Source: Hydrogenovibrio marinus (GTDB lineage: Bacteria > Pseudomonadota > Gammaproteobacteria > Thiomicrospirales > Thiomicrospiraceae). Taken from it: 64,000 nucleotides of DNA. Location of the stretch: the NCBI RefSeq assembly GCF_013340845.1, contig NZ_AP020335.1, positions 1,674,001-1,738,000 of the forward strand, in the 5' to 3' direction. The position numbers were made by a program, and so were the translations under genes. The notes below the pieces were generated by a model, which did no database searches, was not told the origin of the DNA, and worked only from the letters and a program-made list of their open reading frames with translations. Of this stretch, positions 1 through 64,000 are shown piece by piece; the first letter of the stretch is position 1, and each line of letters opens with the position of its first letter.

Positions 1-1192
1 TATCTTTAGCCTTTTCGAAATGAGCTTGAGTCACTAAACGCTCATTGCCTCGCGCAGCAAACAATGCGGCCTCATTAACCAAGTTTGCTAAATCTGCACC
101 TGAAAACCCAGGTGTACCGCGAGCAATCAAAGCAGGCTTAACATCATCCGATAAAGGAACTTTACGCATGTGAACCTTAAGAATTTGTTCACGACCTCTA
201 ACATCTGGTAACCCTACCGTCACCTGACGGTCAAATCTTCCTGGTCTCAATAACGCAGGGTCAAGAACATCAGCACGGTTAGTCGCGGCAATAACAATCA
301 CCCCTTCATTCCCTTCAAAACCGTCCATTTCAACCAGCATTTGGTTCAATGTTTGTTCGCGCTCATCGTTTCCACCACCCATTCCGGCACCACGGCTACG
401 ACCTACAGCATCGATCTCATCAATAAAGATAATACATGGCGCATGTGCTTTTGCTTGCTCAAACATATCACGAACACGTGAAGCACCAACACCCACAAAC
501 ATCTCTACGAAGTCAGAACCAGAAATACTAAAAAAAGGCACTTTTGCTTCGCCAGCAATCGCTTTGGCCAACAATGTTTTACCGGTTCCTGGAGGACCCA
601 CCATCAAAACACCACGTGGAATATTTCCACCAAGATTTTGATACTTTTCTGGGTCTCTTAAGAAATCAACGATTTCACCAACTTCTTCTTTGGCTTCATC
701 TGCACCAGCAACATCTTCTAAAGTTACTTTAACTTGATCTTCTGTCATCATACGGGCTTTCGACTTACCAAAAGACATAGGCCCGCCTTTCCCGCCGATT
801 CCACCACCCATTGAGCGCATAAAGAAAATCCAGATGGCAATCAATAGCAACATTGGGAACCAAGAAATAAAGATTTGCATCAAAACGCTTTGTTTTTCAG
901 GTAAATGCGCAATGACTTTGACGTGATAGTCTAGCAAGTCCCCCATCAACCCTACATCACCAGGGTTAATCGTTGTAAATGCCTGACCATTGGTGTAAAC
1001 ACCATGAATGGTTTGACCATCAATAGAGACTTGACTAACTTGCCCGTTATGCACTTTCTGAATGAAATCAGAGTAGGCTAGCTGAGAGCTTTTTCCCATC
1101 ATCTGCTGCCCACTGAAGTGGTTGAATATCGACAACATGATGGTTGCCACCACTGTCCATATCAAGATGTTTTTTAACATGTCATTCTTCAT
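1..1192 (-). CDS. ftsH: ATP-dependent zinc metalloprotease FtsH (5' part, cut by window edge)
   Basis: Membrane-anchored AAA+ protease that degrades misfolded membrane proteins and regulatory proteins. About 397 residues are visible, starting MKNDMLKN after a clear AGGTG ribosome site. The N-terminus shows a first membrane segment (about residues 7-24), a periplasmic stretch, and a second segment ending before a Gly-rich GGGIGGKGG linker. The AAA module has Walker A GPPGTGKT near residue 197 and Walker B IIFIDEID, followed by a Gly-rich [10 protein letters not shown] loop. The window ends inside the ATPase module, so the HEXXH protease site lies outside. rlmE lies 138 bases upstream in the same direction, the usual rlmE-ftsH order. 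Confidence 0.97.
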
Positions 1193-1330
1193 AATTCACC
1201 TGTGAACCGTACCATGTACTTACAATTTCATAACTTTATAGTGATAACTCTACCACATTTTCTCATAAATATTATTTATATTATTTATGTAAAAGTACGC
1301 TTAATTCTTATCCCAAAAAGCCTATAAAAT

Positions 1331-1951
1331 CTAATGTTTTTTACCTCTTGCCAAAAGATAGATTTCTTTGCTTCTGGCTCTGGAAGCCTTAGGTTTACGC
1401 GTTAAAACTTTTTGATAATTTCCTTTCAGAGTCGTTAACAACTGGTCATACCCCTCACCCTGAAACACCTTCATCAACAAGTCTCCGCCGGGCTTCAAAA
1501 CTTGTTCTGCTAGCTCGATACATAACTCAACCAAATACATGGATTTCGGAATATCCACCCCTTTGTTTCCGGTCATGTTTGGTGCCATATCAGACATCAC
1601 CAAATCGACGTCGCGCCCGTCTAGTGCATCCAGTAAATTTTGATAGACTTCATCCTCACGAAAGTCACCTTGGATAAAAGTCACACCTGCAAAGGGTTCA
1701 ACCGGCAAAATGTCCAGCGCGAACACGCGCCCATCTTCACCAATCTGCATTGATGTCCATTGAGACCATCCACCAGGAGCGGCTCCTAAGTCGACGACAG
1801 TCATCCCTTTTTTAAAAAGCAGGTCCTTTTCGTCTATCTCTTGAAGCTTGTAAATAGCGCGTGAACGCCAACCTTCTTGCTTAGCTTTATTGACATAATA
1901 ATCGTCAAAATGCTCTTTTAGCCATTCATTGCTTGATTTACTTCTTGCCAT
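1331..1951 (-). CDS. rlmE: 23S rRNA (uridine2552-2'-O)-methyltransferase RlmE
   Basis: Heat-shock rRNA methyltransferase that modifies U2552 of the 23S A-loop during late 50S assembly, using S-adenosylmethionine. It has 206 residues, the normal length. Visible are the SAM-binding VVDLGAAPGGWSQW motif and the K-D-K-E catalytic tetrad of the family: the lysine in RAIYKLQEID, the aspartate in VMSDMAPNMTG, the lysine in LLMKVFQGEG and the glutamate in SKEIYLLARG. It lies upstream of ftsH on the same strand and divergent from yhbY, with a 69-base spacer that must hold both promoters. Confidence 0.97.
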   Translation of the reverse strand: MARSKSSNEWLKEHFDDYYVNKAKQEGWRSRAIYKLQEIDEKDLLFKKGMTVVDLGAAPGGWSQWTSMQIGEDGRVFALDILPVEPFAGVTFIQGDFREDEVYQNLLDALDGRDVDLVMSDMAPNMTGNKGVDIPKSMYLVELCIELAEQVLKPGGDLLMKVFQGEGYDQLLTTLKGNYQKVLTRKPKASRARSKEIYLLARGKKH

Positions 1952-2020
1952 CTAGGTTTTTCTTATAAAATATGCAAATTAATCGCTTAGTCATTAATAA
2001 TAATTAAAATCGGAAATTCA

Positions 2021-2326
2021 ATGTCAAAAAACCAAAAACTTTCAATTCAACAAATCAAGTTCTTAAGAGGAATCGCTCACGGTCTAAACCCTGTAGTGAC
2101 TATCGGCATAAATGGCGTCACTGATTCCCTAATGGAAGAAGTTGAAAGTTCTTTAGCTCATCATGAATTATTGAAAATCAAACTGGCCGCCGCGGAGAGA
2201 GATGATCGCAAAGCAATTATTGATCATGTTGTGCAGCAAACAGGTTCACAATTGGTTCAATCCATTGGAAAGGTATTCGTTATCTTCCGTCCCAAAGAGA
2301 AAAGTGAAATCGTTCTACCGAAGTAA
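2021..2326 (+). CDS. yhbY: ribosome assembly RNA-binding protein YhbY (CRM domain)
   Basis: Small (101 residues) single-domain CRS1/YhbY protein that binds pre-50S ribosomal particles. The CRM signature is plain: LRGIAHGLNPVVTIGINGVTDSL with the GxxG-type loop, then the LLKIKLAAAERDDRKAI segment and the C-terminal IGKVFVIFRP strand. Divergent pairing with rlmE, another 50S maturation gene, fits the function and is common in Gammaproteobacteria. A hairpin follows the stop codon. Confidence 0.95.
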   Translation: MSKNQKLSIQQIKFLRGIAHGLNPVVTIGINGVTDSLMEEVESSLAHHELLKIKLAAAERDDRKAIIDHVVQQTGSQLVQSIGKVFVIFRPKEKSEIVLPK

Positions 2327-2339
2327 CGCCGGTAACGCA

Positions 2340-2364
2340 TAACCGTGTGCTGTGCTCACGGTTA
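2340..2364. terminator. stem-loop between convergent yhbY and metZ
   Basis: TAACCGTG and CACGGTTA form a perfect 8-bp stem around a 9-base loop, in the 46 bases between the two convergent stop codons. No run of T follows on either strand, so efficiency as an intrinsic terminator is uncertain. Confidence 0.45.
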
Positions 2365-2372
2365 CACCATAG

Positions 2373-3557
2373 TTAGACAAGCTTATCTAAGCCCCGTGCC
2401 AAATCCGCTTTCAAATCTTCAATAGACTCCAGCCCAACTGAAATCCTTAATAGATTATCGGTAATCCCTGTTGCTAACCTTTCATCTTCAGGAACACGAC
2501 AGTGTGTTGTTGTCGCTGGGTGCGTAATGCTGGTTTTAACATCGCCCAAGTTGGCGGTAATTGATATCATTTTCGTATTATCAATCACAGACCAAGCTTC
2601 CGCTCGGCCACCCTTGACTCTAAAAGTCACAAGCCCACCAGCCGCCTTTTGCTGCTTTTGAGCTAGGTCATACTGTGGATGAGATTTTAGGCCAGGATAA
2701 AAGACTTTTTCCACAGCAGGATGTTCATCCAACCAAACAGCCAAAGTCATTGCTCTTTGACAATGCGCTTCCATTCTCACAGAAAGCGTTTCAAGTCCTT
2801 TTAAAAATATCCACGCATTAAACGGACTCATTGAAGGACCTGCTGTGCGCAAAAACCCACGAACTTCTTCTCCGACAAGTGCCTTGGAACCAACAACAGC
2901 ACCACCAATACCGCGGCCTTGCCCATCCAAAAATTTGGTCGCAGAATGAATTATTATATCTGCACCCAAAGCTAAGGGTTGCTGCAAAATCGGGGTACAG
3001 AAGCAATTATCGACAATTAAAATTGCACCACTACGCTTTGCCAACGTACTCAAGGCAGCAATGTCAGCAATTTGAGTTAGCGGGTTAGAAGGGCTTTCCA
3101 GGAAAAATGCTTTCGTATTCGGCTTAACCGCTTTTTCCCATTCGCCAATATCTGTTTGCGAAACAAAGGTTACTTCCAAGCCGAATTTTTTTAGGTATTT
3201 GTTGAACAAAACCTTTGTTGTTCCAAAAATACTGCTTGAAGAAATAACATGGTCTCCCGACTCACATAGTGACATAAATGTCGACAAAATAGCCGACATT
3301 CCAGAAGCCGTAGCAACACATTCGTCACCGCCTTCTAGCGCCGCTAGGCGGTTTTCAAAAGCTCTGACCGTGGGATTAGAAAAGCGCGAATAAACATTCC
3401 CTTTCTCCGCACCACTAAAACGGTCAGCAGCTTGCTGTGCCGAATTGTAGCGAAAACTGGAGGTTGGGAAAATGGCCTCACTGTTCTCTTGCTCTTCGGT
3501 TTGATTGTAGCCAGCGCGAACCGCCAGCGTTTCCAGATCAAATTCTTTTTCCATCAC
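2373..3557 (-). CDS. metZ: O-succinylhomoserine sulfhydrylase MetZ
   Basis: PLP enzyme that converts O-succinylhomoserine and sulfide directly to homocysteine in methionine synthesis. It has 394 residues, the usual family length. It carries the Cys/Met-metabolism fold signatures: YSRFSNPT near the N-terminus, the LESPSNPL segment, and the PLP lysine in [12 protein letters not shown], the MetZ form of this motif. The start codon overlaps the purF stop by 4 bases, so the two genes are translationally coupled; purF-metZ linkage is typical of Pseudomonas-like genomes. A related gamma-synthase is the main alternative, but motif and context favour MetZ. Confidence 0.93.
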
Positions 3558-5071
3558 TCGCCCTGTCCATTATGAAGACCTACAGGCTCTTGCCCTACTT
3601 CTTTGCGCTTAGACTGCGCAGAATCATTTCTCGCCAAACCAAGTGACTGCAAATACTCCTGAGTGATATCCCCAGTGACATAACAACCACTAAAACAAGA
3701 AGTATCGAATTCTTTAATATTCTTGTTACCTTGCCAAACCGCTTCAATCAAATCATCCAAATCTTGGTAGAACAAACGGTCAGCACCAATGTATTCCGCC
3801 ACTTCTTCGGTTGTGCGATTACTCGCAACCAACTCATCAGTTGTCGGCATATCAATACCATAAACATATGGGTAACGCACCGCAGGTGCCGCTGAAGCGA
3901 AGTAAACTTTCTTCGCTCCAGCATCACGTGCCATCTGCACGATTTCACCGGAAGTCGTTCCACGAACGATTGAATCATCAACCAACAAAACATTCTTACC
4001 TTCAAACTCCAGCGGAATGGCATTCAATTTTTGGCGAACAGATTTTTTACGAAGCTTTTGGCCCGGCATAATGAATGTACGGCCAATATATCGGTTCTTA
4101 ATGAACCCTTCACGGTATGGCTTGCCTAACACCTCTGCCAATTGCAATGCAGATGTTCTACTGGTATCTGGAATTGGCATAACTACATCAATGTCATTAT
4201 CAGGCCAAACCTTCAAAATCTGCTCCGCTAGCTTTTCACCCATCCTTAAACGAGACTTGTAAACAGAGATATCATCAACCATAGAGTCTGGACGGGCAAA
4301 GTAAACAAACTCAAAAATACATGGACTATATTGCGGGTTTTCCGCACACTGCTTAAACTCAATATCACCACTTTCAGTAATTACAACGGCTTCACCCGGA
4401 GCCAAATCCTTTATCAACTGGAAACCTGCAGTATCAAGTGCCACGCTCTCAGAGGCAATCATATATGAATCGCCATCATCATTAGTGCGCTTACCGACAA
4501 CAATTGGTCTTAATGCGAACGGATCACGGAACCCAATCAGCCCAACACTTGGAATCACACCTACGGCGGCATAACCGCCACGAGCACGCTTGTGCACACG
4601 CTCAATCGCCTTAAAGACATCTTGCGCATCGATGAAAAGCTTCTTCTGTTGCATAAGCTCATGTGCAAATACATTCAACAGAACTTCAGAGTCCGAATTG
4701 GTGTTCAAGTGACGTAAATCCTGCTCATATAATTCTTTGCCCAACTGCTCTGCATTGGTCAAGTTGCCGTTGTGAGCCATGGCAATACCGTATGGCGAGT
4801 TTACATAGAAAGGCTGCGCTTCAGCACTGGAAGAAGAGCCTGCTGTTGGGTATCGCACATGCCCAATCCCGATATTACCATGCAAATCGCGCATATGACG
4901 GGTTCTGAAAACATCCTTCACCATGCCATTATCTTTGCGCTGAAAAATTCTTCCATCCTGACAGGTCATGATGCCCGCAGCATCCTGACCACGATGCTGC
5001 AACACTGTAAGCGCATCGTAGATTTCTTGGTTGACAGGTGAATTAGAAACAATTCCAACTATGCCACACAT
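3554..5071 (-). CDS. purF: amidophosphoribosyltransferase PurF
   Basis: First committed enzyme of de novo purine synthesis: glutamine plus PRPP gives phosphoribosylamine. It has 505 residues. The Ntn-type glutaminase domain begins MCGIVGIV, with Cys2 as nucleophile after Met removal, and contains [11 protein letters not shown] and MAHNGNLTN. The phosphoribosyltransferase half carries the PRPP loop [14 protein letters not shown]. It precedes metZ with a 4-base overlap. In many relatives cvpA sits directly upstream of purF; here the SPOR-domain gene ends only 38 bases before the purF start and cvpA is missing. Confidence 0.98.
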
Positions 5072-5109
5072 GGTGTTTTCTCCGGATTTAACTTCATTAA
5101 ACTGACGTT

Positions 5110-5730
5110 TTACTTTGTTTTTGCTAATTCCGAGCGTACTCGTAACACTCGGTTTAACTGCTGTTGATCTCTTAAAGCCAAGCTCTTATCGGTATAAGGT
5201 CCAATACGAACTGAATAGTATTCACTCTGTGGAAAATATTTAACAAAAACGTCATAGTCATATTTTAAATGTTCATAGAGTAAATTTGCTTTTTCTTTTG
5301 AACGATAAGCCGCAACTCGGATAATCCATTTTTCTTTAGAAACTGACGCTTTCGGTTTATCAGCCGGCTTTTCAGATGTTTTTACCGGCGATTGTTGTTC
5401 AATATTCTGCTTAGTAATATTTGTTGTATTATTTGATTTACCTGTGCCGGGAACTTTTTCAGCAGTCTTATGCAATGGCTCGCTTGACACAACTTTCGCT
5501 GAGCCATTTTCCTCTGGAACAGGTTGTTCGCTTTTAACGCCGGGCAACACGAAAGGTTTATCAACGACAATTTGATCGCTTTTGTGATGATTGTCTGCCA
5601 ACTCCATGTTTGGTGAAAACCCGGTCGGATGGCTGTACCAGCTCGGCACAATAATAATGAGCAACAACAACCAAACAAGCGCGCCCGTCATACGAAATTT
5701 AAGAGATAAATTTTCCGAATCCGTTTCCAT
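5110..5730 (-). CDS. dedD: SPOR-domain cell-division protein (DedD-like)
   Basis: Single-pass inner-membrane protein with a periplasmic SPOR domain, a family that binds denuded septal peptidoglycan. Starting at METDSENL it has 206 residues; that start has an AGGAAAG ribosome site, while the upstream MMREP start (5757) lacks one. There is one membrane segment ([15 protein letters not shown]), then a low-complexity Lys/Pro/Ser linker, then a C-terminal SPOR domain of about 75 residues beginning [16 protein letters not shown] with [12 protein letters not shown]. It sits between folC and purF as in E. coli dedD. Sequence between such linkers diverges quickly, so the symbol rests on context. Confidence 0.85.
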
Positions 5731-5758
5731 AAACTTTCCTATGGGCTCTCTCATCATT

Positions 5759-7099
5759 TTACAAGGTTTTCAATGCCGTCAGACATTGAGAAACAGTATA
5801 AAAAGAACCCCAGCACAAAATATCCACGCCTTCGTTAGCTTGATTACATTCATAGGCTTTGCGAGTAGCGGAGAGTATATCATCTGTAACAACAATTAAT
5901 GATGGCTCAACACCAACATCTGTTAGAGTCTGTTTTAATTGTGAAACAGGAGTCGCTCTGGGTACATTCAAATCCGCAATATACCAACGATTCGTAAAGG
6001 GTATCATTTGGCGAATCATCTCGGAATAATCCTTATCCTTCAAAACTGAAAAGACAGCATCTCCCTTAAAGTCAGATTGAGCCAAAAAATTCGCCAATAC
6101 TTTTGCCGATTGAGGGTTGTGCGCAACATCCAACAACCAGTTCTGATTACCAACTGCCAAAGACTGTAATCGTCCAGGATGCGTCACATGTGCCAATCCT
6201 TGACGAACAGCAGCACCATGCACAGGCAGTTTCGACTGACTTAACTGAATAACCGAAATCACGCCAGCAGCATTTTGCAATTGAAACTCACCTTGCAATG
6301 CAGGGAATGGCAGATTATCCAGACTTTCTAATTTATGTTCTGATTTAGCTAAAAACTGCCAGGTTGGGGGGCAACCATAGTCTGATGAGTCACGGCTACA
6401 TGCCTTCATCACATAATTAAAATCTCGATTCAAACACAGCAACTCGACATTATGCTCTTTTACATAATCAAATAGCGTCTGCGGAATATTGTTATCCGAA
6501 CAAACCGCAAAATGCCCGTTTCTCATTATCCCTGCTTTTTCTAGCGCAATCAGATTACGATCATTACCAAGCCAGTCAGAGTGGTCGACATCAATCGCCG
6601 TGACTAATGCGATATCGGCATCCAAAGCATTGACCGCATCTAGTCTGCCACCCAAACCAACTTCTAAAATCCAAACATCTAATTCAGCATTTTTGAAAAT
6701 TATCCAAGCAGCAAGTGTGGCAAATTCGAAATATGTAAGCTTGACATTCCCTCGAGCTTCTTCTATCTCAACGAAAGCAGAAACAATGTCTTCATCAGAG
6801 ACAGGGTTAAGATCAATTTGAATACGTTCATTGAACGTTAAAATATGGGGGGAAGTATAAGTTCCGACACGATAGCCTTCGGCCTTATAAATCGCGCTTA
6901 ACATGGCAACACTCGAACCTTTGCCATTTGTTCCAGCGACAGAAATAACATAAGGCACACCTTGCAATACTCCCAATTTATGGGCAACTTGCGAGATACG
7001 CTCTAACCCAAGATCAATTTCTTGGGCATGAAGCGCCAACAACCAGTCTAACCATTCTGCTAAAGAACCTGAAATACCGGGGTTGTCAGCTGAGTCCAT
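5759..7099 (-). CDS. folC: dihydrofolate synthase / folylpolyglutamate synthase FolC
   Basis: Adds glutamate to dihydropteroate and to folates, in ATP-dependent Mur-ligase fashion. It has 446 residues. It has the P-loop SVAGTNGKGSSVAML, the TYTSPHILTFNERI segment, EVGLGGRLDAVN, and the C-terminal LLDVAHNPQSA motif with the family histidine. It follows accD by 28 bases and precedes the SPOR gene directly, the standard accD-folC-dedD order. One copy of the dispersed 19-base motif lies inside the gene (6351-6371), encoding PPTWQF without disturbing the frame. Confidence 0.96.
   Translation of the reverse strand: MDSADNPGISGSLAEWLDWLLALHAQEIDLGLERISQVAHKLGVLQGVPYVISVAGTNGKGSSVAMLSAIYKAEGYRVGTYTSPHILTFNERIQIDLNPVSDEDIVSAFVEIEEARGNVKLTYFEFATLAAWIIFKNAELDVWILEVGLGGRLDAVNALDADIALVTAIDVDHSDWLGNDRNLIALEKAGIMRNGHFAVCSDNNIPQTLFDYVKEHNVELLCLNRDFNYVMKACSRDSSDYGCPPTWQFLAKSEHKLESLDNLPFPALQGEFQLQNAAGVISVIQLSQSKLPVHGAAVRQGLAHVTHPGRLQSLAVGNQNWLLDVAHNPQSAKVLANFLAQSDFKGDAVFSVLKDKDYSEMIRQMIPFTNRWYIADLNVPRATPVSQLKQTLTDVGVEPSLIVVTDDILSATRKAYECNQANEGVDILCWGSFYTVSQCLTALKTL
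6351..6371 (+). repeat. dispersed AAAATCTGCCAGGTTGGGG-type motif, copy 1 (inside folC)
   Basis: Reads AAAAACTGCCAGGTTGGGG plus two more G on the plus strand, one base shorter than consensus in the A/T part. It is translated on the minus strand as PPTWQF in FolC. The pabC copy encodes PPTWQIF in the same frame. Confidence 0.7.
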
Positions 7100-7127
7100 T
7101 ACCTACGTTCTTGATTATGTTTCTTGA

Positions 7128-7982
7128 TCACGCAGGCTTTTTCAAAAGCATACGACAAACACTAGCTAGCTCTTTAGAGAGCTGGTGTCTATGAATGATT
7201 CGGTCGATTGCGCCGTGCTCCAATAGAAACTCCGAACGTTGGAAACCTTCAGGTAATTTCTCACGAACTGTTTGCTCAATAACACGGGGGCCAGCAAAAC
7301 CAATCAAAGCTTTTGGTTCTGCAACATTCAAATCACCCAACATAGCAAAACTTGCTGACACCCCACCCAATGTCGGATCAGTCAACACCGAAATAAAAGG
7401 AATGCCCTTTGCACGCAAATGCCCCAGTGCAGCACTGGTTTTTGCCATTTGCATCAAAGAAAACATTGCTTCTTGCATACGCGCCCCGCCGGATGCAGAG
7501 AACACAATCAATGGCATTTTATGCTCGATAGCAAAATCGACAGCTCTTACAAACTTTTCGCCCATAACTGAGCCCATCGACCCTCCTATAAAGCGAAAAT
7601 CAAATGCACCAGAAACTACATCAAGCCCATCAATCTTGCCAGTCATGGTAACGAAAGTATCTTTTTCTCCCGTTATCTTTTGTGCCTGAGCCAAGCGAGC
7701 CTTGTAGGTTTTCAGGTCTTTGAATTTCAAAGCATCAACCGGAGAAACATTCGCCGAAATCTCAACACCAGTACCTTCATCGAGGAAAGTTTCCAAGCGC
7801 TCACGCCCACCTAAACGCATGTGATGATCACACTTAGGGCAAACCTCTTGGTTACGCTTCACTTCAGCGCGGTATAGTGTGCTTTCACACTTAGGACACT
7901 TCGTCCACAAGCCTTCCGGAACGTTCTTCTTACGCTCTGCCACTTGTTTAATACTTGGCAAAATTTTTTCAAACCAACTCAT
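7128..7982 (-). CDS. accD: acetyl-CoA carboxylase carboxyltransferase subunit beta AccD
   Basis: Beta subunit of the carboxyltransferase that makes malonyl-CoA for fatty-acid synthesis. It has 284 residues. The N-terminal C4 zinc ribbon is visible as [20 protein letters not shown] with PKC following. The crotonase-like core shows [31 protein letters not shown] and [12 protein letters not shown], the acetyl-CoA-binding oxyanion elements. The gene sits between trpA (107-base gap) and folC, the conserved trp-accD-folC neighbourhood. The spacer ahead of it probably contains its own promoter. Confidence 0.98.
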
Positions 7983-8089
7983 TCTTTACTCCAAATGCTT
8001 TAAAGAAAGCTTAGGGGGATGCATTATTTTATGCGCGCATTATACAGACATTGACTTCGAGAATACACCTCGAACTTCACACCAGATTA

Positions 8090-8914
8090 TCAAGCCTTTT
8101 CGGCATCTGCTTGATCAATGCCGCGTCTAAACTCGCACATTTTCTCTGAAATGGCATCCATTATGACCGCTTGGTCCGCTGAAGCATTTTGTTCAATCAA
8201 CGACACCAAAGCAGAGCCTACAATAATTGCGTCACCCACTTTTGCCATCTCATATGCTGTATCGCCATTGCGAATACCGAAACCTATCCCGACAGGCAAG
8301 TTCATAATGGTTTTCAGATGATTTACCTGATGAGTCACTTCATCCGTGTTTAATGCACTTGATCCCGTCACACCCTTCAAGGAAACATAGTAAACAAATC
8401 CACTACCTTGTTCGTTGACAGCTTGTAAGCGAGAATCCGGCGTTGTTGGAGATACCAAAAAGATTCGATCCAAACCAGCAGACTGCATTACTTCCAAATA
8501 ACCGGAGCTTTCCTCTGGTGGCATATCCACTGTCAATACAGCATCAACACCAACTGACTTCGCTTTATCTGCAAATGTTTGATAACCCATCGCTTCGATA
8601 GGATTCAAATACCCCATCAAAATAATCGGCGTTTTATCATTCTTTTGTCTGAACTGTGCCACCATTTGCAGCACATCTCTTAAGCTGACGTTATATTCTA
8701 ATGCACGCTCAACAGCTTTTTGGATAACAGGACCATCCGCCATCGGATCGGAAAAAGGAACACCTAGCTCTAAAATATCCGCGCCCTCTTCAACCAATGC
8801 ATGCATCAATTCCACGGTCATACCAGGATTAGGATCACCTGCGGTGATATAAGGAATCAAAGCGGTTTTACCCTGAGATTTCAGGTTCGATAATAGACTT
8901 TTAATTCTGCTCAT
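8090..8914 (-). CDS. trpA: tryptophan synthase alpha chain TrpA
   Basis: Cleaves indole-3-glycerol phosphate to indole, which is channelled to TrpB. It has 274 residues. The TIM-barrel signatures are present: LIPYITAGDPNPGMT, the catalytic glutamate in LELGVPFSDPMADGPVIQ, the catalytic aspartate region in VDAVLTVDMPPEE, and the phosphate-binding VGIGFGIRNGDTA and VGSALV. Only 3 bases separate it from the upstream trpB stop. Confidence 0.98.
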   Translation of the reverse strand: MSRIKSLLSNLKSQGKTALIPYITAGDPNPGMTVELMHALVEEGADILELGVPFSDPMADGPVIQKAVERALEYNVSLRDVLQMVAQFRQKNDKTPIILMGYLNPIEAMGYQTFADKAKSVGVDAVLTVDMPPEESSGYLEVMQSAGLDRIFLVSPTTPDSRLQAVNEQGSGFVYYVSLKGVTGSSALNTDEVTHQVNHLKTIMNLPVGIGFGIRNGDTAYEMAKVGDAIIVGSALVSLIEQNASADQAVIMDAISEKMCEFRRGIDQADAEKA

Positions 8915-8917
8915 AAC

Positions 8918-10123
8918 TTAAAACTCAAACCCTTCGATTTTTGCAATGGTATCCATGTCTTTATCACCACGACCGGATAAGTTCACAATAATAATCTGAT
9001 CTTTTGACATGGTCGGCGCCAACTTTGTCGCATAGGCTAACGCATGACTGGACTCCAACGCAGGCAGAATACCTTCATAACGCGTTAAATCCCTAAAGCC
9101 TTGCAACGCCTCTTGATCATCAACCGCAACATAGTCTACACGACCAATGTCCTTCAACCATGCATGCTCAGGCCCAACACCGGGGTAATCAAGTCCTGCA
9201 GAGATGGAATGCGTGCCCATAATTTGACCATTCTCATCTTCTAGCAAATAGGTACGGTTCCCGTGTAATACACCCGGTTTACCTTTACACAAAGATGCTG
9301 CATGACGGCCTGTCTCCAAGCCATCACCTGCTGGCTCAACACCAAAAATTTTGACTGACTCATCACCTAGAAACTCGTGGAACAAACCAATGGCATTTGA
9401 GCCGCCCCCCACACAGGCAACCAAAGCATCCGGAAGGCGACCTTCTTTTTGCAAAATTTGCTGCTTTGCTTCACGACCGATGATCGCTTGGAAATCTCTA
9501 ACCATCGCAGGATAAGGGTGTGGACCTGCCACCGTTCCGATAATGTAAAAGGTGTTGTCAACATTGGTTACCCAGTCACGCATGGCTTCATTCAATGCAT
9601 CTTTCAAGGTACGTGTACCTGACTCAACTGCAACCACTTGCGCACCCAGCATTTTCATACGAGTAACATTTGGCGCCTGACGAACCACATCATCTGCCCC
9701 CATGTACACAACACATTCAAGACCCAATCGAGCCGCAACAGTTGCACTCGCCACACCATGCTGACCTGCACCTGTTTCAGCGATAATACGAGTTTTCCCT
9801 AGGCGCTTCGCCAATAAGGCCTGACCAATCGTGTTATTGATCTTATGCGCACCGGTGTGATTCAAGTCTTCGCGTTTGAGATAGATTTTGGCGCCGCCCA
9901 GTGCTTCCGACCAGCGCTCAGCAAAATAAAGTGAACTTGGACGTCCCACATAATCTTGGAAATCCTTTGTCAATTCACCCAAAAAAACTGGATCGTTTTT
10001 GACCGACTCATATTGCTGATTCAGTTCTTCCAAAGCCGCCATTAGCGTTTCAGGGGCAAAAATACCACCATAAACACCAAAATGCCCATGCTTATCTGGA
10101 AACTGAGAAAAATCAATTGCCAT
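8918..10123 (-). CDS. trpB: tryptophan synthase beta chain TrpB
   Basis: PLP enzyme that condenses indole with serine to give tryptophan. From MAIDFSQF it has 401 residues, close to the E. coli length. That start has AGGAG five bases upstream, whereas the in-frame ATG at 10144 would overlap trpF and has no such site. The PLP lysine lies in [19 protein letters not shown]; the catalytic glutamate lies in [12 protein letters not shown]; the phosphate loop is GGGSNAIG. It lies between trpF and trpA in a tight minus-strand operon. Confidence 0.98.
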
Positions 10124-10124
10124 C

Positions 10125-10775
10125 TTATCTCCTGACTTTTTCATTTACAGCTTTCATAAACTGCTCAATTTTTGTTTCTGATTTCTTACCGGGCATCAAC
10201 TCGACACCGCCACTAACATCTACTGCCCAAGGTGCCACAACATCAATGGCGCGCTCCACATTCTCGGCATGTAATCCGCCTGCCAAAATAACAGGCATAT
10301 TCAAACCGTTTTGCTTTTCTTTGGACACCCAGTCCCAATTGAAAGCTTCGCCTGTTCCCCCCGGAACACCTTTTACATAAGTGTCCAAAAGAATCCCTTT
10401 TGCAGACGCATATTCTTTCACCAAAGCAGATAAATTAGAGTCATACTTCATTCTCACCGCTTTGATATAAGGGCGAGAAAAACCACTGCAAAATGCTTCT
10501 GATTCTTCTCCGTGAAACTGGAGCAAATCAACCTTGGTTTCCGAGATGACCTCTTTTACTTCATCAATTGTCGGATCAACAAACAATGCCGTAACAGTGA
10601 CAAACGCAGGCACAACTTCGACAATATGTTTTGCTTGTTCAAGTGTCACGTATCGGGGGCTTTTACGATAGAACACCAGGCCTATCGCATCGGCGCCCTT
10701 TGCCACTGAGGACTTAGCATCTTCACTATTCGTGATACCGCATATTTTGACCCTTGTACGCATTAGCTCTTTCAT
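10125..10775 (-). CDS. trpF: phosphoribosylanthranilate isomerase TrpF
   Basis: Amadori isomerase of tryptophan synthesis, converting phosphoribosylanthranilate to CdRP. It has 216 residues. [12 protein letters not shown] carries the catalytic cysteine. [42 protein letters not shown] (with the catalytic aspartate) and [14 protein letters not shown] are all family signatures. The start could equally be the Met four codons later (MRTRVKICG). It lies 6 bases after truA and immediately before trpB. Confidence 0.97.
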
Positions 10776-10781
10776 AAAACC

Positions 10782-11567
10782 TTATCCTTGCCAGAGCACT
10801 GCATCGAGTTCTGTCTTTGGCATATCAAACTTATCTGGATAAATTGCATTGACGAAGTACAACCCTTCAGCGGGTGCGGTAACGCCAGCTTGTGTCCGAT
10901 CCTGTTTATCAAGCAGGGTTTGCAACCATTCACCCTGCTTTTCACCTCTGCCCACTTCCAGCAAGGTTCCTACAATATTCCGTACCATATGATGTAAAAA
11001 CGCGTTTGCTTGAATGTCGACAAAAACAAAGTCATCATGTCGACTTACTTGAACAGACTGTACCTCTCGAATGGCATGATTTGCCTGACAGCCCGCGGCT
11101 CGAAACGAAGAAAAGTCATGTTCACCAACTAATGTTTGAGCCGCTTTATGCATAGCCATCTCATCCAATGGTAGTCTCTCCCAGGTCACTCGACCGGATA
11201 AAACTGCCGAATGGACAGGACGATTAAAGATTACATAGCGATATTGCCTTGCCACTGCGCTAAAGCGGGCATGAAAGTCATCTGAAACCGTACGAGCCCA
11301 AGCAACGCGAATGTCGTAAGGCAGCTTGGTATTGGTGCCTTGAACCCATGCACGCCCCAACCTGGTAGATTTTGTCTCGAAATGCACTACCTGCCCTATC
11401 GCATGAACACCTGTATCCGTTCTGCCTGCGCAATGAACTTCAATAGGTTCGTCAGCAATAAAGCTTAATGCGGACTGCAAATATTTTTGTACCGAGTCGC
11501 AATGGTCTTGATACTGCCAACCGCAATAGGCACCACCTTGATATTCAACCCCTAAAGCGATTCGCAT
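10782..11567 (-). CDS. truA: tRNA pseudouridine(38-40) synthase TruA
   Basis: Makes pseudouridine at positions 38-40 of the tRNA anticodon stem. It has 261 residues. The catalytic aspartate is in VHCAGRTDTGVHAIGQVVHF; the second half has HDFSSFRAAGCQA and FLHHMVRNIVGTLLEVGRG. It lies 5 bases after asd and 6 bases before trpF, a cluster known from Pseudomonas (asd-fimV-truA-trpF) except that fimV is absent here. One copy of the dispersed motif (11355-11373) is embedded in the coding sequence, encoding KSTRLGRAW. Confidence 0.97.
   Translation of the reverse strand: MRIALGVEYQGGAYCGWQYQDHCDSVQKYLQSALSFIADEPIEVHCAGRTDTGVHAIGQVVHFETKSTRLGRAWVQGTNTKLPYDIRVAWARTVSDDFHARFSAVARQYRYVIFNRPVHSAVLSGRVTWERLPLDEMAMHKAAQTLVGEHDFSSFRAAGCQANHAIREVQSVQVSRHDDFVFVDIQANAFLHHMVRNIVGTLLEVGRGEKQGEWLQTLLDKQDRTQAGVTAPAEGLYFVNAIYPDKFDMPKTELDAVLWQG
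11355..11373 (-). repeat. dispersed motif, copy 2 (inside truA)
   Basis: CCCCAACCTGGTAGATTTT on the plus strand, the exact reverse complement of AAAATCTACCAGGTTGGGG. This is the TACCAGG variant, also seen in rnr and in the inverted pair near tmk. Confidence 0.7.
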
Positions 11568-11572
11568 TCAAT

Positions 11573-12595
11573 TTATAGGTAATCTTTAATCAGCAACTCT
11601 GCGATTTGAACTGTATTTGTAGCAGCACCTTTACGAACATTGTCCGCAACCACCCATAGGTTCAAACCTTTTTCGCAAGAGATATCTTCGCGAACACGCC
11701 CAACATAAACAGGGTTTGTATCCGCTGCATCTGTAACCGCGGTTGGGTAACCACCGTCAACATGCTCATCAATCAAGACAATACCGTCTGCTTTGCCAAG
11801 AATTTCTTTTGCTTTTTCTGCTGTAATCTTTTCTTTGGTTTCAATATGAACCGCTTCGCTGTGACCATAAAACACTGGCACACGAACCGCTGTCGGGTTA
11901 ACCAAAATCGAGTCATCACCCATGATTTTTTTGGTTTCCCACACCATTTTCATTTCTTCTTTGGTGTAGCCATTCTCTTGAAACACATCAATTTGAGGAA
12001 TGCAGTTAAAGGCAATCTGTTTCGGGTAAACATTCACTTCAACCGGCTTCAAGTTCAACAAGTTTGCCGTTTGCGTCGCTAACTCTTCAATCGCCTCTTT
12101 ACCTGACCCTGAAACCGCTTGATAGGTTGCCACGTTAATACGTTCAATACCCACCGCGTCATAAATCGGCTTGAGTGCCACCAACATTTGAATGGTTGAG
12201 CAGTTTGGGTTTGCAATGATTCCGCGTGTTTTATAACCGGCAACCGCTTGAGGGTTCACCTCCGGTACAACCAGTGGAATATCATCGACATAACGGAATT
12301 CAGAAGTGTTGTCGACAACAACACAACCCGCTGCCGCAGCTTTTGGAGCATATTCTCTCGAAATAGATGCACCAGGGGAAAACAGACCGATTTGAACCTT
12401 AGAAAAGTCAAACGTAGCCAAATCTTCAATTTCTACCCAGCCACCGCGAAACTCAAGTTTCTTACCTGCCGAACGGCTACTTGCTAGTGGGTATAGTTTA
12501 CCTACTGGAAAATCTCTTTCTTCCAGCACCTTTAAAATGGTTTCTCCTACTGCGCCAGTAGCGCCAACGACAGCAATGTCATATTTTTTTGTCAT
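11573..12595 (-). CDS. asd: aspartate-semialdehyde dehydrogenase Asd
   Basis: NADPH-dependent reduction of aspartyl phosphate to aspartate semialdehyde, the branch to lysine/diaminopimelate, methionine and threonine. It has 340 residues. The N-terminal Rossmann motif is VVGATGAVGETILKVLEERD; the catalytic cysteine is in IIANPNCSTIQML; VSGSGKEAI and VPVFYGHSEAVHIE (with the active-site histidine) follow. It is the shorter Asd type without the extra insert of the E. coli enzyme. It is followed after 5 bases by truA. Confidence 0.97.
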   Translation of the reverse strand: MTKKYDIAVVGATGAVGETILKVLEERDFPVGKLYPLASSRSAGKKLEFRGGWVEIEDLATFDFSKVQIGLFSPGASISREYAPKAAAAGCVVVDNTSEFRYVDDIPLVVPEVNPQAVAGYKTRGIIANPNCSTIQMLVALKPIYDAVGIERINVATYQAVSGSGKEAIEELATQTANLLNLKPVEVNVYPKQIAFNCIPQIDVFQENGYTKEEMKMVWETKKIMGDDSILVNPTAVRVPVFYGHSEAVHIETKEKITAEKAKEILGKADGIVLIDEHVDGGYPTAVTDAADTNPVYVGRVREDISCEKGLNLWVVADNVRKGAATNTVQIAELLIKDYL

Positions 12596-12642
12596 GTAAG
12601 TTCTCTTAGTAAGCCTTTAACTTTTGTTGTTAGAGATTAAAA

Positions 12643-13164
12643 CTAAACGTTATCTTTTTCAGCATTTGCTTTGCTGACTTTTTCTTCAATTTTTACTTCA
12701 GTTTGAGCATTTCCTGTCAACTTCTCACCACTGCTTGCAAACTGACTGGCAAGTTGGTTCGCCAAACGCATTCTTTCAGCTTCAGGAAAGCTCACAATTA
12801 ATCCGCCTTCTGTTAATTCACGACTTTCACCGATGAATTTCCCACCAGCTTCAATCATCAATTCACCACAAATCACTTCTCCAAGAAGTTTGCCTGTCGA
12901 CAGAATATCTATGGATTCACAAGCCACTTTGCCTTCCAAAACACCGCTGACTACAACGTTTTTTGCTTTGATTAGGCCTTTGAGAATACCTTTATCACCA
13001 ATAGAAACATCGTATTCGGTTTCAACAATACCATCAACACGACCATCTATATGTAAAGGTCCATCAAGATCTTTGATCTCGCCGCTTATTTTACATCCCG
13101 TAGCGATAATTGTTTTTCCACTTCCTGTACGCGTTTTTGCACCGCCTGACTTAAAGATCCCCAT
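12643..13164 (-). CDS. bactofilin family polymer-forming protein
   Basis: Bactofilins are small cytoskeletal proteins that self-assemble into filaments through a right-handed beta-helix and often direct local peptidoglycan remodelling and cell curvature. The 173 residues show a short N-terminal tail, a repetitive beta-helix core (about residues 19-125, beginning TIIATGCKISGEIKDLDGPLHI with regularly spaced Gly/Val/Ile), and a charged C-terminal tail. The first 79 bases overlap the 3' end of the upstream M23 peptidase gene in another frame. Linkage of a bactofilin with an M23 peptidase is a known functional pairing. No ccmA/bacA symbol can be assigned from sequence alone. Confidence 0.9.
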   Translation of the reverse strand: MGIFKSGGAKTRTGSGKTIIATGCKISGEIKDLDGPLHIDGRVDGIVETEYDVSIGDKGILKGLIKAKNVVVSGVLEGKVACESIDILSTGKLLGEVICGELMIEAGGKFIGESRELTEGGLIVSFPEAERMRLANQLASQFASSGEKLTGNAQTEVKIEEKVSKANAEKDNV

Positions 13165-14036
13165 GGTACTCCCTTCACACGTGTAAATATAAGATCATAG
13201 TTTTGTAGCCTCCAATCAACAAAAGGCGCCGGATTAAGCTTTCTTTGCACAAATGAAACTTCGTAATGAAGATGCGGCCCGGAAGACAATCCCGTTGAAC
13301 CGATTTCTCCAATGCGCTCACCTTTGTGAACATACTCGCCAGTTTTCACCAACAACTTACTCATATGCCCATAAAGCGTTCTAAAACCATCTTTATGATC
13401 CAATATGATTAAGTTGCCATAACCACTTTTCTTATGGTAACCGGCATATTCAACCGTCCCATTTGCTGTTGCAACTACAGGGTCTCCAATTTGTCCTCTG
13501 TAATCGATTCCTCGGTGAAATTCTCTTTGCCCGGTCACTGGATGAATTCGCCATCCGAATGAACTAGAAACGCCTTGAAACTTGCCTACAGGACGTCCAT
13601 TCGGAATATCTTCCAGCATAATTTGCTTTTCCAGGGTCGTTAACTGAACAATTTTAACGCGATCCTGTACAGGCAACTCTTCATCAGGCTTAACGCCAAT
13701 CAAATCTTCCAAACCCTGCAGGGTTTGGTCTAAAAACTGAATTTGTTTGGACTTGTTATCTAAATCCCCTTGTAGACGATGCTTTTCGGACTTTAACAAA
13801 GCATAATCCTGCTTGTTTTTTTCCAGCATCGACAAGTATTTGTCTTGTGCTTGAATCCTTCTATGTTCGATTTTGACGGTCTCTTTGTTTAGCCACCAAA
13901 TAACGCCGGCACCACCAGCCAATAGCAAAATAATGAACAGAATAAAAAACAGTGCAAATTTTCTGACTAATTGATTAAAAGAAAAATTACGGGAACCATG
14001 AACATCACTTATCGTTATTGTAAACTGATCCTTCAT
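13086..14036 (-). CDS. membrane-anchored M23 (LytM-type) peptidase
   Basis: Probable periplasmic peptidoglycan endopeptidase held by one N-terminal membrane segment (about residues 27-49, FALFFILFIILLLAGG). A coiled-coil region (about 55-115) rich in Lys/Gln/Leu follows. The C-terminal LytM domain carries the zinc ligands in HRGIDYRG (HxxxD) and HLHYEV (HxH), so it should be catalytically active. It has 316 residues. The last 79 bases overlap the start of the bactofilin gene. Together they look like a two-gene cell-shape module. Its precise cleavage specificity cannot be read from the sequence. Confidence 0.92.
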   Translation of the reverse strand: MKDQFTITISDVHGSRNFSFNQLVRKFALFFILFIILLLAGGAGVIWWLNKETVKIEHRRIQAQDKYLSMLEKNKQDYALLKSEKHRLQGDLDNKSKQIQFLDQTLQGLEDLIGVKPDEELPVQDRVKIVQLTTLEKQIMLEDIPNGRPVGKFQGVSSSFGWRIHPVTGQREFHRGIDYRGQIGDPVVATANGTVEYAGYHKKSGYGNLIILDHKDGFRTLYGHMSKLLVKTGEYVHKGERIGEIGSTGLSSGPHLHYEVSFVQRKLNPAPFVDWRLQNYDLIFTRVKGVPWGSLSQAVQKRVQEVEKQLSLRDVK

Positions 14037-14119
14037 CCCTGAACGTTCCTCAACTTTTTCTTAAATCCGAACATCAAAGTCCTCCTGAGTGGGCCTAAAT
14101 TGGCTGAAAACTCAAAACC

Positions 14120-15193
14120 TTACAGCACTGCTACAACTGCATCTCCCATTTGAGATGTAGAGACTTTAGTCATCCCTTCTGACCAAATGTCACCAGTTCG
14201 CAGTCCTTGATCCAATACTGCGCTCACAGCATTTTCAATTTTTACTGCCAAGTCTTCGCGACCTAAACTATAACGCAACATCATAGCTGCTGACAAAATT
14301 GTAGCCAATGGATTCGCAATATTTTGCCCTGCAATATCCGGCGCAGAACCATGGCTAGGCTCATACATGCCTTTATTGTTCGCATCCAGTGATGCTGATG
14401 CCAACATACCAATTGAACCTGTTAACATTGATGCTTCATCCGATAAGATGTCACCAAACATATTACCCGTTACCATAACATCAAACTGCTTCGGGTTAAG
14501 TACCAACTGCATTGCCGCGTTATCAACGTACATATGGTTAACCGCGACCTCAGGGTACTCTTTAGCAACTTCATCAATGACTTCACGCCACAACTCGGTT
14601 ACTTCCAATACATTTGCCTTATCAACTGAAGTCAGCTTTTTGTTGCGTTTCATTGCAGCTTGGAAAGCCACATGAGCAATTCGTTTAATCTCTGACTCAG
14701 AGTAAACATAAGTATTGAACCCTTGTCTTTCACCATTTTCAAGCGTTCTAACACCGCGAGGCTGACCGAAATAGATACCGCCCGTCAATTCACGAACAAT
14801 CAAAATATCCAATCCAGCAACCACTTCTGGCTTTAATGTTGATGCATCAGCCAACTGCTTGAATAGGTAAGCAGGGCGTAAGTTCGCGAACAACGCCATC
14901 TCAGAACGCAGACGAAGCAAGCCTTTCTCCGGACGAACAGAGATATCCAACGACTCCCACTTATAACCACCAACGGCTCCAAGAAGCACTGCATCCGCAG
15001 ATTTTGCCTTTGCCATTGTGGCATCTGCTAAAGGGACACCATGCACGTCATACGCGGCGCCACCAACCAAATCTTCCGTCATGGAAATATCCAAACCATC
15101 AGATTCTTTTAGTGCTTCCAATACCTTAACAGCTTCCGCAGTAATCTCAGGGCCAATACCATCACCTGGCAAAATCAATACTTCTTTAGTCAT
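14120..15193 (-). CDS. leuB: 3-isopropylmalate dehydrogenase LeuB
   Basis: NAD-dependent oxidative decarboxylation of 3-isopropylmalate in leucine synthesis. It has 357 residues. Signatures: [12 protein letters not shown] at the N-terminus, [17 protein letters not shown] with the substrate-binding arginines, [15 protein letters not shown], the metal/substrate segment [34 protein letters not shown], and the NAD-binding [19 protein letters not shown]. It is the third gene of leuCDB, 27 bases after leuD. Confidence 0.98.
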
Positions 15194-15220
15194 TTTCTTC
15201 TCTTAATGATTTTATTTTAA

Positions 15221-15862
15221 CTAGTTAAATAACCATGGGTTCTTTGCTTTATAACTTTGCTCAAATGCTTCAATTTCATTTTGATGCTGCAAAGTCAAAC
15301 CGATATCATCCAAACCGTTGAGCAAGCAGTGGCGACGGAATTCATCAACATCAAATGCAATTTGCTCGCCGTTTGGACGAATGATTTTTTTGGTAACCAA
15401 GTCCACCGTCAACTGATACCCTTCTGCTGCATAGGTTTCCTGAAACAGTTTATCAACAATTGCTTCATCCAAGACTATCGGCAAAATACCATTTTTGAAA
15501 CAGTTATTAAAGAAGATATCCGCAAAACTTGGCGCAATAACAACATCAAAACCATAATCTTTCAGCGCCCAAGGGGCATGTTCACGACTTGAACCACAGC
15601 CAAAGTTTTCACGTGCTAGTAATATTTTCGCACCTTGGTATCTTGGTTGATTCAAAACAAAATCTTTTCTCAATGGTCGATTGGTATTATCCATACCCGG
15701 CTCACCCACATCTTCATAGCGCCACTCATCAAATAGGTTCGGACCAAACCCAGTACGCTTAATCGACTTCAGAAACTGTTTTGGAATAATCGCATCCGTA
15801 TCAACGTTTGCACGATCCATCGGGGCAACAATTGCAGTTAGTTCAGTAAATTTATCCATCAT
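15221..15862 (-). CDS. leuD: 3-isopropylmalate dehydratase small subunit LeuD
   Basis: Small (swivel-domain) subunit of isopropylmalate isomerase. It has 213 residues, the normal length. It shows [44 protein letters not shown] and [21 protein letters not shown], all typical of the LeuD domain. The start codon overlaps the leuC stop by one base, indicating coupled translation of the two subunits. Confidence 0.98.
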
Positions 15863-17298
15863 TAAACTCCCGATTCCAACATGGTTCTCACATCGACAAA
15901 ATGCCCTGCTACCGCGGCGGCGGCGGCCATCTCTGGACTAACCAAATGTGTACGTCCGCCCGCACCCTGTCTACCTTCAAAGTTTCTGTTTGAAGTAGAG
16001 GCACAATGCTTACCAGAAGGCAATCTATCCGCATTCATCGCCAAGCACATTGAACAGCCTGGGTTTCTCCACTCAAAACCAGCTTCAATGAAGATTTTAT
16101 CCAGCCCTTCTTCCTCAGCTTGTTTTTTCACCAGACCAGAACCAGGAACCATCAATGCCTGCTCAACACTAGCGGCAACTTTGCGTCCTTTCAACACCTT
16201 GGCCGCAGCGCGAATGTCTTCTATACGAGAGTTGGTACAAGAACCAATGAATACATAATCCACCGGAATGTCAGTAATACTCATACCCGCATCCAACCCC
16301 ATATACTCAAGTGCGCGACGAATACCACCTGCTTTCACTGGATCAGCTTCTGCATCAGGATTAGGCACTTTGCCATTTACGTCTGTCACCATCTCAGGAG
16401 AGGTCCCCCAAGAAACTTGAGGTTCGATTTCGACACCATTCATCTCCACAACCGTATCAAATACGGCATTGGCATCAGAATGCAAGTTTGACCAGGCGGC
16501 AACAGCCTTATCCCAATCTTCTGCCTTCGGTGCGTAGGGACGACCCTTAACATACTCTATCGTTTTATCGTCGACTGCAACCAATCCAACGCGGGCACCA
16601 GCTTCAATCGCCATATTACAGACAGTCATTCGACCTTCGACAGACATATCTTTAAAGACCTGACCACCGAACTCAATTGCGTGCCCGTTACCACCTGCCG
16701 TGCCGATTTTGCCGATAATCGCCAAAATAACATCTTTCGGCGTAACACCTGGGCGAAGCTGACCATCCACTTTCACCAACATGTTTTTCATTTTTTTCTG
16801 CAACAAACACTGCGTTGCCAAAACATGCTCAACCTCAGAGGTACCAACACCATGCGCCAATGCACCTAGCGCACCGTGTGTTGCAGTGTGAGAGTCTCCA
16901 CACACCAAGGTCATACCTGGCAAAGTCACCCCTTCTTCAGGTCCGACAACATGGACAATTCCCTGGCGAACATCACCGATACCAAATTCTGTGATACCAA
17001 AATATTTCGTGTTGGCATCCAGAGTTTGAACCTGAATACGAGAAATCGGGTCTTTAATGTCTTCTGCAGAGGTGTAAGCCGTTGTTGGAACGTTATGATC
17101 AGGCGTTGCCACATTAGCATCAACACGCCAAGGCTTACGCCCCGACATCTTCAGCCCTTCAAAGGCTTGCGGCGACGTCACTTCATGCAGAAGTTGTCGA
17201 TCAATGTAAATTAACGCTGTGCCGTCCTCTTCTTGACGGACAACATGACCATCCCATAATTTATCGTATAAAGTCTTTCCCATCGGCTCACCAGACAT
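15862..17298 (-). CDS. leuC: 3-isopropylmalate dehydratase large subunit LeuC
   Basis: Catalytic [4Fe-4S] subunit that isomerises 2- to 3-isopropylmalate. The three cluster cysteines are visible in [13 protein letters not shown] and in [41 protein letters not shown] is the family signature. It has 478 residues from the ATG at 17298; the Met five codons later ([10 protein letters not shown], 17283) matches the usual family start and has GGTGAG just upstream, so either may be used. First gene of leuCDB, divergent from queE. Confidence 0.98.
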
Positions 17299-17336
17299 TG
17301 TTATAATCTCGCCCTACGAAATAATTTAAAAAATAG

Positions 17337-17348
17337 TGTCAAATTATA
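17337..17348 (-). promoter_or_regulatory. candidate leuC promoter -10 region
   Basis: On the minus strand TGCTATAAT gives a perfect extended -10 element (TATAAT at 17343-17348), about 45 bases upstream of the leuC start. It is followed immediately by a TTGACA-like hexamer (17337-17342) that is too close to act as its -35. No good -35 is evident at 17 bases. No leader peptide rich in leucine codons is visible. Confidence 0.4.
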
Positions 17349-17409
17349 GCACTTTACACCTAGGCCAAGAACAAAAATCACCGCGCAAAACACAAGAGTT
17401 TGAGACCTT

Positions 17410-18054
17410 ATGAGCTACAGAATCAAAGAAGCATTTTACTCTTTACAAGGTGAAGGTTTTCACACTGGAAGGCCTGCTATTTTTTGCCGATTCAGTCATT
17501 GTAACTTGTGGACTGGAAAAGAAGCTGACCGTGAAACTGCCGTATGCCAATTCTGTGACACCGATTTCATTGGTGAAAACGGCCAAAACGGCGGTCGCTT
17601 TAAAGATGCCGATGCGCTCTTAAAGCACTTACTGAAACTCTGGCCGACAAATACTGATGTACACCCATTCATTGTATTAACTGGTGGTGAGCCGTTACTA
17701 CAGGTCGATAAAGCCCTTATTGACACCTTCCATACGCAACAGGTTGAAATTGCAGTTGAGACCAACGGCACACTAAAAGCGCCAGCAGGATTAGATTGGA
17801 TATGTGTCAGCCCAAAGGCCAATGCACCAATCATTCAAGACATTGGCCATGAAATGAAGCTTGTGTACCCGCAGAAAGAAAGGTCACCTGAAGATGTCGA
17901 AAACCTCGACTTCAAGTTCTTCTACCTACAACCAATGGCGGATACAGATCCAGCTGTCACAGAAAAGAACAGGCGCGCCGCAGTAGACTATTGCTTACAT
18001 CACCCCCAGTGGAAGCTAAGTCTACAGACACACAAAATATTAAACATTGACTAA
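17410..18054 (+). CDS. queE: 7-carboxy-7-deazaguanine synthase QueE
   Basis: Radical-SAM enzyme of queuosine precursor synthesis, turning carboxytetrahydropterin into CDG. It has 214 residues. The cluster cysteines follow the CX14CX2C spacing of one QueE clade: the first C in SHCNLWTG, the other two in AVCQFCDTDF. Other signs are YSLQGEGFHTGRPAIFCRF, ILTGGEPLLQ and VETNGTL. It is divergent from leuC and followed, after 105 bases, by two plus-strand genes of unrelated type. Other que genes are not in the window. Confidence 0.95.
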   Translation: MSYRIKEAFYSLQGEGFHTGRPAIFCRFSHCNLWTGKEADRETAVCQFCDTDFIGENGQNGGRFKDADALLKHLLKLWPTNTDVHPFIVLTGGEPLLQVDKALIDTFHTQQVEIAVETNGTLKAPAGLDWICVSPKANAPIIQDIGHEMKLVYPQKERSPEDVENLDFKFFYLQPMADTDPAVTEKNRRAAVDYCLHHPQWKLSLQTHKILNID

Positions 18055-18136
18055 GCGCCACTCATTTCAAACGCCAGGTCTTTTTTTGCTAAAATAAAAA
18101 AACACACCCTTTACAAATTCAACATTCAAAATACAC

Positions 18137-18154
18137 AAAATCTGCCAGGTTGGG
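18137..18154 (+). repeat. dispersed motif, copy 3 (just upstream of a start codon)
   Basis: AAAATCTGCCAGGTTGGG ends six bases before the ATG of the next gene, so its AGG/GGG may serve as ribosome-binding sequence. The preceding 80 bases are A/T-rich and hold no gene. Confidence 0.7.
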
Positions 18155-18159
18155 TCATT

Positions 18160-18828
18160 ATGCAAGTTCAAGACATGGAAAAGTTCTCTCAAATCCTGAA
18201 ATGGGTATTTGCATATTATGAAAAAGAATTAACCGACCTGACGTTTGAAATGTACTGGAATGGTTTAAAAGACTATTCTATTGATGAAGTTCAAGCAGCT
18301 TTCAACGCTCACCTGCAACACCCCGAAGACGGGAAATGGTGGCCAAAAGTTTCCGATATCATCAAAAACTGTAAAGGCGGCACGCAAGACAATGCCCTTA
18401 GAGCTTGGAATGAAGTTGAAACGGCAATTCGTCGTGTAGGTGGCTATCAAGACGTGGTTTTCCACGATCCTTTAATACATCAGATCATTCATAAAATGGG
18501 CGGATGGATTGCGCTATGCGACATACCGGATGAAAAATCTCTGGTGTTCAAAGCCAATGAATTCAAGAATGCTTATCGAGCCCTTTATGCAACCCCACAA
18601 CAATTGCAACCACCCGTTGAATTGACCGGCATTATCAACGCCCAAAATGCAAAAATCAAAGGCGCTAAAAAACAACCACCCGTTTTAATTGGTGACCCTG
18701 AAAGAGCAAAAGAAGTTTTAAGCCAACTCCAAGCACCGGAAAATCTGGTCACTATCAGCCATGCCGCCGTTAAGGCAGCAAAAAGTCTTGGTGCTAAGCT
18801 AAACGCTAACCAAGACCAATCGGCTTAA
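18160..18828 (+). CDS. phage-type helicase-loader-like protein (resembles DUF6475)
   Basis: The product has 222 residues with no signal peptide or membrane segment. The N-terminal third (about residues 6-60) reads FSQILKWVFAYYEKELTDL, then SIDEVQAAFNAHLQHPEDGKWWPKVSDIIKNCKG. This is the helical pattern with a G-[FKW]-x-P-K-x-x-D-I-I turn found in phage replication/helicase-loader proteins. The middle resembles RAWNEVETAIRRVGGY and FKANEFKNAYRAL; the tail is Ala/Lys/Gln-rich. It stands next to a DnaT-like gene, which supports a replication role, but no catalytic motif is visible and there is no Walker A, so a DnaC-like ATPase is excluded. Function is inferred by resemblance only. Confidence 0.55.
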   Translation: MQVQDMEKFSQILKWVFAYYEKELTDLTFEMYWNGLKDYSIDEVQAAFNAHLQHPEDGKWWPKVSDIIKNCKGGTQDNALRAWNEVETAIRRVGGYQDVVFHDPLIHQIIHKMGGWIALCDIPDEKSLVFKANEFKNAYRALYATPQQLQPPVELTGIINAQNAKIKGAKKQPPVLIGDPERAKEVLSQLQAPENLVTISHAAVKAAKSLGAKLNANQDQSA

Positions 18829-18833
18829 TTTTG

Positions 18834-19571
18834 ATGAAATTGCATTTTGACGCCAACATTGCCGAAAAGATTGGTTTGAACGAAGCCATTTTCATCGGTT
18901 GGTTGCTTGAAGAGTACGATGAAGCACCGACACGCACTGAAAAGCTACTTGAAACCTTTAAGTTCTGGTCGGAAGAAATCCTATACCAGTGTCTTGCAGG
19001 CTTAGAATCCAGAAAACTGATCGTGGTTCAGCGAACCCCCCAAGGGGACTGCATTTTTGCTATCAACCACCCTCAACTACAAGCGAAATTCGACATAGAA
19101 ATCAAGCATATCAACGCGCCATCGACAGGTGTAGTACTGGATAATAACTTAAAAAAACACCTACTCAGATTTCAGTCGACTGACACGCTTTTGAACAAGA
19201 AACTAACTCAATTGCTGCAACAAAACACTCAAGAGTTATTGGACTACGCCATTTCCGAAGGTCTATCCCAAGAAATTGCCGCCATGTCTTTTGACAAGTT
19301 CTTACACTATGTTTCAGCCAATCCTGATCGATTTTGGAATACGGATCTTACGTCATACTGGCGATTCTGGGTCAGTAACAGCAAAGAAAAACAAGGTATT
19401 TCTCACTCCGGTGGTACAGCACAAACGGGCAAACGTTCCGCCATTGAAAGAAGTAATGACCATGCGGCATCTAACTGGTTAAAGAAAAAATCTCAGCCTA
19501 ACCAGACACAACTACACACTTCTGTCCAAATCTCTCATTCACAATCTTCAGACACAAAAAAACCGACTTAA
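18834..19571 (+). CDS. DnaT-like / phage replisome-organiser-like protein
   Basis: The product has 245 residues from the ATG at 18834; a TTG directly before it is in frame. The start is 5 bases after the preceding stop, with no clear ribosome site, suggesting coupling. The N-terminal ~75 residues (IGLNEAIFIGWLLEEY ... FWSEEILYQCLAGLESRKLIVVQ) look like the winged-helix domain of phage replication initiators. A region near residues 145-185 (MSFDKFLHYVSANPDRFWN, then SYWRFWVSNSKEK) recalls the DnaT DNA-binding domain with its aromatic/Trp pattern. The C-terminal tail is basic and Ser/Gln-rich. Family assignment is tentative; no prophage genes surround it. Confidence 0.5.
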   Translation: MKLHFDANIAEKIGLNEAIFIGWLLEEYDEAPTRTEKLLETFKFWSEEILYQCLAGLESRKLIVVQRTPQGDCIFAINHPQLQAKFDIEIKHINAPSTGVVLDNNLKKHLLRFQSTDTLLNKKLTQLLQQNTQELLDYAISEGLSQEIAAMSFDKFLHYVSANPDRFWNTDLTSYWRFWVSNSKEKQGISHSGGTAQTGKRSAIERSNDHAASNWLKKKSQPNQTQLHTSVQISHSQSSDTKKPT

Positions 19572-19597
19572 ACATGCGCTTAAGTCGGTAGCTTTTT
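19563..19597. terminator. bidirectional intrinsic terminator
   Basis: CCGACTTAA / TTAAGTCGG form a perfect 9-bp stem around an 8-base loop; the left arm overlaps the stop codon of the DnaT-like gene. A-run upstream (19556-19562) and TAGCTTTTT downstream give U-tracts on both strands. It separates this plus-strand unit from the minus-strand envelope genes. Confidence 0.75.
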
Positions 19598-19620
19598 GAA
19601 TAAAACAGTTTGTTACATTG

Positions 19621-19911
19621 CTACGGAAAAGAATAGCTATTTTGAGGGTTATCGGGCTTATGCTGACGCTTTGATTCGTCGGCCATAAACTGCTCAACTT
19701 TTTTCTTGAGTCGATGAATCTCCTGCAATCCTTGATCTAGCCTTTCTGATTGCGCAGCATTCTCGCTTTTTTGCTGCTGAATCTCCTTACCTAGTTTGTA
19801 GGTTTTGCTCTCAAGGATGCGGACTCGAGTACTGATACTCGCAGCTTCCGCAACACCCTGCACAATCATCAGACCCGCAAGCAACAAGACTATAAGGGTT
19901 GGTTTTTTCAT
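19621..19911 (-). CDS. small secreted coiled-coil protein
   Basis: Not recognised as a named family. Starting at MKKPTLIVLLLAG (AGGGAG nine bases upstream) it has 96 residues; the ATG three codons earlier would leave no spacing from that ribosome site. It has a clear Sec signal peptide ending near VAEA-ASIS, so the mature product is periplasmic and about 74 residues. The mature part is a single heptad-like helix (RILESKTYKLGKEIQQQKSE ... RLDQGLQEIHRLKKKVEQF) with a polar tail. It is last in a run of minus-strand envelope genes spaced 14-41 bases apart, following the LPP20-type lipoprotein by 37 bases. Confidence 0.7.
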   Translation of the reverse strand: MKKPTLIVLLLAGLMIVQGVAEAASISTRVRILESKTYKLGKEIQQQKSENAAQSERLDQGLQEIHRLKKKVEQFMADESKRQHKPDNPQNSYSFP

Positions 19912-19948
19912 GTAACCCATCTCCCTGAGTTTGTTGTGTTATTTGCTA

Positions 19949-20641
19949 TTATCGACCGTCAACAGTTTGGCAGTTATAACCATTTCCACACAAGTTACTT
20001 GCTTCTACTGGCTCTTGGTTACAGCTTCCATTTGGACAATTCGTGTAGACAAAGTGGTTATTGAAGAATCCGCGATCCACATACACTTCCAAAATGGTTT
20101 CATAGTTATTATCAGGCATTGGTGTCACGCTAACAACTCGCGCACCTTTAACAATCGCATTCACTCTAGCACGGAAGTTATCATTTCTTGCCGTCAACGT
20201 AGACATTTGCGTGTTACTGTCAATTTTCACACCATACAACTGTTCAGCAAGTGAACGGTAGGCATCCAACTTAGAAGCACGAATCGCCATCAAACGTCTT
20301 TGCCCAGGTGTATAACCTTCATAAGAACTTTCAGAACCAAATCCTGTGCCTGTGATTTTAATCAACTGAGGCTGACGTGGTGGCTGAGATTGTTGATTAG
20401 ACTGCGCTTGCTTCATTTGATCGCTTTGAGCTTTATCGTCTGCTTTAGAAGCATCACCAGCCTTAGCCGCATCATCAGAGGAGGTCACATCCGTTTTTGC
20501 AGACATTGAATCCTGCGCCACGACTGGCGTTACTGGCGCCATCGCAGGCTGCGATGGTTCAACCGTTGGCTGGCTTGAACAGCCGGCAAGTAATGCCGCA
20601 CCAAGCAAACCAATAAACATAATTAGAGTTTGTTTTTTCAT
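19949..20641 (-). CDS. LPP20-family outer-membrane lipoprotein
   Basis: The product has 230 residues with a lipobox signal peptide (LGAALLAGCSS, lipidated Cys about residue 21). An Ala/Asp/Lys/Gln-rich linker follows (about 25-90), then an LPP20-type domain: ITGTGFGSESSYEGYTPGQ, RRLMAIRASKLDAYRSLAEQLYGVKI and NAIVKGARVVSVTPMPDNNYETILEVYVD. This domain occurs in Helicobacter LPP20 and Vibrio FlgP. An unusual extension after the domain carries four cysteines (CPNGSC, LCGNGYNC), which could form disulfides in the periplasm. The flanking genes encode other envelope proteins; no flagellar gene is nearby, so a FlgP role is not supported. Confidence 0.8.
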   Translation of the reverse strand: MKKQTLIMFIGLLGAALLAGCSSQPTVEPSQPAMAPVTPVVAQDSMSAKTDVTSSDDAAKAGDASKADDKAQSDQMKQAQSNQQSQPPRQPQLIKITGTGFGSESSYEGYTPGQRRLMAIRASKLDAYRSLAEQLYGVKIDSNTQMSTLTARNDNFRARVNAIVKGARVVSVTPMPDNNYETILEVYVDRGFFNNHFVYTNCPNGSCNQEPVEASNLCGNGYNCQTVDGR

Positions 20642-20656
20642 GACATTTTCTCCGTT

Positions 20657-20905
20657 TTATTCAAAAATTGTTTGTTTTTTATATGTTCTATGAGTAATCC
20701 AACCTTGGGACAACTCTTGTGCTGTCTTGTCTTTAAGTCGCATACTAGCTTTTAGCTCATCAATAGACCTTACATCGCCAGGCTGATAATGATAAGGAAC
20801 CAGCTTGGTTTCATAGTAATCCGGCACTTGATAAGTTGCTGTTGTGCTGCACCCGCTGCCTAACAGAACCATTAAAGCTAAAACCATGCCGAACAACCGT
20901 TTCAT
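20657..20905 (-). CDS. small lipoprotein of unknown function
   Basis: The product has 82 residues with a signal peptide and lipobox (VLLGSGCSTTA; Cys19). The mature ~63 residues are rich in Tyr, Lys and charged residues (YQVPDYYETKLVPYHYQPGD ... RSIDELKASMRLKDKTAQEL). Not assigned to a known family. It lies 15 bases before the LPP20-type gene and 14 bases after the large single-pass protein, so it is almost certainly cotranscribed with them. Confidence 0.7.
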   Translation of the reverse strand: MKRLFGMVLALMVLLGSGCSTTATYQVPDYYETKLVPYHYQPGDVRSIDELKASMRLKDKTAQELSQGWITHRTYKKQTIFE

Positions 20906-20919
20906 GCTTCACTCCCTAC

Positions 20920-22146
20920 CTAATATGTATAGGCATCATTATTTTTGTAGCCACCACTTGGTGGATATTGATAAGGACTGTTTTGAGCCGGAGCATGCGG
21001 TGCAGGAGAAGGCTGATGAGGCTTAGTCGTTCCCGGGATATTAAGGTTGTGCGTACTGTGCGAACCTGTCGTCGCGCCTTTTTTGCCAGTAACAGCTGGT
21101 GCCTTTTCAACTTTCTCGGAAACCAATTGTTTCTCAACCGACTTAATACTCTTCAACAACAACTTATAGTCGGATTGTAATTTTTTCACACGCTGATTGA
21201 TTTCGTAGATGCGTCTCTGCGCACTTGTCATCTGAGCGCCAACGCGATCCAACTTAGCCGCCAACTCAGGTGCAACCTTCGGTTCTTGAGCTGTAGCAGC
21301 AGGCTCAGCAGGTTTAACGGCAGCTTGCGCTTTTTCATGACTATCTTTTGTATCCGCAGTTTTTTGAAGACTGCCGGTGCCGGTTTCAATCTTAGCGATA
21401 TCACCATTAAGTTGCTCTAATTGGAAACTAATAGCATCCAGCTTCTTATCAAGTGTCTTCAATGTTTTTTCCGATGCATTGGTATGCATTAACGATTGCA
21501 TTGAGTTCGCTTCAATGCCATTGATCTTGTCCATTGTCTCTTTACTTAAGTCGTTTCCAGACGATAATGCTGCCCAAATGCCAACCCCTATCGTCACAAC
21601 CACTAAAAAGATTATGATTGAGCTGAAGGTAATAATTAATTTCTTTATCGCGTCCATGTCAGGGCCTTTAATTGCGTTATTTGCCTTTTGTGCCTGTGCT
21701 GCTTGCGCACGCTTCTCTAGAATGTCTTCTGCCTTATGCTCCATTGCATTGGGAGCATCCTTTCCTTGAATTGCACTCAATGTGTCGACCTGTGGCGGTT
21801 CTGAGACAGGAGCTGGTTCCGGTGGTTCTACAGGCGCTTCTGGTTCCAGCACTGGCTCTGGTGCCGGCGCTACTGTCTCTTCTGCCTGAATACCTGATAC
21901 GTCCAGATCTCCATCAAGCTCATCAAGTAATCCAGCTGTTGGATCTTCTTCCGCTGTTTCTTCTACCGCCCAATCTTCTGGAACATCTTCTGCATCAGGT
22001 AATTCTCCCCCCTCGACTGCAGGGGTCGCTGATGCCTCCTGTTCAGGCTTGGGTTCTTCTGCAACTGATTCCAACTCTGCTTCGTCAAGCAAAGCATCAA
22101 TACTGTCCAAGTCGTTAGGATCAACGGTATTGTTTACTTGTGCCAC
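20920..22146 (-). CDS. large single-pass membrane protein with acidic cytoplasmic and coiled-coil periplasmic parts
   Basis: The product has 408 residues and is not recognised as a named family. Residues 1-165 are strongly acidic and Pro/Glu/Ala-rich (DDEAELESVAEEP-like, EPEAPVEPPEPAP) and would lie in the cytoplasm. One hydrophobic helix spans about 170-193 (LIITFSSIIIFLVVVTIGVGIW). The following part has coiled-coil segments (about 205-255 and 292-345, KLDRVGAQMTSAQRRIYEIN, KKLQSDYKLLLKSIKSVEKQ). The tail is Pro/Tyr/Gly-rich. The shape suggests an inner-membrane organiser linking cytoplasm and periplasm; there is no enzymatic motif. It is flanked by lipoprotein genes and an LpoA-like gene. 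Confidence 0.7.
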   Translation of the reverse strand: MAQVNNTVDPNDLDSIDALLDEAELESVAEEPKPEQEASATPAVEGGELPDAEDVPEDWAVEETAEEDPTAGLLDELDGDLDVSGIQAEETVAPAPEPVLEPEAPVEPPEPAPVSEPPQVDTLSAIQGKDAPNAMEHKAEDILEKRAQAAQAQKANNAIKGPDMDAIKKLIITFSSIIIFLVVVTIGVGIWAALSSGNDLSKETMDKINGIEANSMQSLMHTNASEKTLKTLDKKLDAISFQLEQLNGDIAKIETGTGSLQKTADTKDSHEKAQAAVKPAEPAATAQEPKVAPELAAKLDRVGAQMTSAQRRIYEINQRVKKLQSDYKLLLKSIKSVEKQLVSEKVEKAPAVTGKKGATTGSHSTHNLNIPGTTKPHQPSPAPHAPAQNSPYQYPPSGGYKNNDAYTY

Positions 22147-22187
22147 TTGCTAACCTCTAGCATTCCAAAAAATAGTTATTTATCTAA

Positions 22188-23723
22188 TTACGGGAGTTGA
22201 ACAACAGAGAAACTACCTTTGTTCAACCAAAATTCTTCTGGCAAAATGGTGGCAGATCGATGTTCATCTAACATCACTTCACCAAGTATTGAAGGTAAAC
22301 TTCTCACGCTTGAGTCGTTTATCGACTGAGCAACTTTTGCCGCTAAGCTTCCAAAAGCATGAAAAATGCCAACTTGCTGTTCACTTTCCAAACTCCCCTT
22401 TGCATAAGCCCGAACTTGATCGGCAAAATATCTAGGTAACAAAGCATAGGTGTTACGCCAATACGACATACTTTTGTTAAAGTCCTTCACAGTGGGTAAC
22501 TTGCTTGGCAACCAATAGTGTTGAACGGTACCAAGGTGATAAAAGTTAAGCAAAGGAGAAACCTGAACTCCTTGACGCGCGGAGACGAAAGAAACAACTA
22601 CATCCAAGTCTTGCCTTGAACGCTCATCGAAATGCAACTTGTGCTTGATGACTTTTTGCAACCAGCTTTTTCGAATATTAGACTGACTGGCATTTACCAA
22701 ATGCCCTACTGCCTGATCCATACTTTTATCGACTTGCTGAATATGGATTCTAAAACTTCTGGTCGTATCAGGATGTTTCTCAACATAGTCCGACCAAAAA
22801 GTTTCAAAAGACTTTAACAAATCTTGAGAAGCCTGCGAGGAATCAACTATCACAGAAACTCCTTTAAATTGATGTTCCACCAATTGCTTCACCAAAACAG
22901 GCACATAACCTTCTCTACTTAAACTCAGGCAGCGAACATAACTCTTTGGGTTATCTATTTGATTCAGCAACAATGTCGGCACTTGAGTATCTAGGTCATT
23001 GAGCACCTGTGCTTTACCTGGCCTTAAGGGACCGATAATAAAAGTAGGTTGAGTCAACTTCATAAGATTCCACAGTTCCAACATAGAATCGAAAACTTCT
23101 GTATCGTAGAACTTCAGCTTAGTGTTTGGAAAACCTTCCTGGATACCTTTCTGAATAGCCAAACCTATTTCACTGTAGTCACCAGTCAAGGGCAATAACA
23201 CAGCGATATTTTGCGCACCGAATTTAAAAGGCAATGCATCATTGGCTTCTTGAGGAGAAACCAATGGTGACTGTTGAAGATATTGCTGCAAGCTTTCAAT
23301 GCGCAACTGCATTTCCGGCGAAATCAGTGCCTTATCGACGGCCCCGAGAGAATCCAAGTAAGCTCTTACATGTGAAGGAATGCCATTCTTTCTCGCCAAC
23401 TCAGCTTTAAGCAAAAGTATTTCGGCGTCTATACGCTTGATTTGTTGATCTAATGGAAGTTTTGTACTATCAGGAGTGTTTTGCTTTTGTATATCGCCAG
23501 ATAGCGCCTCTGAAATACCTTCTGCTTTTTTTTCACCAACGTGAACACCTTCACTAGACTGTTTATCTGAAGACTCCGTCGGTGAAAGATGGATAGGGTC
23601 GTTATAGATTCGCACCTGTGGATTGGCAAAAATTGCCGCTGAAAACAACGCTATCAACAGCAGACTCAGCCATTTCGTCACAAACAATCTGTATGTTTTG
23701 AAGAATCCCTTCAATGGTGCCAA
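22188..23723 (-). CDS. penicillin-binding-protein activator, LpoA/LppC-like
   Basis: The product has 511 residues with an N-terminal signal/anchor segment (WLSLLLIALFSAAIFA), followed by a Ser/Lys-rich stretch and helices (DAEILLLKAELARKNG). From about residue 170 it has a type-1 periplasmic-binding-protein fold (NIAVLLPLTGDYSEIGLAIQKGIQEGF ... FIIGPLRPGKAQVLNDL ... GVSVIVDSSQASQDLLKSFE). This matches the LpoA C-terminal domain that activates PBP1A. There is no lipobox cysteine, and the N-terminal TPR domain of LpoA is short or absent, so this is a variant form. It sits between pepN and an unusual envelope operon rather than beside rsmI as lpoA usually does. Confidence 0.7.
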   Translation of the reverse strand: MAPLKGFFKTYRLFVTKWLSLLLIALFSAAIFANPQVRIYNDPIHLSPTESSDKQSSEGVHVGEKKAEGISEALSGDIQKQNTPDSTKLPLDQQIKRIDAEILLLKAELARKNGIPSHVRAYLDSLGAVDKALISPEMQLRIESLQQYLQQSPLVSPQEANDALPFKFGAQNIAVLLPLTGDYSEIGLAIQKGIQEGFPNTKLKFYDTEVFDSMLELWNLMKLTQPTFIIGPLRPGKAQVLNDLDTQVPTLLLNQIDNPKSYVRCLSLSREGYVPVLVKQLVEHQFKGVSVIVDSSQASQDLLKSFETFWSDYVEKHPDTTRSFRIHIQQVDKSMDQAVGHLVNASQSNIRKSWLQKVIKHKLHFDERSRQDLDVVVSFVSARQGVQVSPLLNFYHLGTVQHYWLPSKLPTVKDFNKSMSYWRNTYALLPRYFADQVRAYAKGSLESEQQVGIFHAFGSLAAKVAQSINDSSVRSLPSILGEVMLDEHRSATILPEEFWLNKGSFSVVQLP

Positions 23724-23744
23724 CCTTTTATGATTTCCGTACCC

Positions 23745-26390
23745 CTACTTTAAAGACTTGGAAACGATTTCATAAACATCTTTAGACAAGCTCCCACTCT
23801 CAATCAATTTGGTGAGCTGGCTTTTCATTTTTTCTTGCCTAGCAACATCATAACGCTTCCACTGGGTAAACGGACTGACTATACGCGCAGCGACTTGTGG
23901 GTTTATTTTATCGAGTTTCAGCACTTCTGATGCCAAAAAAGCATAACCCTCGCCCGAAGCATGGTGAAACCCTTTCATATTCATGCGCCCGAAAACACCT
24001 AACACACTTCTTGCTCGATTCGGATTGGTATAGTGAAAATCCGCATGCTCAACGAGAGATTTCACCAAATCCAGTGCACTGTCAGATTGGTCAGATGCTT
24101 GCAGAGCAAACCACTTATCCAACACCAAATCATCGTGATTCCATTTGTGGTAAAAATCTGCCAGGTTGGCCTTTTTCCACACAGAATCATAAGGCTTCAT
24201 TGCCTCAAGAGCAGCAAATACATCTGTCATATTTGATTGTTGATCAAACTGAGTCTGCATCCAATCTTGTTGGGCTGGTAATTTTGACAAATAGTTCAAA
24301 CAACGGTTTTTCAACATTCTGTGTGCAATAGCATCTTTATCATAACGATAAGCTTCAGAGCTTTGCATTTGTTGGTATATCGCCAGCAATGAAGATTCAA
24401 ATTTTTCAGCAATCGTTTGTTTCATATAGCCATAAACTGCCAAAATACTATCGGTATTGATCAACATACCTTTATCTGACAAGGCTTCCTGTAAATAGCT
24501 TTCATCCGGCAACGTAATGGCAAGAGACTTTAAAGCCAAATCAAGTGATGTATCCGCAAGATTACTTTCCAAGGCTTTGGCGTAGTATTCGGACAATACC
24601 ATTTCTCGGTTATCTTCGACCGCCTGCACATTTTCAATCAAATTCATCAACGCCAAGGTTTGAATAGACTCCCAGCGCACAAAACTGTCAGAATCATAGG
24701 ACGCCAACGCAACCAACTCATCCTGTGTACAGGCATAATCCAACAAAATTGGCGCGGAGAAACCACGGAACAACGAAAGATATCCTTCTTCTTCGACACC
24801 TTGCAGAACCAATGATTCATCATGTTTGGTCAACTCGAATAACCAACCATTGTCCGCGCGTGAGCAACGCGACTGATCTACTTCAGAAAGCGAAAACGAC
24901 AACGCGGCTTCATTGCTTGGCGACAATACGTCAAACACCACAGGAATCAATAAAGGCAAGTGCTCTTGCTTTCCGTTCAAGGTTTGTTTGAATGACAACG
25001 ACAAGGTTTTATTGCCAGCATCATATTGCTTAGTCACCGTTACCTTTGGCGTGCCAGGCTGAATGTACCAATGATGCATTTGCGACAAGTCACGTTGATT
25101 GGCATCCGCCATCGCATTACGAAAATCTTCCACCGTAACCGCTTGTCCATCAAAGCGGTCAAAATACAAATCCATCCCTTTTCTAAAGCCATCTCGCCCC
25201 AGCAAGGTTTGATAAAGGCGGACCACTTCAGCACCTTTTTCATAAACCGTCATGGTGTAAAAGTTGTTCATTTCAATATAGGATTGCGGTTGGATTGGAT
25301 GCGACATAGGACCCGCATCTTCCGGAAACTGGAAGCTGCGCAAACGCTTAACATCTTCTATTCGCTTCACTGCGGGAGACAACATATCAGAAGTAAACTC
25401 CTGGTCTCTGAAAATAGTCAAACCTTCTTTTAGTGTTAGCTGAAACCAATCCCGGCAAGTAACACGATTTCCTGTCCAGTTATGAAAATATTCATGAGCA
25501 ATAACCGACTCAATGCCTTCAAAATCAACGTCTGTCGCTGTTTCTGGCTTAGCAAGCACAAACTTGGAATTGAAGACATTCAACCCCTTGTTCTCCATCG
25601 CCCCCATGTTGAAATCATCAACAGCAACAACCATGTAAACATCAAGGTCATAAATTAATCCAAAACGCTCTTCATCCCATTTCATTGATTTCTTCAATGA
25701 AGCCATGGCATGATCACATTTATCTAAATTGTTTTCTTGCACATAAAGCCTTAAATCAACGCGTCTTGAGTCCTTGGTTTCGAAATGACCTTCAACCACT
25801 TCAAGGTTACCCGCAACTAGCGCAAATAAATAACATGGCTTTTTATGAGGGTCTTCCCATACAGCAAAGTGTTTACCACCTTCTAGCTCACCAAATTCAA
25901 TCAAGTTCCCATTCGACAGCAAAACCTTGTTTTCACATTCATCACCAATAATCTTAGTTGTAAAGTAACTCAAACAATCGGGCCTATCCAAATAATAGGT
26001 AATGGTTCTAAAGCCTTCTGCTTCGCACTGAGTACAGTAGTTACCACTTGAACGATACAATCCTTCCAAACGCGTATTCGCTTCAGGATTGATTCTGGTT
26101 TTCACCACCAGTTCAAACTGCTGTTCCGGGCAGTTCAGCGTCAAGTCGGTTTCTGTCAAATAAAAGTCTTCCTGATCCAATATCTTGCCATCTTTTTCAA
26201 TCGACACCAGTACTAGATGTTCACCATCCAGCTTTAATTGGGATTGATCCGTCTTACGGACAAACTTCATTCTATTGGTCACCAAGGTTTCCGAAGGATC
26301 CAGTTCAAACGTTAAATCAACGGATTCGATTTCAAAATCAAGTGGACGATAATCTTTTAGGAAAATTTCTTTTGGTTGTTGTATAGACAT
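23745..26390 (-). CDS. pepN: aminopeptidase N PepN (M1 family)
   Basis: Cytoplasmic zinc aminopeptidase that completes protein turnover by removing N-terminal residues. It has 881 residues, E. coli-like length. The substrate-binding GAMENKG motif and the zinc site HEYFHNWTGNRVTCRDWFQL (HEXXH) with the distal Glu in LKEGLTIFRDQEF are intact. FRTITYYLDRPDCL and the C-terminal superhelical region match PepN rather than leukotriene-type M1 enzymes. The gene ends 21 bases before the LpoA-like gene. A dispersed-motif copy (24152-24169) encodes KANLADF in the C-terminal half. Confidence 0.97.
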   Translation of the reverse strand: MSIQQPKEIFLKDYRPLDFEIESVDLTFELDPSETLVTNRMKFVRKTDQSQLKLDGEHLVLVSIEKDGKILDQEDFYLTETDLTLNCPEQQFELVVKTRINPEANTRLEGLYRSSGNYCTQCEAEGFRTITYYLDRPDCLSYFTTKIIGDECENKVLLSNGNLIEFGELEGGKHFAVWEDPHKKPCYLFALVAGNLEVVEGHFETKDSRRVDLRLYVQENNLDKCDHAMASLKKSMKWDEERFGLIYDLDVYMVVAVDDFNMGAMENKGLNVFNSKFVLAKPETATDVDFEGIESVIAHEYFHNWTGNRVTCRDWFQLTLKEGLTIFRDQEFTSDMLSPAVKRIEDVKRLRSFQFPEDAGPMSHPIQPQSYIEMNNFYTMTVYEKGAEVVRLYQTLLGRDGFRKGMDLYFDRFDGQAVTVEDFRNAMADANQRDLSQMHHWYIQPGTPKVTVTKQYDAGNKTLSLSFKQTLNGKQEHLPLLIPVVFDVLSPSNEAALSFSLSEVDQSRCSRADNGWLFELTKHDESLVLQGVEEEGYLSLFRGFSAPILLDYACTQDELVALASYDSDSFVRWESIQTLALMNLIENVQAVEDNREMVLSEYYAKALESNLADTSLDLALKSLAITLPDESYLQEALSDKGMLINTDSILAVYGYMKQTIAEKFESSLLAIYQQMQSSEAYRYDKDAIAHRMLKNRCLNYLSKLPAQQDWMQTQFDQQSNMTDVFAALEAMKPYDSVWKKANLADFYHKWNHDDLVLDKWFALQASDQSDSALDLVKSLVEHADFHYTNPNRARSVLGVFGRMNMKGFHHASGEGYAFLASEVLKLDKINPQVAARIVSPFTQWKRYDVARQEKMKSQLTKLIESGSLSKDVYEIVSKSLK
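24152..24169 (+). repeat. dispersed motif, copy 4 (inside pepN)
   Basis: AAAAATCTGCCAGGTTGG on the plus strand; the G-run is cut short (followed by CC). Read on the minus strand it encodes ANLADF. Confidence 0.65.
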
Positions 26391-26420
26391 GTTCAGATGA
26401 GACTTAAGTAAATATTGTTA

Positions 26421-26462
26421 AAAAAAAAGCCTTCCTACCACTGCTGCAGTAGAAAGGCTTTT
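26421..26462 (-). terminator. intrinsic terminator after pal
   Basis: On the minus strand AGCCTT-T-CTAC pairs with GTAG-G-AAGGCT (10 pairs, one mismatch, loop of 10) and is followed by a run of eight T. It ends the pal transcript before pepN. Confidence 0.85.
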
Positions 26463-26486
26463 CAGCTTGTTTTAGCGAATTTTCAA

Positions 26487-27056
26487 TTAATATGAAAACG
26501 CAGCTCTACGGTTTTTAGCCCATGCAGCTTCTGTATGTGCTGGGTCAACAGGGTTTTCTTCACCATAGCTGATAACATTGATTCGGCTTGGGCTTACACC
26601 TTCAGCGATCAAAGCATTCTTAACAGCATTAGCACGTCTTTCACCTAGAGCCAAGTTATACTCTGGCGTTCCACGCTCATCACAATAACCTTTGATTGTT
26701 ACCTTAGCTTCGGTATTCAAAGACATGTAATCAGCATTCATTTTGATGATGTTATAGAAATCAGGCTTGATTTCAGAACGGTCGAAGTCGAAGTGAACCA
26801 CTTGACCTTGTAACGCTGCAAACAACTGAGAAGCTGTTTTGCCATCTGCATTAGTTGGCTCAGAAGCTTTTTCGTCAGTTGCTGCACTTGCTGTTGCTTG
26901 ATCAGAAGTTGCAGTTGAAGCTGCACCATCGCCAGAAGCTGCTGCTGCAGTTGAAGCTGTTGAATCGTCGTCTTTAGATGGCGTTGAAGAACACCCAACT
27001 AAAGTTAACCCTAAGAACGCGACCAAAAACAGTTGTTTAAGTGATGATGCAGACAT
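26487..27056 (-). CDS. pal: peptidoglycan-associated lipoprotein Pal
   Basis: Outer-membrane lipoprotein of the Tol-Pal system, binding peptidoglycan through an OmpA-like domain. It has 189 residues. The lipobox is LGLTLVGCSS (Cys at about 22); a Ser/Thr/Ala-rich linker of about 50 residues follows. The OmpA-like domain starts VVHFDFDRSEIKPD and contains VTIKGYCDERGTPEYNLALGERRANAVKNAL and ISYGEENPVD. The linker is longer and more repetitive than usual. It is monocistronic here with its own terminator: tolQRAB and ybgF are not adjacent. Confidence 0.93.
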   Translation of the reverse strand: MSASSLKQLFLVAFLGLTLVGCSSTPSKDDDSTASTAAAASGDGAASTATSDQATASAATDEKASEPTNADGKTASQLFAALQGQVVHFDFDRSEIKPDFYNIIKMNADYMSLNTEAKVTIKGYCDERGTPEYNLALGERRANAVKNALIAEGVSPSRINVISYGEENPVDPAHTEAAWAKNRRAAFSY

Positions 27057-27109
27057 TGTCCTTCCTCTCTAGAATTTGAATAAAATATGCAAAAACATAA
27101 GTAGTTGTT

Positions 27110-27139
27110 ATCTTACCCAAAAACAAATGTGTTTAACAA
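27110..27139 (-). promoter_or_regulatory. candidate pal promoter
   Basis: On the minus strand, TTGTTA (27134-27139), an 18-base spacer, and TAAGAT (27110-27115): four of six matches to each sigma-70 hexamer, about 55 bases ahead of the pal start. Confidence 0.4.
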
Positions 27140-27188
27140 GAAAATCCTTACAAATTTAAGACTTTCTTACTAAACACCGAAAAGACTG

Positions 27189-27392
27189 CTATTTTTTGCT
27201 TCCGTAGTTCTCATAACTTGGGTTAGTGCTAGAGATGTCGGCATTGGAAACATCATTTGAAGATGGTCCATAAATCACATGCTGTTGCTGTGCATTATTG
27301 GAAGCTGGTTTAGTTTCTGCATTTGAACACCCCACTAAAGATGCTGTCAAAAACAAAGATGCCAAACTCACTTTAAGAAACGAACGTAACAT
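27189..27392 (-). CDS. small lipoprotein of unknown function
   Basis: The product has 67 residues from the ATG at 27392, which has TAAGGAGA seven bases upstream; an in-frame TTG two codons earlier is less likely. The signal peptide ends in a lipobox (LTASLVGCSN). The mature ~45 residues are polar, Asn/Ser/Gln-rich and end SYENYGSKK, with no recognisable domain. It stands alone between pal and fnr, with 132 bases to pal and 121 to fnr. Confidence 0.65.
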   Translation of the reverse strand: MLRSFLKVSLASLFLTASLVGCSNAETKPASNNAQQQHVIYGPSSNDVSNADISSTNPSYENYGSKK

Positions 27393-27513
27393 AAACAATC
27401 TCCTTATTGTCGTATTGTAAAAAAGACAACTGTAATATTAACGCTGTGCCTTACAACAAGATTGGAGATAGCTTCAATAAAACCTTAAGGAATTCTGCGA
27501 ACGGACCGAGAGA

Positions 27514-28248
27514 CTACTCAGAGCAGATTAATGCATCTTCTCCAGCAAACTCTTTTAAATGCTCTTCATTCAAGATTGTGATTTCTTTCTTTTTCCAGTT
27601 CAGAACATTTAGTTTGTTGAACTTCGCCAGAATGCGAGACACGGTCTCCGGCGTCAGATTCAAATAGCTTGCCACATCTCTATGCAGAATATTTAAACGG
27701 AATTTCGTGTGAAGATAGCCTCGAGACTTATATTTCAGAGACATCGACCATATAAAATAAGCCAATCGCTGTTCAGCAGTTTTTTGCGTCAGCAATGAAG
27801 TGTACATGCGACTACCGACAATTTCCTGACTCATCAAACTAAATATCTGACTATATAGGTTAGGAACCTGCGTTGCCAAATCGGAAAGTTGACCATAAGG
27901 GATTTCACACACCGTGGTGACATCCAAGGCTACCGCGTAAAACTGATACTCCTGATAAGCAATTGAGTCCATCCCAACAATATCGCCAGGTAAATAGAAA
28001 CCGTGAATGACTTCCAAATTATTATGATCGTAGGAAAAGAGCTTCACCGCTCCCGCTCTGACTGCAAACAAAGAAGTAAACTTTTCACCTTCTTTGAATA
28101 GATATTCCCCCTTTGAAAGAGATGGCTTGCGATTCACTAACTCATCTAACTGAGATAAATCCGTATCATGAAGTCCGTTAGCAAAACAAATGCGCTGTAA
28201 CCCGCAATTTGCGCAATTAGCAGTATAATGAATGGCAATATTTCCCAT
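27514..28248 (-). CDS. fnr: FNR-type oxygen-responsive transcription regulator
   Basis: CRP/FNR-family activator with an oxygen-labile [4Fe-4S] cluster. It has 244 residues. Three N-terminal cluster cysteines are at 12, 15 and 21 (CANCGLQRIC), and the fourth lies in the beta-roll (VTTVCEIPYGQL, matching FNR C122). The dimer helix and the C-terminal helix-turn-helix follow, with recognition helix LTPETVSRIL holding the E..SR triad that reads TTGAT half-sites. All sensing residues are present, so true FNR/ANR activity is expected. It is divergent from the kinase-Rieske fusion gene across an AT-rich spacer. Confidence 0.93.
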   Translation of the reverse strand: MGNIAIHYTANCANCGLQRICFANGLHDTDLSQLDELVNRKPSLSKGEYLFKEGEKFTSLFAVRAGAVKLFSYDHNNLEVIHGFYLPGDIVGMDSIAYQEYQFYAVALDVTTVCEIPYGQLSDLATQVPNLYSQIFSLMSQEIVGSRMYTSLLTQKTAEQRLAYFIWSMSLKYKSRGYLHTKFRLNILHRDVASYLNLTPETVSRILAKFNKLNVLNWKKKEITILNEEHLKEFAGEDALICSE

Positions 28249-28815
28249 AAGCGAATTCTTAACCTAAATCAATTTTCTCCAAATACTCGCGCTATTTTAG
28301 CAAAATCAAAATTGTACAGATTACTTAGTTCACAAAAATATGAAAAACGCCTCACCAAAGTTTTCAAAAAACGATATGCACCATTATATGTTGATAGAAA
28401 AACTCTCTTTTTCGATTAAGAAATTTAATTGTAAAAAGTGTTGTTACAACAAATCATCTGAGACGACCTAGCAGGCTGATTAATTTTTAATCACTTTAAA
28501 AAAGATTAACGAATTTTAGGCACTTACCAATCAACGGGGTAATTTTAACCACAAAGTTATCCACAGGTTTTGTGGATGAAAAAACATAAGTACTTTCAAC
28601 ACACAAAACATTAAAAAAAATACAAAAGAAATTATATATCAATAGGTTATAGTATTTTTCTAGAATACAACGCCAATAAAAAAACTAATTTTCAAAAAAC
28701 ACTGTCAAGCATTTTCTTAAATTTATTCACCGCTTCGTTTTGGTGCGTATTCTCGTTCCAAGAAAATTGGGTTGTGTTAAAATTCGTGCCAAATTTGAAT
28801 TTTCTCGAGGTATTT
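28249..28815. other. AT-rich intergenic region between fnr and the kinase-Rieske gene
   Basis: 567 bases without a convincing gene. It is markedly A/T-rich. It contains a perfect DnaA-box sequence TTATCCACA (28557-28565), and ATCCACA/TGTGGAT form a 7-bp inverted pair around GGTTT (28559-28577). Also present is a palindrome GATTAA-TTT-TTAATC (28478-28492). No FNR box (TTGAT-N4-ATCAA) was found by eye. The promoters of both divergent genes must lie here; TGTGTTAAAAT (about 28773-28783) is a possible extended -10 for the kinase gene. Confidence 0.5.
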
Positions 28816-30018
28816 ATGGCAAAAATTTTAGGTATAGGAAATGCAATCCTAGACGTCATCCTAACCACAGCGCATTACCCAAGGGAAGATGAGGAACTTA
28901 GAGCCTCTGAGCGTCAGTTTCAGGTGGGCGGTAATGTCTGTAATTCTCTTTATGTTTTGAGCCAGCTTGGACACGACACAACTATCGCAACCACCATTGC
29001 CAGTGACGATGCTTCAAAACAGTTGTTAAATGGCTTAAAAGCTCGACAAATACAAACTGAACACACTCAGAGATTCATTCAAGGACAAACCCCCACTTCC
29101 TATGTCATTCTCAATCAAGAGAACGGCAGTAGAACCATCACCCACTTTCGTGATCTGCCGGAGCTAAGTTTTGATTTCTTTGCCAAAATCGAAATAGAAG
29201 AATATGACTGGTTACATTTTGAAGGGCGTAACCTGGAACATCTTCCAGGAATGATGAACATCGCCAAGACCTTTTTAACCCATCAGCCTATTTCACTGGA
29301 AGTTGAAAAGGCGCGAGACGGCATTGAGCAACTCTTCCCTCAAGCAAACCTGTTAATCTTTTCTCACCACTATGCTGGCCAAAAGGGATATAAGGATGCG
29401 ACAAGCCTACTGAAAGACATCAAAACTCAAGCGCCAAACAGTCACTTAGTATGTGCTTGGGGCAAGGACGGTGCATGGTTCTGTCCGGCAGGGGGCAATA
29501 TCTCGCACCAGTCAATCCATGAAATTCCACAAACGATTGATACCCTCGGTGCCGGAGACACCTTCAATGCTGCATTAATTGACGCATTGATTCAAAAACA
29601 AGATTTAGCAACTGCTGTGGATACCGCATCCAAACTTGCTGCAAGAAAATGCCAGCAATTCGGGTTCGATAACCTATTGACAGAAATCAAAGAAAAACAG
29701 CCGCTAGCAAATGTTAACCAAGTCAACAACTCGAAAGTACTGATTGTGCCTTGTGCAGATTTGCCTCACTCGGTTATTTTGATTAAGCATGAAGATCAGG
29801 TTAAGGCATACCAGAACAACTGCCCTCATCAAGATGTACCGCTAAACGAAGCTTATAAGGTAGACGTTAATCCATTTGAAAAAACGATGAAGTGCTCTGT
29901 ACACGATGCCTTCTTCTCAATTGAAGATGGTGTGTGCATTGAAGGTCCGTGTATCAATGACGAACTAGAGATCGTCGCTATTGAGATAGATGATAAAGGC
30001 GATATTTATCTCGCCTAA
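28816..30018 (+). CDS. PfkB-family sugar kinase fused to a Rieske [2Fe-2S] domain
   Basis: Starts at MAKILGIGNAILDV, with GAGGT six bases upstream; an in-frame ATG 14 codons earlier is less likely. It has 400 residues. Residues 1 to about 300 form a PfkB/ketohexokinase-like kinase: QVGGNVCNSLYVLSQLG near the N-terminus and the catalytic DTLGAGDTFNAALIDAL. Residues from about 310 form a complete Rieske-type domain with ligands Cys336-Pro-His338 and Cys360-x-x-His363, followed by FFSIEDGVCIEGPC. Both active sites look intact. The sugar substrate is unknown. A Rieske domain on a sugar kinase is unusual and might give redox control. Confidence 0.85.
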   Translation: MAKILGIGNAILDVILTTAHYPREDEELRASERQFQVGGNVCNSLYVLSQLGHDTTIATTIASDDASKQLLNGLKARQIQTEHTQRFIQGQTPTSYVILNQENGSRTITHFRDLPELSFDFFAKIEIEEYDWLHFEGRNLEHLPGMMNIAKTFLTHQPISLEVEKARDGIEQLFPQANLLIFSHHYAGQKGYKDATSLLKDIKTQAPNSHLVCAWGKDGAWFCPAGGNISHQSIHEIPQTIDTLGAGDTFNAALIDALIQKQDLATAVDTASKLAARKCQQFGFDNLLTEIKEKQPLANVNQVNNSKVLIVPCADLPHSVILIKHEDQVKAYQNNCPHQDVPLNEAYKVDVNPFEKTMKCSVHDAFFSIEDGVCIEGPCINDELEIVAIEIDDKGDIYLA

Positions 30019-30030
30019 AACAGATTAAAA

Positions 30031-30065
30031 TTGGGGTGGTTCATACCTCCCAACCTGGCAGATTT
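30031..30065 (-). repeat. dispersed motif, copy 5, with a hairpin arm
   Basis: CCCAACCTGGCAGATTT (30049-30065) is the reverse complement of the motif. TTGGGG-TGGT upstream pairs with ACCTCCCAA to form a stem with a TCAT loop. The unit lies between the convergent kinase-Rieske and rlmB genes and resembles the copy at 40861. It may also act as a terminator. Confidence 0.6.
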
Positions 30066-30084
30066 CTTATCTGAAGGATTTTAA

Positions 30085-30822
30085 TTATTTTGCTAAATGA
30101 CGTTGTCGATAGACTTCGTACAAAGTTACACCTGTTGCAACAGAAACATTCAAACTTTCCACACTTCCTACCATCGGAATGGCAGCAAGATGGTCACAGC
30201 TTTCACGAGTCAGCTTTCTCAAGCCGGTGCCTTCAGCTCCCATCACCAAACCAACAGAACCCTTAAAGTCCATATCGTAAATGGTTTGATCCGTTTCGCC
30301 TGCCAGCCCTGTCATCCACATGCCTTTTTGCTGCAAGTCTTTCAAGGTTCTTGCAAGGTTTGAGACAACAACCAACTTGACTGTCTCTGCGGCGCCACAA
30401 GCAACTTTACGAACGGTTGCATTCAACCCAACAGAATTATGCTTTGGAATCACCACTGCATCCACACCGGTAGCGTCTGCTGTGCGCAGAATAGCTCCTA
30501 AGTTATGCGGATCTTGTACCTCATCCAAAAATAGAAATACCGGATTGTTGATTTCTTCAACCATTTTGACAAGGTCAGATTCGGTTAGGTCTGCTTGCTT
30601 GGCAACCAAAGCGATGACCCCCTGATGAACGCCTTCAACCTGATTGAAAAAAGACTTGGCCTCTGTGTTAACCGTTACGTCCAAACGCTTGGCTTGATCC
30701 ACCAATGCTTGCACGCGCTTGTTTAGAGGCCCCTTTTGCACCGACAACGCATAAATAAGATGCGGCGATTGCTTCAGCAACTTTTCAATTGCATGAATAC
30801 CAAATAGCTGTTCTTGCTTCAT
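30085..30822 (-). CDS. rlmB: 23S rRNA (guanosine2251-2'-O)-methyltransferase RlmB
   Basis: SpoU/TrmH-class (SPOUT) methyltransferase for G2251 in the peptidyl-transferase loop. It has 245 residues. The N-terminal L30e-like substrate domain (FGIHAIEKLLKQSPHLIYAL) is followed by SPOUT motifs: LFLDEVQDPHNLGAILRTADATG, LVMGAEGTGLRKLTRESCD and VESLNVSVATGVTLYEVYRQR. It follows rnr by 22 bases in the same direction, the classic rnr-rlmB pair. Confidence 0.97.
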   Translation of the reverse strand: MKQEQLFGIHAIEKLLKQSPHLIYALSVQKGPLNKRVQALVDQAKRLDVTVNTEAKSFFNQVEGVHQGVIALVAKQADLTESDLVKMVEEINNPVFLFLDEVQDPHNLGAILRTADATGVDAVVIPKHNSVGLNATVRKVACGAAETVKLVVVSNLARTLKDLQQKGMWMTGLAGETDQTIYDMDFKGSVGLVMGAEGTGLRKLTRESCDHLAAIPMVGSVESLNVSVATGVTLYEVYRQRHLAK

Positions 30823-30844
30823 CTTAAATCAGGCTCAAGCATTA

Positions 30845-33226
30845 TCAAGACTGAGCCGGCTTCTTACCGCCTTTTTTACGGTAATAACGTTTCTTCTTGC
30901 GCTTTTTAGGTTGCTCTTCATCGTTCTGATCTTCAGGAGCGGCATCTATATCTTCGCCTTCCGTCAGGCTGGTAATGAATCGTAAATCTACTTTACGCTC
31001 ATCCAAATCTACTTTGGCGACCTGTACGCGAATACGATCCCCTAAACGATAAACCTTTCCTGTACGCTCACCTTTCAGGCAATGACGAGACTGATCGTAA
31101 TGGAAATAGTCTTCTCCCAACTCAGTGATATGCACCAAACCTTCGACATACAAGGAATCCAGTTCTACAAACAAACCAAAGTTGGTGGCTGCAGAAATGG
31201 TTGCATCATACTCTTCTCCCAAACGATGAGATAAGAACTCACATTTCAAGAAGGTAACTGCATCACGCGTTGCTTCATCAGCTCGACGTTCAGTGCCCGA
31301 GCAATGCTCACCAAAGGTTTTCATATCCGCTTCGGAATATTCATAAGTTTCAACAGGCTTTTTCTGCCAAGCGAAACGAATCGCGCGGTGAATCAACAGG
31401 TCTGGGTAACGACGAATTGGCGACGTAAAGTGCGCATAGTTCTCGTAGTTCAAACCAAAGTGACCGAGATTGTCAGGCTGGTAAACCGCTTGGTTCATGC
31501 TACGCAACAACACTGTTTCAACAATGTGACTGTAAGGTTTGCCCTGAACTTTCTCAGCAACTGCCGCAAAGTCTTCAGCGCTTGGGTCATCGCCCCCTTC
31601 CAAGAACAACCCGAAGTCACCCAAGAATGTTCTTAGGTTATTCAGTTTTTCTTCAGAAGGTTTTTCGTGTACACGATAAAGAATCGGAATCTTATGCCAC
31701 TTAAGGTAACGAGCCGTCGCCACGTTAGCCATCAACATACATTCTTCAATCAATTTATGAGCATCGTTACGATGCACTGGAACGATTTCTTTAATCTTAC
31801 GAGCATCATCGAACACAATTCTTGTTTCAACAGTATCAAACTCTAAAGCGCCGCGGCTTTCACGCGCTGTCTTCAGTATTTGATAAAGATCGTTCAAATC
31901 TACCAGGTTGGGTACCAAGTCTTTGAAAGTATCACGATGCTCACTCTGATCATTGGTCAGAATGTCGTGAACCTGATTATAGGTCAACCTAGCTTTCGAA
32001 TGCATCACCGCATCATAAAACTGTGTGCGTTCAAGCTTACCTTCATCGTCAATCGACATATCGCAAACCATACACAAACGGTCTACTTTCGGGTTCAAAG
32101 AACACATTTCGTTAGACAGTTTTTCCGGCAACATCGGAATAACCTTTTGCGGGAAGTACACTGAGTTACCACGTTCAAAGGCTTCTTTATCCAACACGCT
32201 GCCTGATTTGACGTAATGGGAAACATCGGCAATTGCTACCACCAGACGCCACCCTTTTTTGCGACGCTTGGCAAAAACGGCATCATCAAAGTCTTTAGAA
32301 TCTTCACCATCAATCGTCACCAAAGGCAGACTACGAAGGTCTTTTCTGCCTTCAATTTCCGCTTCTGTCACTTCGTTTGGAATATCATCCAACTCAGCCA
32401 ACAACTCAGGTGACCACTCATTTGGAATACCATGTGCATAAATCGCTGAATCAATTTCCATTCCCGGCGCCATATAGTCACCGACAACTTCAATGATTTT
32501 ACCGATGGCACTTGAGCGCTTGGTTGGCTGGTGAATAATTTCCACCATAACGATTTGGCCTTCCGCCGCATCAATCAAACCATCTTGGGGAATGAAAATA
32601 TCTTGTGCAATCTTACTGTTACTAGGCTGAACCCAAGCTAGCCCGTCCTCATAATGAAGACGACCCAGTACTTTTTCATTGGTGTGTTTTACCACCTCAA
32701 CGATCATCCCTTCACGTCGACCTTTACGATCGACACCGACAACCGATGCAATGACGATATCGCCATGAAATACTTTATGCATTTCCTTTTCAGAAAGGAA
32801 CAAGTCTGAACCACCATCTTCCGGCTCAACGAAACCGAAACCATTCGGGTGCCCCAAAACTTTCCCTTTGATCAAATCCATTTTCTGGATAAGGCCAAAC
32901 GCTCCACGACGGTTTCTTAAAAGCTGACCATCTCGGACCATAGCTTTCAAACGTCGAGACAAAGCTTCGAATCGTTCTTCATCGTCAACTTCCAAGCTGT
33001 CGGCGATCTGCTTGATGCGCATTGGCTTTTGCTCTTTTTCAAGCATTTCAATAATGAATTCACGACTAGGAATTGGGTTGTCGTATTTTGACGCCTCCCT
33101 ATCAGCATGAGGGTCGACGGTAGAATTGTTTGTTTCTGTTGTAGCAGTCTCTTCGTTCACTACTGATTGCATATTTGAAGATTCCTCTGAAGAAAGCTCC
33201 AAGGCATTTTGTTTTGTTTCTGACAC
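30845..33226 (-). CDS. rnr: ribonuclease R
   Basis: 3'-5' exoribonuclease for structured RNA and rRNA quality control. It has 793 residues. In order: an Asn/Thr/Glu-rich leader, a helix-turn-helix domain (EFIIEMLEKEQKPMRIKQI), cold-shock domains (VLGHPNGFGFVEPEDGGSDLFL), the RNB domain with DGEDSKDFDDAVFA holding the metal aspartates, an S1 domain, and a Lys/Arg-rich tail (KKRKKKRYYRKKGGKK). Unlike E. coli RNase R the protein begins with an extra low-complexity stretch. One dispersed-motif copy (31896-31912) encodes PNLVDL. Confidence 0.96.
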   Translation of the reverse strand: MSETKQNALELSSEESSNMQSVVNEETATTETNNSTVDPHADREASKYDNPIPSREFIIEMLEKEQKPMRIKQIADSLEVDDEERFEALSRRLKAMVRDGQLLRNRRGAFGLIQKMDLIKGKVLGHPNGFGFVEPEDGGSDLFLSEKEMHKVFHGDIVIASVVGVDRKGRREGMIVEVVKHTNEKVLGRLHYEDGLAWVQPSNSKIAQDIFIPQDGLIDAAEGQIVMVEIIHQPTKRSSAIGKIIEVVGDYMAPGMEIDSAIYAHGIPNEWSPELLAELDDIPNEVTEAEIEGRKDLRSLPLVTIDGEDSKDFDDAVFAKRRKKGWRLVVAIADVSHYVKSGSVLDKEAFERGNSVYFPQKVIPMLPEKLSNEMCSLNPKVDRLCMVCDMSIDDEGKLERTQFYDAVMHSKARLTYNQVHDILTNDQSEHRDTFKDLVPNLVDLNDLYQILKTARESRGALEFDTVETRIVFDDARKIKEIVPVHRNDAHKLIEECMLMANVATARYLKWHKIPILYRVHEKPSEEKLNNLRTFLGDFGLFLEGGDDPSAEDFAAVAEKVQGKPYSHIVETVLLRSMNQAVYQPDNLGHFGLNYENYAHFTSPIRRYPDLLIHRAIRFAWQKKPVETYEYSEADMKTFGEHCSGTERRADEATRDAVTFLKCEFLSHRLGEEYDATISAATNFGLFVELDSLYVEGLVHITELGEDYFHYDQSRHCLKGERTGKVYRLGDRIRVQVAKVDLDERKVDLRFITSLTEGEDIDAAPEDQNDEEQPKKRKKKRYYRKKGGKKPAQS
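31896..31912 (+). repeat. dispersed motif, copy 6 (inside rnr)
   Basis: AAATCTACCAGGTTGGG on the plus strand, the TACCAGG variant. Encodes PNLVDL in RNase R on the minus strand. Confidence 0.65.
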
Positions 33227-33340
33227 ACTTACTCAACTTTTTATCTTTACGTAGGAAGTTTGTTAAGACAACTCTAAAACATTCCAATCGTTGTCTTGGC
33301 TCTCTAATTACTATTCCAAAAAAGAAAGGGGCTTCCAGTT

Positions 33341-33367
33341 AAAAAAAAGCCTAGCAACGTGCTAGGC
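33341..33367 (-). terminator. intrinsic terminator after the lpd-like gene
   Basis: GCCTAGCA and TGCTAGGC form a perfect 8-bp stem with a 3-base loop. On the minus strand it is followed by eight T, so it ends transcription from the flavoprotein gene before rnr. The rest of the 222-base gap (33227-33448) should hold the rnr promoter, which I cannot place. Confidence 0.85.
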
Positions 33368-33448
33368 CGCGCCTATTATATAACAATTTGTTTTAATTGT
33401 AATCTTGATGATTTTTAAACATTTTTGACAAAAAAACTTAAGCCTTCT

Positions 33449-34852
33449 TTAAGCTCTTTTTGGCATCGCAGAAATCTCTTCCACACTATATAGCTGCTTT
33501 GCCAATATCCTAAGTGCCGACTCCAACGCTTCTTCCAAAACCGGGTGATAGAACGGCATATCCAACAGTTCTTTTATCGTCAATTTCTGCGCTACTGCCC
33601 AAGCCAATAAATGCGTCAAATGCTCTGCGTTATGCATTACCAGCTCGCCGCCTAGCAAACATCTACTTGATTTGTCAGCATAAAGAACAATGCTACCTTT
33701 GTCCTCGTCCATGACAATCGCTCGCCCATTATTTCTTTCCAGATCAAACGCCGCCATGGCACAATTTGACAATTCCAAATCAGAGTAAGAAGTTCCAAAC
33801 ACCCCCACCTGTGGATCGGTAAATGCCACAACTAAAGACGTTTTTCTTTCGTATTCCGTTATGTTTGGATAAGCCATTGCATTTTCTGCCGCAATCGCCC
33901 CTTCATGTCCTGCTTCATGCAAAATCGGTCGATAAGTGTTGACGTCTCCAGCAATAAAAATCGGTTTATCACCAACTTGCATTGAATTGACATTAAAAGG
34001 TGGCATCCCTCGTTCATTCAACTCAACACCTATATTTTCTATGCCGATTTGGTCAATATTTGGTCGTCTTCCCAATGAAGCTACCACCGCATCGACCTCA
34101 AACATATTGTCCCCCAACGTCACCTTAACACCAGACTCTGTTTTCTCCAGTTGTGCTGCCTTTCCGAGATAAATGGGGAACTCTTTGGAAATACATTCAT
34201 ATAACTTAGCCGCTGCTTGGGGTGACTTCACACTGGTCAATGATGGTGCCATTTCAATTCCAATTACCTCAACCCCAATTCGCGACAACGCCTGCCCTAA
34301 CTCCAATCCGATAATGCCTAATCCGATTACCGCCATTTTTTTGGGCAGGGCTTCCAACTCAAATAAGGTATCACTCGTCAAAAGTCGATCACCCAGCTCT
34401 AACCACGGTTGAGGCACAACGGGCCTTGATCCGGTTGCGATAATGATTCTTTCTGCCTGAATCATCTCACCATTAACCTCAACCTGATTATCAGAAATAA
34501 ACTTCGCATAACCTGTTATTAACTGTTCAGAAGTTAATGTATCGGTACTACCTGCGATCACGCCGCCAGTAAAACGGTCTCTAAAAGCTCTTACACGTTT
34601 CAACACCGCCGCATCATCTATGGAAAGCGACTCTGCACCGTTAATACCAAACGCTGCAAACTTTTTTCTGGCATAAAAATGGTCTGCACAATGAATCATC
34701 GCTTTTGAAGGCATACATCCCACCCTGGCACAAGTGGTTCCGTAATCACCTCCATTAATCATCAAGAAATCATCTGTCTCTTTACGAATCTTGCCAAGTG
34801 CCGTCAACCCGGCTGAACCAGCCCCTATAATTAAATACTTTACTTGCTTCAT
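33449..34852 (-). CDS. dihydrolipoyl dehydrogenase-like flavoprotein
   Basis: FAD/NAD(P) disulfide oxidoreductase of 467 residues. It has the N-terminal FAD motif IIGAGSAGLTALG and redox cysteines in TTCARVGCMPSKAMIH. IIATGSRPVVPQPW and the second nucleotide motif VIGLGIIGLELGQAL follow, with FIAGDVNTYRPILHEAGHEGAIAAENA. The C-terminal dimer domain has the active-site His-Glu (FYHPVLEEAL). All catalytic residues are present. No 2-oxoacid dehydrogenase or glycine-cleavage gene is adjacent, so the lipoyl substrate is not confirmed and a mercuric-reductase or RclA-like role cannot be excluded. It is divergent from mltF. Confidence 0.88.
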   Translation of the reverse strand: MKQVKYLIIGAGSAGLTALGKIRKETDDFLMINGGDYGTTCARVGCMPSKAMIHCADHFYARKKFAAFGINGAESLSIDDAAVLKRVRAFRDRFTGGVIAGSTDTLTSEQLITGYAKFISDNQVEVNGEMIQAERIIIATGSRPVVPQPWLELGDRLLTSDTLFELEALPKKMAVIGLGIIGLELGQALSRIGVEVIGIEMAPSLTSVKSPQAAAKLYECISKEFPIYLGKAAQLEKTESGVKVTLGDNMFEVDAVVASLGRRPNIDQIGIENIGVELNERGMPPFNVNSMQVGDKPIFIAGDVNTYRPILHEAGHEGAIAAENAMAYPNITEYERKTSLVVAFTDPQVGVFGTSYSDLELSNCAMAAFDLERNNGRAIVMDEDKGSIVLYADKSSRCLLGGELVMHNAEHLTHLLAWAVAQKLTIKELLDMPFYHPVLEEALESALRILAKQLYSVEEISAMPKRA

Positions 34853-35038
34853 CGTTCAGACCTCCCCATTCTCAACCCTGTCGAAAGTTGAATCAATTCA
34901 ATCTGTTTTATTAAATTGAAACATAAAAAAACGGCTAAAAACTCGCTTCATCTTACCAATAGCCGATATTTTGTTCATTGCATTTTTGTGATTTTTAGTA
35001 ATATGGAGCTTATTGTGTTATATGGGAAATGGATATCT

Positions 35039-36652
35039 ATGCGATTGACGCTTAAGTCTGCGCAGCAAGCCTCATCAAAGCTGCCTAACAGCGCCAAAAA
35101 TTCGAGCAAGCTAAAGCTTGTCATATCCATTTGCATACTGTTTGGATTTTTGCTTGGCAACATCAACCTTTTGGAAGCCGACACCGATGTTCCAAAACCA
35201 AAGGCGATTTACCCGAAATCCTCGATTATTGATAGAATTCAAAAGCCCTTCACCGGTGATTTGGATGCTATACGAAAGCGGAGAATCATCCGGGTACTGG
35301 TCAGTCGAACCAAAACCAACTTCTTCTTAACCTCCAAAGGATTCAGAGGGCTAGAACATGATCTACTGGTCGCATATGAATCCTACCTGAACCGCGGCCC
35401 ACGAAAGCAACGCTACGAAACCCACCTGACATTCATCCCTCTTCCTTTCAGCGAAATCCTGACCAAACTTCAACAAGGCTATGGCGACATTGCCGCTTCT
35501 GGTCTTACCATTACCCCCGAACGTCAGAGGCTGGTGGACTTCACCAAACCCTACATTACCAATGTTGAAGAAATTCTGATTTCCAACAAACACGCCCCGC
35601 CAATCAAAAGATTGCAGGACTTGGCTGGTAAACAAGTAGTTGTCGTGGGAGACAGCAGTTATATCATCCACTTGGAGAAGCTTAACCAAACGCTTGGGGT
35701 ACTCGGACTCCCTCCGATTGAAATCGTAAGAGCAGCACCTCTGCTGGAAGCCGAAGATTTGCTGGAGCTGATCAATGAAGGGATTTATGACTACACAGTT
35801 GTAGATAGTCACATTGGCGAAATTTGGAGCAAGGTACTTGGTAACATCCAACTTCATCCGGACTTCGTGCTTTACCACAATGGACAGATCGCTTGGGCGA
35901 TTCAGAAAAACCACCCCAAATTAAAAGCTTCCCTCGATCGATTTATTCAAGCCTATGCTAAACCCGGTCGTTTCCTAGGTAATGCCGTGTACAAAAAGTA
36001 TTTTGAAGACACCTATTGGATTAAAAGACCCTTAACCCACGACCTGCTGAAAAAGGTGAGATGCCTACAATATTATTTCGAACTCTATGCCGAATACTAC
36101 GGATTTGATTGGAAGCTCATAGCAGCACTGGCTTACCAAGAGTCTCGCTTCAACCAGAGCAAGAAAAGCAACATGGGGGCTCTCGGAATCATGCAAATCA
36201 AGCCCTCCACTGCCAGAGATAAAAATGTAGACATCCACCACATCAACGTGCTCGAAAACAATATTGAAGCCGGAGTGAAATACCTCGCATTTTTAAGAGA
36301 ACGCTACTTCTCAGACCCCCAGTACTCACCTGAAGACCGTGATAACTTCGCACTAGCCGCTTACAATGCCGGACCGGCAAGAATACAGCAGCTACAAGAA
36401 GACGCTCAAAAACATGGATTGAATCCATATAAGTGGTTTTACAACGTTGAGACACTAGCTAGAAACGAGATCGGTAGGGAAACCGTGAACTATGTCACCA
36501 GTATTCAGAAAATGAAACTGTTCCTGGCGGCATCAAGACGATTGGAAGAAAACAAACGACTACTTTTAGAGAAAACCTCTCAAAGTAACATTGATGTAAA
36601 AACCTTGACAAAAAAGAAAGTGATTAAGAAGAAGCCGGACGATAAACCTTAA
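35039..36652 (+). CDS. mltF: membrane-bound lytic murein transglycosylase F
   Basis: Cleaves the MurNAc-GlcNAc bond of peptidoglycan. Starting at MRLTLKSAQQ it has 537 residues; earlier in-frame starts (from 34916) would add an implausible hydrophobic leader. The signal/anchor (LVISICILFGFLLGN) leads to a solute-binding-type regulatory domain (RIIRVLVSRTKTNFFLTSKGFRGLEHDL ... GYGDIAASGLTITPERQRLVDFTKPY). The SLT catalytic domain has the glutamate in ALAYQESRFNQ, then MGALGIMQIKPSTA and NFALAAYNAGPARIQQLQ. It lacks a clear lipobox. The Lys-rich tail overlaps the convergent thiI gene by 29 bases. Confidence 0.93.
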   Translation: MRLTLKSAQQASSKLPNSAKNSSKLKLVISICILFGFLLGNINLLEADTDVPKPKAIYPKSSIIDRIQKPFTGDLDAIRKRRIIRVLVSRTKTNFFLTSKGFRGLEHDLLVAYESYLNRGPRKQRYETHLTFIPLPFSEILTKLQQGYGDIAASGLTITPERQRLVDFTKPYITNVEEILISNKHAPPIKRLQDLAGKQVVVVGDSSYIIHLEKLNQTLGVLGLPPIEIVRAAPLLEAEDLLELINEGIYDYTVVDSHIGEIWSKVLGNIQLHPDFVLYHNGQIAWAIQKNHPKLKASLDRFIQAYAKPGRFLGNAVYKKYFEDTYWIKRPLTHDLLKKVRCLQYYFELYAEYYGFDWKLIAALAYQESRFNQSKKSNMGALGIMQIKPSTARDKNVDIHHINVLENNIEAGVKYLAFLRERYFSDPQYSPEDRDNFALAAYNAGPARIQQLQEDAQKHGLNPYKWFYNVETLARNEIGRETVNYVTSIQKMKLFLAASRRLEENKRLLLEKTSQSNIDVKTLTKKKVIKKKPDDKP

Positions 36653-38066
36653 CTTTGTCGAACCCGTTATCTTTAAGATATTGCGCGTGAAGTTGACTCA
36701 TCACGCCTTTTTCGCAATAAAGCAGATAGCTTTTCGATTGATCCAGACCTTTAAATTTTTGCTTTAATTCAAAAAATGGAATATTGACCACGCCTTCCAG
36801 AGATAATGGGCGGGCCGCAATTTCTTCAGGGCGACGGATATCTATGACCGTTTCATCACCTACCTGATTGACGATTTCAACATTCGCCTGTGCATTTACA
36901 TCAGCAATGATTTCATGCACCGGTAAAAATACCGCCTCAGAAACCGCTTGGTCGAGCACAGCATAGTCGAACCTAACCTGCTCTTTTTCCATGCGCTTGA
37001 ATGAACCATGAATAACAGGATTTTTTGAAATCACGCCGCAGTACTCCGGCATGCTTTCAGCGAAATGACGTGTTCCGATTTCATCTGCTATACGCATAAT
37101 GTTAGGCTTGTCCATCACGGCTAGAGGTCTAAGCACCAGTTTGTCCGTTGCTTTATCAATCAATGCAAGGTTTCTCAACGTCTGACTTGAAACCTGGGCA
37201 ACACTTTCGCCTGTCACCAACGCATCGATTCCCATTTGATCCGCAATTTTTTCTGACGCCTGCAGCATCAAACGTTTCAACATAACGCCCATATAACCCT
37301 CATGGGAAGAGCGGAAGATTTCTTCAACCACACCTTCAAACGGAATAGAAACAAACTGAACACGATGAGAAGAACCGTATTGTCCCCACAAGTAGAGCGC
37401 AACCTGCTTAACGCCAATCTCATGGGCAGCGCCGCCTAGATTGAAGAAAATGAAATGTGTCTTAATGCCTCGCTTAATGGTGAGGTAACTGGCTACTGTG
37501 GAATCAAAACCGCCTGACATCAACGACAGAATTTCACCTTGGGTTCCAAGTGGAAAACCACCCAACCCCCTATGGCGTGCGGCAATGACATTGACTTGGT
37601 TTTGCTGGTATTCCAACTCAACCTTATAGTCCGGTTGATGGAGATCTACCCCTTTTGCGTCACCATGCTCCAGCAGATATCCCCCAATGTAACGCTCCAT
37701 ATCAAAGGATGAAAAATCATGTGTGCCACTGCGTTTAACGCGTACCACAAAGGTTTTGCCTTCAATTTTCGACAATGCGAAGTCTGCGACACGTTTTGCA
37801 ACTTCATCCAAGGTATCCGCCTCGGATTGAGAGACTTCTAACACCTGCTCAACACCGGGCGTTTGTGTCAACACTTTCAACACAGGGATTCTTTTGTCTT
37901 CTGGGGCAAAAACTTCAATTTTGTCCCAAAAGCGTTTTAACTCAATGCTGTCATCAAGTCTTAAAAGTTGCGTTCGCAAATTATCATGAAGTTGACTCAC
38001 CATCTTTTTCTTGACGGAAGTGCCTTTCACCATAATTTCGGGGAAGAGTTTAATAATAAATTTCAT
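36624..38066 (-). CDS. thiI: tRNA 4-thiouridine synthase / sulfurtransferase ThiI
   Basis: Makes 4-thiouridine at tRNA position 8 and donates sulfur to thiamin synthesis. It has 480 residues. In order: ferredoxin-like and THUMP region, the PP-loop SLMSGGFDSTVASY, the conserved PEYCGVISKNP cysteine segment, and a C-terminal rhodanese domain with the persulfide cysteine in LLYCEKGVMSQL. The full E. coli-type architecture (THUMP, PP-loop, rhodanese) is present. The 3' end overlaps mltF by 29 bases tail to tail. Confidence 0.97.
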   Translation of the reverse strand: MKFIIKLFPEIMVKGTSVKKKMVSQLHDNLRTQLLRLDDSIELKRFWDKIEVFAPEDKRIPVLKVLTQTPGVEQVLEVSQSEADTLDEVAKRVADFALSKIEGKTFVVRVKRSGTHDFSSFDMERYIGGYLLEHGDAKGVDLHQPDYKVELEYQQNQVNVIAARHRGLGGFPLGTQGEILSLMSGGFDSTVASYLTIKRGIKTHFIFFNLGGAAHEIGVKQVALYLWGQYGSSHRVQFVSIPFEGVVEEIFRSSHEGYMGVMLKRLMLQASEKIADQMGIDALVTGESVAQVSSQTLRNLALIDKATDKLVLRPLAVMDKPNIMRIADEIGTRHFAESMPEYCGVISKNPVIHGSFKRMEKEQVRFDYAVLDQAVSEAVFLPVHEIIADVNAQANVEIVNQVGDETVIDIRRPEEIAARPLSLEGVVNIPFFELKQKFKGLDQSKSYLLYCEKGVMSQLHAQYLKDNGFDKVKVYRPASS

Positions 38067-38095
38067 ATGTTTTGGAAGGGGGTATTTGTTTGGGA

Positions 38096-38971
38096 TTAGA
38101 CTAAGCTATTACTCATCAACGAAATTCGGATTTCATCAACAATCTCATCTTCAATCATTAATTCGGTCTGTGCATTCTTTCGCATCAACTTGATTTCATC
38201 GCCATTATACTGGTCAAAGCTGGATTCGCCCACAATCGCATTAGCCAATTGCACAATCGCAACCAAAGACTTTGCTCTAGGTTCTTTGATGATACTAAAA
38301 TCTTTTTGATGGTGCATTAACATCACCTGAGCATACATAGAAGCCAGCTGCCATTTTTTAGCGACTAACAAGCCATACACACCATGATGAGCACCAAATA
38401 ACTCTATCTCTTTTAGAATACCGGTATAGCAGTTTGTCAAAGTGTTAAAGAATATCTGGGAATAGCCATCAAACTTCATCGACATGATAATAGCACCCGC
38501 GTTATGAAACAGGCCTGCCATATAGGCTTCTTCCGGCACAACGCCATCAACCCAACGGCTAAGTTCGGCAGAAACATTCGACACATCCATGGTGTGTTCC
38601 AACACCTCATCAAAGACTTTATCAGATACCAATGTTTTAAAGGCCAGACCTGTAATGACTGTTTTTAGTCGCAATAGACCTAAAGACTCAATCGCGCCTC
38701 TGATGGTAGTAATTTCATCCGAATCTTTACGTTTGAATTGTGCTTGGTTTGCCAAACGAATCAGTTCACCGGAAAGCACCGTATTGCGAGCGATAATATC
38801 GGCAATATCGGCGGTATCTGGAAACTCGGTTTTTTGGAATAATGCCTGCAACTGCATGACTTCGGCAGGCATCGCGGGAATTTCAAACCCTTGCATCTGC
38901 TTTGTGGCGGTTTCAAGTTGCTCTTTTAAAGCCATTTTTGTTTTTTTATCCTTACTAACTGCGCCATACAT
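38096..38971 (-). CDS. HDOD-domain protein
   Basis: The product has 291 residues with one HDOD domain (about residues 20-220), the degenerate HD-like fold found in bacterial signalling proteins. Signs are PAMPAEVMQLQALF, IARNTVLSGELIRLANQAQFK, IRGAIESLGLLRLKTVITGLAFKTL and YMAGLFHNAGAIIMSMKF. No output domain is fused and no membrane segment is seen. Its start could be as late as MALKEQLE (38935). It follows thiI upstream by 29 bases in the same direction, but no functional link is obvious. HDOD proteins without partners have varied roles, so no function is assigned. Confidence 0.82.
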   Translation of the reverse strand: MYGAVSKDKKTKMALKEQLETATKQMQGFEIPAMPAEVMQLQALFQKTEFPDTADIADIIARNTVLSGELIRLANQAQFKRKDSDEITTIRGAIESLGLLRLKTVITGLAFKTLVSDKVFDEVLEHTMDVSNVSAELSRWVDGVVPEEAYMAGLFHNAGAIIMSMKFDGYSQIFFNTLTNCYTGILKEIELFGAHHGVYGLLVAKKWQLASMYAQVMLMHHQKDFSIIKEPRAKSLVAIVQLANAIVGESSFDQYNGDEIKLMRKNAQTELMIEDEIVDEIRISLMSNSLV

Positions 38972-39092
38972 TTAATGTCATTTGCCGTATATTCTACTGT
39001 AAACAGGGGTTAAGGCTAAAAATTTAATCACTTAAACTTTTTTCATCCCTATTCATTTTTTTTCAGTTAATCGACAACCGACTAAATAAAAA

Positions 39093-39121
39093 TAGCTCCA
39101 AATAATCCAAAAATAAAATAA
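39093..39121 (+). other. AT-rich stretch ahead of fbp
   Basis: Part of the 284-base gap between the divergent HDOD and fbp genes (38972-39255). It is A/T-rich and contains no gene; the promoter below lies at its fbp end. Confidence 0.4.
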
Positions 39122-39192
39122 CCCATTGAAATTGTTTAACTTTTAGACGATTTAAAAATTAAATACATCCCTGCTACGCCGCCTAGGAAAAC

Positions 39193-39221
39193 TTGAATTT
39201 TTACCCTGTCACTGTTATGCT
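39193..39221 (+). promoter_or_regulatory. candidate fbp promoter
   Basis: TTGAAT (39193-39198), a 17-base spacer and TATGCT (39216-39221) preceded by an extended -10 TG at 39213-39214. Each hexamer matches four of six consensus positions, and it lies 35 bases before the fbp start. No clear CbbR-type dyad was identified. Confidence 0.55.
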
Positions 39222-39255
39222 TACGCGAATTTTTAAACCTTAAGAGAGAACTTCC

Positions 39256-40224
39256 ATGCAAAGACTTCATGAAATTCTAGTTAGAGACGGTGTTGAGCGT
39301 GAACTACGTCAAGTTTTAGGTCACGTAATGATCGCCTGTAAAGAGATTGCCCACAAACTGGGTCAAGGTGAGCTAGCGGGCATCCTAGGATCAACCGAAG
39401 CTGAAAACGTTCAAGGCGAAACACAAAAAATGTTGGACGTTATTTCAAACGATGTTTTGAAAAACATCCTTATCAACGACGAGTATGTTCGTGGTATCGG
39501 TTCTGAAGAAGAAGACTACACTGTTGCAGGTCATAAAGATGGTAAGTTCCTAGTGACTTTCGACCCTCTAGACGGTTCTTCTAACATCGATGTTAACCTA
39601 TCTGTTGGTACGATCTTCTCAATCCTTGAAGCACCTGCTAACGGTTCTGGTGATGACCAATCTATCTTCCTACAAGATGGTCGCAAGCAAGTTGCTGCTG
39701 GTTATGTTCTTTACGGACCATCTGCATTGTTGGTACTAACCACTGGTAAAGGTGTTAACTTCTTTACACTTGATCGTCACATCGGTGAATTCGTTCTAAC
39801 CAAAGAACAAGTTAAGATTCCTGAAGACACTAAAGAATTTGCAATCAACATGTCTAACCAACGTTTCTGGGAACCAGGCATGCAACAATACATTGCAGAC
39901 TGCCTACAAGGTGAAGAAGGTCCTCTTGGTAAGCGTTACAACATGCGTTGGGTTGCGTCTATGGTGGCAGAAGTTCACCGTATCTTGGTTCGTGGTGGTA
40001 TCTTCATGTACCCATGGGATAACCGTGAGCCAGGTAAACCAGGTAAACTACGTTTGATGTACGAAGGTAACCCAATGTCTATGCTGGTTGAGCAAGCTGG
40101 TGGCCTATCAACGACTGCTCGTGAGAACATCATGGACGTTCAACCTGAAGGCATCCACCAACGTGTTCCGGTTGTTCTAGGTTCTAAGAACGAAGTATTG
40201 AAAGTGATGGAATACCACAAGTAA
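39256..40224 (+). CDS. fbp: class I fructose-1,6-bisphosphatase
   Basis: Hydrolyses fructose 1,6-bisphosphate in gluconeogenesis and the Calvin cycle. It has 322 residues. Class I signatures: [14 protein letters not shown], the metal site in [25 protein letters not shown], and the C-terminal region with [20 protein letters not shown]. Codons are strikingly uniform (GGT, CGT, GTT, CTA) compared with neighbours, indicating high expression, as expected where the enzyme serves carbon fixation. A strong terminator follows. Located upstream of ppa on the same strand. Confidence 0.97.
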
Positions 40225-40259
40225 GCTTAGGCTTAACTTTCAACATTTCGTTATGTTAT

Positions 40260-40288
40260 GCACCCGCCAAGGCGGGTGCTTTAGTTTT
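40260..40288 (+). terminator. intrinsic terminator after fbp
   Basis: GCACCCGC-CAAG-GCGGGTGC, a GC-rich 8-bp stem with a tetraloop, followed by TTTAGTTTT. It probably limits read-through into ppa. Confidence 0.85.
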
Positions 40289-40319
40289 AAAAAGGCATTT
40301 ATTTAAGAAGGAAAACAAA

Positions 40320-40847
40320 ATGGGTTACGCTCAAGTACCAGTTGGTAAAGATGTGCCAAATGACGTTAACGTCATTATCGAAATTCCTGCATTTGCACCG
40401 CCAATCAAATATGAAGTCGACAAAGACACAGATTTGGTTTGGGTAGACCGTTTACAGGGTGCAACCATGCAATATCCTGCAAACTACGGTTACATCAACA
40501 ATACTTTGTCTGATGACGGTGATCCGGTTGACGTATTGGTTGTAACACCACATCCATTGTTGGTAGGTTCAGTCATTCGTTGTCGCCCTATCGGCATCTT
40601 CAAAATGACAGATGACGGCGGTCAAGACGCGAAAGTTATTGCCGTACCAGTTGATAAACTAAGCCCGATTTATTCAAACATTCAAAAAGTGGAAGACATT
40701 CCATTACTGAAAGAACAAGTTGAGCACTTCTTTAGCCATTACAAAGACTTAGAGCCAGGAAAATGGGTAAAAGTCGATGGTTGGGGAGATGTTGAAGAAG
40801 CACGTCAAGAAATCCTAAGCGGCGTTAAGCAGTACAACGAAAAATAA
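40320..40847 (+). CDS. ppa: inorganic pyrophosphatase (family I)
   Basis: Hydrolyses pyrophosphate released by biosynthesis. It has 175 residues, normal for the bacterial hexameric enzyme. It has the [24 protein letters not shown] segment, [23 protein letters not shown] with the metal-binding aspartates, and [18 protein letters not shown] lies 8 bases before the ATG. Located 95 bases after fbp, behind its terminator. Confidence 0.98.
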
Positions 40848-40860
40848 TCTGTAGCAATCG

Positions 40861-40890
40861 TTGGGGGTTACCCCAACCTGGCAGATTTTT
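40861..40890 (-). repeat. dispersed motif, copy 7, preceded by a hairpin
   Basis: TTGGGG-GTTA-CCCCAA (40861-40876) forms a hairpin whose right arm begins the motif CCCCAACCTGGCAGATTTTT (40871-40890). Same design as the copy at 30031-30065. Confidence 0.7.
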
Positions 40891-40892
40891 CC

Positions 40893-40924
40893 AAAAAAGC
40901 GGTTCAAATTGAATCGCTTTTTTT
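40893..40924 (+). terminator. intrinsic terminator after ppa
   Basis: GCGGTTC and GAATCGC pair through one G-T wobble around AAATT and are followed by seven T; the A-run upstream makes it usable on both strands. Confidence 0.85.
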
Positions 40925-41065
40925 ATTCCATTCAAACTATTTATTCTTAATTCTACTTATATCTTGTCGCGAAAAATCATAGCATCTCTTGACGCAACCG
41001 ATAAACCTCAAGTCTTGTAAAAACTTCGTTCATCTTCTAAAGGAAAGTCTGAATATTTTCTATAA

Positions 41066-41130
41066 GAAAGTTTGATTTAACTTTCATTTTGTTCGAGAAA
41101 TTTTTCGCTAGAATGAAATCTCCAGCTCAC
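41066..41130 (+). promoter_or_regulatory. candidate promoter of the small membrane protein
   Basis: In the 226 bases between the ppa terminator and the small gene I see TTTTGT, about 16 bases, then TAGAAT (near 41111-41116), about 35 bases ahead of the start at 41151. The -35 match is weak. Nothing else is apparent in the stretch. Confidence 0.35.
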
Positions 41131-41150
41131 AAATGAAAGAGGTGAACATT

Positions 41151-41315
41151 ATGTCATTTATGCTCACTTTTGTAACGGTCGCACTGGTCGCAATCGCTCT
41201 CGGTTTTCTAACCCAAGGGCTTAAGCATTACAACCAACGGCGTTCCAAAAAAACACTGAATGCCTTTGCATCCTACATTTCGGAAACATCGCAGTTGTCC
41301 GATCACTTGAAATAA
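41151..41315 (+). CDS. tiny single-pass membrane protein, unknown function
   Basis: The product has 54 residues from MSFMLTFV, chosen because GAGGTG lies six bases upstream; an in-frame ATG six codons earlier (41133) lacks such a site. The first 23 residues are one hydrophobic helix (MLTFVTVALVAIALGFLTQG), followed by a basic patch (KHYNQRRSKK) that would sit in the cytoplasm and a short polar tail. No family is recognised. It stands alone with its own promoter-like and terminator elements, which supports its being a real gene. Confidence 0.6.
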   Translation: MSFMLTFVTVALVAIALGFLTQGLKHYNQRRSKKTLNAFASYISETSQLSDHLK

Positions 41316-41349
41316 CCCATAAAAAGTTAACCTCCCAAGCACTTAGAGT

Positions 41350-41392
41350 CGGCCCTAATCATTCAAATTGAAATGATTAAGGCCGGATTTTT
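41350..41392 (+). terminator. strong intrinsic terminator after the small membrane protein
   Basis: CGGCCCTAATCATT pairs with AATGATTAAGGCCG (14 positions, one mismatch) and is followed by GATTTTTT. It lies between the convergent small gene and the ABC exporter; the T-run is on the plus strand only. Confidence 0.88.
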
Positions 41393-43203
41393 TATCGATA
41401 AAGCCTCTGGTAGGTGCCTCCGGCCACCACCAAATCTTCATGACTTCCCGATTCGATGATGTGACCATCTTCAAATACCAGGATTCGATCTGCCTGCTTG
41501 ATAGAACTTAATCGATGGGCAACAATCAACGTGGTGCGCCCTTGTAAGAAAGGCGCTAAATCTTCATACAGTTTTCTTTCCGTTTCCATATCAAGGGCAG
41601 ATGTGGCTTCGTCCATAATCACTACTTTAGGATCTTGCAAAATCATGCGCGCAATCGCCAGACGCTGCCTTTGTCCTCCAGACAGTTTAATGCCGTTACG
41701 TCCCACAACAGAATCTAGCTGGTCTTCCAGCGTTGCAATCGTTTCTTTCAATTGCGCTTGTTCTAATGCCTTCCATAATTGCTCATCCGACAAGTCTCTT
41801 CCCAGAGACAAGTTGAAACGCACGGTATGATGGAACAGCACCGGATGTTGCAACACCGTCGCCACCTGCTCTCTGACCAAATCTTGTCCTATCTCTTCCA
41901 ATGGAATGCCGTTATAACAAATTTGCCCAGAATCCTGTTGATAGAATCCTAACAGTAATTGCACCAGAGTTGTTTTACCGCCACCGCTGGCACCAACAAA
42001 TGCCAATTTCTCACCCGGCATAATTTTGAATGACAGGTTATGCAATACCGGGTTCTGTTTCCCTGGATAAGTAAAGAACACATTCTTAACTTCAACCGAT
42101 ACTTGCTCGGCATCAAACGGATTTTTGCCCGATAGCGTGTAGACAGGTTCTTGCTTTAGATCCAACACGTTATTGATGCGCTGCAATGCACCACTACCAG
42201 CGCTGTAGCTGTATTGAATGGCTAAAATCTCCTGAACTGGCCCCATCATAAACCATAGATAACCGAACACCGCCATCATCTCACCGATGGTCAAACCGGA
42301 AAACAATACCATCAACATGCTGACACCTCGGAAGACATCAAAGCCGACCAAGAAAATCAAAAACGACACTCGGCTCGCCGCATCAGAACGCCAAGTAAAG
42401 GCTTCGGAATAGGTTTTCAGCTCTAAAGCTTTGCCACGAATCCGATCAAAAAACGGACGATCCTGATTGGCCGCCCTAACTTGCTGCAAAGCATCCAAAG
42501 TTTCAGATAATGCTTGCTGAAAGGCATCGACCGCATTGTTCTCGCTTTTCTTCAGTCGCTTAACATGGCGCCCCATTCTCATGGTGAAGTACACCACCAA
42601 CGGGTTCAAGAATAGGATGAACAAGGCCAACTGCCAATTTAACCAAAGCAGTACCAGCGTTACACCTACCAACGAAAAAATCGCGATAATCAGCTTGCCA
42701 ACAGTTGTCCCTAAAAAAGTATCAATGGTATTAACGTCATTCACCATGGTTGCAGTGACACTACCACTCCCCATGGTTTCATATTGCGTCATGGCAACAC
42801 CTTGCACCCTTGCCAACAGATCACGACGGATTTTGTAGGTCACGTCCTTGGCAATCACCGTAAATTGCTGCATTTGCCAAACCCCGAAAACCACGCCAAA
42901 AAAACGCAGCAGAATAGTGACTACAGAAACAATCGCAATATAGCCTATTGCCGTCTGCCAGGCCTCAGGAATCATTGTGTTTAGCGTATTAACGATAAAG
43001 CCAGGTTTATGCAGTAACACTTCATCAACCAAAAGTGGTAGCAGTAATGGCAAAGGGACCGTCACCAGCATGGCAAGCAACGCAATAATATGAGCTTTAA
43101 TCAGGTTAGGCTTGTGCGCAACCACTAGCTCGAAAATACGCTTCCAGCTGTATTCACCAGAAATCGCTTGGTTTGATGGTGCTTGTTGAGAATCTTGCAT
43201 CAT
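41392..43203 (-). CDS. ABC exporter, fused permease and ATPase
   Basis: Half-size ABC transporter of 603 residues, expected to work as a homodimer. The N-terminal domain has about six membrane segments (first NLIKAHIIALLAMLVTVPLPLLLPLLVDEVL). The C-terminal ATPase has Walker A VGASGGGKTTLVQLLLG, the Q-loop, signature LSGGQRQRLAIARMI, Walker B VVIMDEATSALD and the H-loop VAHRL. The family includes MsbA-like lipid flippases and drug exporters; substrate cannot be read from sequence. It overlaps the upstream tatD stop by 4 bases. Confidence 0.93.
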   Translation of the reverse strand: MMQDSQQAPSNQAISGEYSWKRIFELVVAHKPNLIKAHIIALLAMLVTVPLPLLLPLLVDEVLLHKPGFIVNTLNTMIPEAWQTAIGYIAIVSVVTILLRFFGVVFGVWQMQQFTVIAKDVTYKIRRDLLARVQGVAMTQYETMGSGSVTATMVNDVNTIDTFLGTTVGKLIIAIFSLVGVTLVLLWLNWQLALFILFLNPLVVYFTMRMGRHVKRLKKSENNAVDAFQQALSETLDALQQVRAANQDRPFFDRIRGKALELKTYSEAFTWRSDAASRVSFLIFLVGFDVFRGVSMLMVLFSGLTIGEMMAVFGYLWFMMGPVQEILAIQYSYSAGSGALQRINNVLDLKQEPVYTLSGKNPFDAEQVSVEVKNVFFTYPGKQNPVLHNLSFKIMPGEKLAFVGASGGGKTTLVQLLLGFYQQDSGQICYNGIPLEEIGQDLVREQVATVLQHPVLFHHTVRFNLSLGRDLSDEQLWKALEQAQLKETIATLEDQLDSVVGRNGIKLSGGQRQRLAIARMILQDPKVVIMDEATSALDMETERKLYEDLAPFLQGRTTLIVAHRLSSIKQADRILVFEDGHIIESGSHEDLVVAGGTYQRLYR

Positions 43204-43976
43204 AGCTTGAATAGCCGATTAAAGTTATCGGTGGTTTGTTGTGCCATCTCTTCAAAGGTCACACCACGCAATTTCGCCAGCTCTTCGACGACATAGCGCG
43301 TGTACCCAGGCTGATTGGCTTTGCCTCTATAAGGTACTGGTGCAAGATATGGCGAATCTGTCTCGGCAAGAATTCGGTCTGCCGGAACCACTTTGGCAAC
43401 CTCTTTCAGTTCTACAGCATTCTTGAAAGTCACAATCCCGGAAAAGGAAATATAGAATCCAAGCGCCATCGCTTGTTTTGCCGTTTCTATATCTTCAACA
43501 AAACAATGCATGATACCGCCCACTTCATTCGCGCCTTCTTCTTCAAGAATTCGCAAACAATCCGGCGTGGAATTACGCGTGTGGATAATGAGTGGTTTGG
43601 ACAGTTTCTTGGCAAGTCGAATCATCTGTCTAAAGCGATCTTGCTGCCAAGACATATCTTCCTGCTCGGCATCAAAATGATAATAATCTAATCCAACCTC
43701 ACCAATCGCAATCACCTTCGGGTGACTGGCCGCAGCCACCAACGCTTCATCGCTGACTATTACGTCCTTCTCTTCACACGGGTGAATGCCAATCGCAACA
43801 TAAACTTCTTCATATCGGTCAGCTATATTCAACAAGTCTTGCCACTGATCGGGATGGATCGCTATGCAAAGCATTTTATCAACGCCCAGTTCATGGGCGG
43901 TTTTGATAACTTGGTCAAGGTTGCCAACCTTGTCTTCCGGCAAAATATTCAGGTGGCAATGAGAATCAATAATCAT
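43200..43976 (-). CDS. tatD: TatD-family metal-dependent hydrolase
   Basis: TIM-barrel amidohydrolase-fold enzyme, family members being 3'-5' DNA/RNA exonucleases. It has 258 residues. The metal ligands are in DSHCHLNIL (HxH), AIGEVGLDYYHFD (Glu), LIIHTRNS, GIMHCFVEDIE and LAETDSPYLAP (Asp). This form, near holB and tmk, is the YcfH/TatD branch. It overlaps the ABC gene start by 4 bases. In pseudomonads pilZ lies between holB and tatD; here that gap (43977-44111) has no gene. Confidence 0.93.
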   Translation of the reverse strand: MIIDSHCHLNILPEDKVGNLDQVIKTAHELGVDKMLCIAIHPDQWQDLLNIADRYEEVYVAIGIHPCEEKDVIVSDEALVAAASHPKVIAIGEVGLDYYHFDAEQEDMSWQQDRFRQMIRLAKKLSKPLIIHTRNSTPDCLRILEEEGANEVGGIMHCFVEDIETAKQAMALGFYISFSGIVTFKNAVELKEVAKVVPADRILAETDSPYLAPVPYRGKANQPGYTRYVVEELAKLRGVTFEEMAQQTTDNFNRLFKL

Positions 43977-44055
43977 AATAAAATGGTGTTTTCTATAAAG
44001 TTACTTGTCAAAAAAGTATCGACAGTTTTAGGGAAATTAGCTTGGTACTATTTTA

Positions 44056-44079
44056 ACTGAAGTGCTTGAGTACTTCAGT
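44056..44079 (-). terminator. stem-loop between holB and tatD
   Basis: ACTGAAGT and ACTTCAGT form a perfect 8-bp stem with an 8-base loop. On the minus strand it is followed by TAAAATAG, a poor U-tract, so this could be an attenuating rather than complete terminator. Confidence 0.45.
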
Positions 44080-44111
44080 CTAAGGTAATGGCAAACTCGG
44101 TTTAAATGAGA

Positions 44112-45176
44112 TTAAACCCAGTCACCACGAATCAAATCGCCTTTCATCACTGAAAACAGTGGCTGACTTGCATTGAAATCGGGTTGCTGATGCGACAACC
44201 AAGCCAAACAAAGACTTTCCAACAACAGCTCTTTATTAGCATTGTGATGCCATGTTTGCTTGGCTTGCAATACCCATTTCTGAAATACGACCCAATTGGG
44301 ATTAAAAGGCAAAGCATTATTATAACTTGCCGAACGGATTGCATTCACCGTCCATAGATAGAACCAGTCAAAGACCTGTTCAGGTTGCTCGAATTTCAGC
44401 CACTTCTCAACCACTTGAGAAACAGCAAGCTTGCCATTTCTGATGGCTTTCATGTCTGACTGCCATTCCGCTTCCAGTTCAAAGCCCTTACTCTCAACCC
44501 ATTGCTTCGCATTAAGAGGCGTGCCCCAATTGATTTTAAGTGCCTTTTTCAGCAAAGCATCATCCGCTTGTGGCAGACTTTGCGCCAACCATTCATAAGC
44601 TTGCTCGAAACTCGGTGTTGAAAAACGTATCTGACGACAACGGCTAACGATAGTCGCTGGCAAACGCCCCACATGATAGGTTGTCAGCAGCAAAACGGTT
44701 CTGGCCGGCGGCTCTTCCAATGTTTTCAATAGTGCATTAAATGCGGAACGATTCAAGTGCTCCACCGATTCAATCAAAGCCACTTTATAGCCGCCTTGAT
44801 GTGAGGTGCTGAAAATCTTATCCGTCAGTTGACGAATCTGGTCGACGGAAATTTCTTTCTTATCTTCAGGGACGCTGACCCGAAAAAAATCAGGATGAGT
44901 TTGCTGAGAGAATTGATGGCACTGCGTACATTGGCCACAGGGTTCCAACATGGATGGTCGATTTGGCTGTTGGCACAGTAGTCCTTGCGACAAATGGCGA
45001 GCAAAATCGCTAATACCGATACCTTGCGTTCCGGCTAGAAGGTAAGCGTGTCCAATGCCATAATCCTGACTATCCGACTGCGATTGCGTTGTTTGCGCCA
45101 GCCACTCTTGCCAAACCGGTTGTAACCAAGGGTACACGTAAACTCCTATCCCGCCATACAGTTGCTTATATGACAA
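44112..45176 (-). CDS. holB: DNA polymerase III delta' subunit HolB
   Basis: Clamp-loader subunit of the replicative polymerase. It has 354 residues. The P-loop position (LLAGTQGIGISDFARHL) is degenerate and lacks GK[ST], as in E. coli delta', which does not hydrolyse ATP. The zinc-binding cysteines (CQQPNRPSMLEPCGQCTQC) and the SRC arginine-finger motif (TIVSRCRQIRF) are present. It follows tmk by 29 bases, the conserved tmk-holB pair. Confidence 0.94.
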   Translation of the reverse strand: MSYKQLYGGIGVYVYPWLQPVWQEWLAQTTQSQSDSQDYGIGHAYLLAGTQGIGISDFARHLSQGLLCQQPNRPSMLEPCGQCTQCHQFSQQTHPDFFRVSVPEDKKEISVDQIRQLTDKIFSTSHQGGYKVALIESVEHLNRSAFNALLKTLEEPPARTVLLLTTYHVGRLPATIVSRCRQIRFSTPSFEQAYEWLAQSLPQADDALLKKALKINWGTPLNAKQWVESKGFELEAEWQSDMKAIRNGKLAVSQVVEKWLKFEQPEQVFDWFYLWTVNAIRSASYNNALPFNPNWVVFQKWVLQAKQTWHHNANKELLLESLCLAWLSHQQPDFNASQPLFSVMKGDLIRGDWV

Positions 45177-45205
45177 TTTATATGACGATCATTAACGATG
45201 GTCAA

Positions 45206-45862
45206 TTATGCAACGACCTTTTTACCCGCTGCCAAACATAACTGCTTTAATTTTTGTTCAACCTGTTCTTGCACTCGAACCAAAGGTTGACCCGCATCAA
45301 TCACTTCATAGCGCTGTGGCGCTTGCTTGGCTCGATTCAAATAGGCTGATCGAACCTTCTCAAAAAAGTCTTGTTGTTCTTCTTCGAAACGGTCTGCTTC
45401 ACCGCGCGCTTTAACACGCTTCATACCTTCTTCTATCGACAAATCAAAGACAAAGGTCAGGTTAGGGAAAAAGCCCTGCTGAACCCATTGCTCAATCTCA
45501 AGAATTCGCCCATAAGGCAACCCTCTCGCCGCACCTTGATAAGCGTAAGATGCATCCGTAAAACGATCCGAAACCACCCACTTACCGGCTTCCAACGCGG
45601 GAATAATTTTTTCCTGAAGGTGCTGGTTTCGAGCGGCAAACATCAACAACAACTCAGTTTCGGGCGTCATTTCACCATAACGTTTATCGAGTAGAATTTC
45701 CCTAACCGCTTCACTAATTGGCGTCCCACCCGGCTCACGCGTCACGACAACATCAATCCCCTGCTCAGCCAGCCAGGATTCGATGAATTTCAGATTCGTA
45801 GACTTGCCTGCACCTTCCGTACCTTCAAGTGTGATGAATTTCCCAGGATATTTGTTTTTCAT
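45206..45862 (-). CDS. tmk: thymidylate kinase Tmk
   Basis: Phosphorylates dTMP to dTDP. It has 218 residues. The P-loop is FITLEGTEGAGKSTNLKFIE; the DR(Y/F) motif is VVSDRFTDASYAYQGAARGL; the LID region shows RAEADRFEEE-like RGEADRFEEE. It is bacterial type II by length and LID arginines. It lies after mltG across a 68-base spacer containing an inverted pair of the dispersed motif. Confidence 0.97.
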   Translation of the reverse strand: MKNKYPGKFITLEGTEGAGKSTNLKFIESWLAEQGIDVVVTREPGGTPISEAVREILLDKRYGEMTPETELLLMFAARNQHLQEKIIPALEAGKWVVSDRFTDASYAYQGAARGLPYGRILEIEQWVQQGFFPNLTFVFDLSIEEGMKRVKARGEADRFEEEQQDFFEKVRSAYLNRAKQAPQRYEVIDAGQPLVRVQEQVEQKLKQLCLAAGKKVVA

Positions 45863-45886
45863 TCAGTGAACTATGACCTTTAATCA

Positions 45887-45925
45887 CCCCAACCTGGTAT
45901 TTATTAAAAATCTACCAGGTTGGGG
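45887..45925. repeat. inverted pair of the dispersed motif (copies 8a/8b) forming a long hairpin
   Basis: CCCCAACCTGGTA and TACCAGGTTGGGG form a perfect 13-bp stem around 13 bases rich in A and T. The right half with its loop reads AAAAATCTACCAGGTTGGGG. Placed between mltG and tmk. Confidence 0.8.
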
Positions 45926-45930
45926 GTTAC

Positions 45931-46959
45931 TTATTTAGAACCAGTCGACTTAGCGACTTCTTTTTCTTTTATCAAATATTCTCTCACGGCACGGTTGTGT
46001 TCCGCCAAAGTATTTGAAAAACGATGCTGTCCATCTCCGTTCGCCACAAAATACAGTGCCTTCGTTTGTGCAGGATGGAAAACTGCTCGAATGGCATCTG
46101 CACTCGCCAGCGCGATTGGCGTAGGCGGCAATCCATTAATGCGATAAGTATTATAAGGGGTTTTCGTTAACAAATCCTTCTTGCGGATGTCACCATCGTA
46201 ACGCGCTCCCATCCCATAAATAATGGTTGGATCTGACTGCAAACGCATACGTTTTTTCAAACGATTGATAAACACCGCTGCAATCTTCGGTCTTTCCGGT
46301 GCAAAGCCTGTTTCCTTTTCAACAATCGATGCCAGAATCAATGCTTGATAAGGCGTTTTAAAAGGCAAACCAGCAGAACGTTGCTGCCATTCTTTATCCA
46401 GAATGGTCTGCAAATCTTCGTGCGCACGTTTTAAAACCGACAAATCCGTGTCACCAGCGACATAAAAGTAGGTTTCCGGCAAGATCATACCTTCTAATGA
46501 AGCTTTAACGCCTAATGCTGCTTGCAAGGTTGCCATCGTTAAATCAGTATGTTGCATTTTCGGCATGCTCGACAATTTTTCAATGGATTGCGCAAAGGTT
46601 TCTCCGGCGATAAACGTCATGGGGTAAGCGACATTCTTACCTTTTGTCAGCTCATCAACCAGTTGTCGAACAGTCCAACTTGGATGAATTTCGAACTCTC
46701 CGGTTTGAATCTTATGAGCATTGCCTGTCAGTCTGAAATACCAGCGCAACCATGATGGATGACGAACCAATCGTTCACTGTACAGAAGTTGCGCAACAGC
46801 CTTACTGGATGCTCCCTTAGGAATATCAATAACCTTTGCTTGGGACAGTGAAGAGATTGGCGAGGTCAAAAATTGCTTTAGCGCCCAACCCTCGACAGAT
46901 AGCCAAATCACCAAAAAACAGATCGCAATGACTTTAAGTAAAAAAACGCTTTTCTTCAT
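45931..46959 (-). CDS. mltG: endolytic transglycosylase MltG
   Basis: Inner-membrane lytic transglycosylase that cleaves nascent peptidoglycan and limits glycan length. It has 342 residues. There is one N-terminal membrane segment (VFLLKVIAICFLVIWLSVEGW), a LysM-like region (LRWYFRLTGNAHKIQTGEFEIHPSWTVRQLVDEL), then the catalytic YceG domain with the glutamate in LASIVEKETGFAPERPKIAAVF and the DPTIIYG segment. It lies between pabC (3 bases) and tmk, the usual fab-pab-mltG-tmk-holB layout. Confidence 0.96.
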   Translation of the reverse strand: MKKSVFLLKVIAICFLVIWLSVEGWALKQFLTSPISSLSQAKVIDIPKGASSKAVAQLLYSERLVRHPSWLRWYFRLTGNAHKIQTGEFEIHPSWTVRQLVDELTKGKNVAYPMTFIAGETFAQSIEKLSSMPKMQHTDLTMATLQAALGVKASLEGMILPETYFYVAGDTDLSVLKRAHEDLQTILDKEWQQRSAGLPFKTPYQALILASIVEKETGFAPERPKIAAVFINRLKKRMRLQSDPTIIYGMGARYDGDIRKKDLLTKTPYNTYRINGLPPTPIALASADAIRAVFHPAQTKALYFVANGDGQHRFSNTLAEHNRAVREYLIKEKEVAKSTGSK

Positions 46960-46962
46960 AAT

Positions 46963-47904
46963 CTATAAATCGTTTGCCAAGTCCAAATAGCTCGTTTGAT
47001 TGTCGTTTATCCAACTTAACCAATGATAGGCGAGTTTGGCTGTTTTTTCAGTAGAGAATTGAAGCAATTTCTCGCCATTCTGCCACGCTGTTACCGGCAT
47101 CACACCGCGTAGTGCATTGCAGAAAAAAATCTCATCTGCCTGTGCCACTTCAAGCAAGTCAAACCGACCAACTTCAACTTCGTAACCTAAACGCTCTGCC
47201 AACTCCAAAACCACAGGCAACGTTGTACCACTCACCCCACTTTGCGATAAGTCTGGCGTAAATACAATGTCGCCTTTGAGCCAAAGTAAATTGGATTGTG
47301 TTCCTGAGACACAATTGCCGGTCGTATCACACATAATCGCTTCGTCAAATGATGTGCCGATCAGAGCCTGACGCGCCAGCACATTCTCCAAACGGTTCAA
47401 ATGCTTTAAGCCCGCCAACAACGACTGTTGCGCAAAACAAACATCGCTGGTCGTTACACATTGAGGAAAAATCTGCCAGGTTGGGGGGGAAGCCTCTTTT
47501 TCAAAATACGATAAAGCCACACCACCAGCCTGAGGAAACGGCATGGATTGAAATAACCAATTAGCCTGTTGCTCCTCATTCGGCGGTGGCTGATAACCCT
47601 TGCCGCCAAAACCTCGTGTTACCAAAATTTTAACCGCAATCTTCTCAGCCGATTCGCCCTCAAGGCTTTGCACGAAACGGGAAAAATCCTCAACCAAACT
47701 TTCAAGCCTAAAGTTGTGAAACTTTAACCGTTCTGCACTGTGCTTAATACGCTGTAAGTGTGCTGGCCAATTAACGACCCTTCCCTGCTGCAACAACAAA
47801 GTAGTGAAAAAGCCATCGCCATATTGCAAACCTCTATCTAACATTTCTTGCTCGAAGCAAAGTTGATTGTCCTGAAGTGGAGCGCCCTTGTGCCAAATAG
47901 TCAT
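46963..47904 (-). CDS. pabC: aminodeoxychorismate lyase PabC
   Basis: PLP enzyme making 4-aminobenzoate and pyruvate from aminodeoxychorismate, for folate. It has 313 residues, somewhat longer than E. coli PabC. It is a class IV aminotransferase: DRGLQYGDGFFTTLLL, the PLP lysine in LLAGLKHLNRLENVLARQ, and VSGTQSNLLW. The start overlaps the pabB stop by 4 bases. One dispersed-motif copy (47467-47487) encodes PPTWQIF in a segment before the PLP lysine. Confidence 0.93.
   Translation of the reverse strand: MTIWHKGAPLQDNQLCFEQEMLDRGLQYGDGFFTTLLLQQGRVVNWPAHLQRIKHSAERLKFHNFRLESLVEDFSRFVQSLEGESAEKIAVKILVTRGFGGKGYQPPPNEEQQANWLFQSMPFPQAGGVALSYFEKEASPPTWQIFPQCVTTSDVCFAQQSLLAGLKHLNRLENVLARQALIGTSFDEAIMCDTTGNCVSGTQSNLLWLKGDIVFTPDLSQSGVSGTTLPVVLELAERLGYEVEVGRFDLLEVAQADEIFFCNALRGVMPVTAWQNGEKLLQFSTEKTAKLAYHWLSWINDNQTSYLDLANDL
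47467..47487 (+). repeat. dispersed motif, copy 9 (inside pabC)
   Basis: AAAAATCTGCCAGGTTGGGG with extra G on the plus strand. On the minus strand it encodes PPTWQIF, the same peptide and frame as the folC copy (PPTWQF). Confidence 0.7.
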
Positions 47905-49340
47905 AGGCTTGCTCCAGCTTCCAATGCACGAATCAATCCTTTCGCTTTATGCCGTGATTCCATCAGCTCCCGCTCGGCAATCGAGTCTGCCACAATCCCC
48001 GCTCCAGCGCGAAATTGTATGTTGGAGCCTTGCTTTAGCATGGTACGTATCAAAATATTGAAGTCCAAGCTTCCATCTCGGTTGATATAGCCCAAAGAAC
48101 CGGTATAGGCCAAACGAGGCATTTGCTCAAGCTCACCGATGATTTCCATACAACGAACTTTTGGACAGCCCGTAATCGTCCCCCCTGGGAAGGTGGCGTG
48201 AATCACCTCCAAAGGAGAAATACCCGACTTCAAATGACCTCGCACATTGGAAACGATATGATGCACATGTTCATAAGTTTCTATCACCATCAACTCATTG
48301 ACTTCTACGGTGCCTGGCTGACAAATTCTACCCAGGTCATTTCGTTCCAAGTCAATCAGCATAATGTGCTCAGCGATTTCTTTGGGGTGCTCACGTAGCT
48401 CTTCAATCAAAGCACGGTCCTGCTCCACATCATCACTGCGTTTTCGGGTGCCGGCAATCGGGCGCGTCTCAACCCAAGGCGCTCGATAACGGACAAGGCG
48501 CTCAGGCGACGAACTAATTACTTGCCAATCACCAAAATCAACCAATGCCGCAAAAGGCGCCGGATTGTTCTTTCTTAGTGAAGCGTAAACCGCAACAGCA
48601 TCGTCGTTGGAAAGCTCAACATCCCATTGTCGAGATAAATTGACCTGAAAGATATCACCCGACAGAATGTATTCTTTAATATCTGCAATGCCGTCCAGAT
48701 ACTTATTTTCAGGTTCTTCAGACTGAGAAACTATGTGGAATGACGTGAGTGATAGCTCTTTAGCTTTGCATTGCTCAAAAGCTTCTTTCATAGCCGTAAA
48801 GTGCTGTTCAAACCCCGCTTCAGTAACCATATAAAGTGCTTTGTCAGCCTTGTCGAAAACAAAAGCGGACGGCACTCTAACAACAGTCGCCAATGGCAAA
48901 CTTGAGGTCTGCTGAACAGGTAGTTTCAAAGTAGGTTCAACAACTTGTGCGTAGTCGTAACTAAAGTAGGCAAACCAGCCACCCGTAAAAGGTAAAAAGT
49001 GGTTCGTCAAACTCACAGATTGCGATGCAAAATCACGCTCAAAGCTCTGTACAAATTGCTCTGCTTCGTGCTCACTGTTTAAGTGTGTGGTTTTTTGTGG
49101 AAATGCAAAAAGAATATCGAATCGTGCGGAATCATTTGAAGCATCAACGTTTGATGCAATGCCTTGCACATGCTGCGATTGTGCGACGCTTTCAAGTAAA
49201 AATGGGAACGCAATCGGATCAAGCTGATGAAGTTTTAATAAATCAAACTCTCCAACGAACAGCTTTTCTACAAGAGTGTTGCTGTCCGTTGTCGTGTTTG
49301 ATGCCGACTCATTTGCCGACCCGACCGCCATCAAAGCCAA
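47901..49340 (-). CDS. pabB: aminodeoxychorismate synthase component I PabB
   Basis: Chorismate-binding enzyme that aminates chorismate using ammonia from a glutaminase partner. It has 479 residues. The C-terminal half shows the family motifs FQVNLSRQWDVEL, ETRPIAGTRKRSDD, IMLIDLERNDLGRI, FPGGTITGCPKVRCMEII and AYTGSLGYI. The motif reads PIAGT where E. coli PabB has PIKGT with its catalytic lysine; alanine here is the anthranilate-synthase-like form. Neighbouring pabC and the fab cluster support PabB, and no trpG/D is adjacent. TrpE remains an alternative. Confidence 0.82.
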   Translation of the reverse strand: MALMAVGSANESASNTTTDSNTLVEKLFVGEFDLLKLHQLDPIAFPFLLESVAQSQHVQGIASNVDASNDSARFDILFAFPQKTTHLNSEHEAEQFVQSFERDFASQSVSLTNHFLPFTGGWFAYFSYDYAQVVEPTLKLPVQQTSSLPLATVVRVPSAFVFDKADKALYMVTEAGFEQHFTAMKEAFEQCKAKELSLTSFHIVSQSEEPENKYLDGIADIKEYILSGDIFQVNLSRQWDVELSNDDAVAVYASLRKNNPAPFAALVDFGDWQVISSSPERLVRYRAPWVETRPIAGTRKRSDDVEQDRALIEELREHPKEIAEHIMLIDLERNDLGRICQPGTVEVNELMVIETYEHVHHIVSNVRGHLKSGISPLEVIHATFPGGTITGCPKVRCMEIIGELEQMPRLAYTGSLGYINRDGSLDFNILIRTMLKQGSNIQFRAGAGIVADSIAERELMESRHKAKGLIRALEAGASL

Positions 49341-49342
49341 TC

Positions 49343-50575
49343 CTAGATTTTGGCAAAGACCAGCGTTGCGTTGGTTCCACCAAAACCTAGAGAATTTGAA
49401 ACCGCATAGTTAAGCTTGGATTGTCTAGCTTCCCCAGCAACAAAGTCCAAATCACAACCTTCATCAGGGTTCTCTAAGTTCATGGTAGGAGGCAAGACTT
49501 GTTCTTCGATTGCCTTAGCAACAAAAACAGCTTCCATCGCACCTGCCGCCCCTAGCGCATGACCAGTCACAGATTTAGTCGAGCTCATTGCCAGGTTATA
49601 AGCGTGTTGCCCAAATACAGACTTAACCGCTCCAACTTCACAAACGTCACCCGCTGGTGTGGATGTACCATGCGCATTGATGTAATCCACTTGCTCAGGG
49701 TTTAGCTTAGCGTTGTTGATAGCGTTTTGAATGGCGCGCGCACCGCCTGCTCCACCTTCTGCCGGTTTTGTCATGTGATAGGCGTCACCACTCATACCGA
49801 AACCAATGACTTCACAGTAGATTTTTGCACCACGAGCTTTGGCATGCTCATACTCTTCAAGCACCACAACACCAGCACCATCGCTCAGTACAAAGCCATC
49901 ACGGTCTTTATCCCAAGGACGACTCGCCGTTTTAGGATCATCGTTTCGAGTTGAAAGCGCTTTAGCCGCTGCAAATCCTGCAAGCCCTAAAGGGGTTGCA
50001 GCATGCTCGGCACCACCTGCTAGCATAACGTCTGCATCCCCCATTTGAATCATACGGAAAGAATCGCCAATAGAATGCGTTCCTGTAGCACACGCAGTCG
50101 CGATAGCCATATTTGGTCCTTTCAAACCGTGCATGATCGAAAAGTTACCGGAAACCATGTTTACGATTGCGCTAGGTACAAAGAATGGAGATACACGACG
50201 CGGACCAGAAGCAGACAGGGTCTCATGTTGTTTTTCAATAGACCCGATACCACCAATACCAGAACCGATAGAAACACCAATTCTATGAGCATTTTCTTCG
50301 GTAACTTCTAAACCAGAGTCTTTTAGTGCTTCTGTTCCGGCTACCATGCCGTAATGGATAAAAGGATCCATTTTTTTAGCATCTTTGGCTGAAATAACCT
50401 GCGTGACATCAAAGTCTTTTACTTCACCACCGAACGTAACCGCAAACCCTTCAGTATTGAATGATTTTAGATAGTCAATTCCGCTTTTTCCTGCTAGAAC
50501 AGCAGCCCATGAATCCGCAGTATTATTTCCCATTGGTGTTACACAACCAACACCTGTAATCACGACTCTGCGCAT
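49343..50575 (-). CDS. fabF: beta-ketoacyl-ACP synthase II FabF
   Basis: Condensing enzyme for chain elongation in fatty-acid synthesis. It has 410 residues. The catalytic cysteine is in [17 protein letters not shown]; the two histidines are in [12 protein letters not shown] and [17 protein letters not shown]-terminal [15 protein letters not shown] completes the fold. It starts 87 bases after acpP, beyond a terminator-like hairpin, and is followed by pabB after 2 bases. Confidence 0.98.
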
Positions 50576-50617
50576 CTAATGTATTATCCTTATGTTCAAA
50601 TTAGCTTCATAAAAACA

Positions 50618-50646
50618 AAAAAAGCCGTAAAAACGGCCTTTTTTGA
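50618..50646 (-). terminator. terminator-like hairpin between acpP and fabF
   Basis: GCCGT-TTTT-ACGGC on the minus strand with flanking A and T runs (seven T downstream). The short stem may attenuate rather than stop transcription, which would let acpP be expressed above fabF. Confidence 0.7.
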
Positions 50647-50662
50647 ATAGAAAAGCTATTAC

Positions 50663-50899
50663 TTAGTCTAGGTTAGCTTCGATGTAAGCTGTAGCTTGTG
50701 CCAAAGTAGCAATTTTCTCTGCTTCTTCGTCAGGAATTTCGCAATCAAACTCTTCTTCAAGAGCCATTACTAACTCAACTGTGTCTAGAGAGTCTGCGCC
50801 CAAATCATCGATGAAAGAAGCATCAGGAGTAACTTGATCTTCTTCAACACCTAGTTGTTCAACAACGATTTTCTTTACGCGCTCTTCAATACTGCTCAT
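50663..50899 (-). CDS. acpP: acyl carrier protein AcpP
   Basis: Carries growing acyl chains on 4'-phosphopantetheine. It has 78 residues, highly acidic. The attachment serine is in [24 protein letters not shown] typical fabG-acpP-fabF position, with a GGAGAA ribosome site. Confidence 0.99.
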
Positions 50900-51019
50900 G
50901 GAATATTCTCCGGTTTTTGTTTAAGTTAAATTAAATGCGGTCATTTTCGCCTTAACCCTCTCAATTTTCAAGCTTTTTATTGCATCTATTTTGAAAAAAC
51001 GAGAAAAATCAAAGGCTAA

Positions 51020-51760
51020 TTAAATCATGTACATACCGCCATTCACATTTAATGTTTGGCCGGTAATATAACTTCCACCTTCAGACGCTAGGAAAGTTAC
51101 TGATTTAGCGATATCTTCTGGTGAGCCTAAACGTTTCAAAGGAATTTGTTGAGTTAAAGATTCACGTTGCTCTTCTGACAAAGCTCGAGTCATATCTGTA
51201 TCGATAAACCCTGGCGCAATCGTATTAACTGTAATATTTTTAGAACCAACTTCTCGTGCGAGAGATTTGCTGAAGCCGATAATCCCAGCTTTCGCAGCTG
51301 CATAGTTGGTTTGTCCTGCATTCCCCATCACACCGACAACAGAGGCGATGTTGATGATAGCACCACCTTTTGCCTTCATCATGCCACGAAGACACGCTTT
51401 AGACATACGATAAACTGAGTTCAGGTTTGTTTGGATAATATCATCCCACTCTTCATCTTTCATGCGCATCAACAAGTTGTCTCTTGTGATCCCCGCATTA
51501 TTCACCAAAATGGTTGGGACACCGAACTTCTCGGCTACTTCAGTCAAAACCGAATTAATCATTTCCGGTTGAGTAACGTTCAAACACATACCTGCACCCG
51601 CTGCACCCGCCTCTTTCAGATATTCCGAAATAGCGTTTGCACCAGATTCAGAAGTTGCTGTTCCGATAACAGTTGCACCATTTGCTGCTAAGTCCAATGC
51701 AATGGCTTTTCCAATCCCTCTGCTTGCACCCGTTACAAAAGCAATCTTTCCAGTTAACAT
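51020..51760 (-). CDS. fabG: 3-oxoacyl-ACP reductase FabG
   Basis: NADPH-dependent reduction of 3-ketoacyl-ACP. It has 246 residues. It is a short-chain dehydrogenase with TGASRGIGKAIAL, NNAGITRDNLLMRM, the catalytic serine in IINIASVVG and the YxxxK motif in NYAAAKAG. It ends with the FabG-type VNGGMYMI. A 120-base gap separates it from acpP. Confidence 0.98.
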   Translation of the reverse strand: MLTGKIAFVTGASRGIGKAIALDLAANGATVIGTATSESGANAISEYLKEAGAAGAGMCLNVTQPEMINSVLTEVAEKFGVPTILVNNAGITRDNLLMRMKDEEWDDIIQTNLNSVYRMSKACLRGMMKAKGGAIINIASVVGVMGNAGQTNYAAAKAGIIGFSKSLAREVGSKNITVNTIAPGFIDTDMTRALSEEQRESLTQQIPLKRLGSPEDIAKSVTFLASEGGSYITGQTLNVNGGMYMI

Positions 51761-51864
51761 ACCCTTTCCTCAGTTCAAATTTGATATCGCAATTTTAATG
51801 TATTGAAATTGAAATGAATCAAATTTTTTAATTTTATCTATTCTCTTAAAAATTAAACGTCTTG

Positions 51865-52788
51865 TTACAGCGCTTCCAATGCTTTGGCAACTGAATCCGC
51901 ATCGTAAACAGCCATGATTCCCATGCCCTTATCAATACGACGATTCAACCCCATCAAAACTTTGCCTGGCCCTAATTCGAATAGCTTTTCAACACCATTG
52001 GCTTTCATCACCTCCACAGTTTTAACCCACTGAACCGGACGATACAACTGCTCAACCAATGCTTGCTTAATAGCTGCAGCATCTGAAAAAGACTGGACAC
52101 TAGCATTGTGAATAACAGGAACCGATGGCGCGTTAAATTCCATTGCCGCCAAGGTTTCACTCAACGCATCTGCGGCGGGCTTCATCAAAGAACAATGAGA
52201 AGGCACACTAACCGCCAATGGAACAACACGCTTTGCCCCAGCTTCTTCAAAAAGAGGCAAAGCAGTATCAACAGCGGCCTTAGCACCTGCAATCACCACT
52301 TGACCTGGAGAATTAAAGTTAACTGCTTCAACCACTCCATCAACTTTGGCGCAGATATCAATAATCTGCTGGTCTTCCAAGCCCAATATAGCTGCCATCG
52401 CACCTTCACCGGCAGGCACTGCAGCCTGCATCAGGCGACCACGAGTTTCAACCAGCTTTACGCCCTGAGCAATATCTAACACTCCCGCGGCTACCAAAGC
52501 CGTATATTCACCCAAAGAGTGCCCCGCCATATAAGCCGGTGCAACGTTTTTGACTGCTTCTAATACACGATAAGTCGCAATCCCTGCCGTCAACATAGCT
52601 GGCTGAGTAACATCCGTCTGATTCAACTTTTCTTCCGGACCATCTTGCGTTACTTGCCACAAGTCATAACCAAGCGCATCTGACGCTTCCTCAAATGTTG
52701 ACTTAACAATTGGGTAGTGAGCAGCCATATCAGCCATCATTCCAATCGATTGGGATCCTTGTCCAGGAAACACAAATGCATATGACAT
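51865..52788 (-). CDS. fabD: malonyl-CoA:ACP transacylase FabD
   Basis: Transfers malonyl groups from CoA to ACP. It has 307 residues. VFPGQGSQSIGM at the N-terminus, nucleophilic serine in YMAGHSLGEYTALVAAG, and the catalytic histidine in VSVPSHCSLMKPAAD are all visible. Order fabH-fabD-fabG is conserved. Confidence 0.98.
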   Translation of the reverse strand: MSYAFVFPGQGSQSIGMMADMAAHYPIVKSTFEEASDALGYDLWQVTQDGPEEKLNQTDVTQPAMLTAGIATYRVLEAVKNVAPAYMAGHSLGEYTALVAAGVLDIAQGVKLVETRGRLMQAAVPAGEGAMAAILGLEDQQIIDICAKVDGVVEAVNFNSPGQVVIAGAKAAVDTALPLFEEAGAKRVVPLAVSVPSHCSLMKPAADALSETLAAMEFNAPSVPVIHNASVQSFSDAAAIKQALVEQLYRPVQWVKTVEVMKANGVEKLFELGPGKVLMGLNRRIDKGMGIMAVYDADSVAKALEAL

Positions 52789-52843
52789 AATGAATTGAAC
52801 CTTTAAACGTTAAATTAGTTTCGCGCGAATTATATTTGGGATA

Positions 52844-53821
52844 TTAATACTTGATTAGTGCAGAGCCCCAGGTAAACCCACCGCCAAACGCTTCTAACAA
52901 AAGTGTTTGCCCACGTTGAATCCTTCCATCTCTGACCGCTTCGTTTAATGCAAGCGGAATGGAAGCACCTGAGGTATTTGCATGTTTGTTGACTGTAATC
53001 ACCGTTTGGTCATCACTCAGATTTAGCTTTTTCGCTGTTGCTTTAATGATGCGTAGGTTCGCTTGATGCGGAACCAACCAATCCAAATCGGCTTTTGAAA
53101 TATTATTGGCTTCTAAAGTCTCTTTAGCAATGCTACTTAAAGTATTGACTGCAATCTTAAAGACTTCATTACCCTTCATATGCATCGTGCGCTCGGAAAT
53201 ATCGTCCGTAACAGGCTTCTTAGAAGGCCCAGATGGGACATGAAGCAACTCTTCATATTGACCGTCAGCATAAATATGAGTAGAAAGAATGCCTGGCTCA
53301 CTGGAGGCTTCAAGCACAACTGCACCAGCGCCATCTCCAAACAACACACAGGTATTACGGTCTTCCCAGTTAGTGATACGAGATAAGGTTTCAGCACCGA
53401 CTACCAATGCTTTTTTAGACATGCCGGTTTGCATGAACTGATCTGCAACGCTTAATGCATAAACGAACCCAGTACAAACTGCCTGGATATCAAATGCCGG
53501 CGCACCATGATTGTTTAAACGTTGCTGAAGTAGCGTTGCGGTGCTAGGAAAGATTTTATCTGGGGTTGTGGTTGCGACAATGATCAAGTCAAGATCAGAA
53601 GCTTGAACACCTGCCATTTCCAATGCCTGAATAGAAGCTTCATAGGCTAAATCGCAAGTTGTTTGACCATCGGCAGCAATGCGTCTTTGTTCAATTCCTG
53701 TGCGCTCTCTAATCCACTCATCACTGGTATCAACGATCTTCTCCAAATCTGCATTCGTCATTACTTTTTCAGGAAGGTAGCCCCCCGTTCCAATAATACG
53801 ACTATAGATTCTTTGACTCAT
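52844..53821 (-). CDS. fabH: beta-ketoacyl-ACP synthase III FabH
   Basis: Starts fatty-acid chains from acetyl-CoA and malonyl-ACP. It has 325 residues. The Cys-His-Asn triad is visible: cysteine in [14 protein letters not shown], histidine in [12 protein letters not shown] and asparagine in [13 protein letters not shown]. It lies 42 bases after plsX. Confidence 0.98.
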
Positions 53822-53863
53822 TGATACCTGCTTTGGCTTTTTAGCCCGCTGAATTATTATAAT

Positions 53864-54919
53864 TTACGCCTGTTGCTCCGTATTGGCTTGAGAAGCTTTT
53901 TCCACAACCGACTGCGTATCCAGAAGTGCTTTCACTTCATGGGCAATCAAATCTGGAACATTCTTAATTACTTCAAGCCGAGCTTCAGCTATGGCATGAT
54001 AAAAAGAAAACGCATCCGCACCGCCATGACTTTTAATGACAATCTTGCGCAACCCCAAAAATGATGCCCCATTATAACGTCTTGGATCGACTTTTTCTTT
54101 AAAAGCTTTAAGTACAGGGTAAGAAATTAGAGCGACCAACTTAGTGAGCAGATTTTTATTGAATGCTTCTTTCAAGTAGAAGGAGATCATTTTGGCAACC
54201 CCTTCACTGGCTTTCAATGCAACATTCCCATCAAAACCATCACAGGAGACAATATCAACATCCCCCTTATAGATTTCATCACCTTCCACATAGCCGATAT
54301 AATTGATTTTACTATTCTTAAGGATTTCATTCGCATCTTTGATACGCTGATGGCCTTTAATCTCTTCCTCACCTATATTCAACAAACCAACTCGTGGGTT
54401 AGCGTTGTTATCGACCGCTTTTGCCAAAACAGAGCCCATAATGGCAAATTGCGCCAAACTCTCACCATCCGCACCAACGTTAGCCCCCAAGTCTAAAACA
54501 TGAACATGTCCCTTCATGGTAGGCATTGAGGTACAAATAGCAGGACGATCAATCCCCGGCAAAGTCTTTAGTACAAACTTAGAAACCGCCATCAAAGCAC
54601 CAGTATTTCCGGCACTTACACAAGCGTTTGCCTCGTCATCTTTGACAAGATTTAGAGCCAAACGCATTGACGATTGACGCTTATTTCTTAGTGCTTTAGA
54701 TGGCAACTCATCCATCTCAACAACTTGCTCAGCATGATGGACTTTGATACGACTTGCATCATATTGATGCTTGGCCAGTTCTTTTTCAATCAGCGCTTGC
54801 TGACCCACTAGCACAATAGAGATATCTGAAAATTTGGATAGGGCTTTTAAAGAAGCGGGTACGGTTACTGATACACCATGATCGCCACCCATCGCATCTA
54901 CTGCAATTGAAATACTCAA
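53864..54919 (-). CDS. plsX: phosphate acyltransferase PlsX
   Basis: Makes acyl-phosphate from acyl-ACP as substrate for PlsY in phospholipid synthesis. It has 351 residues. ISIAVDAMGGDHG at the N-terminus, ACVSAGNTGALMA and the VDIVSCDGFDGNVALKASEG segment are family signatures. It is downstream of rpmF in the classical rpmF-plsX-fabH unit, separated from rpmF by 93 bases with a hairpin. Confidence 0.98.
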   Translation of the reverse strand: MSISIAVDAMGGDHGVSVTVPASLKALSKFSDISIVLVGQQALIEKELAKHQYDASRIKVHHAEQVVEMDELPSKALRNKRQSSMRLALNLVKDDEANACVSAGNTGALMAVSKFVLKTLPGIDRPAICTSMPTMKGHVHVLDLGANVGADGESLAQFAIMGSVLAKAVDNNANPRVGLLNIGEEEIKGHQRIKDANEILKNSKINYIGYVEGDEIYKGDVDIVSCDGFDGNVALKASEGVAKMISFYLKEAFNKNLLTKLVALISYPVLKAFKEKVDPRRYNGASFLGLRKIVIKSHGGADAFSFYHAIAEARLEVIKNVPDLIAHEVKALLDTQSVVEKASQANTEQQA

Positions 54920-54972
54920 GATAGGTTCCTAAACACGTTAAGACAATTTAAAACAGGAAGAAATTGGAAAGG

Positions 54973-54995
54973 AGACCCTGCTGAAAGCAGGGTCT
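54973..54995 (-). terminator. hairpin between rpmF and plsX
   Basis: AGACCCTGCT and AGCAGGGTCT make a perfect 10-bp stem with a 3-base loop. On the minus strand it is followed by CCTTTCCAATTTC, not a strong U-run, so it may be an attenuator setting the ratio of L32 to PlsX. Confidence 0.55.
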
Positions 54996-55012
54996 TAAGA
55001 CGTTAAAGACAA

Positions 55013-55186
55013 TTATTTGTCTTGAATAACTTTTTTACCTTTGTAGTAACCATCAGCAGTCACATGGTGACGACGATGAATTTCACCTGTTGTTTGATCA
55101 ACAGTCAACGTTGGCGCGCTCAAAGAATCATGAGAACGACGCATTCCACGTCTTGAAGGGGTTTTACGATTTTGCTGAACAGCCAT
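55013..55186 (-). CDS. rpmF: 50S ribosomal protein L32
   Basis: 57 residues, beginning [20 protein letters not shown], the standard L32 N-terminus; it continues through [17 protein letters not shown] and ends [11 protein letters not shown]. It lacks the zinc cysteines of some L32 proteins, as in other Gammaproteobacteria. GGAGAAC sits directly before the start. It sits between yceD and plsX, as expected. Confidence 0.98.
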
Positions 55187-55207
55187 TATAGTTCTCCTAA
55201 AATCAAT

Positions 55208-55735
55208 CTAATCCGAATCTTTCTGCAAACTTTTCAAAACTGCAAACGGATTCTCTTTGGGTTCCGTTTCTTCGGAAATCTCATCTTGGATTTCCGGAGG
55301 GTTCTCATATGCCATTTCCCTTGTCTCATCAATAGGTGACAATGGCACATTTAATATCACTTCATCTTCAATCAATTCGATCAACGATAACTTGTCTTCA
55401 GGAAGCTCATACACTTCAATATCATTTGGCAGGTCATCGGCAAGCGACAGTGACTCTACAAAAACACCCGTAACATCGGATTTAACAGGATAGTCAAACG
55501 CCTCTAATGAGCGCTGACATCTTAAGTTCAAAACCGTTTCAAGATGCATATCAAACGCAATCATCTTATGCTCCGGATGCTTATAAAACTGAACATCCAC
55601 AACAACATCATGATTGGCCTCTACCAAATGCTCTGCCAAGCGGGGAAGTTTCCCCTGATTGACTCTAGCAACAAATCGTTTATGATGTTGTGCAGAGTAA
55701 ATCGGATCAATCAAATCTGGAAGCTTGTCAAACAT
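55208..55735 (-). CDS. yceD: YceD/DUF177 protein (23S rRNA accumulation protein)
   Basis: Required for normal 23S rRNA levels in some bacteria; cotranscribed with rpmF. From MFDKLPDLIDP it has 175 residues, matching E. coli length; starts further upstream (55747, 55819) would add a leader not seen in the family. It has the typical core LRCQRSLEAFDYPVKSDV, an acidic middle (EDKLSLIELIEDEVILNVPLSP) and a C-terminal ENPFAVLKSLQ. The choice between the 55735 and 55747 starts is uncertain. Confidence 0.92.
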   Translation of the reverse strand: MFDKLPDLIDPIYSAQHHKRFVARVNQGKLPRLAEHLVEANHDVVVDVQFYKHPEHKMIAFDMHLETVLNLRCQRSLEAFDYPVKSDVTGVFVESLSLADDLPNDIEVYELPEDKLSLIELIEDEVILNVPLSPIDETREMAYENPPEIQDEISEETEPKENPFAVLKSLQKDSD

Positions 55736-55849
55736 GGCGCGAATCATACTCTTATTGAATCGCAAAGTCAAAATTAATATCACATATTTTTTTAATTGCG
55801 AATTTGCGTTAAATTTCAATTAAAACAACAACTAAACAGCCATAACACC

Positions 55850-56464
55850 ATGAGCATGCAACCACTATCCGAACTACCATCCATCATCCTTGCGTCCACT
55901 TCGATTTTTCGCAAACAATTACTTGAGAAACTCGGCTTGCCTTTTACAACGGCAAAACCGGACATTGATGAAACCCCACTCGCACAGGAGTCGGTTGAAG
56001 AAATGGTCAACCGCCTTTCTTTGGCAAAAGCGAATGAAGTAGCAAGCACAGTGCAAAATGCCATCATTATTGCCTCAGATCAAAGTGCCGTTTTTAAAGA
56101 AAAACCAATCGGCAAGCCCCATAATTATGAGAATGCATTCAGCCAACTAAAAGGATTTAGCGGTCAATCCATAGATTTTTTAACTGGGTTAGTGGTAATT
56201 GATCAAGTTCACCAAAAAACTTATCAGTCACTGGATACCACCAAGGTCTTTTTCAGGAAGCTAACTGATAACGATATACACAACTATTTGATGCTGGAAC
56301 AGCCATTTGAATGTGCAGGTAGTTTTAAATCCGAAGGACTCGGCATTACCCTGTTTGAAAAAATCGAATCATCTGACCCCAACGCATTGATTGGTTTACC
56401 GCTGATTCAACTCACCACCCACCTCAAAGCCAGTGGCATTCAACTCCCCTACCTAAAAACTTAA
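55850..56464 (+). CDS. Maf-family nucleotide pyrophosphatase (YceF-type)
   Basis: House-cleaning enzyme that hydrolyses non-canonical nucleotides; the YceF subfamily acts on 7-methyl-GTP. From MSMQPLSELP it has 204 residues; the upstream in-frame ATG (55796) would overlap the divergent yceD. It has IILASTSIFRKQLLEKLGLPF, DIDETPLAQESVEEMVNRLSLAKA, IIASDQSAVF with the catalytic Asp, and the C-terminal ESSDPNALIGLPLIQL. Its last codons overlap the convergent HAD gene by 4 bases. Confidence 0.93.
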   Translation: MSMQPLSELPSIILASTSIFRKQLLEKLGLPFTTAKPDIDETPLAQESVEEMVNRLSLAKANEVASTVQNAIIIASDQSAVFKEKPIGKPHNYENAFSQLKGFSGQSIDFLTGLVVIDQVHQKTYQSLDTTKVFFRKLTDNDIHNYLMLEQPFECAGSFKSEGLGITLFEKIESSDPNALIGLPLIQLTTHLKASGIQLPYLKT

Positions 56465-57138
56465 TCAGAATAAGGGATAATACGATGCTTAAGCCAGTCC
56501 GACATGGTAAATAAATCATCAAAATAAGATACTGGCTCATAAGTCATCAACACCTCCAAGTCATGAACACCATGACTTAATGCAATGACATCCATATTAA
56601 TATTTTTTGCCATCTGCATATCAAACTCCGTATCACCCACCATGACAGCATCATTTGCTGACAAACCAAACTCATCAATAATTTGTTGCAACATTAAAGG
56701 ACTCGGCTTTGACTCTGCCTCAACTGGTGTTCTGGTCATATCAAAATAACCTTCAAATCCGACTTCAGCCAAAACCTGATTCAAGCCTCTTCGACTTTTA
56801 CCTGTCGCAATCGCCACCTTCACACCGGATTGCTTCAACATCGACAAAAGGGCTTCAGCACCTTCAAAGGGTCTCATATCAACGTTTGCATGATTCAAGA
56901 AGTATTCGGTATAACCTTGTGCCATCATCTCGATTCCCGACTCATCTGCATCCGGATAAAGCGTATAGATAGCCTTATCCAAACTCAAACCTATAATACG
57001 TTTAGATTCGTCATAAGATAAAACCGGGTAACCCGAATGCTTTGCCGCATATTGAATCGAAGCGACAATTCTCGCCTCAGAATCCATTAACGTTCCATCC
57101 CAATCAAAAATGACACATTGATACTTTTTCTTATTCAT
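56461..57138 (-). CDS. HAD-superfamily phosphatase (phosphoglycolate-phosphatase-like)
   Basis: Cytoplasmic hydrolase of 225 residues. HAD motifs: CVIFDWDGTLMDSEA (nucleophile and acid/base aspartates), VAIATGKSRRG, the lysine in ESKPSPLM and VMVGDTEFDMQMAK. The cap is helical (subclass IA). It resembles Gph, but the position next to rluC is shared with an uncharacterised HAD gene in many Gammaproteobacteria, so the substrate is not assigned. It is 14 bases after rluC on the same strand. Confidence 0.85.
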   Translation of the reverse strand: MNKKKYQCVIFDWDGTLMDSEARIVASIQYAAKHSGYPVLSYDESKRIIGLSLDKAIYTLYPDADESGIEMMAQGYTEYFLNHANVDMRPFEGAEALLSMLKQSGVKVAIATGKSRRGLNQVLAEVGFEGYFDMTRTPVEAESKPSPLMLQQIIDEFGLSANDAVMVGDTEFDMQMAKNINMDVIALSHGVHDLEVLMTYEPVSYFDDLFTMSDWLKHRIIPYSD

Positions 57139-57152
57139 TCAAAACCTTTCAT

Positions 57153-58112
57153 TCAGATGATTGATACCGCATCAACATCGTTTGATGATAAATATTCAAT
57201 AATAGACTGAAAATCTTGATGAAGCGGGGCCTCCACTTTCATCAAACCCTCATCCCCTTTTCCAGGATGCTTAAATGACAAAAACTGCGCATGCAGAGCC
57301 AAACGTTTCATACCAAGCTTCGAAAAACTCTTATTAACTTGCTTGTCTCCATATTTGTCATCCCCAACGATTGGGCAACCTTGAGATTGCGCATGCACAC
57401 GTATTTGATGTGTCCGCCCCGTTTTTAAACGCACCCTAACCAGGTCAACTTCCTTAAAATGTTGCTCAACCTTAAAATAGCTGATTGATGGTTTGCCTGA
57501 CGGATCAACCACCACCATTCTTTCACCCGACTGCAGTGTATTCTTCAACAAGGGTAGATCAATTTTTTGCTTTCCTTTTGGCCAATGCGCGGACAACAAT
57601 GCCAAATACTCTTTCACCATTTTGTCTTCACGAATCTGCTCGTGAAGCGCTTTTAAAATAGAAGCTTTTTTGGCCAAAAGAATACAACCGGATGTTTCCC
57701 GATCCAAGCGATGAACCAACTCTACACGCTTTGCCAAAGGTCTTAACTCACGCACCACTTCAATCAAACCGAATTGCACACCACTACCGCCATGCACAGC
57801 CACACCGGAAGGTTTGTTAATCACCATCAAATCTGCATCTTCGTACAAGATAGACTGTTCAATGCGCTCCAATTGCGATGCAGGAATTTTGACTTCCATT
57901 TTTTCTGCAGTCTTAATTGGTGGAATACGAATCAAATCCCCTTCTTGAATACGAGTGGTTTGCTTGACCCTCCCCTTATTAACACGGACTTCACCCTTTC
58001 TAATAATGCGGTAAATAAGTGTTTTTGGAACATCGCGATACTGCCGCATCAGAAAGTTATCAATTCTTTGACCCGCATCTTCCGAGGTTGCAGTAATAAA
58101 CTTTACAGGCAT
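57153..58112 (-). CDS. rluC: 23S rRNA pseudouridine(955/2504/2580) synthase RluC
   Basis: Makes three pseudouridines near the peptidyl-transferase centre. It has 319 residues. An N-terminal S4 RNA-binding domain (RIDNFLMRQYRDVPKTLIYRIIRKGEVRVN) precedes the synthase domain with VVNKPSGVAVHGG, the catalytic Asp in LVHRLDRETSGCILLAKK, and LKTGRTHQIRVHAQSQG. Divergent from rne, as in E. coli. Confidence 0.95.
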   Translation of the reverse strand: MPVKFITATSEDAGQRIDNFLMRQYRDVPKTLIYRIIRKGEVRVNKGRVKQTTRIQEGDLIRIPPIKTAEKMEVKIPASQLERIEQSILYEDADLMVINKPSGVAVHGGSGVQFGLIEVVRELRPLAKRVELVHRLDRETSGCILLAKKASILKALHEQIREDKMVKEYLALLSAHWPKGKQKIDLPLLKNTLQSGERMVVVDPSGKPSISYFKVEQHFKEVDLVRVRLKTGRTHQIRVHAQSQGCPIVGDDKYGDKQVNKSFSKLGMKRLALHAQFLSFKHPGKGDEGLMKVEAPLHQDFQSIIEYLSSNDVDAVSII

Positions 58113-58756
58113 GTTTTTTCTCTTAAAAACAGAATTTGCGCTAGTTTACAAGATAATAACGATAGATGCATTGCATCACTGAAAAATGAGTGATATATTT
58201 AGCGCGAACTTAGAAATCTAACGTAATATAGAATTATGTTGTAAATCTAAGTAATTACAGAATTTTTTAACAGTTTTAAAGCTCCGGTTTTAAAACAATT
58301 TTAAGTACCACGAGAAACAGGCAAACAGACAAAAAATAGAAGAAGTTATAGATTGCAACCGCCAACAAGCGATGAACGTAAGACGATACTATAACCATAC
58401 GGGATGATTTTCTCACATTGAGTGAAAATACCGAGTAACAAAATAAAAACAGATGTTTCTTTCAAGATTTACTGACGAAACATCCGGTTTGGCTAAGAGC
58501 TTTTATGGCACAAAAATAAAAGCTCGAAAACAACGCGAGAGACTTTTACTTGCCCCTCACAGCAGACACTGTGTTGTAACGTTTGAAAAGAAATTAAGAA
58601 GTAAAAGATTCATTGAGGCTCACCCGTGCTGAACATGCATAGGGTTATGAAGCGCTCAAACTGCCAATAGCTCCGCAAAGAAGCCTACTCATTTTCCGTT
58701 TTTCATTTTTGACATGTTTTGATTCGTTTCTCTTTAACATAATAAAAGAGAATCGC
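58113..58756 (+). promoter_or_regulatory. rluC/rne intergenic region with structured rne leader
   Basis: 644 non-coding bases. The rne-proximal part has a series of stems on the plus strand: ATTTTCTCAC/GTGAAAAT (58407-58429, one bulge), GATGTTTC/GAAACATC (58452-58484), GAGCTTTTAT/ATAAAAGCTC (58497-58525), and CTTTTACTT/AAGTAAAAG (58543-58607) enclosing CACAG/CTGTG. This resembles the hairpin-rich leader through which E. coli rne autoregulates, though the sequence is not the same. It also holds the divergent rluC promoter. Confidence 0.6.
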
Positions 58757-61153
58757 ATGAAAAGAATGCTGATTAACGCGACGCAACCCGAAGAGGTTCG
58801 CATTGCATTAGTCGATGGGCAGAAACTCTATGATTTAGACGTTGAAACCCCTCACCATCAAAAGAAAAAAGCCAATATCTACAAAGGCACAATTACTCGA
58901 ATCGAACCTAGCTTAGAAGCTGCTTTCGTCGACTATGGTTCCGAAAGACATGGCTTTCTTCCTTTCAAAGAAGTCGCAGAAGAATATTATCCAGAAAACT
59001 ACTCCGGCGACAAACTGACCATCAAAGACGTTCTTAAAGAAGGTCAAGAGATTATCGTTCAGGTCCAAAAAGAAGAACGTGGTAATAAAGGCGCAGCCCT
59101 TTCTACCCAAATCACGCTTGCTGGCCCATACGTTGTCATGATGCCGAACAACCCGAAAGCTGGTGGGATTTCACGCCGCATTGAGGGAGATGACCGTTCA
59201 GACACTCGTGATGCACTTCGAGACATCGACATTCCAGATGGAATGGGATTAATCATTCGTACGGCAGGTGTTGGAAAATCCACTGAAGAGTTGCAATGGG
59301 GCATCAACTATCTTGTCCAGCTTTGGGACGCCATCCAAAATGCTTCTAAAGAAAAATCTGCGCCCTTCTTGATTCATCAAGAGTCAGACATCGTCATTTT
59401 GGCAATTCGTGATTATTTGCGCCAAGACATCGGTGAAATCATTATCGACGACATGGACACTTTCCATAAAGCTCGTGATTTTATCCAACACGTCATGCCG
59501 CATCAGGTTTACAAAGTAAAACCTTATCAAGACAGTATTCCGCTATTTACTCGTTTCCAAGTTGAATCACAAATTGAATCAGCTTATATGCGAGAAGTGA
59601 AGCTACCTTCCGGCGGTGAAATCGTTATTGATATCACAGAAGCGATGACCTCTATCGATATCAACTCAAGCCGCTCTACCAAAGGTGGTGACATTGAAGA
59701 AACGGCATACCACACGAACTTGGAAGCCGCTTGTGAGATTGCTCGCCAACTACGCCTAAGAGACATTGGTGGTCTGGTTGTTATCGACTTCATCGACATG
59801 CACTCAAGCCGTCACCAACGTGACATTGAAAACAAAATGCGCGAAGCCGTTAAATCTGACCGTGCTCGTGTTCAGATTGGCAAAATCTCTCGCTTTGGCT
59901 TACTTGAAATGTCTCGCCAGCGTCTACGTCCATCAATTGAAGAATCAACTCAAATGGTCTGTCCTCGCTGTAAAGGTGTTGGGGTTATCCGTGGTGTTGA
60001 ATCTTTAGCACTATCCATTCTTCGTTTAATCGAAGAAGAGGCGATGAAAGAAAACACTCGTCGCATCACAGTTCAACTACCTGTGGATGTAGCTACCTTC
60101 TTGCTAAATGAGAAGCGTCATCAGATTATACATATCGAAGATCACCATAAATTACACATTCTGATTATTCCGAATGAGCATCTGGAAACACCTCATTACC
60201 AAATGGAACGCACTCGCCACGGCGAAGAAGTTTCAACTGATTCCAGCTATAAGATCAAAGAAGTGATTACACATCAGCATATGGATGAAATCATTGAGCC
60301 GCCTCGAATTATCAAAGAAGAGCCGGCTATTAAAAACATGCAACCAAGCGCACCTCCTCCGCCACCGCAAAAGGCTGAAGAAGCTAAGCCTGGATTATTC
60401 AGCCGTTTATGGCAAGCATTGTTTGCAGCTCCTGAAGAAAAAGAGGAAGAAACTGCTAAGCCTAAGCGTCGTCAAAACAACCGCAACGAGAATGGCAGAA
60501 ATCGCAACAACAACCGTAATCGTAACAACAGACGTCGCCCAACAGCTTCTGAGCGTTCTGATACCGAAACTCCAGCATTAGAAGTTGCTGACAACAATGA
60601 CGCTACTTCGGAGCAAGCAGAACAGTCTACTGGAAAACGTAGAGATGGACGTCGTAATGGCAGAAACCGTTCTCGCCGTCGCAAATCAGAAAATGAAGGT
60701 CAGAACGACAATCAAAACAATGCAGTAGACAGTGAAAGCTTAGACTCAGATGTTCAAACCGGTTCAACAGAACAAAATACGACATCTAGTGCTGAGCAAA
60801 CTCGCGGTAAGAAATCTGCCGTACCGTCTGAAGAAAATGCAAATGAAAAACCGGCTCCAAGACGAGGTCGCCGTAACCAGAAGAAGGTCACGGAAGAACA
60901 ACCTCAGGACGAAAACAGCCTGACTACAGAACTTGACTCAAGTGATAACGAGGATGATTCATCTTCAGATCGTCGTCCAAGACGCCGCAGCCGTTATAGC
61001 ACAAGAAGCTACAATGGCAGACGCCGCAAACCTGAAGGGGCAGAATCTTTATCGATTCACTCGCCAGCTCCAGGTTCTGATACTGACGCAGAAGCTTCAA
61101 ATCCTACGGATACTGCAACAGAAAAAACCTCTGAAGCAGCAGAAGCAAAGTAA
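58757..61153 (+). CDS. rne: ribonuclease E
   Basis: Essential endoribonuclease that starts mRNA decay and processes rRNA/tRNA. It starts at [21 protein letters not shown], the exact family start (798 residues). The N-terminal ~510 residues carry an S1 domain, catalytic Asp segments ([16 protein letters not shown] and [15 protein letters not shown]) and the zinc-link CPRCKGVGV. The C-terminal ~290 residues are a low-complexity scaffold. It has an amphipathic [11 protein letters not shown] helix near residues 545-560 for membrane binding, Arg/Asn-rich RNA-binding stretches and an acidic Ser-rich tail. Shorter than E. coli (1061). A long structured leader precedes it. Confidence 0.97.
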
Positions 61154-61178
61154 AAATTAAGCCTGAAGTTTTACTTCA

Positions 61179-61209
61179 CAAAAAAAGCGCCTAACAGGCG
61201 CTTTTTTTT
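61179..61209. terminator. bidirectional terminator between rne and glnE
   Basis: AAGCGCCT-AAC-AGGCGCTT, an 8-bp stem flanked by seven A and eight T, serving both convergent genes. Confidence 0.9.
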
Positions 61210-61230
61210 ATCTCTCAAATGTTACGAAAC

Positions 61231-63969
61231 TTAGTCATCCAGCATTAAACTGTTCCATATTCTTGTCACTTCTTTTCTTTCATCCTGAAACTCCGAAGCC
61301 GGAACAATAGCTTTTACATTTTGCAGTGCAAGACGATGATATGCTTTTCGGTAAGTTCGATAAGCATCTTCAAGCAATTGAACATCACCGTCATCCAACA
61401 CCTTGGCTGTTCTTACGGCTTCAAGAAGACGAACATTATCTGACCAAACCGTTAGCTCTTCATGTTGACAGGCAAAACCAAGCACAAGGTATTGCACCAT
61501 AAACTCAACATCAACAATTCCCCCTCTACCTTGCTTGAGATCAAAAGTTTCATCTGATGATTTATCCAGCGACTGTTGCATCTTTTGACGCATATCAACC
61601 ACTTCTTTTTTGAGCTCACCCAAATCTCTTGGCTTGGCAATAAATGCTCGTTTGAATGCCTCGAACTCTTGTTTCGCCTGTTGAGATCCGACAACGGGTC
61701 GAACACGAACCAATGCCTGATGCTCCCAAACCCAAGCTTTCGATTCTTCATAAGTCATGAAGTTTTCAAATGAAGTCACCAACAAACCACTTGCACCGTT
61801 TGGTCGCAAACGAGTATCCACTTCATACAGTGTGCCGGTAGGCATCATGGTCGTCATAATGGAAATAATCTTTTGTCCCATGCGGATAAAGTAGACATTA
61901 TTTTCCAACCCTCTTTCTCCATCGGACTTATCTGACGAATTCAGTCCATAATAGAGAAAGACCATATCCAAATCCGAGCCATAACCCAGTTCAATACCAC
62001 CGAGCTTACCATAACCCAAAATCAAAAACGGCATACCCTGTGTTGAGTCATAACCACCAGGAAAACCATTACGTTTTTGCATATGTCGCCATGCATACTC
62101 TGTGACAACCTCTACAGCAGCTTCGGCAATCCACGTCAGGTAGTCACTGACTTTCATCACAGGCACCTGCCCTGTTACATCGGCCGCTGCAACACGAAAT
62201 ACTTTTTCATGACGCCACTGACGCATTTGATTCATGAACATTTCTTCATCATCTTGCGACTGTTCCAACAGGTGATAAGCCTCTTTTTTCAGCTCTTCCA
62301 ACTCTAATGGCTCATAAAGTACTCTTGGGTCGAGCAATTGATCCAACAAGGCTGGGTAACGTGACAACATCTCCGTCATCCACTCGCTTAAAGAACAAAG
62401 CTTCAATAGGTTATCGATAACCCCGACGTTCTCTTTCAAAAGCACGAAGTAGACGCTGCGCTTCATAATGCTTTCCACCACTTTCAGCACTCTTTCCAAG
62501 GTAATTTTTGGATTATCAACCAACTTCAAGCCATTTAGAATTCTTGGTAGGACTTTCTGAAAACGTTGCAAGGACTCGCTGCTTGCATGAATATAGGATC
62601 GCTCTTTTTTGAACTGCTCTAAAATGTGCGTAAGACTTTCTTCCAATGATGAGTTATCAGATTGCTGATTATCATCACGACTACTGACACCTCCCATTGT
62701 CCCTTCAGCGTCAACATCCTGATCGGCAAACAATAGATCAAACTCCTGCTGAACGAAACTCAATTGTTCTTCAAGTGCACTCATGAATTCAGCATAAGTT
62801 GTATAACCCGTGGCCTCAGCCAAGGCTAATTGCTGTAACTCCTCCTGAGGAAGATCATGTGTTTGCTGGTCATTCCATTCTTGAAGACGGTTTTCCGCCT
62901 TGCGTAAAAACAGATAAGCCTGCTTCAGACCCTGCGCAGTAGCACTGTCGATAAACTGGTTGTTAGTCAGTTGATTCAGCATGGGCAGAAGCTCTCTACC
63001 CTGCAAATCTAAGTTTTTTCCACCGTGCACCAGCTGAAAAGCTTGCACAATAAATTCGACCTCTCGAATACCGCCCCGCCCCAGTTTGATATTTTGCTGC
63101 TTATCTTTCTTTTGAACTTCGGCGTTAATCATCGCTTTGAGTTCTCTAAGCGACTCTATTGCCGTGAAATCAACATACTTACGGAAAACAAATGGTCGCA
63201 GGATATCAAACAACTCTTTCCCTTTTGCCTGATCTCCTGCAATGATTCTTGCTTTAACCAAAGCATAGCGCTCCCACGCCCGCCCGTGGATTTCGTAATA
63301 GTTTTCCAGCTCGTTAAAGCTAACCGCCAAAGGCCCGGAATCCCCAAAAGGTCTAAGACGCATATCAACTCTATAGACCATTCCTAAATCGGTGTATTCG
63401 GTCAGTGATTTATTCAACGCCTGCCCTAGGCGGATAAAAAATTGGTCATTTGACGTCTCTTTACCTCTTTCATTAATGGCTTGTCCTTTCTCCGGGTAGG
63501 CAAAAATCAAGTCAATATCTGATGAGAAATTCAACTCTCTTCCACCCAGTTTTCCCATGCCGATAACCAACATCTTTTGAGGTTCGCCAGAGAACTGACC
63601 GATAGGCGTTCCATATCGCTTACAAGCATCTTCATAGTGCCAATCCAAAGTGCCAGAGACCAGTCCGTCAGCCAAGGAAGACAAGTCCCTCAAAGTTTCT
63701 TCTACCGACGCCAAACCTGCGAGATCCCTGATCGCAATACGCAGCATTTCTTGTAGGCGATGTTGTCTCAACTGCTGATTCAACTCAATCAAATCTTCAC
63801 AAGTAACAAGACTTTGGTGCAACTTACTGACAAGAGCACCTTCTCCATAAGAAGATTCAAAATCCACTAGATCTATCCACTCAGGAAATCGCGCTAAAGT
63901 CCGCTCAACAAAAAGGCTCCAACTTTTAACTTGGTTAATCATTTCCTGTTTGTTTTGAGCATTCGGCAT
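61231..63969 (-). CDS. glnE: glutamine synthetase adenylyltransferase/deadenylase GlnE
   Basis: Controls glutamine synthetase by adenylylation and phosphorolytic deadenylylation. It has 912 residues, full length for the family. It has two nucleotidyltransferase domains, each with a GxGKLGxxEL...SDxD signature: GMGKLGGRELNFSSDIDL (about 137-154, deadenylase) and GYGKLGGIELGYGSDLDM (about 650-668, transferase). Both repeats also show the R(G)GIR/VDVEF segment (LGRGGIREVEFIVQ, KQGRGGIVDVEFMVQ). AGAGGAAGAAGT precedes the ATG. Complete, convergent with rne. Confidence 0.96.
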   Translation of the reverse strand: MPNAQNKQEMINQVKSWSLFVERTLARFPEWIDLVDFESSYGEGALVSKLHQSLVTCEDLIELNQQLRQHRLQEMLRIAIRDLAGLASVEETLRDLSSLADGLVSGTLDWHYEDACKRYGTPIGQFSGEPQKMLVIGMGKLGGRELNFSSDIDLIFAYPEKGQAINERGKETSNDQFFIRLGQALNKSLTEYTDLGMVYRVDMRLRPFGDSGPLAVSFNELENYYEIHGRAWERYALVKARIIAGDQAKGKELFDILRPFVFRKYVDFTAIESLRELKAMINAEVQKKDKQQNIKLGRGGIREVEFIVQAFQLVHGGKNLDLQGRELLPMLNQLTNNQFIDSATAQGLKQAYLFLRKAENRLQEWNDQQTHDLPQEELQQLALAEATGYTTYAEFMSALEEQLSFVQQEFDLLFADQDVDAEGTMGGVSSRDDNQQSDNSSLEESLTHILEQFKKERSYIHASSESLQRFQKVLPRILNGLKLVDNPKITLERVLKVVESIMKRSVYFVLLKENVGVIDNLLKLCSLSEWMTEMLSRYPALLDQLLDPRVLYEPLELEELKKEAYHLLEQSQDDEEMFMNQMRQWRHEKVFRVAAADVTGQVPVMKVSDYLTWIAEAAVEVVTEYAWRHMQKRNGFPGGYDSTQGMPFLILGYGKLGGIELGYGSDLDMVFLYYGLNSSDKSDGERGLENNVYFIRMGQKIISIMTTMMPTGTLYEVDTRLRPNGASGLLVTSFENFMTYEESKAWVWEHQALVRVRPVVGSQQAKQEFEAFKRAFIAKPRDLGELKKEVVDMRQKMQQSLDKSSDETFDLKQGRGGIVDVEFMVQYLVLGFACQHEELTVWSDNVRLLEAVRTAKVLDDGDVQLLEDAYRTYRKAYHRLALQNVKAIVPASEFQDERKEVTRIWNSLMLDD

Positions 63970-64000
63970 ACTTCTTCCTCTTAAAAATGAAACCGGCAGG

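Follow-up and report, generated by a model that had tools for sequence, protein, structure and literature searches.

Architecture of the Locus

The analyzed stretch of DNA, referred to as the window, comprises 64,000 nucleotides of the Hydrogenovibrio marinus genome, which is represented by a single contig of 2.49 Mb. Within the window, a gene encoding a ketohexokinase-type PfkB kinase fused to a Rieske [2Fe-2S] domain is located on the forward strand at positions 28816 to 30018 and encodes 400 amino acids in a single frame starting with ATG. The motif GAGG (28807..28810, forward strand), lying 5 nt before the ATG at 28816, likely represents the ribosome binding site as deduced from the sequence. 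An alternative, longer GTG start is present at position 28774, and the related proteins align from the ATG at 28816 instead. Based on Pfam and the ketohexokinase fold, residues 1–288 (28816..29679, forward strand) constitute the kinase part, followed by the linker and the Rieske part at residues 289–400 (29680..30015, forward strand). The Pfam match for PfkB (PF00294) covers residues 1–286 with 110.8 bits against a cut-off of 25.8, and the match for Rieske (PF00355) covers residues 295–381 with 39.4 bits against 20.3. These assignments bear out an earlier sequence-only reading of this DNA, according to which one frame joins both domains.

A gene for an FNR-type regulator is located divergently at positions 27514 to 28248 on the reverse strand and, with a PRK11161 score of 223.2 bits, slightly below the cut-off of 228, is regarded as no more than a candidate member of the system. 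Its divergent arrangement recurs in 38 of the 46 family loci reaching 1.5 kb upstream, these loci being redundant. A single FNR-box-like site near the fusion gene deviates at three of ten positions, as counted without a chance control, and two such sites with two mismatches adjoin the FNR gene itself, more than 500 nt from the fusion gene. Control of the fusion gene by FNR was rejected, since no convincing box was detected in this search without a chance control. The sequence-only reading was right about the neighbor, which, however, adds little to the redox theme with which it was called compatible.

The Kinase Half

Membership of the first half in the PfkB/ribokinase family follows from a PF00294 score above the gathering threshold and from the GAGD motif at residues 245–248, which includes Asp248 (29557..29559, forward strand). 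This residue corresponds to Asp258 of human ketohexokinase (KHK), the catalytic base according to PMC11332825. The best solved relative is human KHK, with 162 bits over residues 3–287 of the fusion protein. The structure predicted for the full-length protein (mean pLDDT 94.4, pTM 0.77) matched KHK with Z 41.3 and an rmsd of 1.4 Å over 288 residues, followed by sulfofructose kinase (Z 35.3) and a putative ribokinase (34.0), the ribokinase entries shown reaching at most 34. Human and mouse KHK (PDB 2hqq, 6ul7, 3nbv and 6p2d) share the whole-kinase fold, the catalytic Asp and the fructose-contacting residues with the window kinase, for which a ketose is the putative substrate; in contrast, these KHK chains comprise about 300 residues without a Rieske part and are 32–34% identical to it. 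The next-best solved relative, the sulfofructose kinase YihV (PDB 7ag6), is likewise a ketose kinase of the PfkB fold, but scores below KHK, is 24–25% identical and also has no Rieske part.

In order to describe the pocket, 110 kinase rows were aligned, comprising 18 fused proteins (the window protein appears twice), 29 coupled kinases and 63 without a directly downstream Rieske gene. In PMC11332825, KHK residues D15, N42, N45, K174 and D258 are described as touching fructose, R141 as closing the pocket, and E173 as possibly coordinating the C6 hydroxyl. The equivalents of D15, N42, R141, E173, K174 and D258 are identical in all rows covering the respective column, and that of N45 is kept in 109 of 110 rows, with Thr in the remaining one. 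The D27 equivalent is Asn in nine of the 110 rows, and C282 is variable. Conservation of the fructose pocket is equal in fused, coupled and Rieske-less rows; judged from these residues, each of the three groups has the pocket of a ketose kinase.

By fold and fructose-contacting residues, the protein is of the ketohexokinase type, with ATP-dependent phosphorylation of fructose at C1 as a putative activity, and the ketohexokinase-like PfkB kinase with GAGD that had been proposed from the letters is confirmed by Pfam, the KHK fold match and the pocket. A nucleoside or cofactor as substrate, suggested in the same place, is disfavored because the residues contacting fructose in human KHK are retained. 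The protein scores far below the cut-offs for ribokinases (TIGR02152, 76.3 bits against 299.65) and for 1-phosphofructokinases of the FruK type (TIGR03828, 36.4 bits against 292; 24.5 bits in the genome scan), and no 1-phosphofructokinase that could use fructose-1-phosphate was found over the cut-off in the own genome.

The Rieske Half

Rieske clusters are known for carrying electrons in respiratory chains and in oxygenases. The second half of the fusion protein qualifies as a Rieske [2Fe-2S] domain by its PF00355 score, its four ligands and its predicted fold. Based on sequence and alignment, the ligand pairs are C336-P-H338 (29821..29829) and C360-S-V-H363 (29893..29904); past them, the alignment revealed the invariant motif C374-I-E-G-P-C379 (29935..29952, all on the forward strand) with two extra cysteines. 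The patterns C-P-H, C-x-x-H and C-x-x-G-P-C are invariant in all 27 aligned Rieske domains, whether fused, separate and adjacent, or standalone. The domain is therefore complete, as had been claimed from its ligand pairs, and probably binds a [2Fe-2S] cluster. The invariant Cys pair near the cluster could possibly act as a disulfide or thiol pair and thereby as a second redox switch.

Since the Foldseek list for the whole model was filled by kinases, the Rieske part was modeled and searched separately (pLDDT 93.0). Its best fold matches are Rieske ferredoxins, with a top Z of 14.4 and an rmsd of 2.3 over 100 residues for dioxygenase ferredoxins. Ferredoxins of ring dioxygenases and monooxygenases (3gce, BphA3, T4moC) have the Rieske fold and the C-x-H and C-x-x-H ligands in common with the window domain. 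However, identity to these ferredoxins is 14–24%, the invariant CxxGPC sets the window domain apart, 21 residues separate its ligand pairs as compared to 18 and 16 in two aligned ferredoxins, and no dioxygenase was recognized alongside. The domain also stays below the NCBIfam equivalog cut-offs for ring-dioxygenase ferredoxin subunits (HcaC, AndAb), with 20.6 bits for a cut-off of 113 and with 19.5 and 17.1 bits for cut-offs of 150. NirD, the small subunit of nitrite reductase, also contains a Rieske domain and provided a fold match (3c0d), but its NCBIfam match of 18 bits is far under the cut-off of 74.65 and the partner in the window is a kinase.

Outside the window, the own genome contains a sole other PF00355 match (G000:C1:1491904-1492098, locus L300), located in a 212-codon frame.

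Conservation of the Fusion within the Family

The fusion was detected in all 33 other sampled genomes of the same family, which we take to be the Thiomicrospiraceae; residue 1 to at least residue 398 of 400 was matched, with no internal stops. A frameshift or misassembly as the origin of the fusion is ruled out by this result, and neither of the objections raised in advance, a sequencing error or absence from relatives, holds. The closest named relative is Hydrogenovibrio sp. JE_KL2, whose fusion protein is 98% identical. Named carriers of the fusion include Hydrogenovibrio, Thiomicrospira, Thiomicrorhabdus and a Halothiobacillus MAG, and two named family members are labeled Piscirickettsiaceae in the kinase tree.

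CPH, CxVH and the catalytic Asp are kept in all 42 distinct aligned fused proteins (40 from the family and two from outside, other outside fusions having been missed by the gene call), and AAGD replaces GAGD in two of the 42. Three pairwise comparisons (L002, L003 and L004) gave much lower nonsynonymous than synonymous values for either half, and in each of the three the nonsynonymous value of the Rieske half was the lower of the two. For the 98% identical relative (L002), nonsynonymous and synonymous values amount to 0.015 and 0.383 for the kinase, and to 0 and 0.319 for the Rieske half.

In the Thiomicrorhabdus MAG NP51 (L062:6001-7198), a frame change breaks the kinase part of the fusion, being either an assembly error or real.

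Pairing of Kinase and Rieske Proteins in Other Families

A sample of 369 genomes from the class was screened for the kinase at an E-value of 1e-20 and for the corresponding Rieske protein at 1e-15, resulting in 102 and 142 positive genomes, respectively. Among the 102 kinase genomes, nine encode the fusion, 31 have an adjoining Rieske gene, 20 carry the Rieske gene elsewhere and 42 had no Rieske match. The figures for unpaired kinases are to be read as maxima, given the Rieske threshold of 1e-15 and loci ending less than 1 kb downstream (e.g., L103, L133, L164, L173 and L175). All kinase loci except one were inspected as sequence (101 of 102), the remaining genome (G367) being judged from match coordinates. 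The Rieske gene directly follows the kinase gene on the same strand in 30 genomes (29 plus G367; two cut by a contig end), and in one further genome (G276) the order is reversed, with the Rieske gene before the kinase gene and 23 nt between the matches. In total, a fused or adjoining Rieske partner is present in 40 of the 102 kinase genomes, spanning 25 families. Proteins combining PfkB and Rieske domains, the search for which had been recommended, are hence found as fusions in nine kinase genomes of the class sample, and elsewhere the two are usually separate proteins. In a phylum-wide sample searched at 1e-30, eight of 398 genomes matched, all labeled as the same class, and the fusion appeared only in the window's own genome.

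A possible Rieske start codon overlaps the kinase stop codon by 4 nt in 16 of the 29 adjacent pairs examined, as is common for translationally coupled genes. Furthermore, the Rieske protein occurs in 59 of 102 genomes with the kinase versus 83 of 267 without it (odds ratio 3.0). On the sequence level, the adjacent separate genes of other families support a functional link between both proteins.

Neither protein strictly needs the other, because 83 of the 142 Rieske genomes are kinase-less and 62 of the 102 kinases have no adjacent Rieske gene. No KHK-like neighbor was found at any of 85 Rieske loci, which had been picked because the kinase is not adjacent; together with the kinase-less genomes, this indicates that the Rieske protein also functions independently of the kinase and that the partnership, although frequent, is not obligatory.

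At one of these 85 loci (L250:865-2196, genome G465 of family f8), the Rieske gene begins 9 nt downstream of another PfkB kinase, which takes the place of the ketohexokinase-like one. This kinase comprises 332 amino acids (PF00294, 179 bits) with no NCBIfam equivalog over the cut-off; a single case of this kind may be due to chance. A 662-codon frame at locus L107 was considered as another fusion and rejected, as Pfam gives only PfkB, at its end.

Association with RuBisCO

RuBisCO, identified by PF00016 matches over the cut-off, is present in 176 of the 369 class-sample genomes; the own genome gave three matches. It was found in 94 of 102 kinase genomes versus 82 of 267 others (odds ratio 26.5, p 1.4e-28), in tests that ignore shared ancestry and with a profile that also catches RuBisCO-like proteins. 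By family, 52 of 55 kinase families are positive compared with 34 of 127 others, one positive genome in the sample being enough for a family to count as positive, and the total of 182 families being taken as the highest family code. The Rieske protein alone is weakly linked to RuBisCO (85 of 142 versus 91 of 227 genomes). RuBisCO is present in 35 of 40 paired and in 59 of 62 unpaired kinase genomes; given the latter, the link is the kinase's own, with or without the Rieske partner. This association is the strongest context clue for the kinase and had escaped the sequence-only reading.

Proposed Function of the Kinase–Rieske Module

The architecture is real, conserved and widespread, and both of its parts belong to known families. 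The best reading is a ketose kinase of CO2-fixing bacteria for which a Rieske ferredoxin would serve as a tuning element or as an electrically coupled partner. An internal ketose is suggested as substrate by pocket conservation, by the association with RuBisCO and by the absence of a recognized sugar operon. Regarding the latter point, no pathway or sugar operon was recognized beside the pair among the neighbor clusters, of which about ten representatives were named by Pfam/NCBIfam and the rest were judged by eye. As inferred from its sequence, the kinase would phosphorylate a free ketose, probably at C1, using ATP, and would work with a Rieske-type ferredoxin that is the product of a separate adjacent gene in many bacteria and part of the same chain in the Thiomicrospiraceae and a few other lineages. 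Its substrates may be ketoses such as fructose, xylulose, ribulose and sedoheptulose that leak from the Calvin cycle by dephosphorylation and would thus be recaptured.

Since the kinase reaction needs no electrons, the Rieske protein would act either as a sensor by which the kinase is tuned or as an electron carrier serving a further enzyme that is brought alongside. Tuning is favored because no recurrent redox partner was recognized and because the fused form would hold the cluster beside the kinase. The [2Fe-2S] cluster and the neighboring invariant Cys pair might report the redox state of an electron-transfer chain, and the cluster might tune the kinase in such a way that ATP is spent on ketose recapture in one redox state only. 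A kinase of RuBisCO-containing bacteria that recaptures ketoses and is redox-tuned by its Rieske partner is proposed tentatively, with a probability somewhat short of even. In its most specific form, a redox-switched ketose kinase for Calvin-cycle bacteria whose Rieske cluster sets the rephosphorylation of leaked ketoses by its reduction state, as a two-protein module fused in the Thiomicrospiraceae, the proposal is rather unlikely to hold in full. Redox control of the kinase is the most conjectural element, ahead of cluster occupancy and substrate; the redox idea of the sequence-only reading nevertheless is the leading one.

The plant cycle is under redox control by light through thioredoxin. 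The proposed switch, if true, would be a bacterial functional counterpart of this control. A conserved Rieske partnership with a small-molecule kinase would moreover represent a new use of Rieske clusters, and the RuBisCO tie of 52 out of 55 kinase families hints at a step around the Calvin cycle that has been overlooked in CO2-fixing bacteria and may be under redox control. Pairing and RuBisCO tie together point to a connection, so far unstudied, of sugar handling with redox state in autotrophs. No paper on the kinase–Rieske fusion or pair, or on its RuBisCO link, was recognized among the matches listed by a literature search, with subscription papers mostly and preprints outside its reach. 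Both halves are testable in one purified protein, since the single chain comprises 400 residues.

Alternative Explanations

The Rieske protein may instead carry electrons for an oxidoreductase or oxygenase distinct from the kinase, and the kinase would be tied to it for channeling, a ketose being phosphorylated and subsequently oxidized or reduced within one complex, without control of the kinase. This explanation, which we consider unlikely but the most serious competitor, fits the dioxygenase-ferredoxin fold of the Rieske part and its independent role in the 83 kinase-less genomes. A further hint is a gene for an FAD-dependent oxidoreductase (PF01266, 232.7 bits; representative L088:11495-12583), which follows the kinase on the same strand in eight loci without an adjacent Rieske gene and takes the position that the Rieske gene has in other lineages. 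However, no oxygenase or ferredoxin reductase was recognized among the recurrent neighbors of the pair, of which about ten representatives were named by Pfam/NCBIfam, and the own genome offers only the one other PF00355 match (1491904-1492098).

Alternatively, the kinase could be a fructokinase of sucrose or compatible-solute metabolism recycling the fructose released by sucrose synthase, with the Rieske link being secondary. The intact KHK pocket is compatible with this, and sucrose synthase (PF00862) occurs in 37 of 102 kinase genomes versus 19 of 267 others (odds ratio 7.4), an enrichment by which the link to autotrophy could be indirect. However, the odds ratio drops to 2.1 within RuBisCO genomes, 65 of the 102 kinase genomes have no PF00862 match, and among all sampled genomes without such a match the kinase still tracks RuBisCO (59 of 65 versus 64 of 248). 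At an E-value of 1e-20, PF00862 is absent from the own genome and from three other family genomes in the sample. Sucrose metabolism was rejected as the context, as it has no PF00862 match in the own genome and explains less than RuBisCO, and the fructokinase explanation is improbable.

The pairing might also be mere conserved gene order maintained under shared conditions, followed by a neutral fusion. The Rieske gene does keep several neighbor families with or without the kinase (SnoaL-like proteins, an MFS transporter, an S49 peptidase and a bile-acid-type transporter). Moreover, in an AU test with 61 rows, from which 47 of the 63 rows without adjacent Rieske gene and the long row L165 had been left out, a single fusion origin was not rejected (p 0.146). 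Against this explanation stand the occurrence of the pair in 25 families, its reversed order in G276 and the fused lineages, which do not group in the quick tree. In this tree of 109 kinases, coupled and uncoupled kinases are mixed, the fused label needs three changes, and fused rows appear in three places, namely the Thiomicrospiraceae, the Halothiobacillus-type and f158 group, and G087. Gene order without functional meaning is accordingly considered quite improbable.

Several independent fusions were rejected as a firm reading, the AU test not rejecting a single origin at the p-value given.

That the Rieske half is an addition serving structure or stability, for instance by anchoring the kinase dimer, and that its cluster is a relic, is very improbable, since a relic would lose its ligands, which are invariant, and since nonsynonymous differences in the Rieske half remain below those of the kinase half in all three comparisons, even though kinases without an adjacent Rieske gene have the same pocket.

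Further Recurrent Neighbors

Besides those mentioned above, three further neighboring genes recurred in the analyzed loci. At 27 kinase loci without an adjacent Rieske gene, a protein of about 100 amino acids is encoded directly upstream of the kinase on the same strand (representative L129:4991-5287); two CxxC motifs and hydrophobic stretches, but no Pfam match, were found in the representative. In seven Rieske-only loci, a HAD hydrolase gene shares the strand of the Rieske gene and in most cases immediately precedes it (representative L209:6334-7005), the representative being a phosphoglycolate phosphatase over the cut-off (309 versus 225 bits). Furthermore, nine loci, of which five contain the kinase, have a gene for a bile-acid/pantoate-type transporter after the Rieske gene (representative L227:4987-5895).
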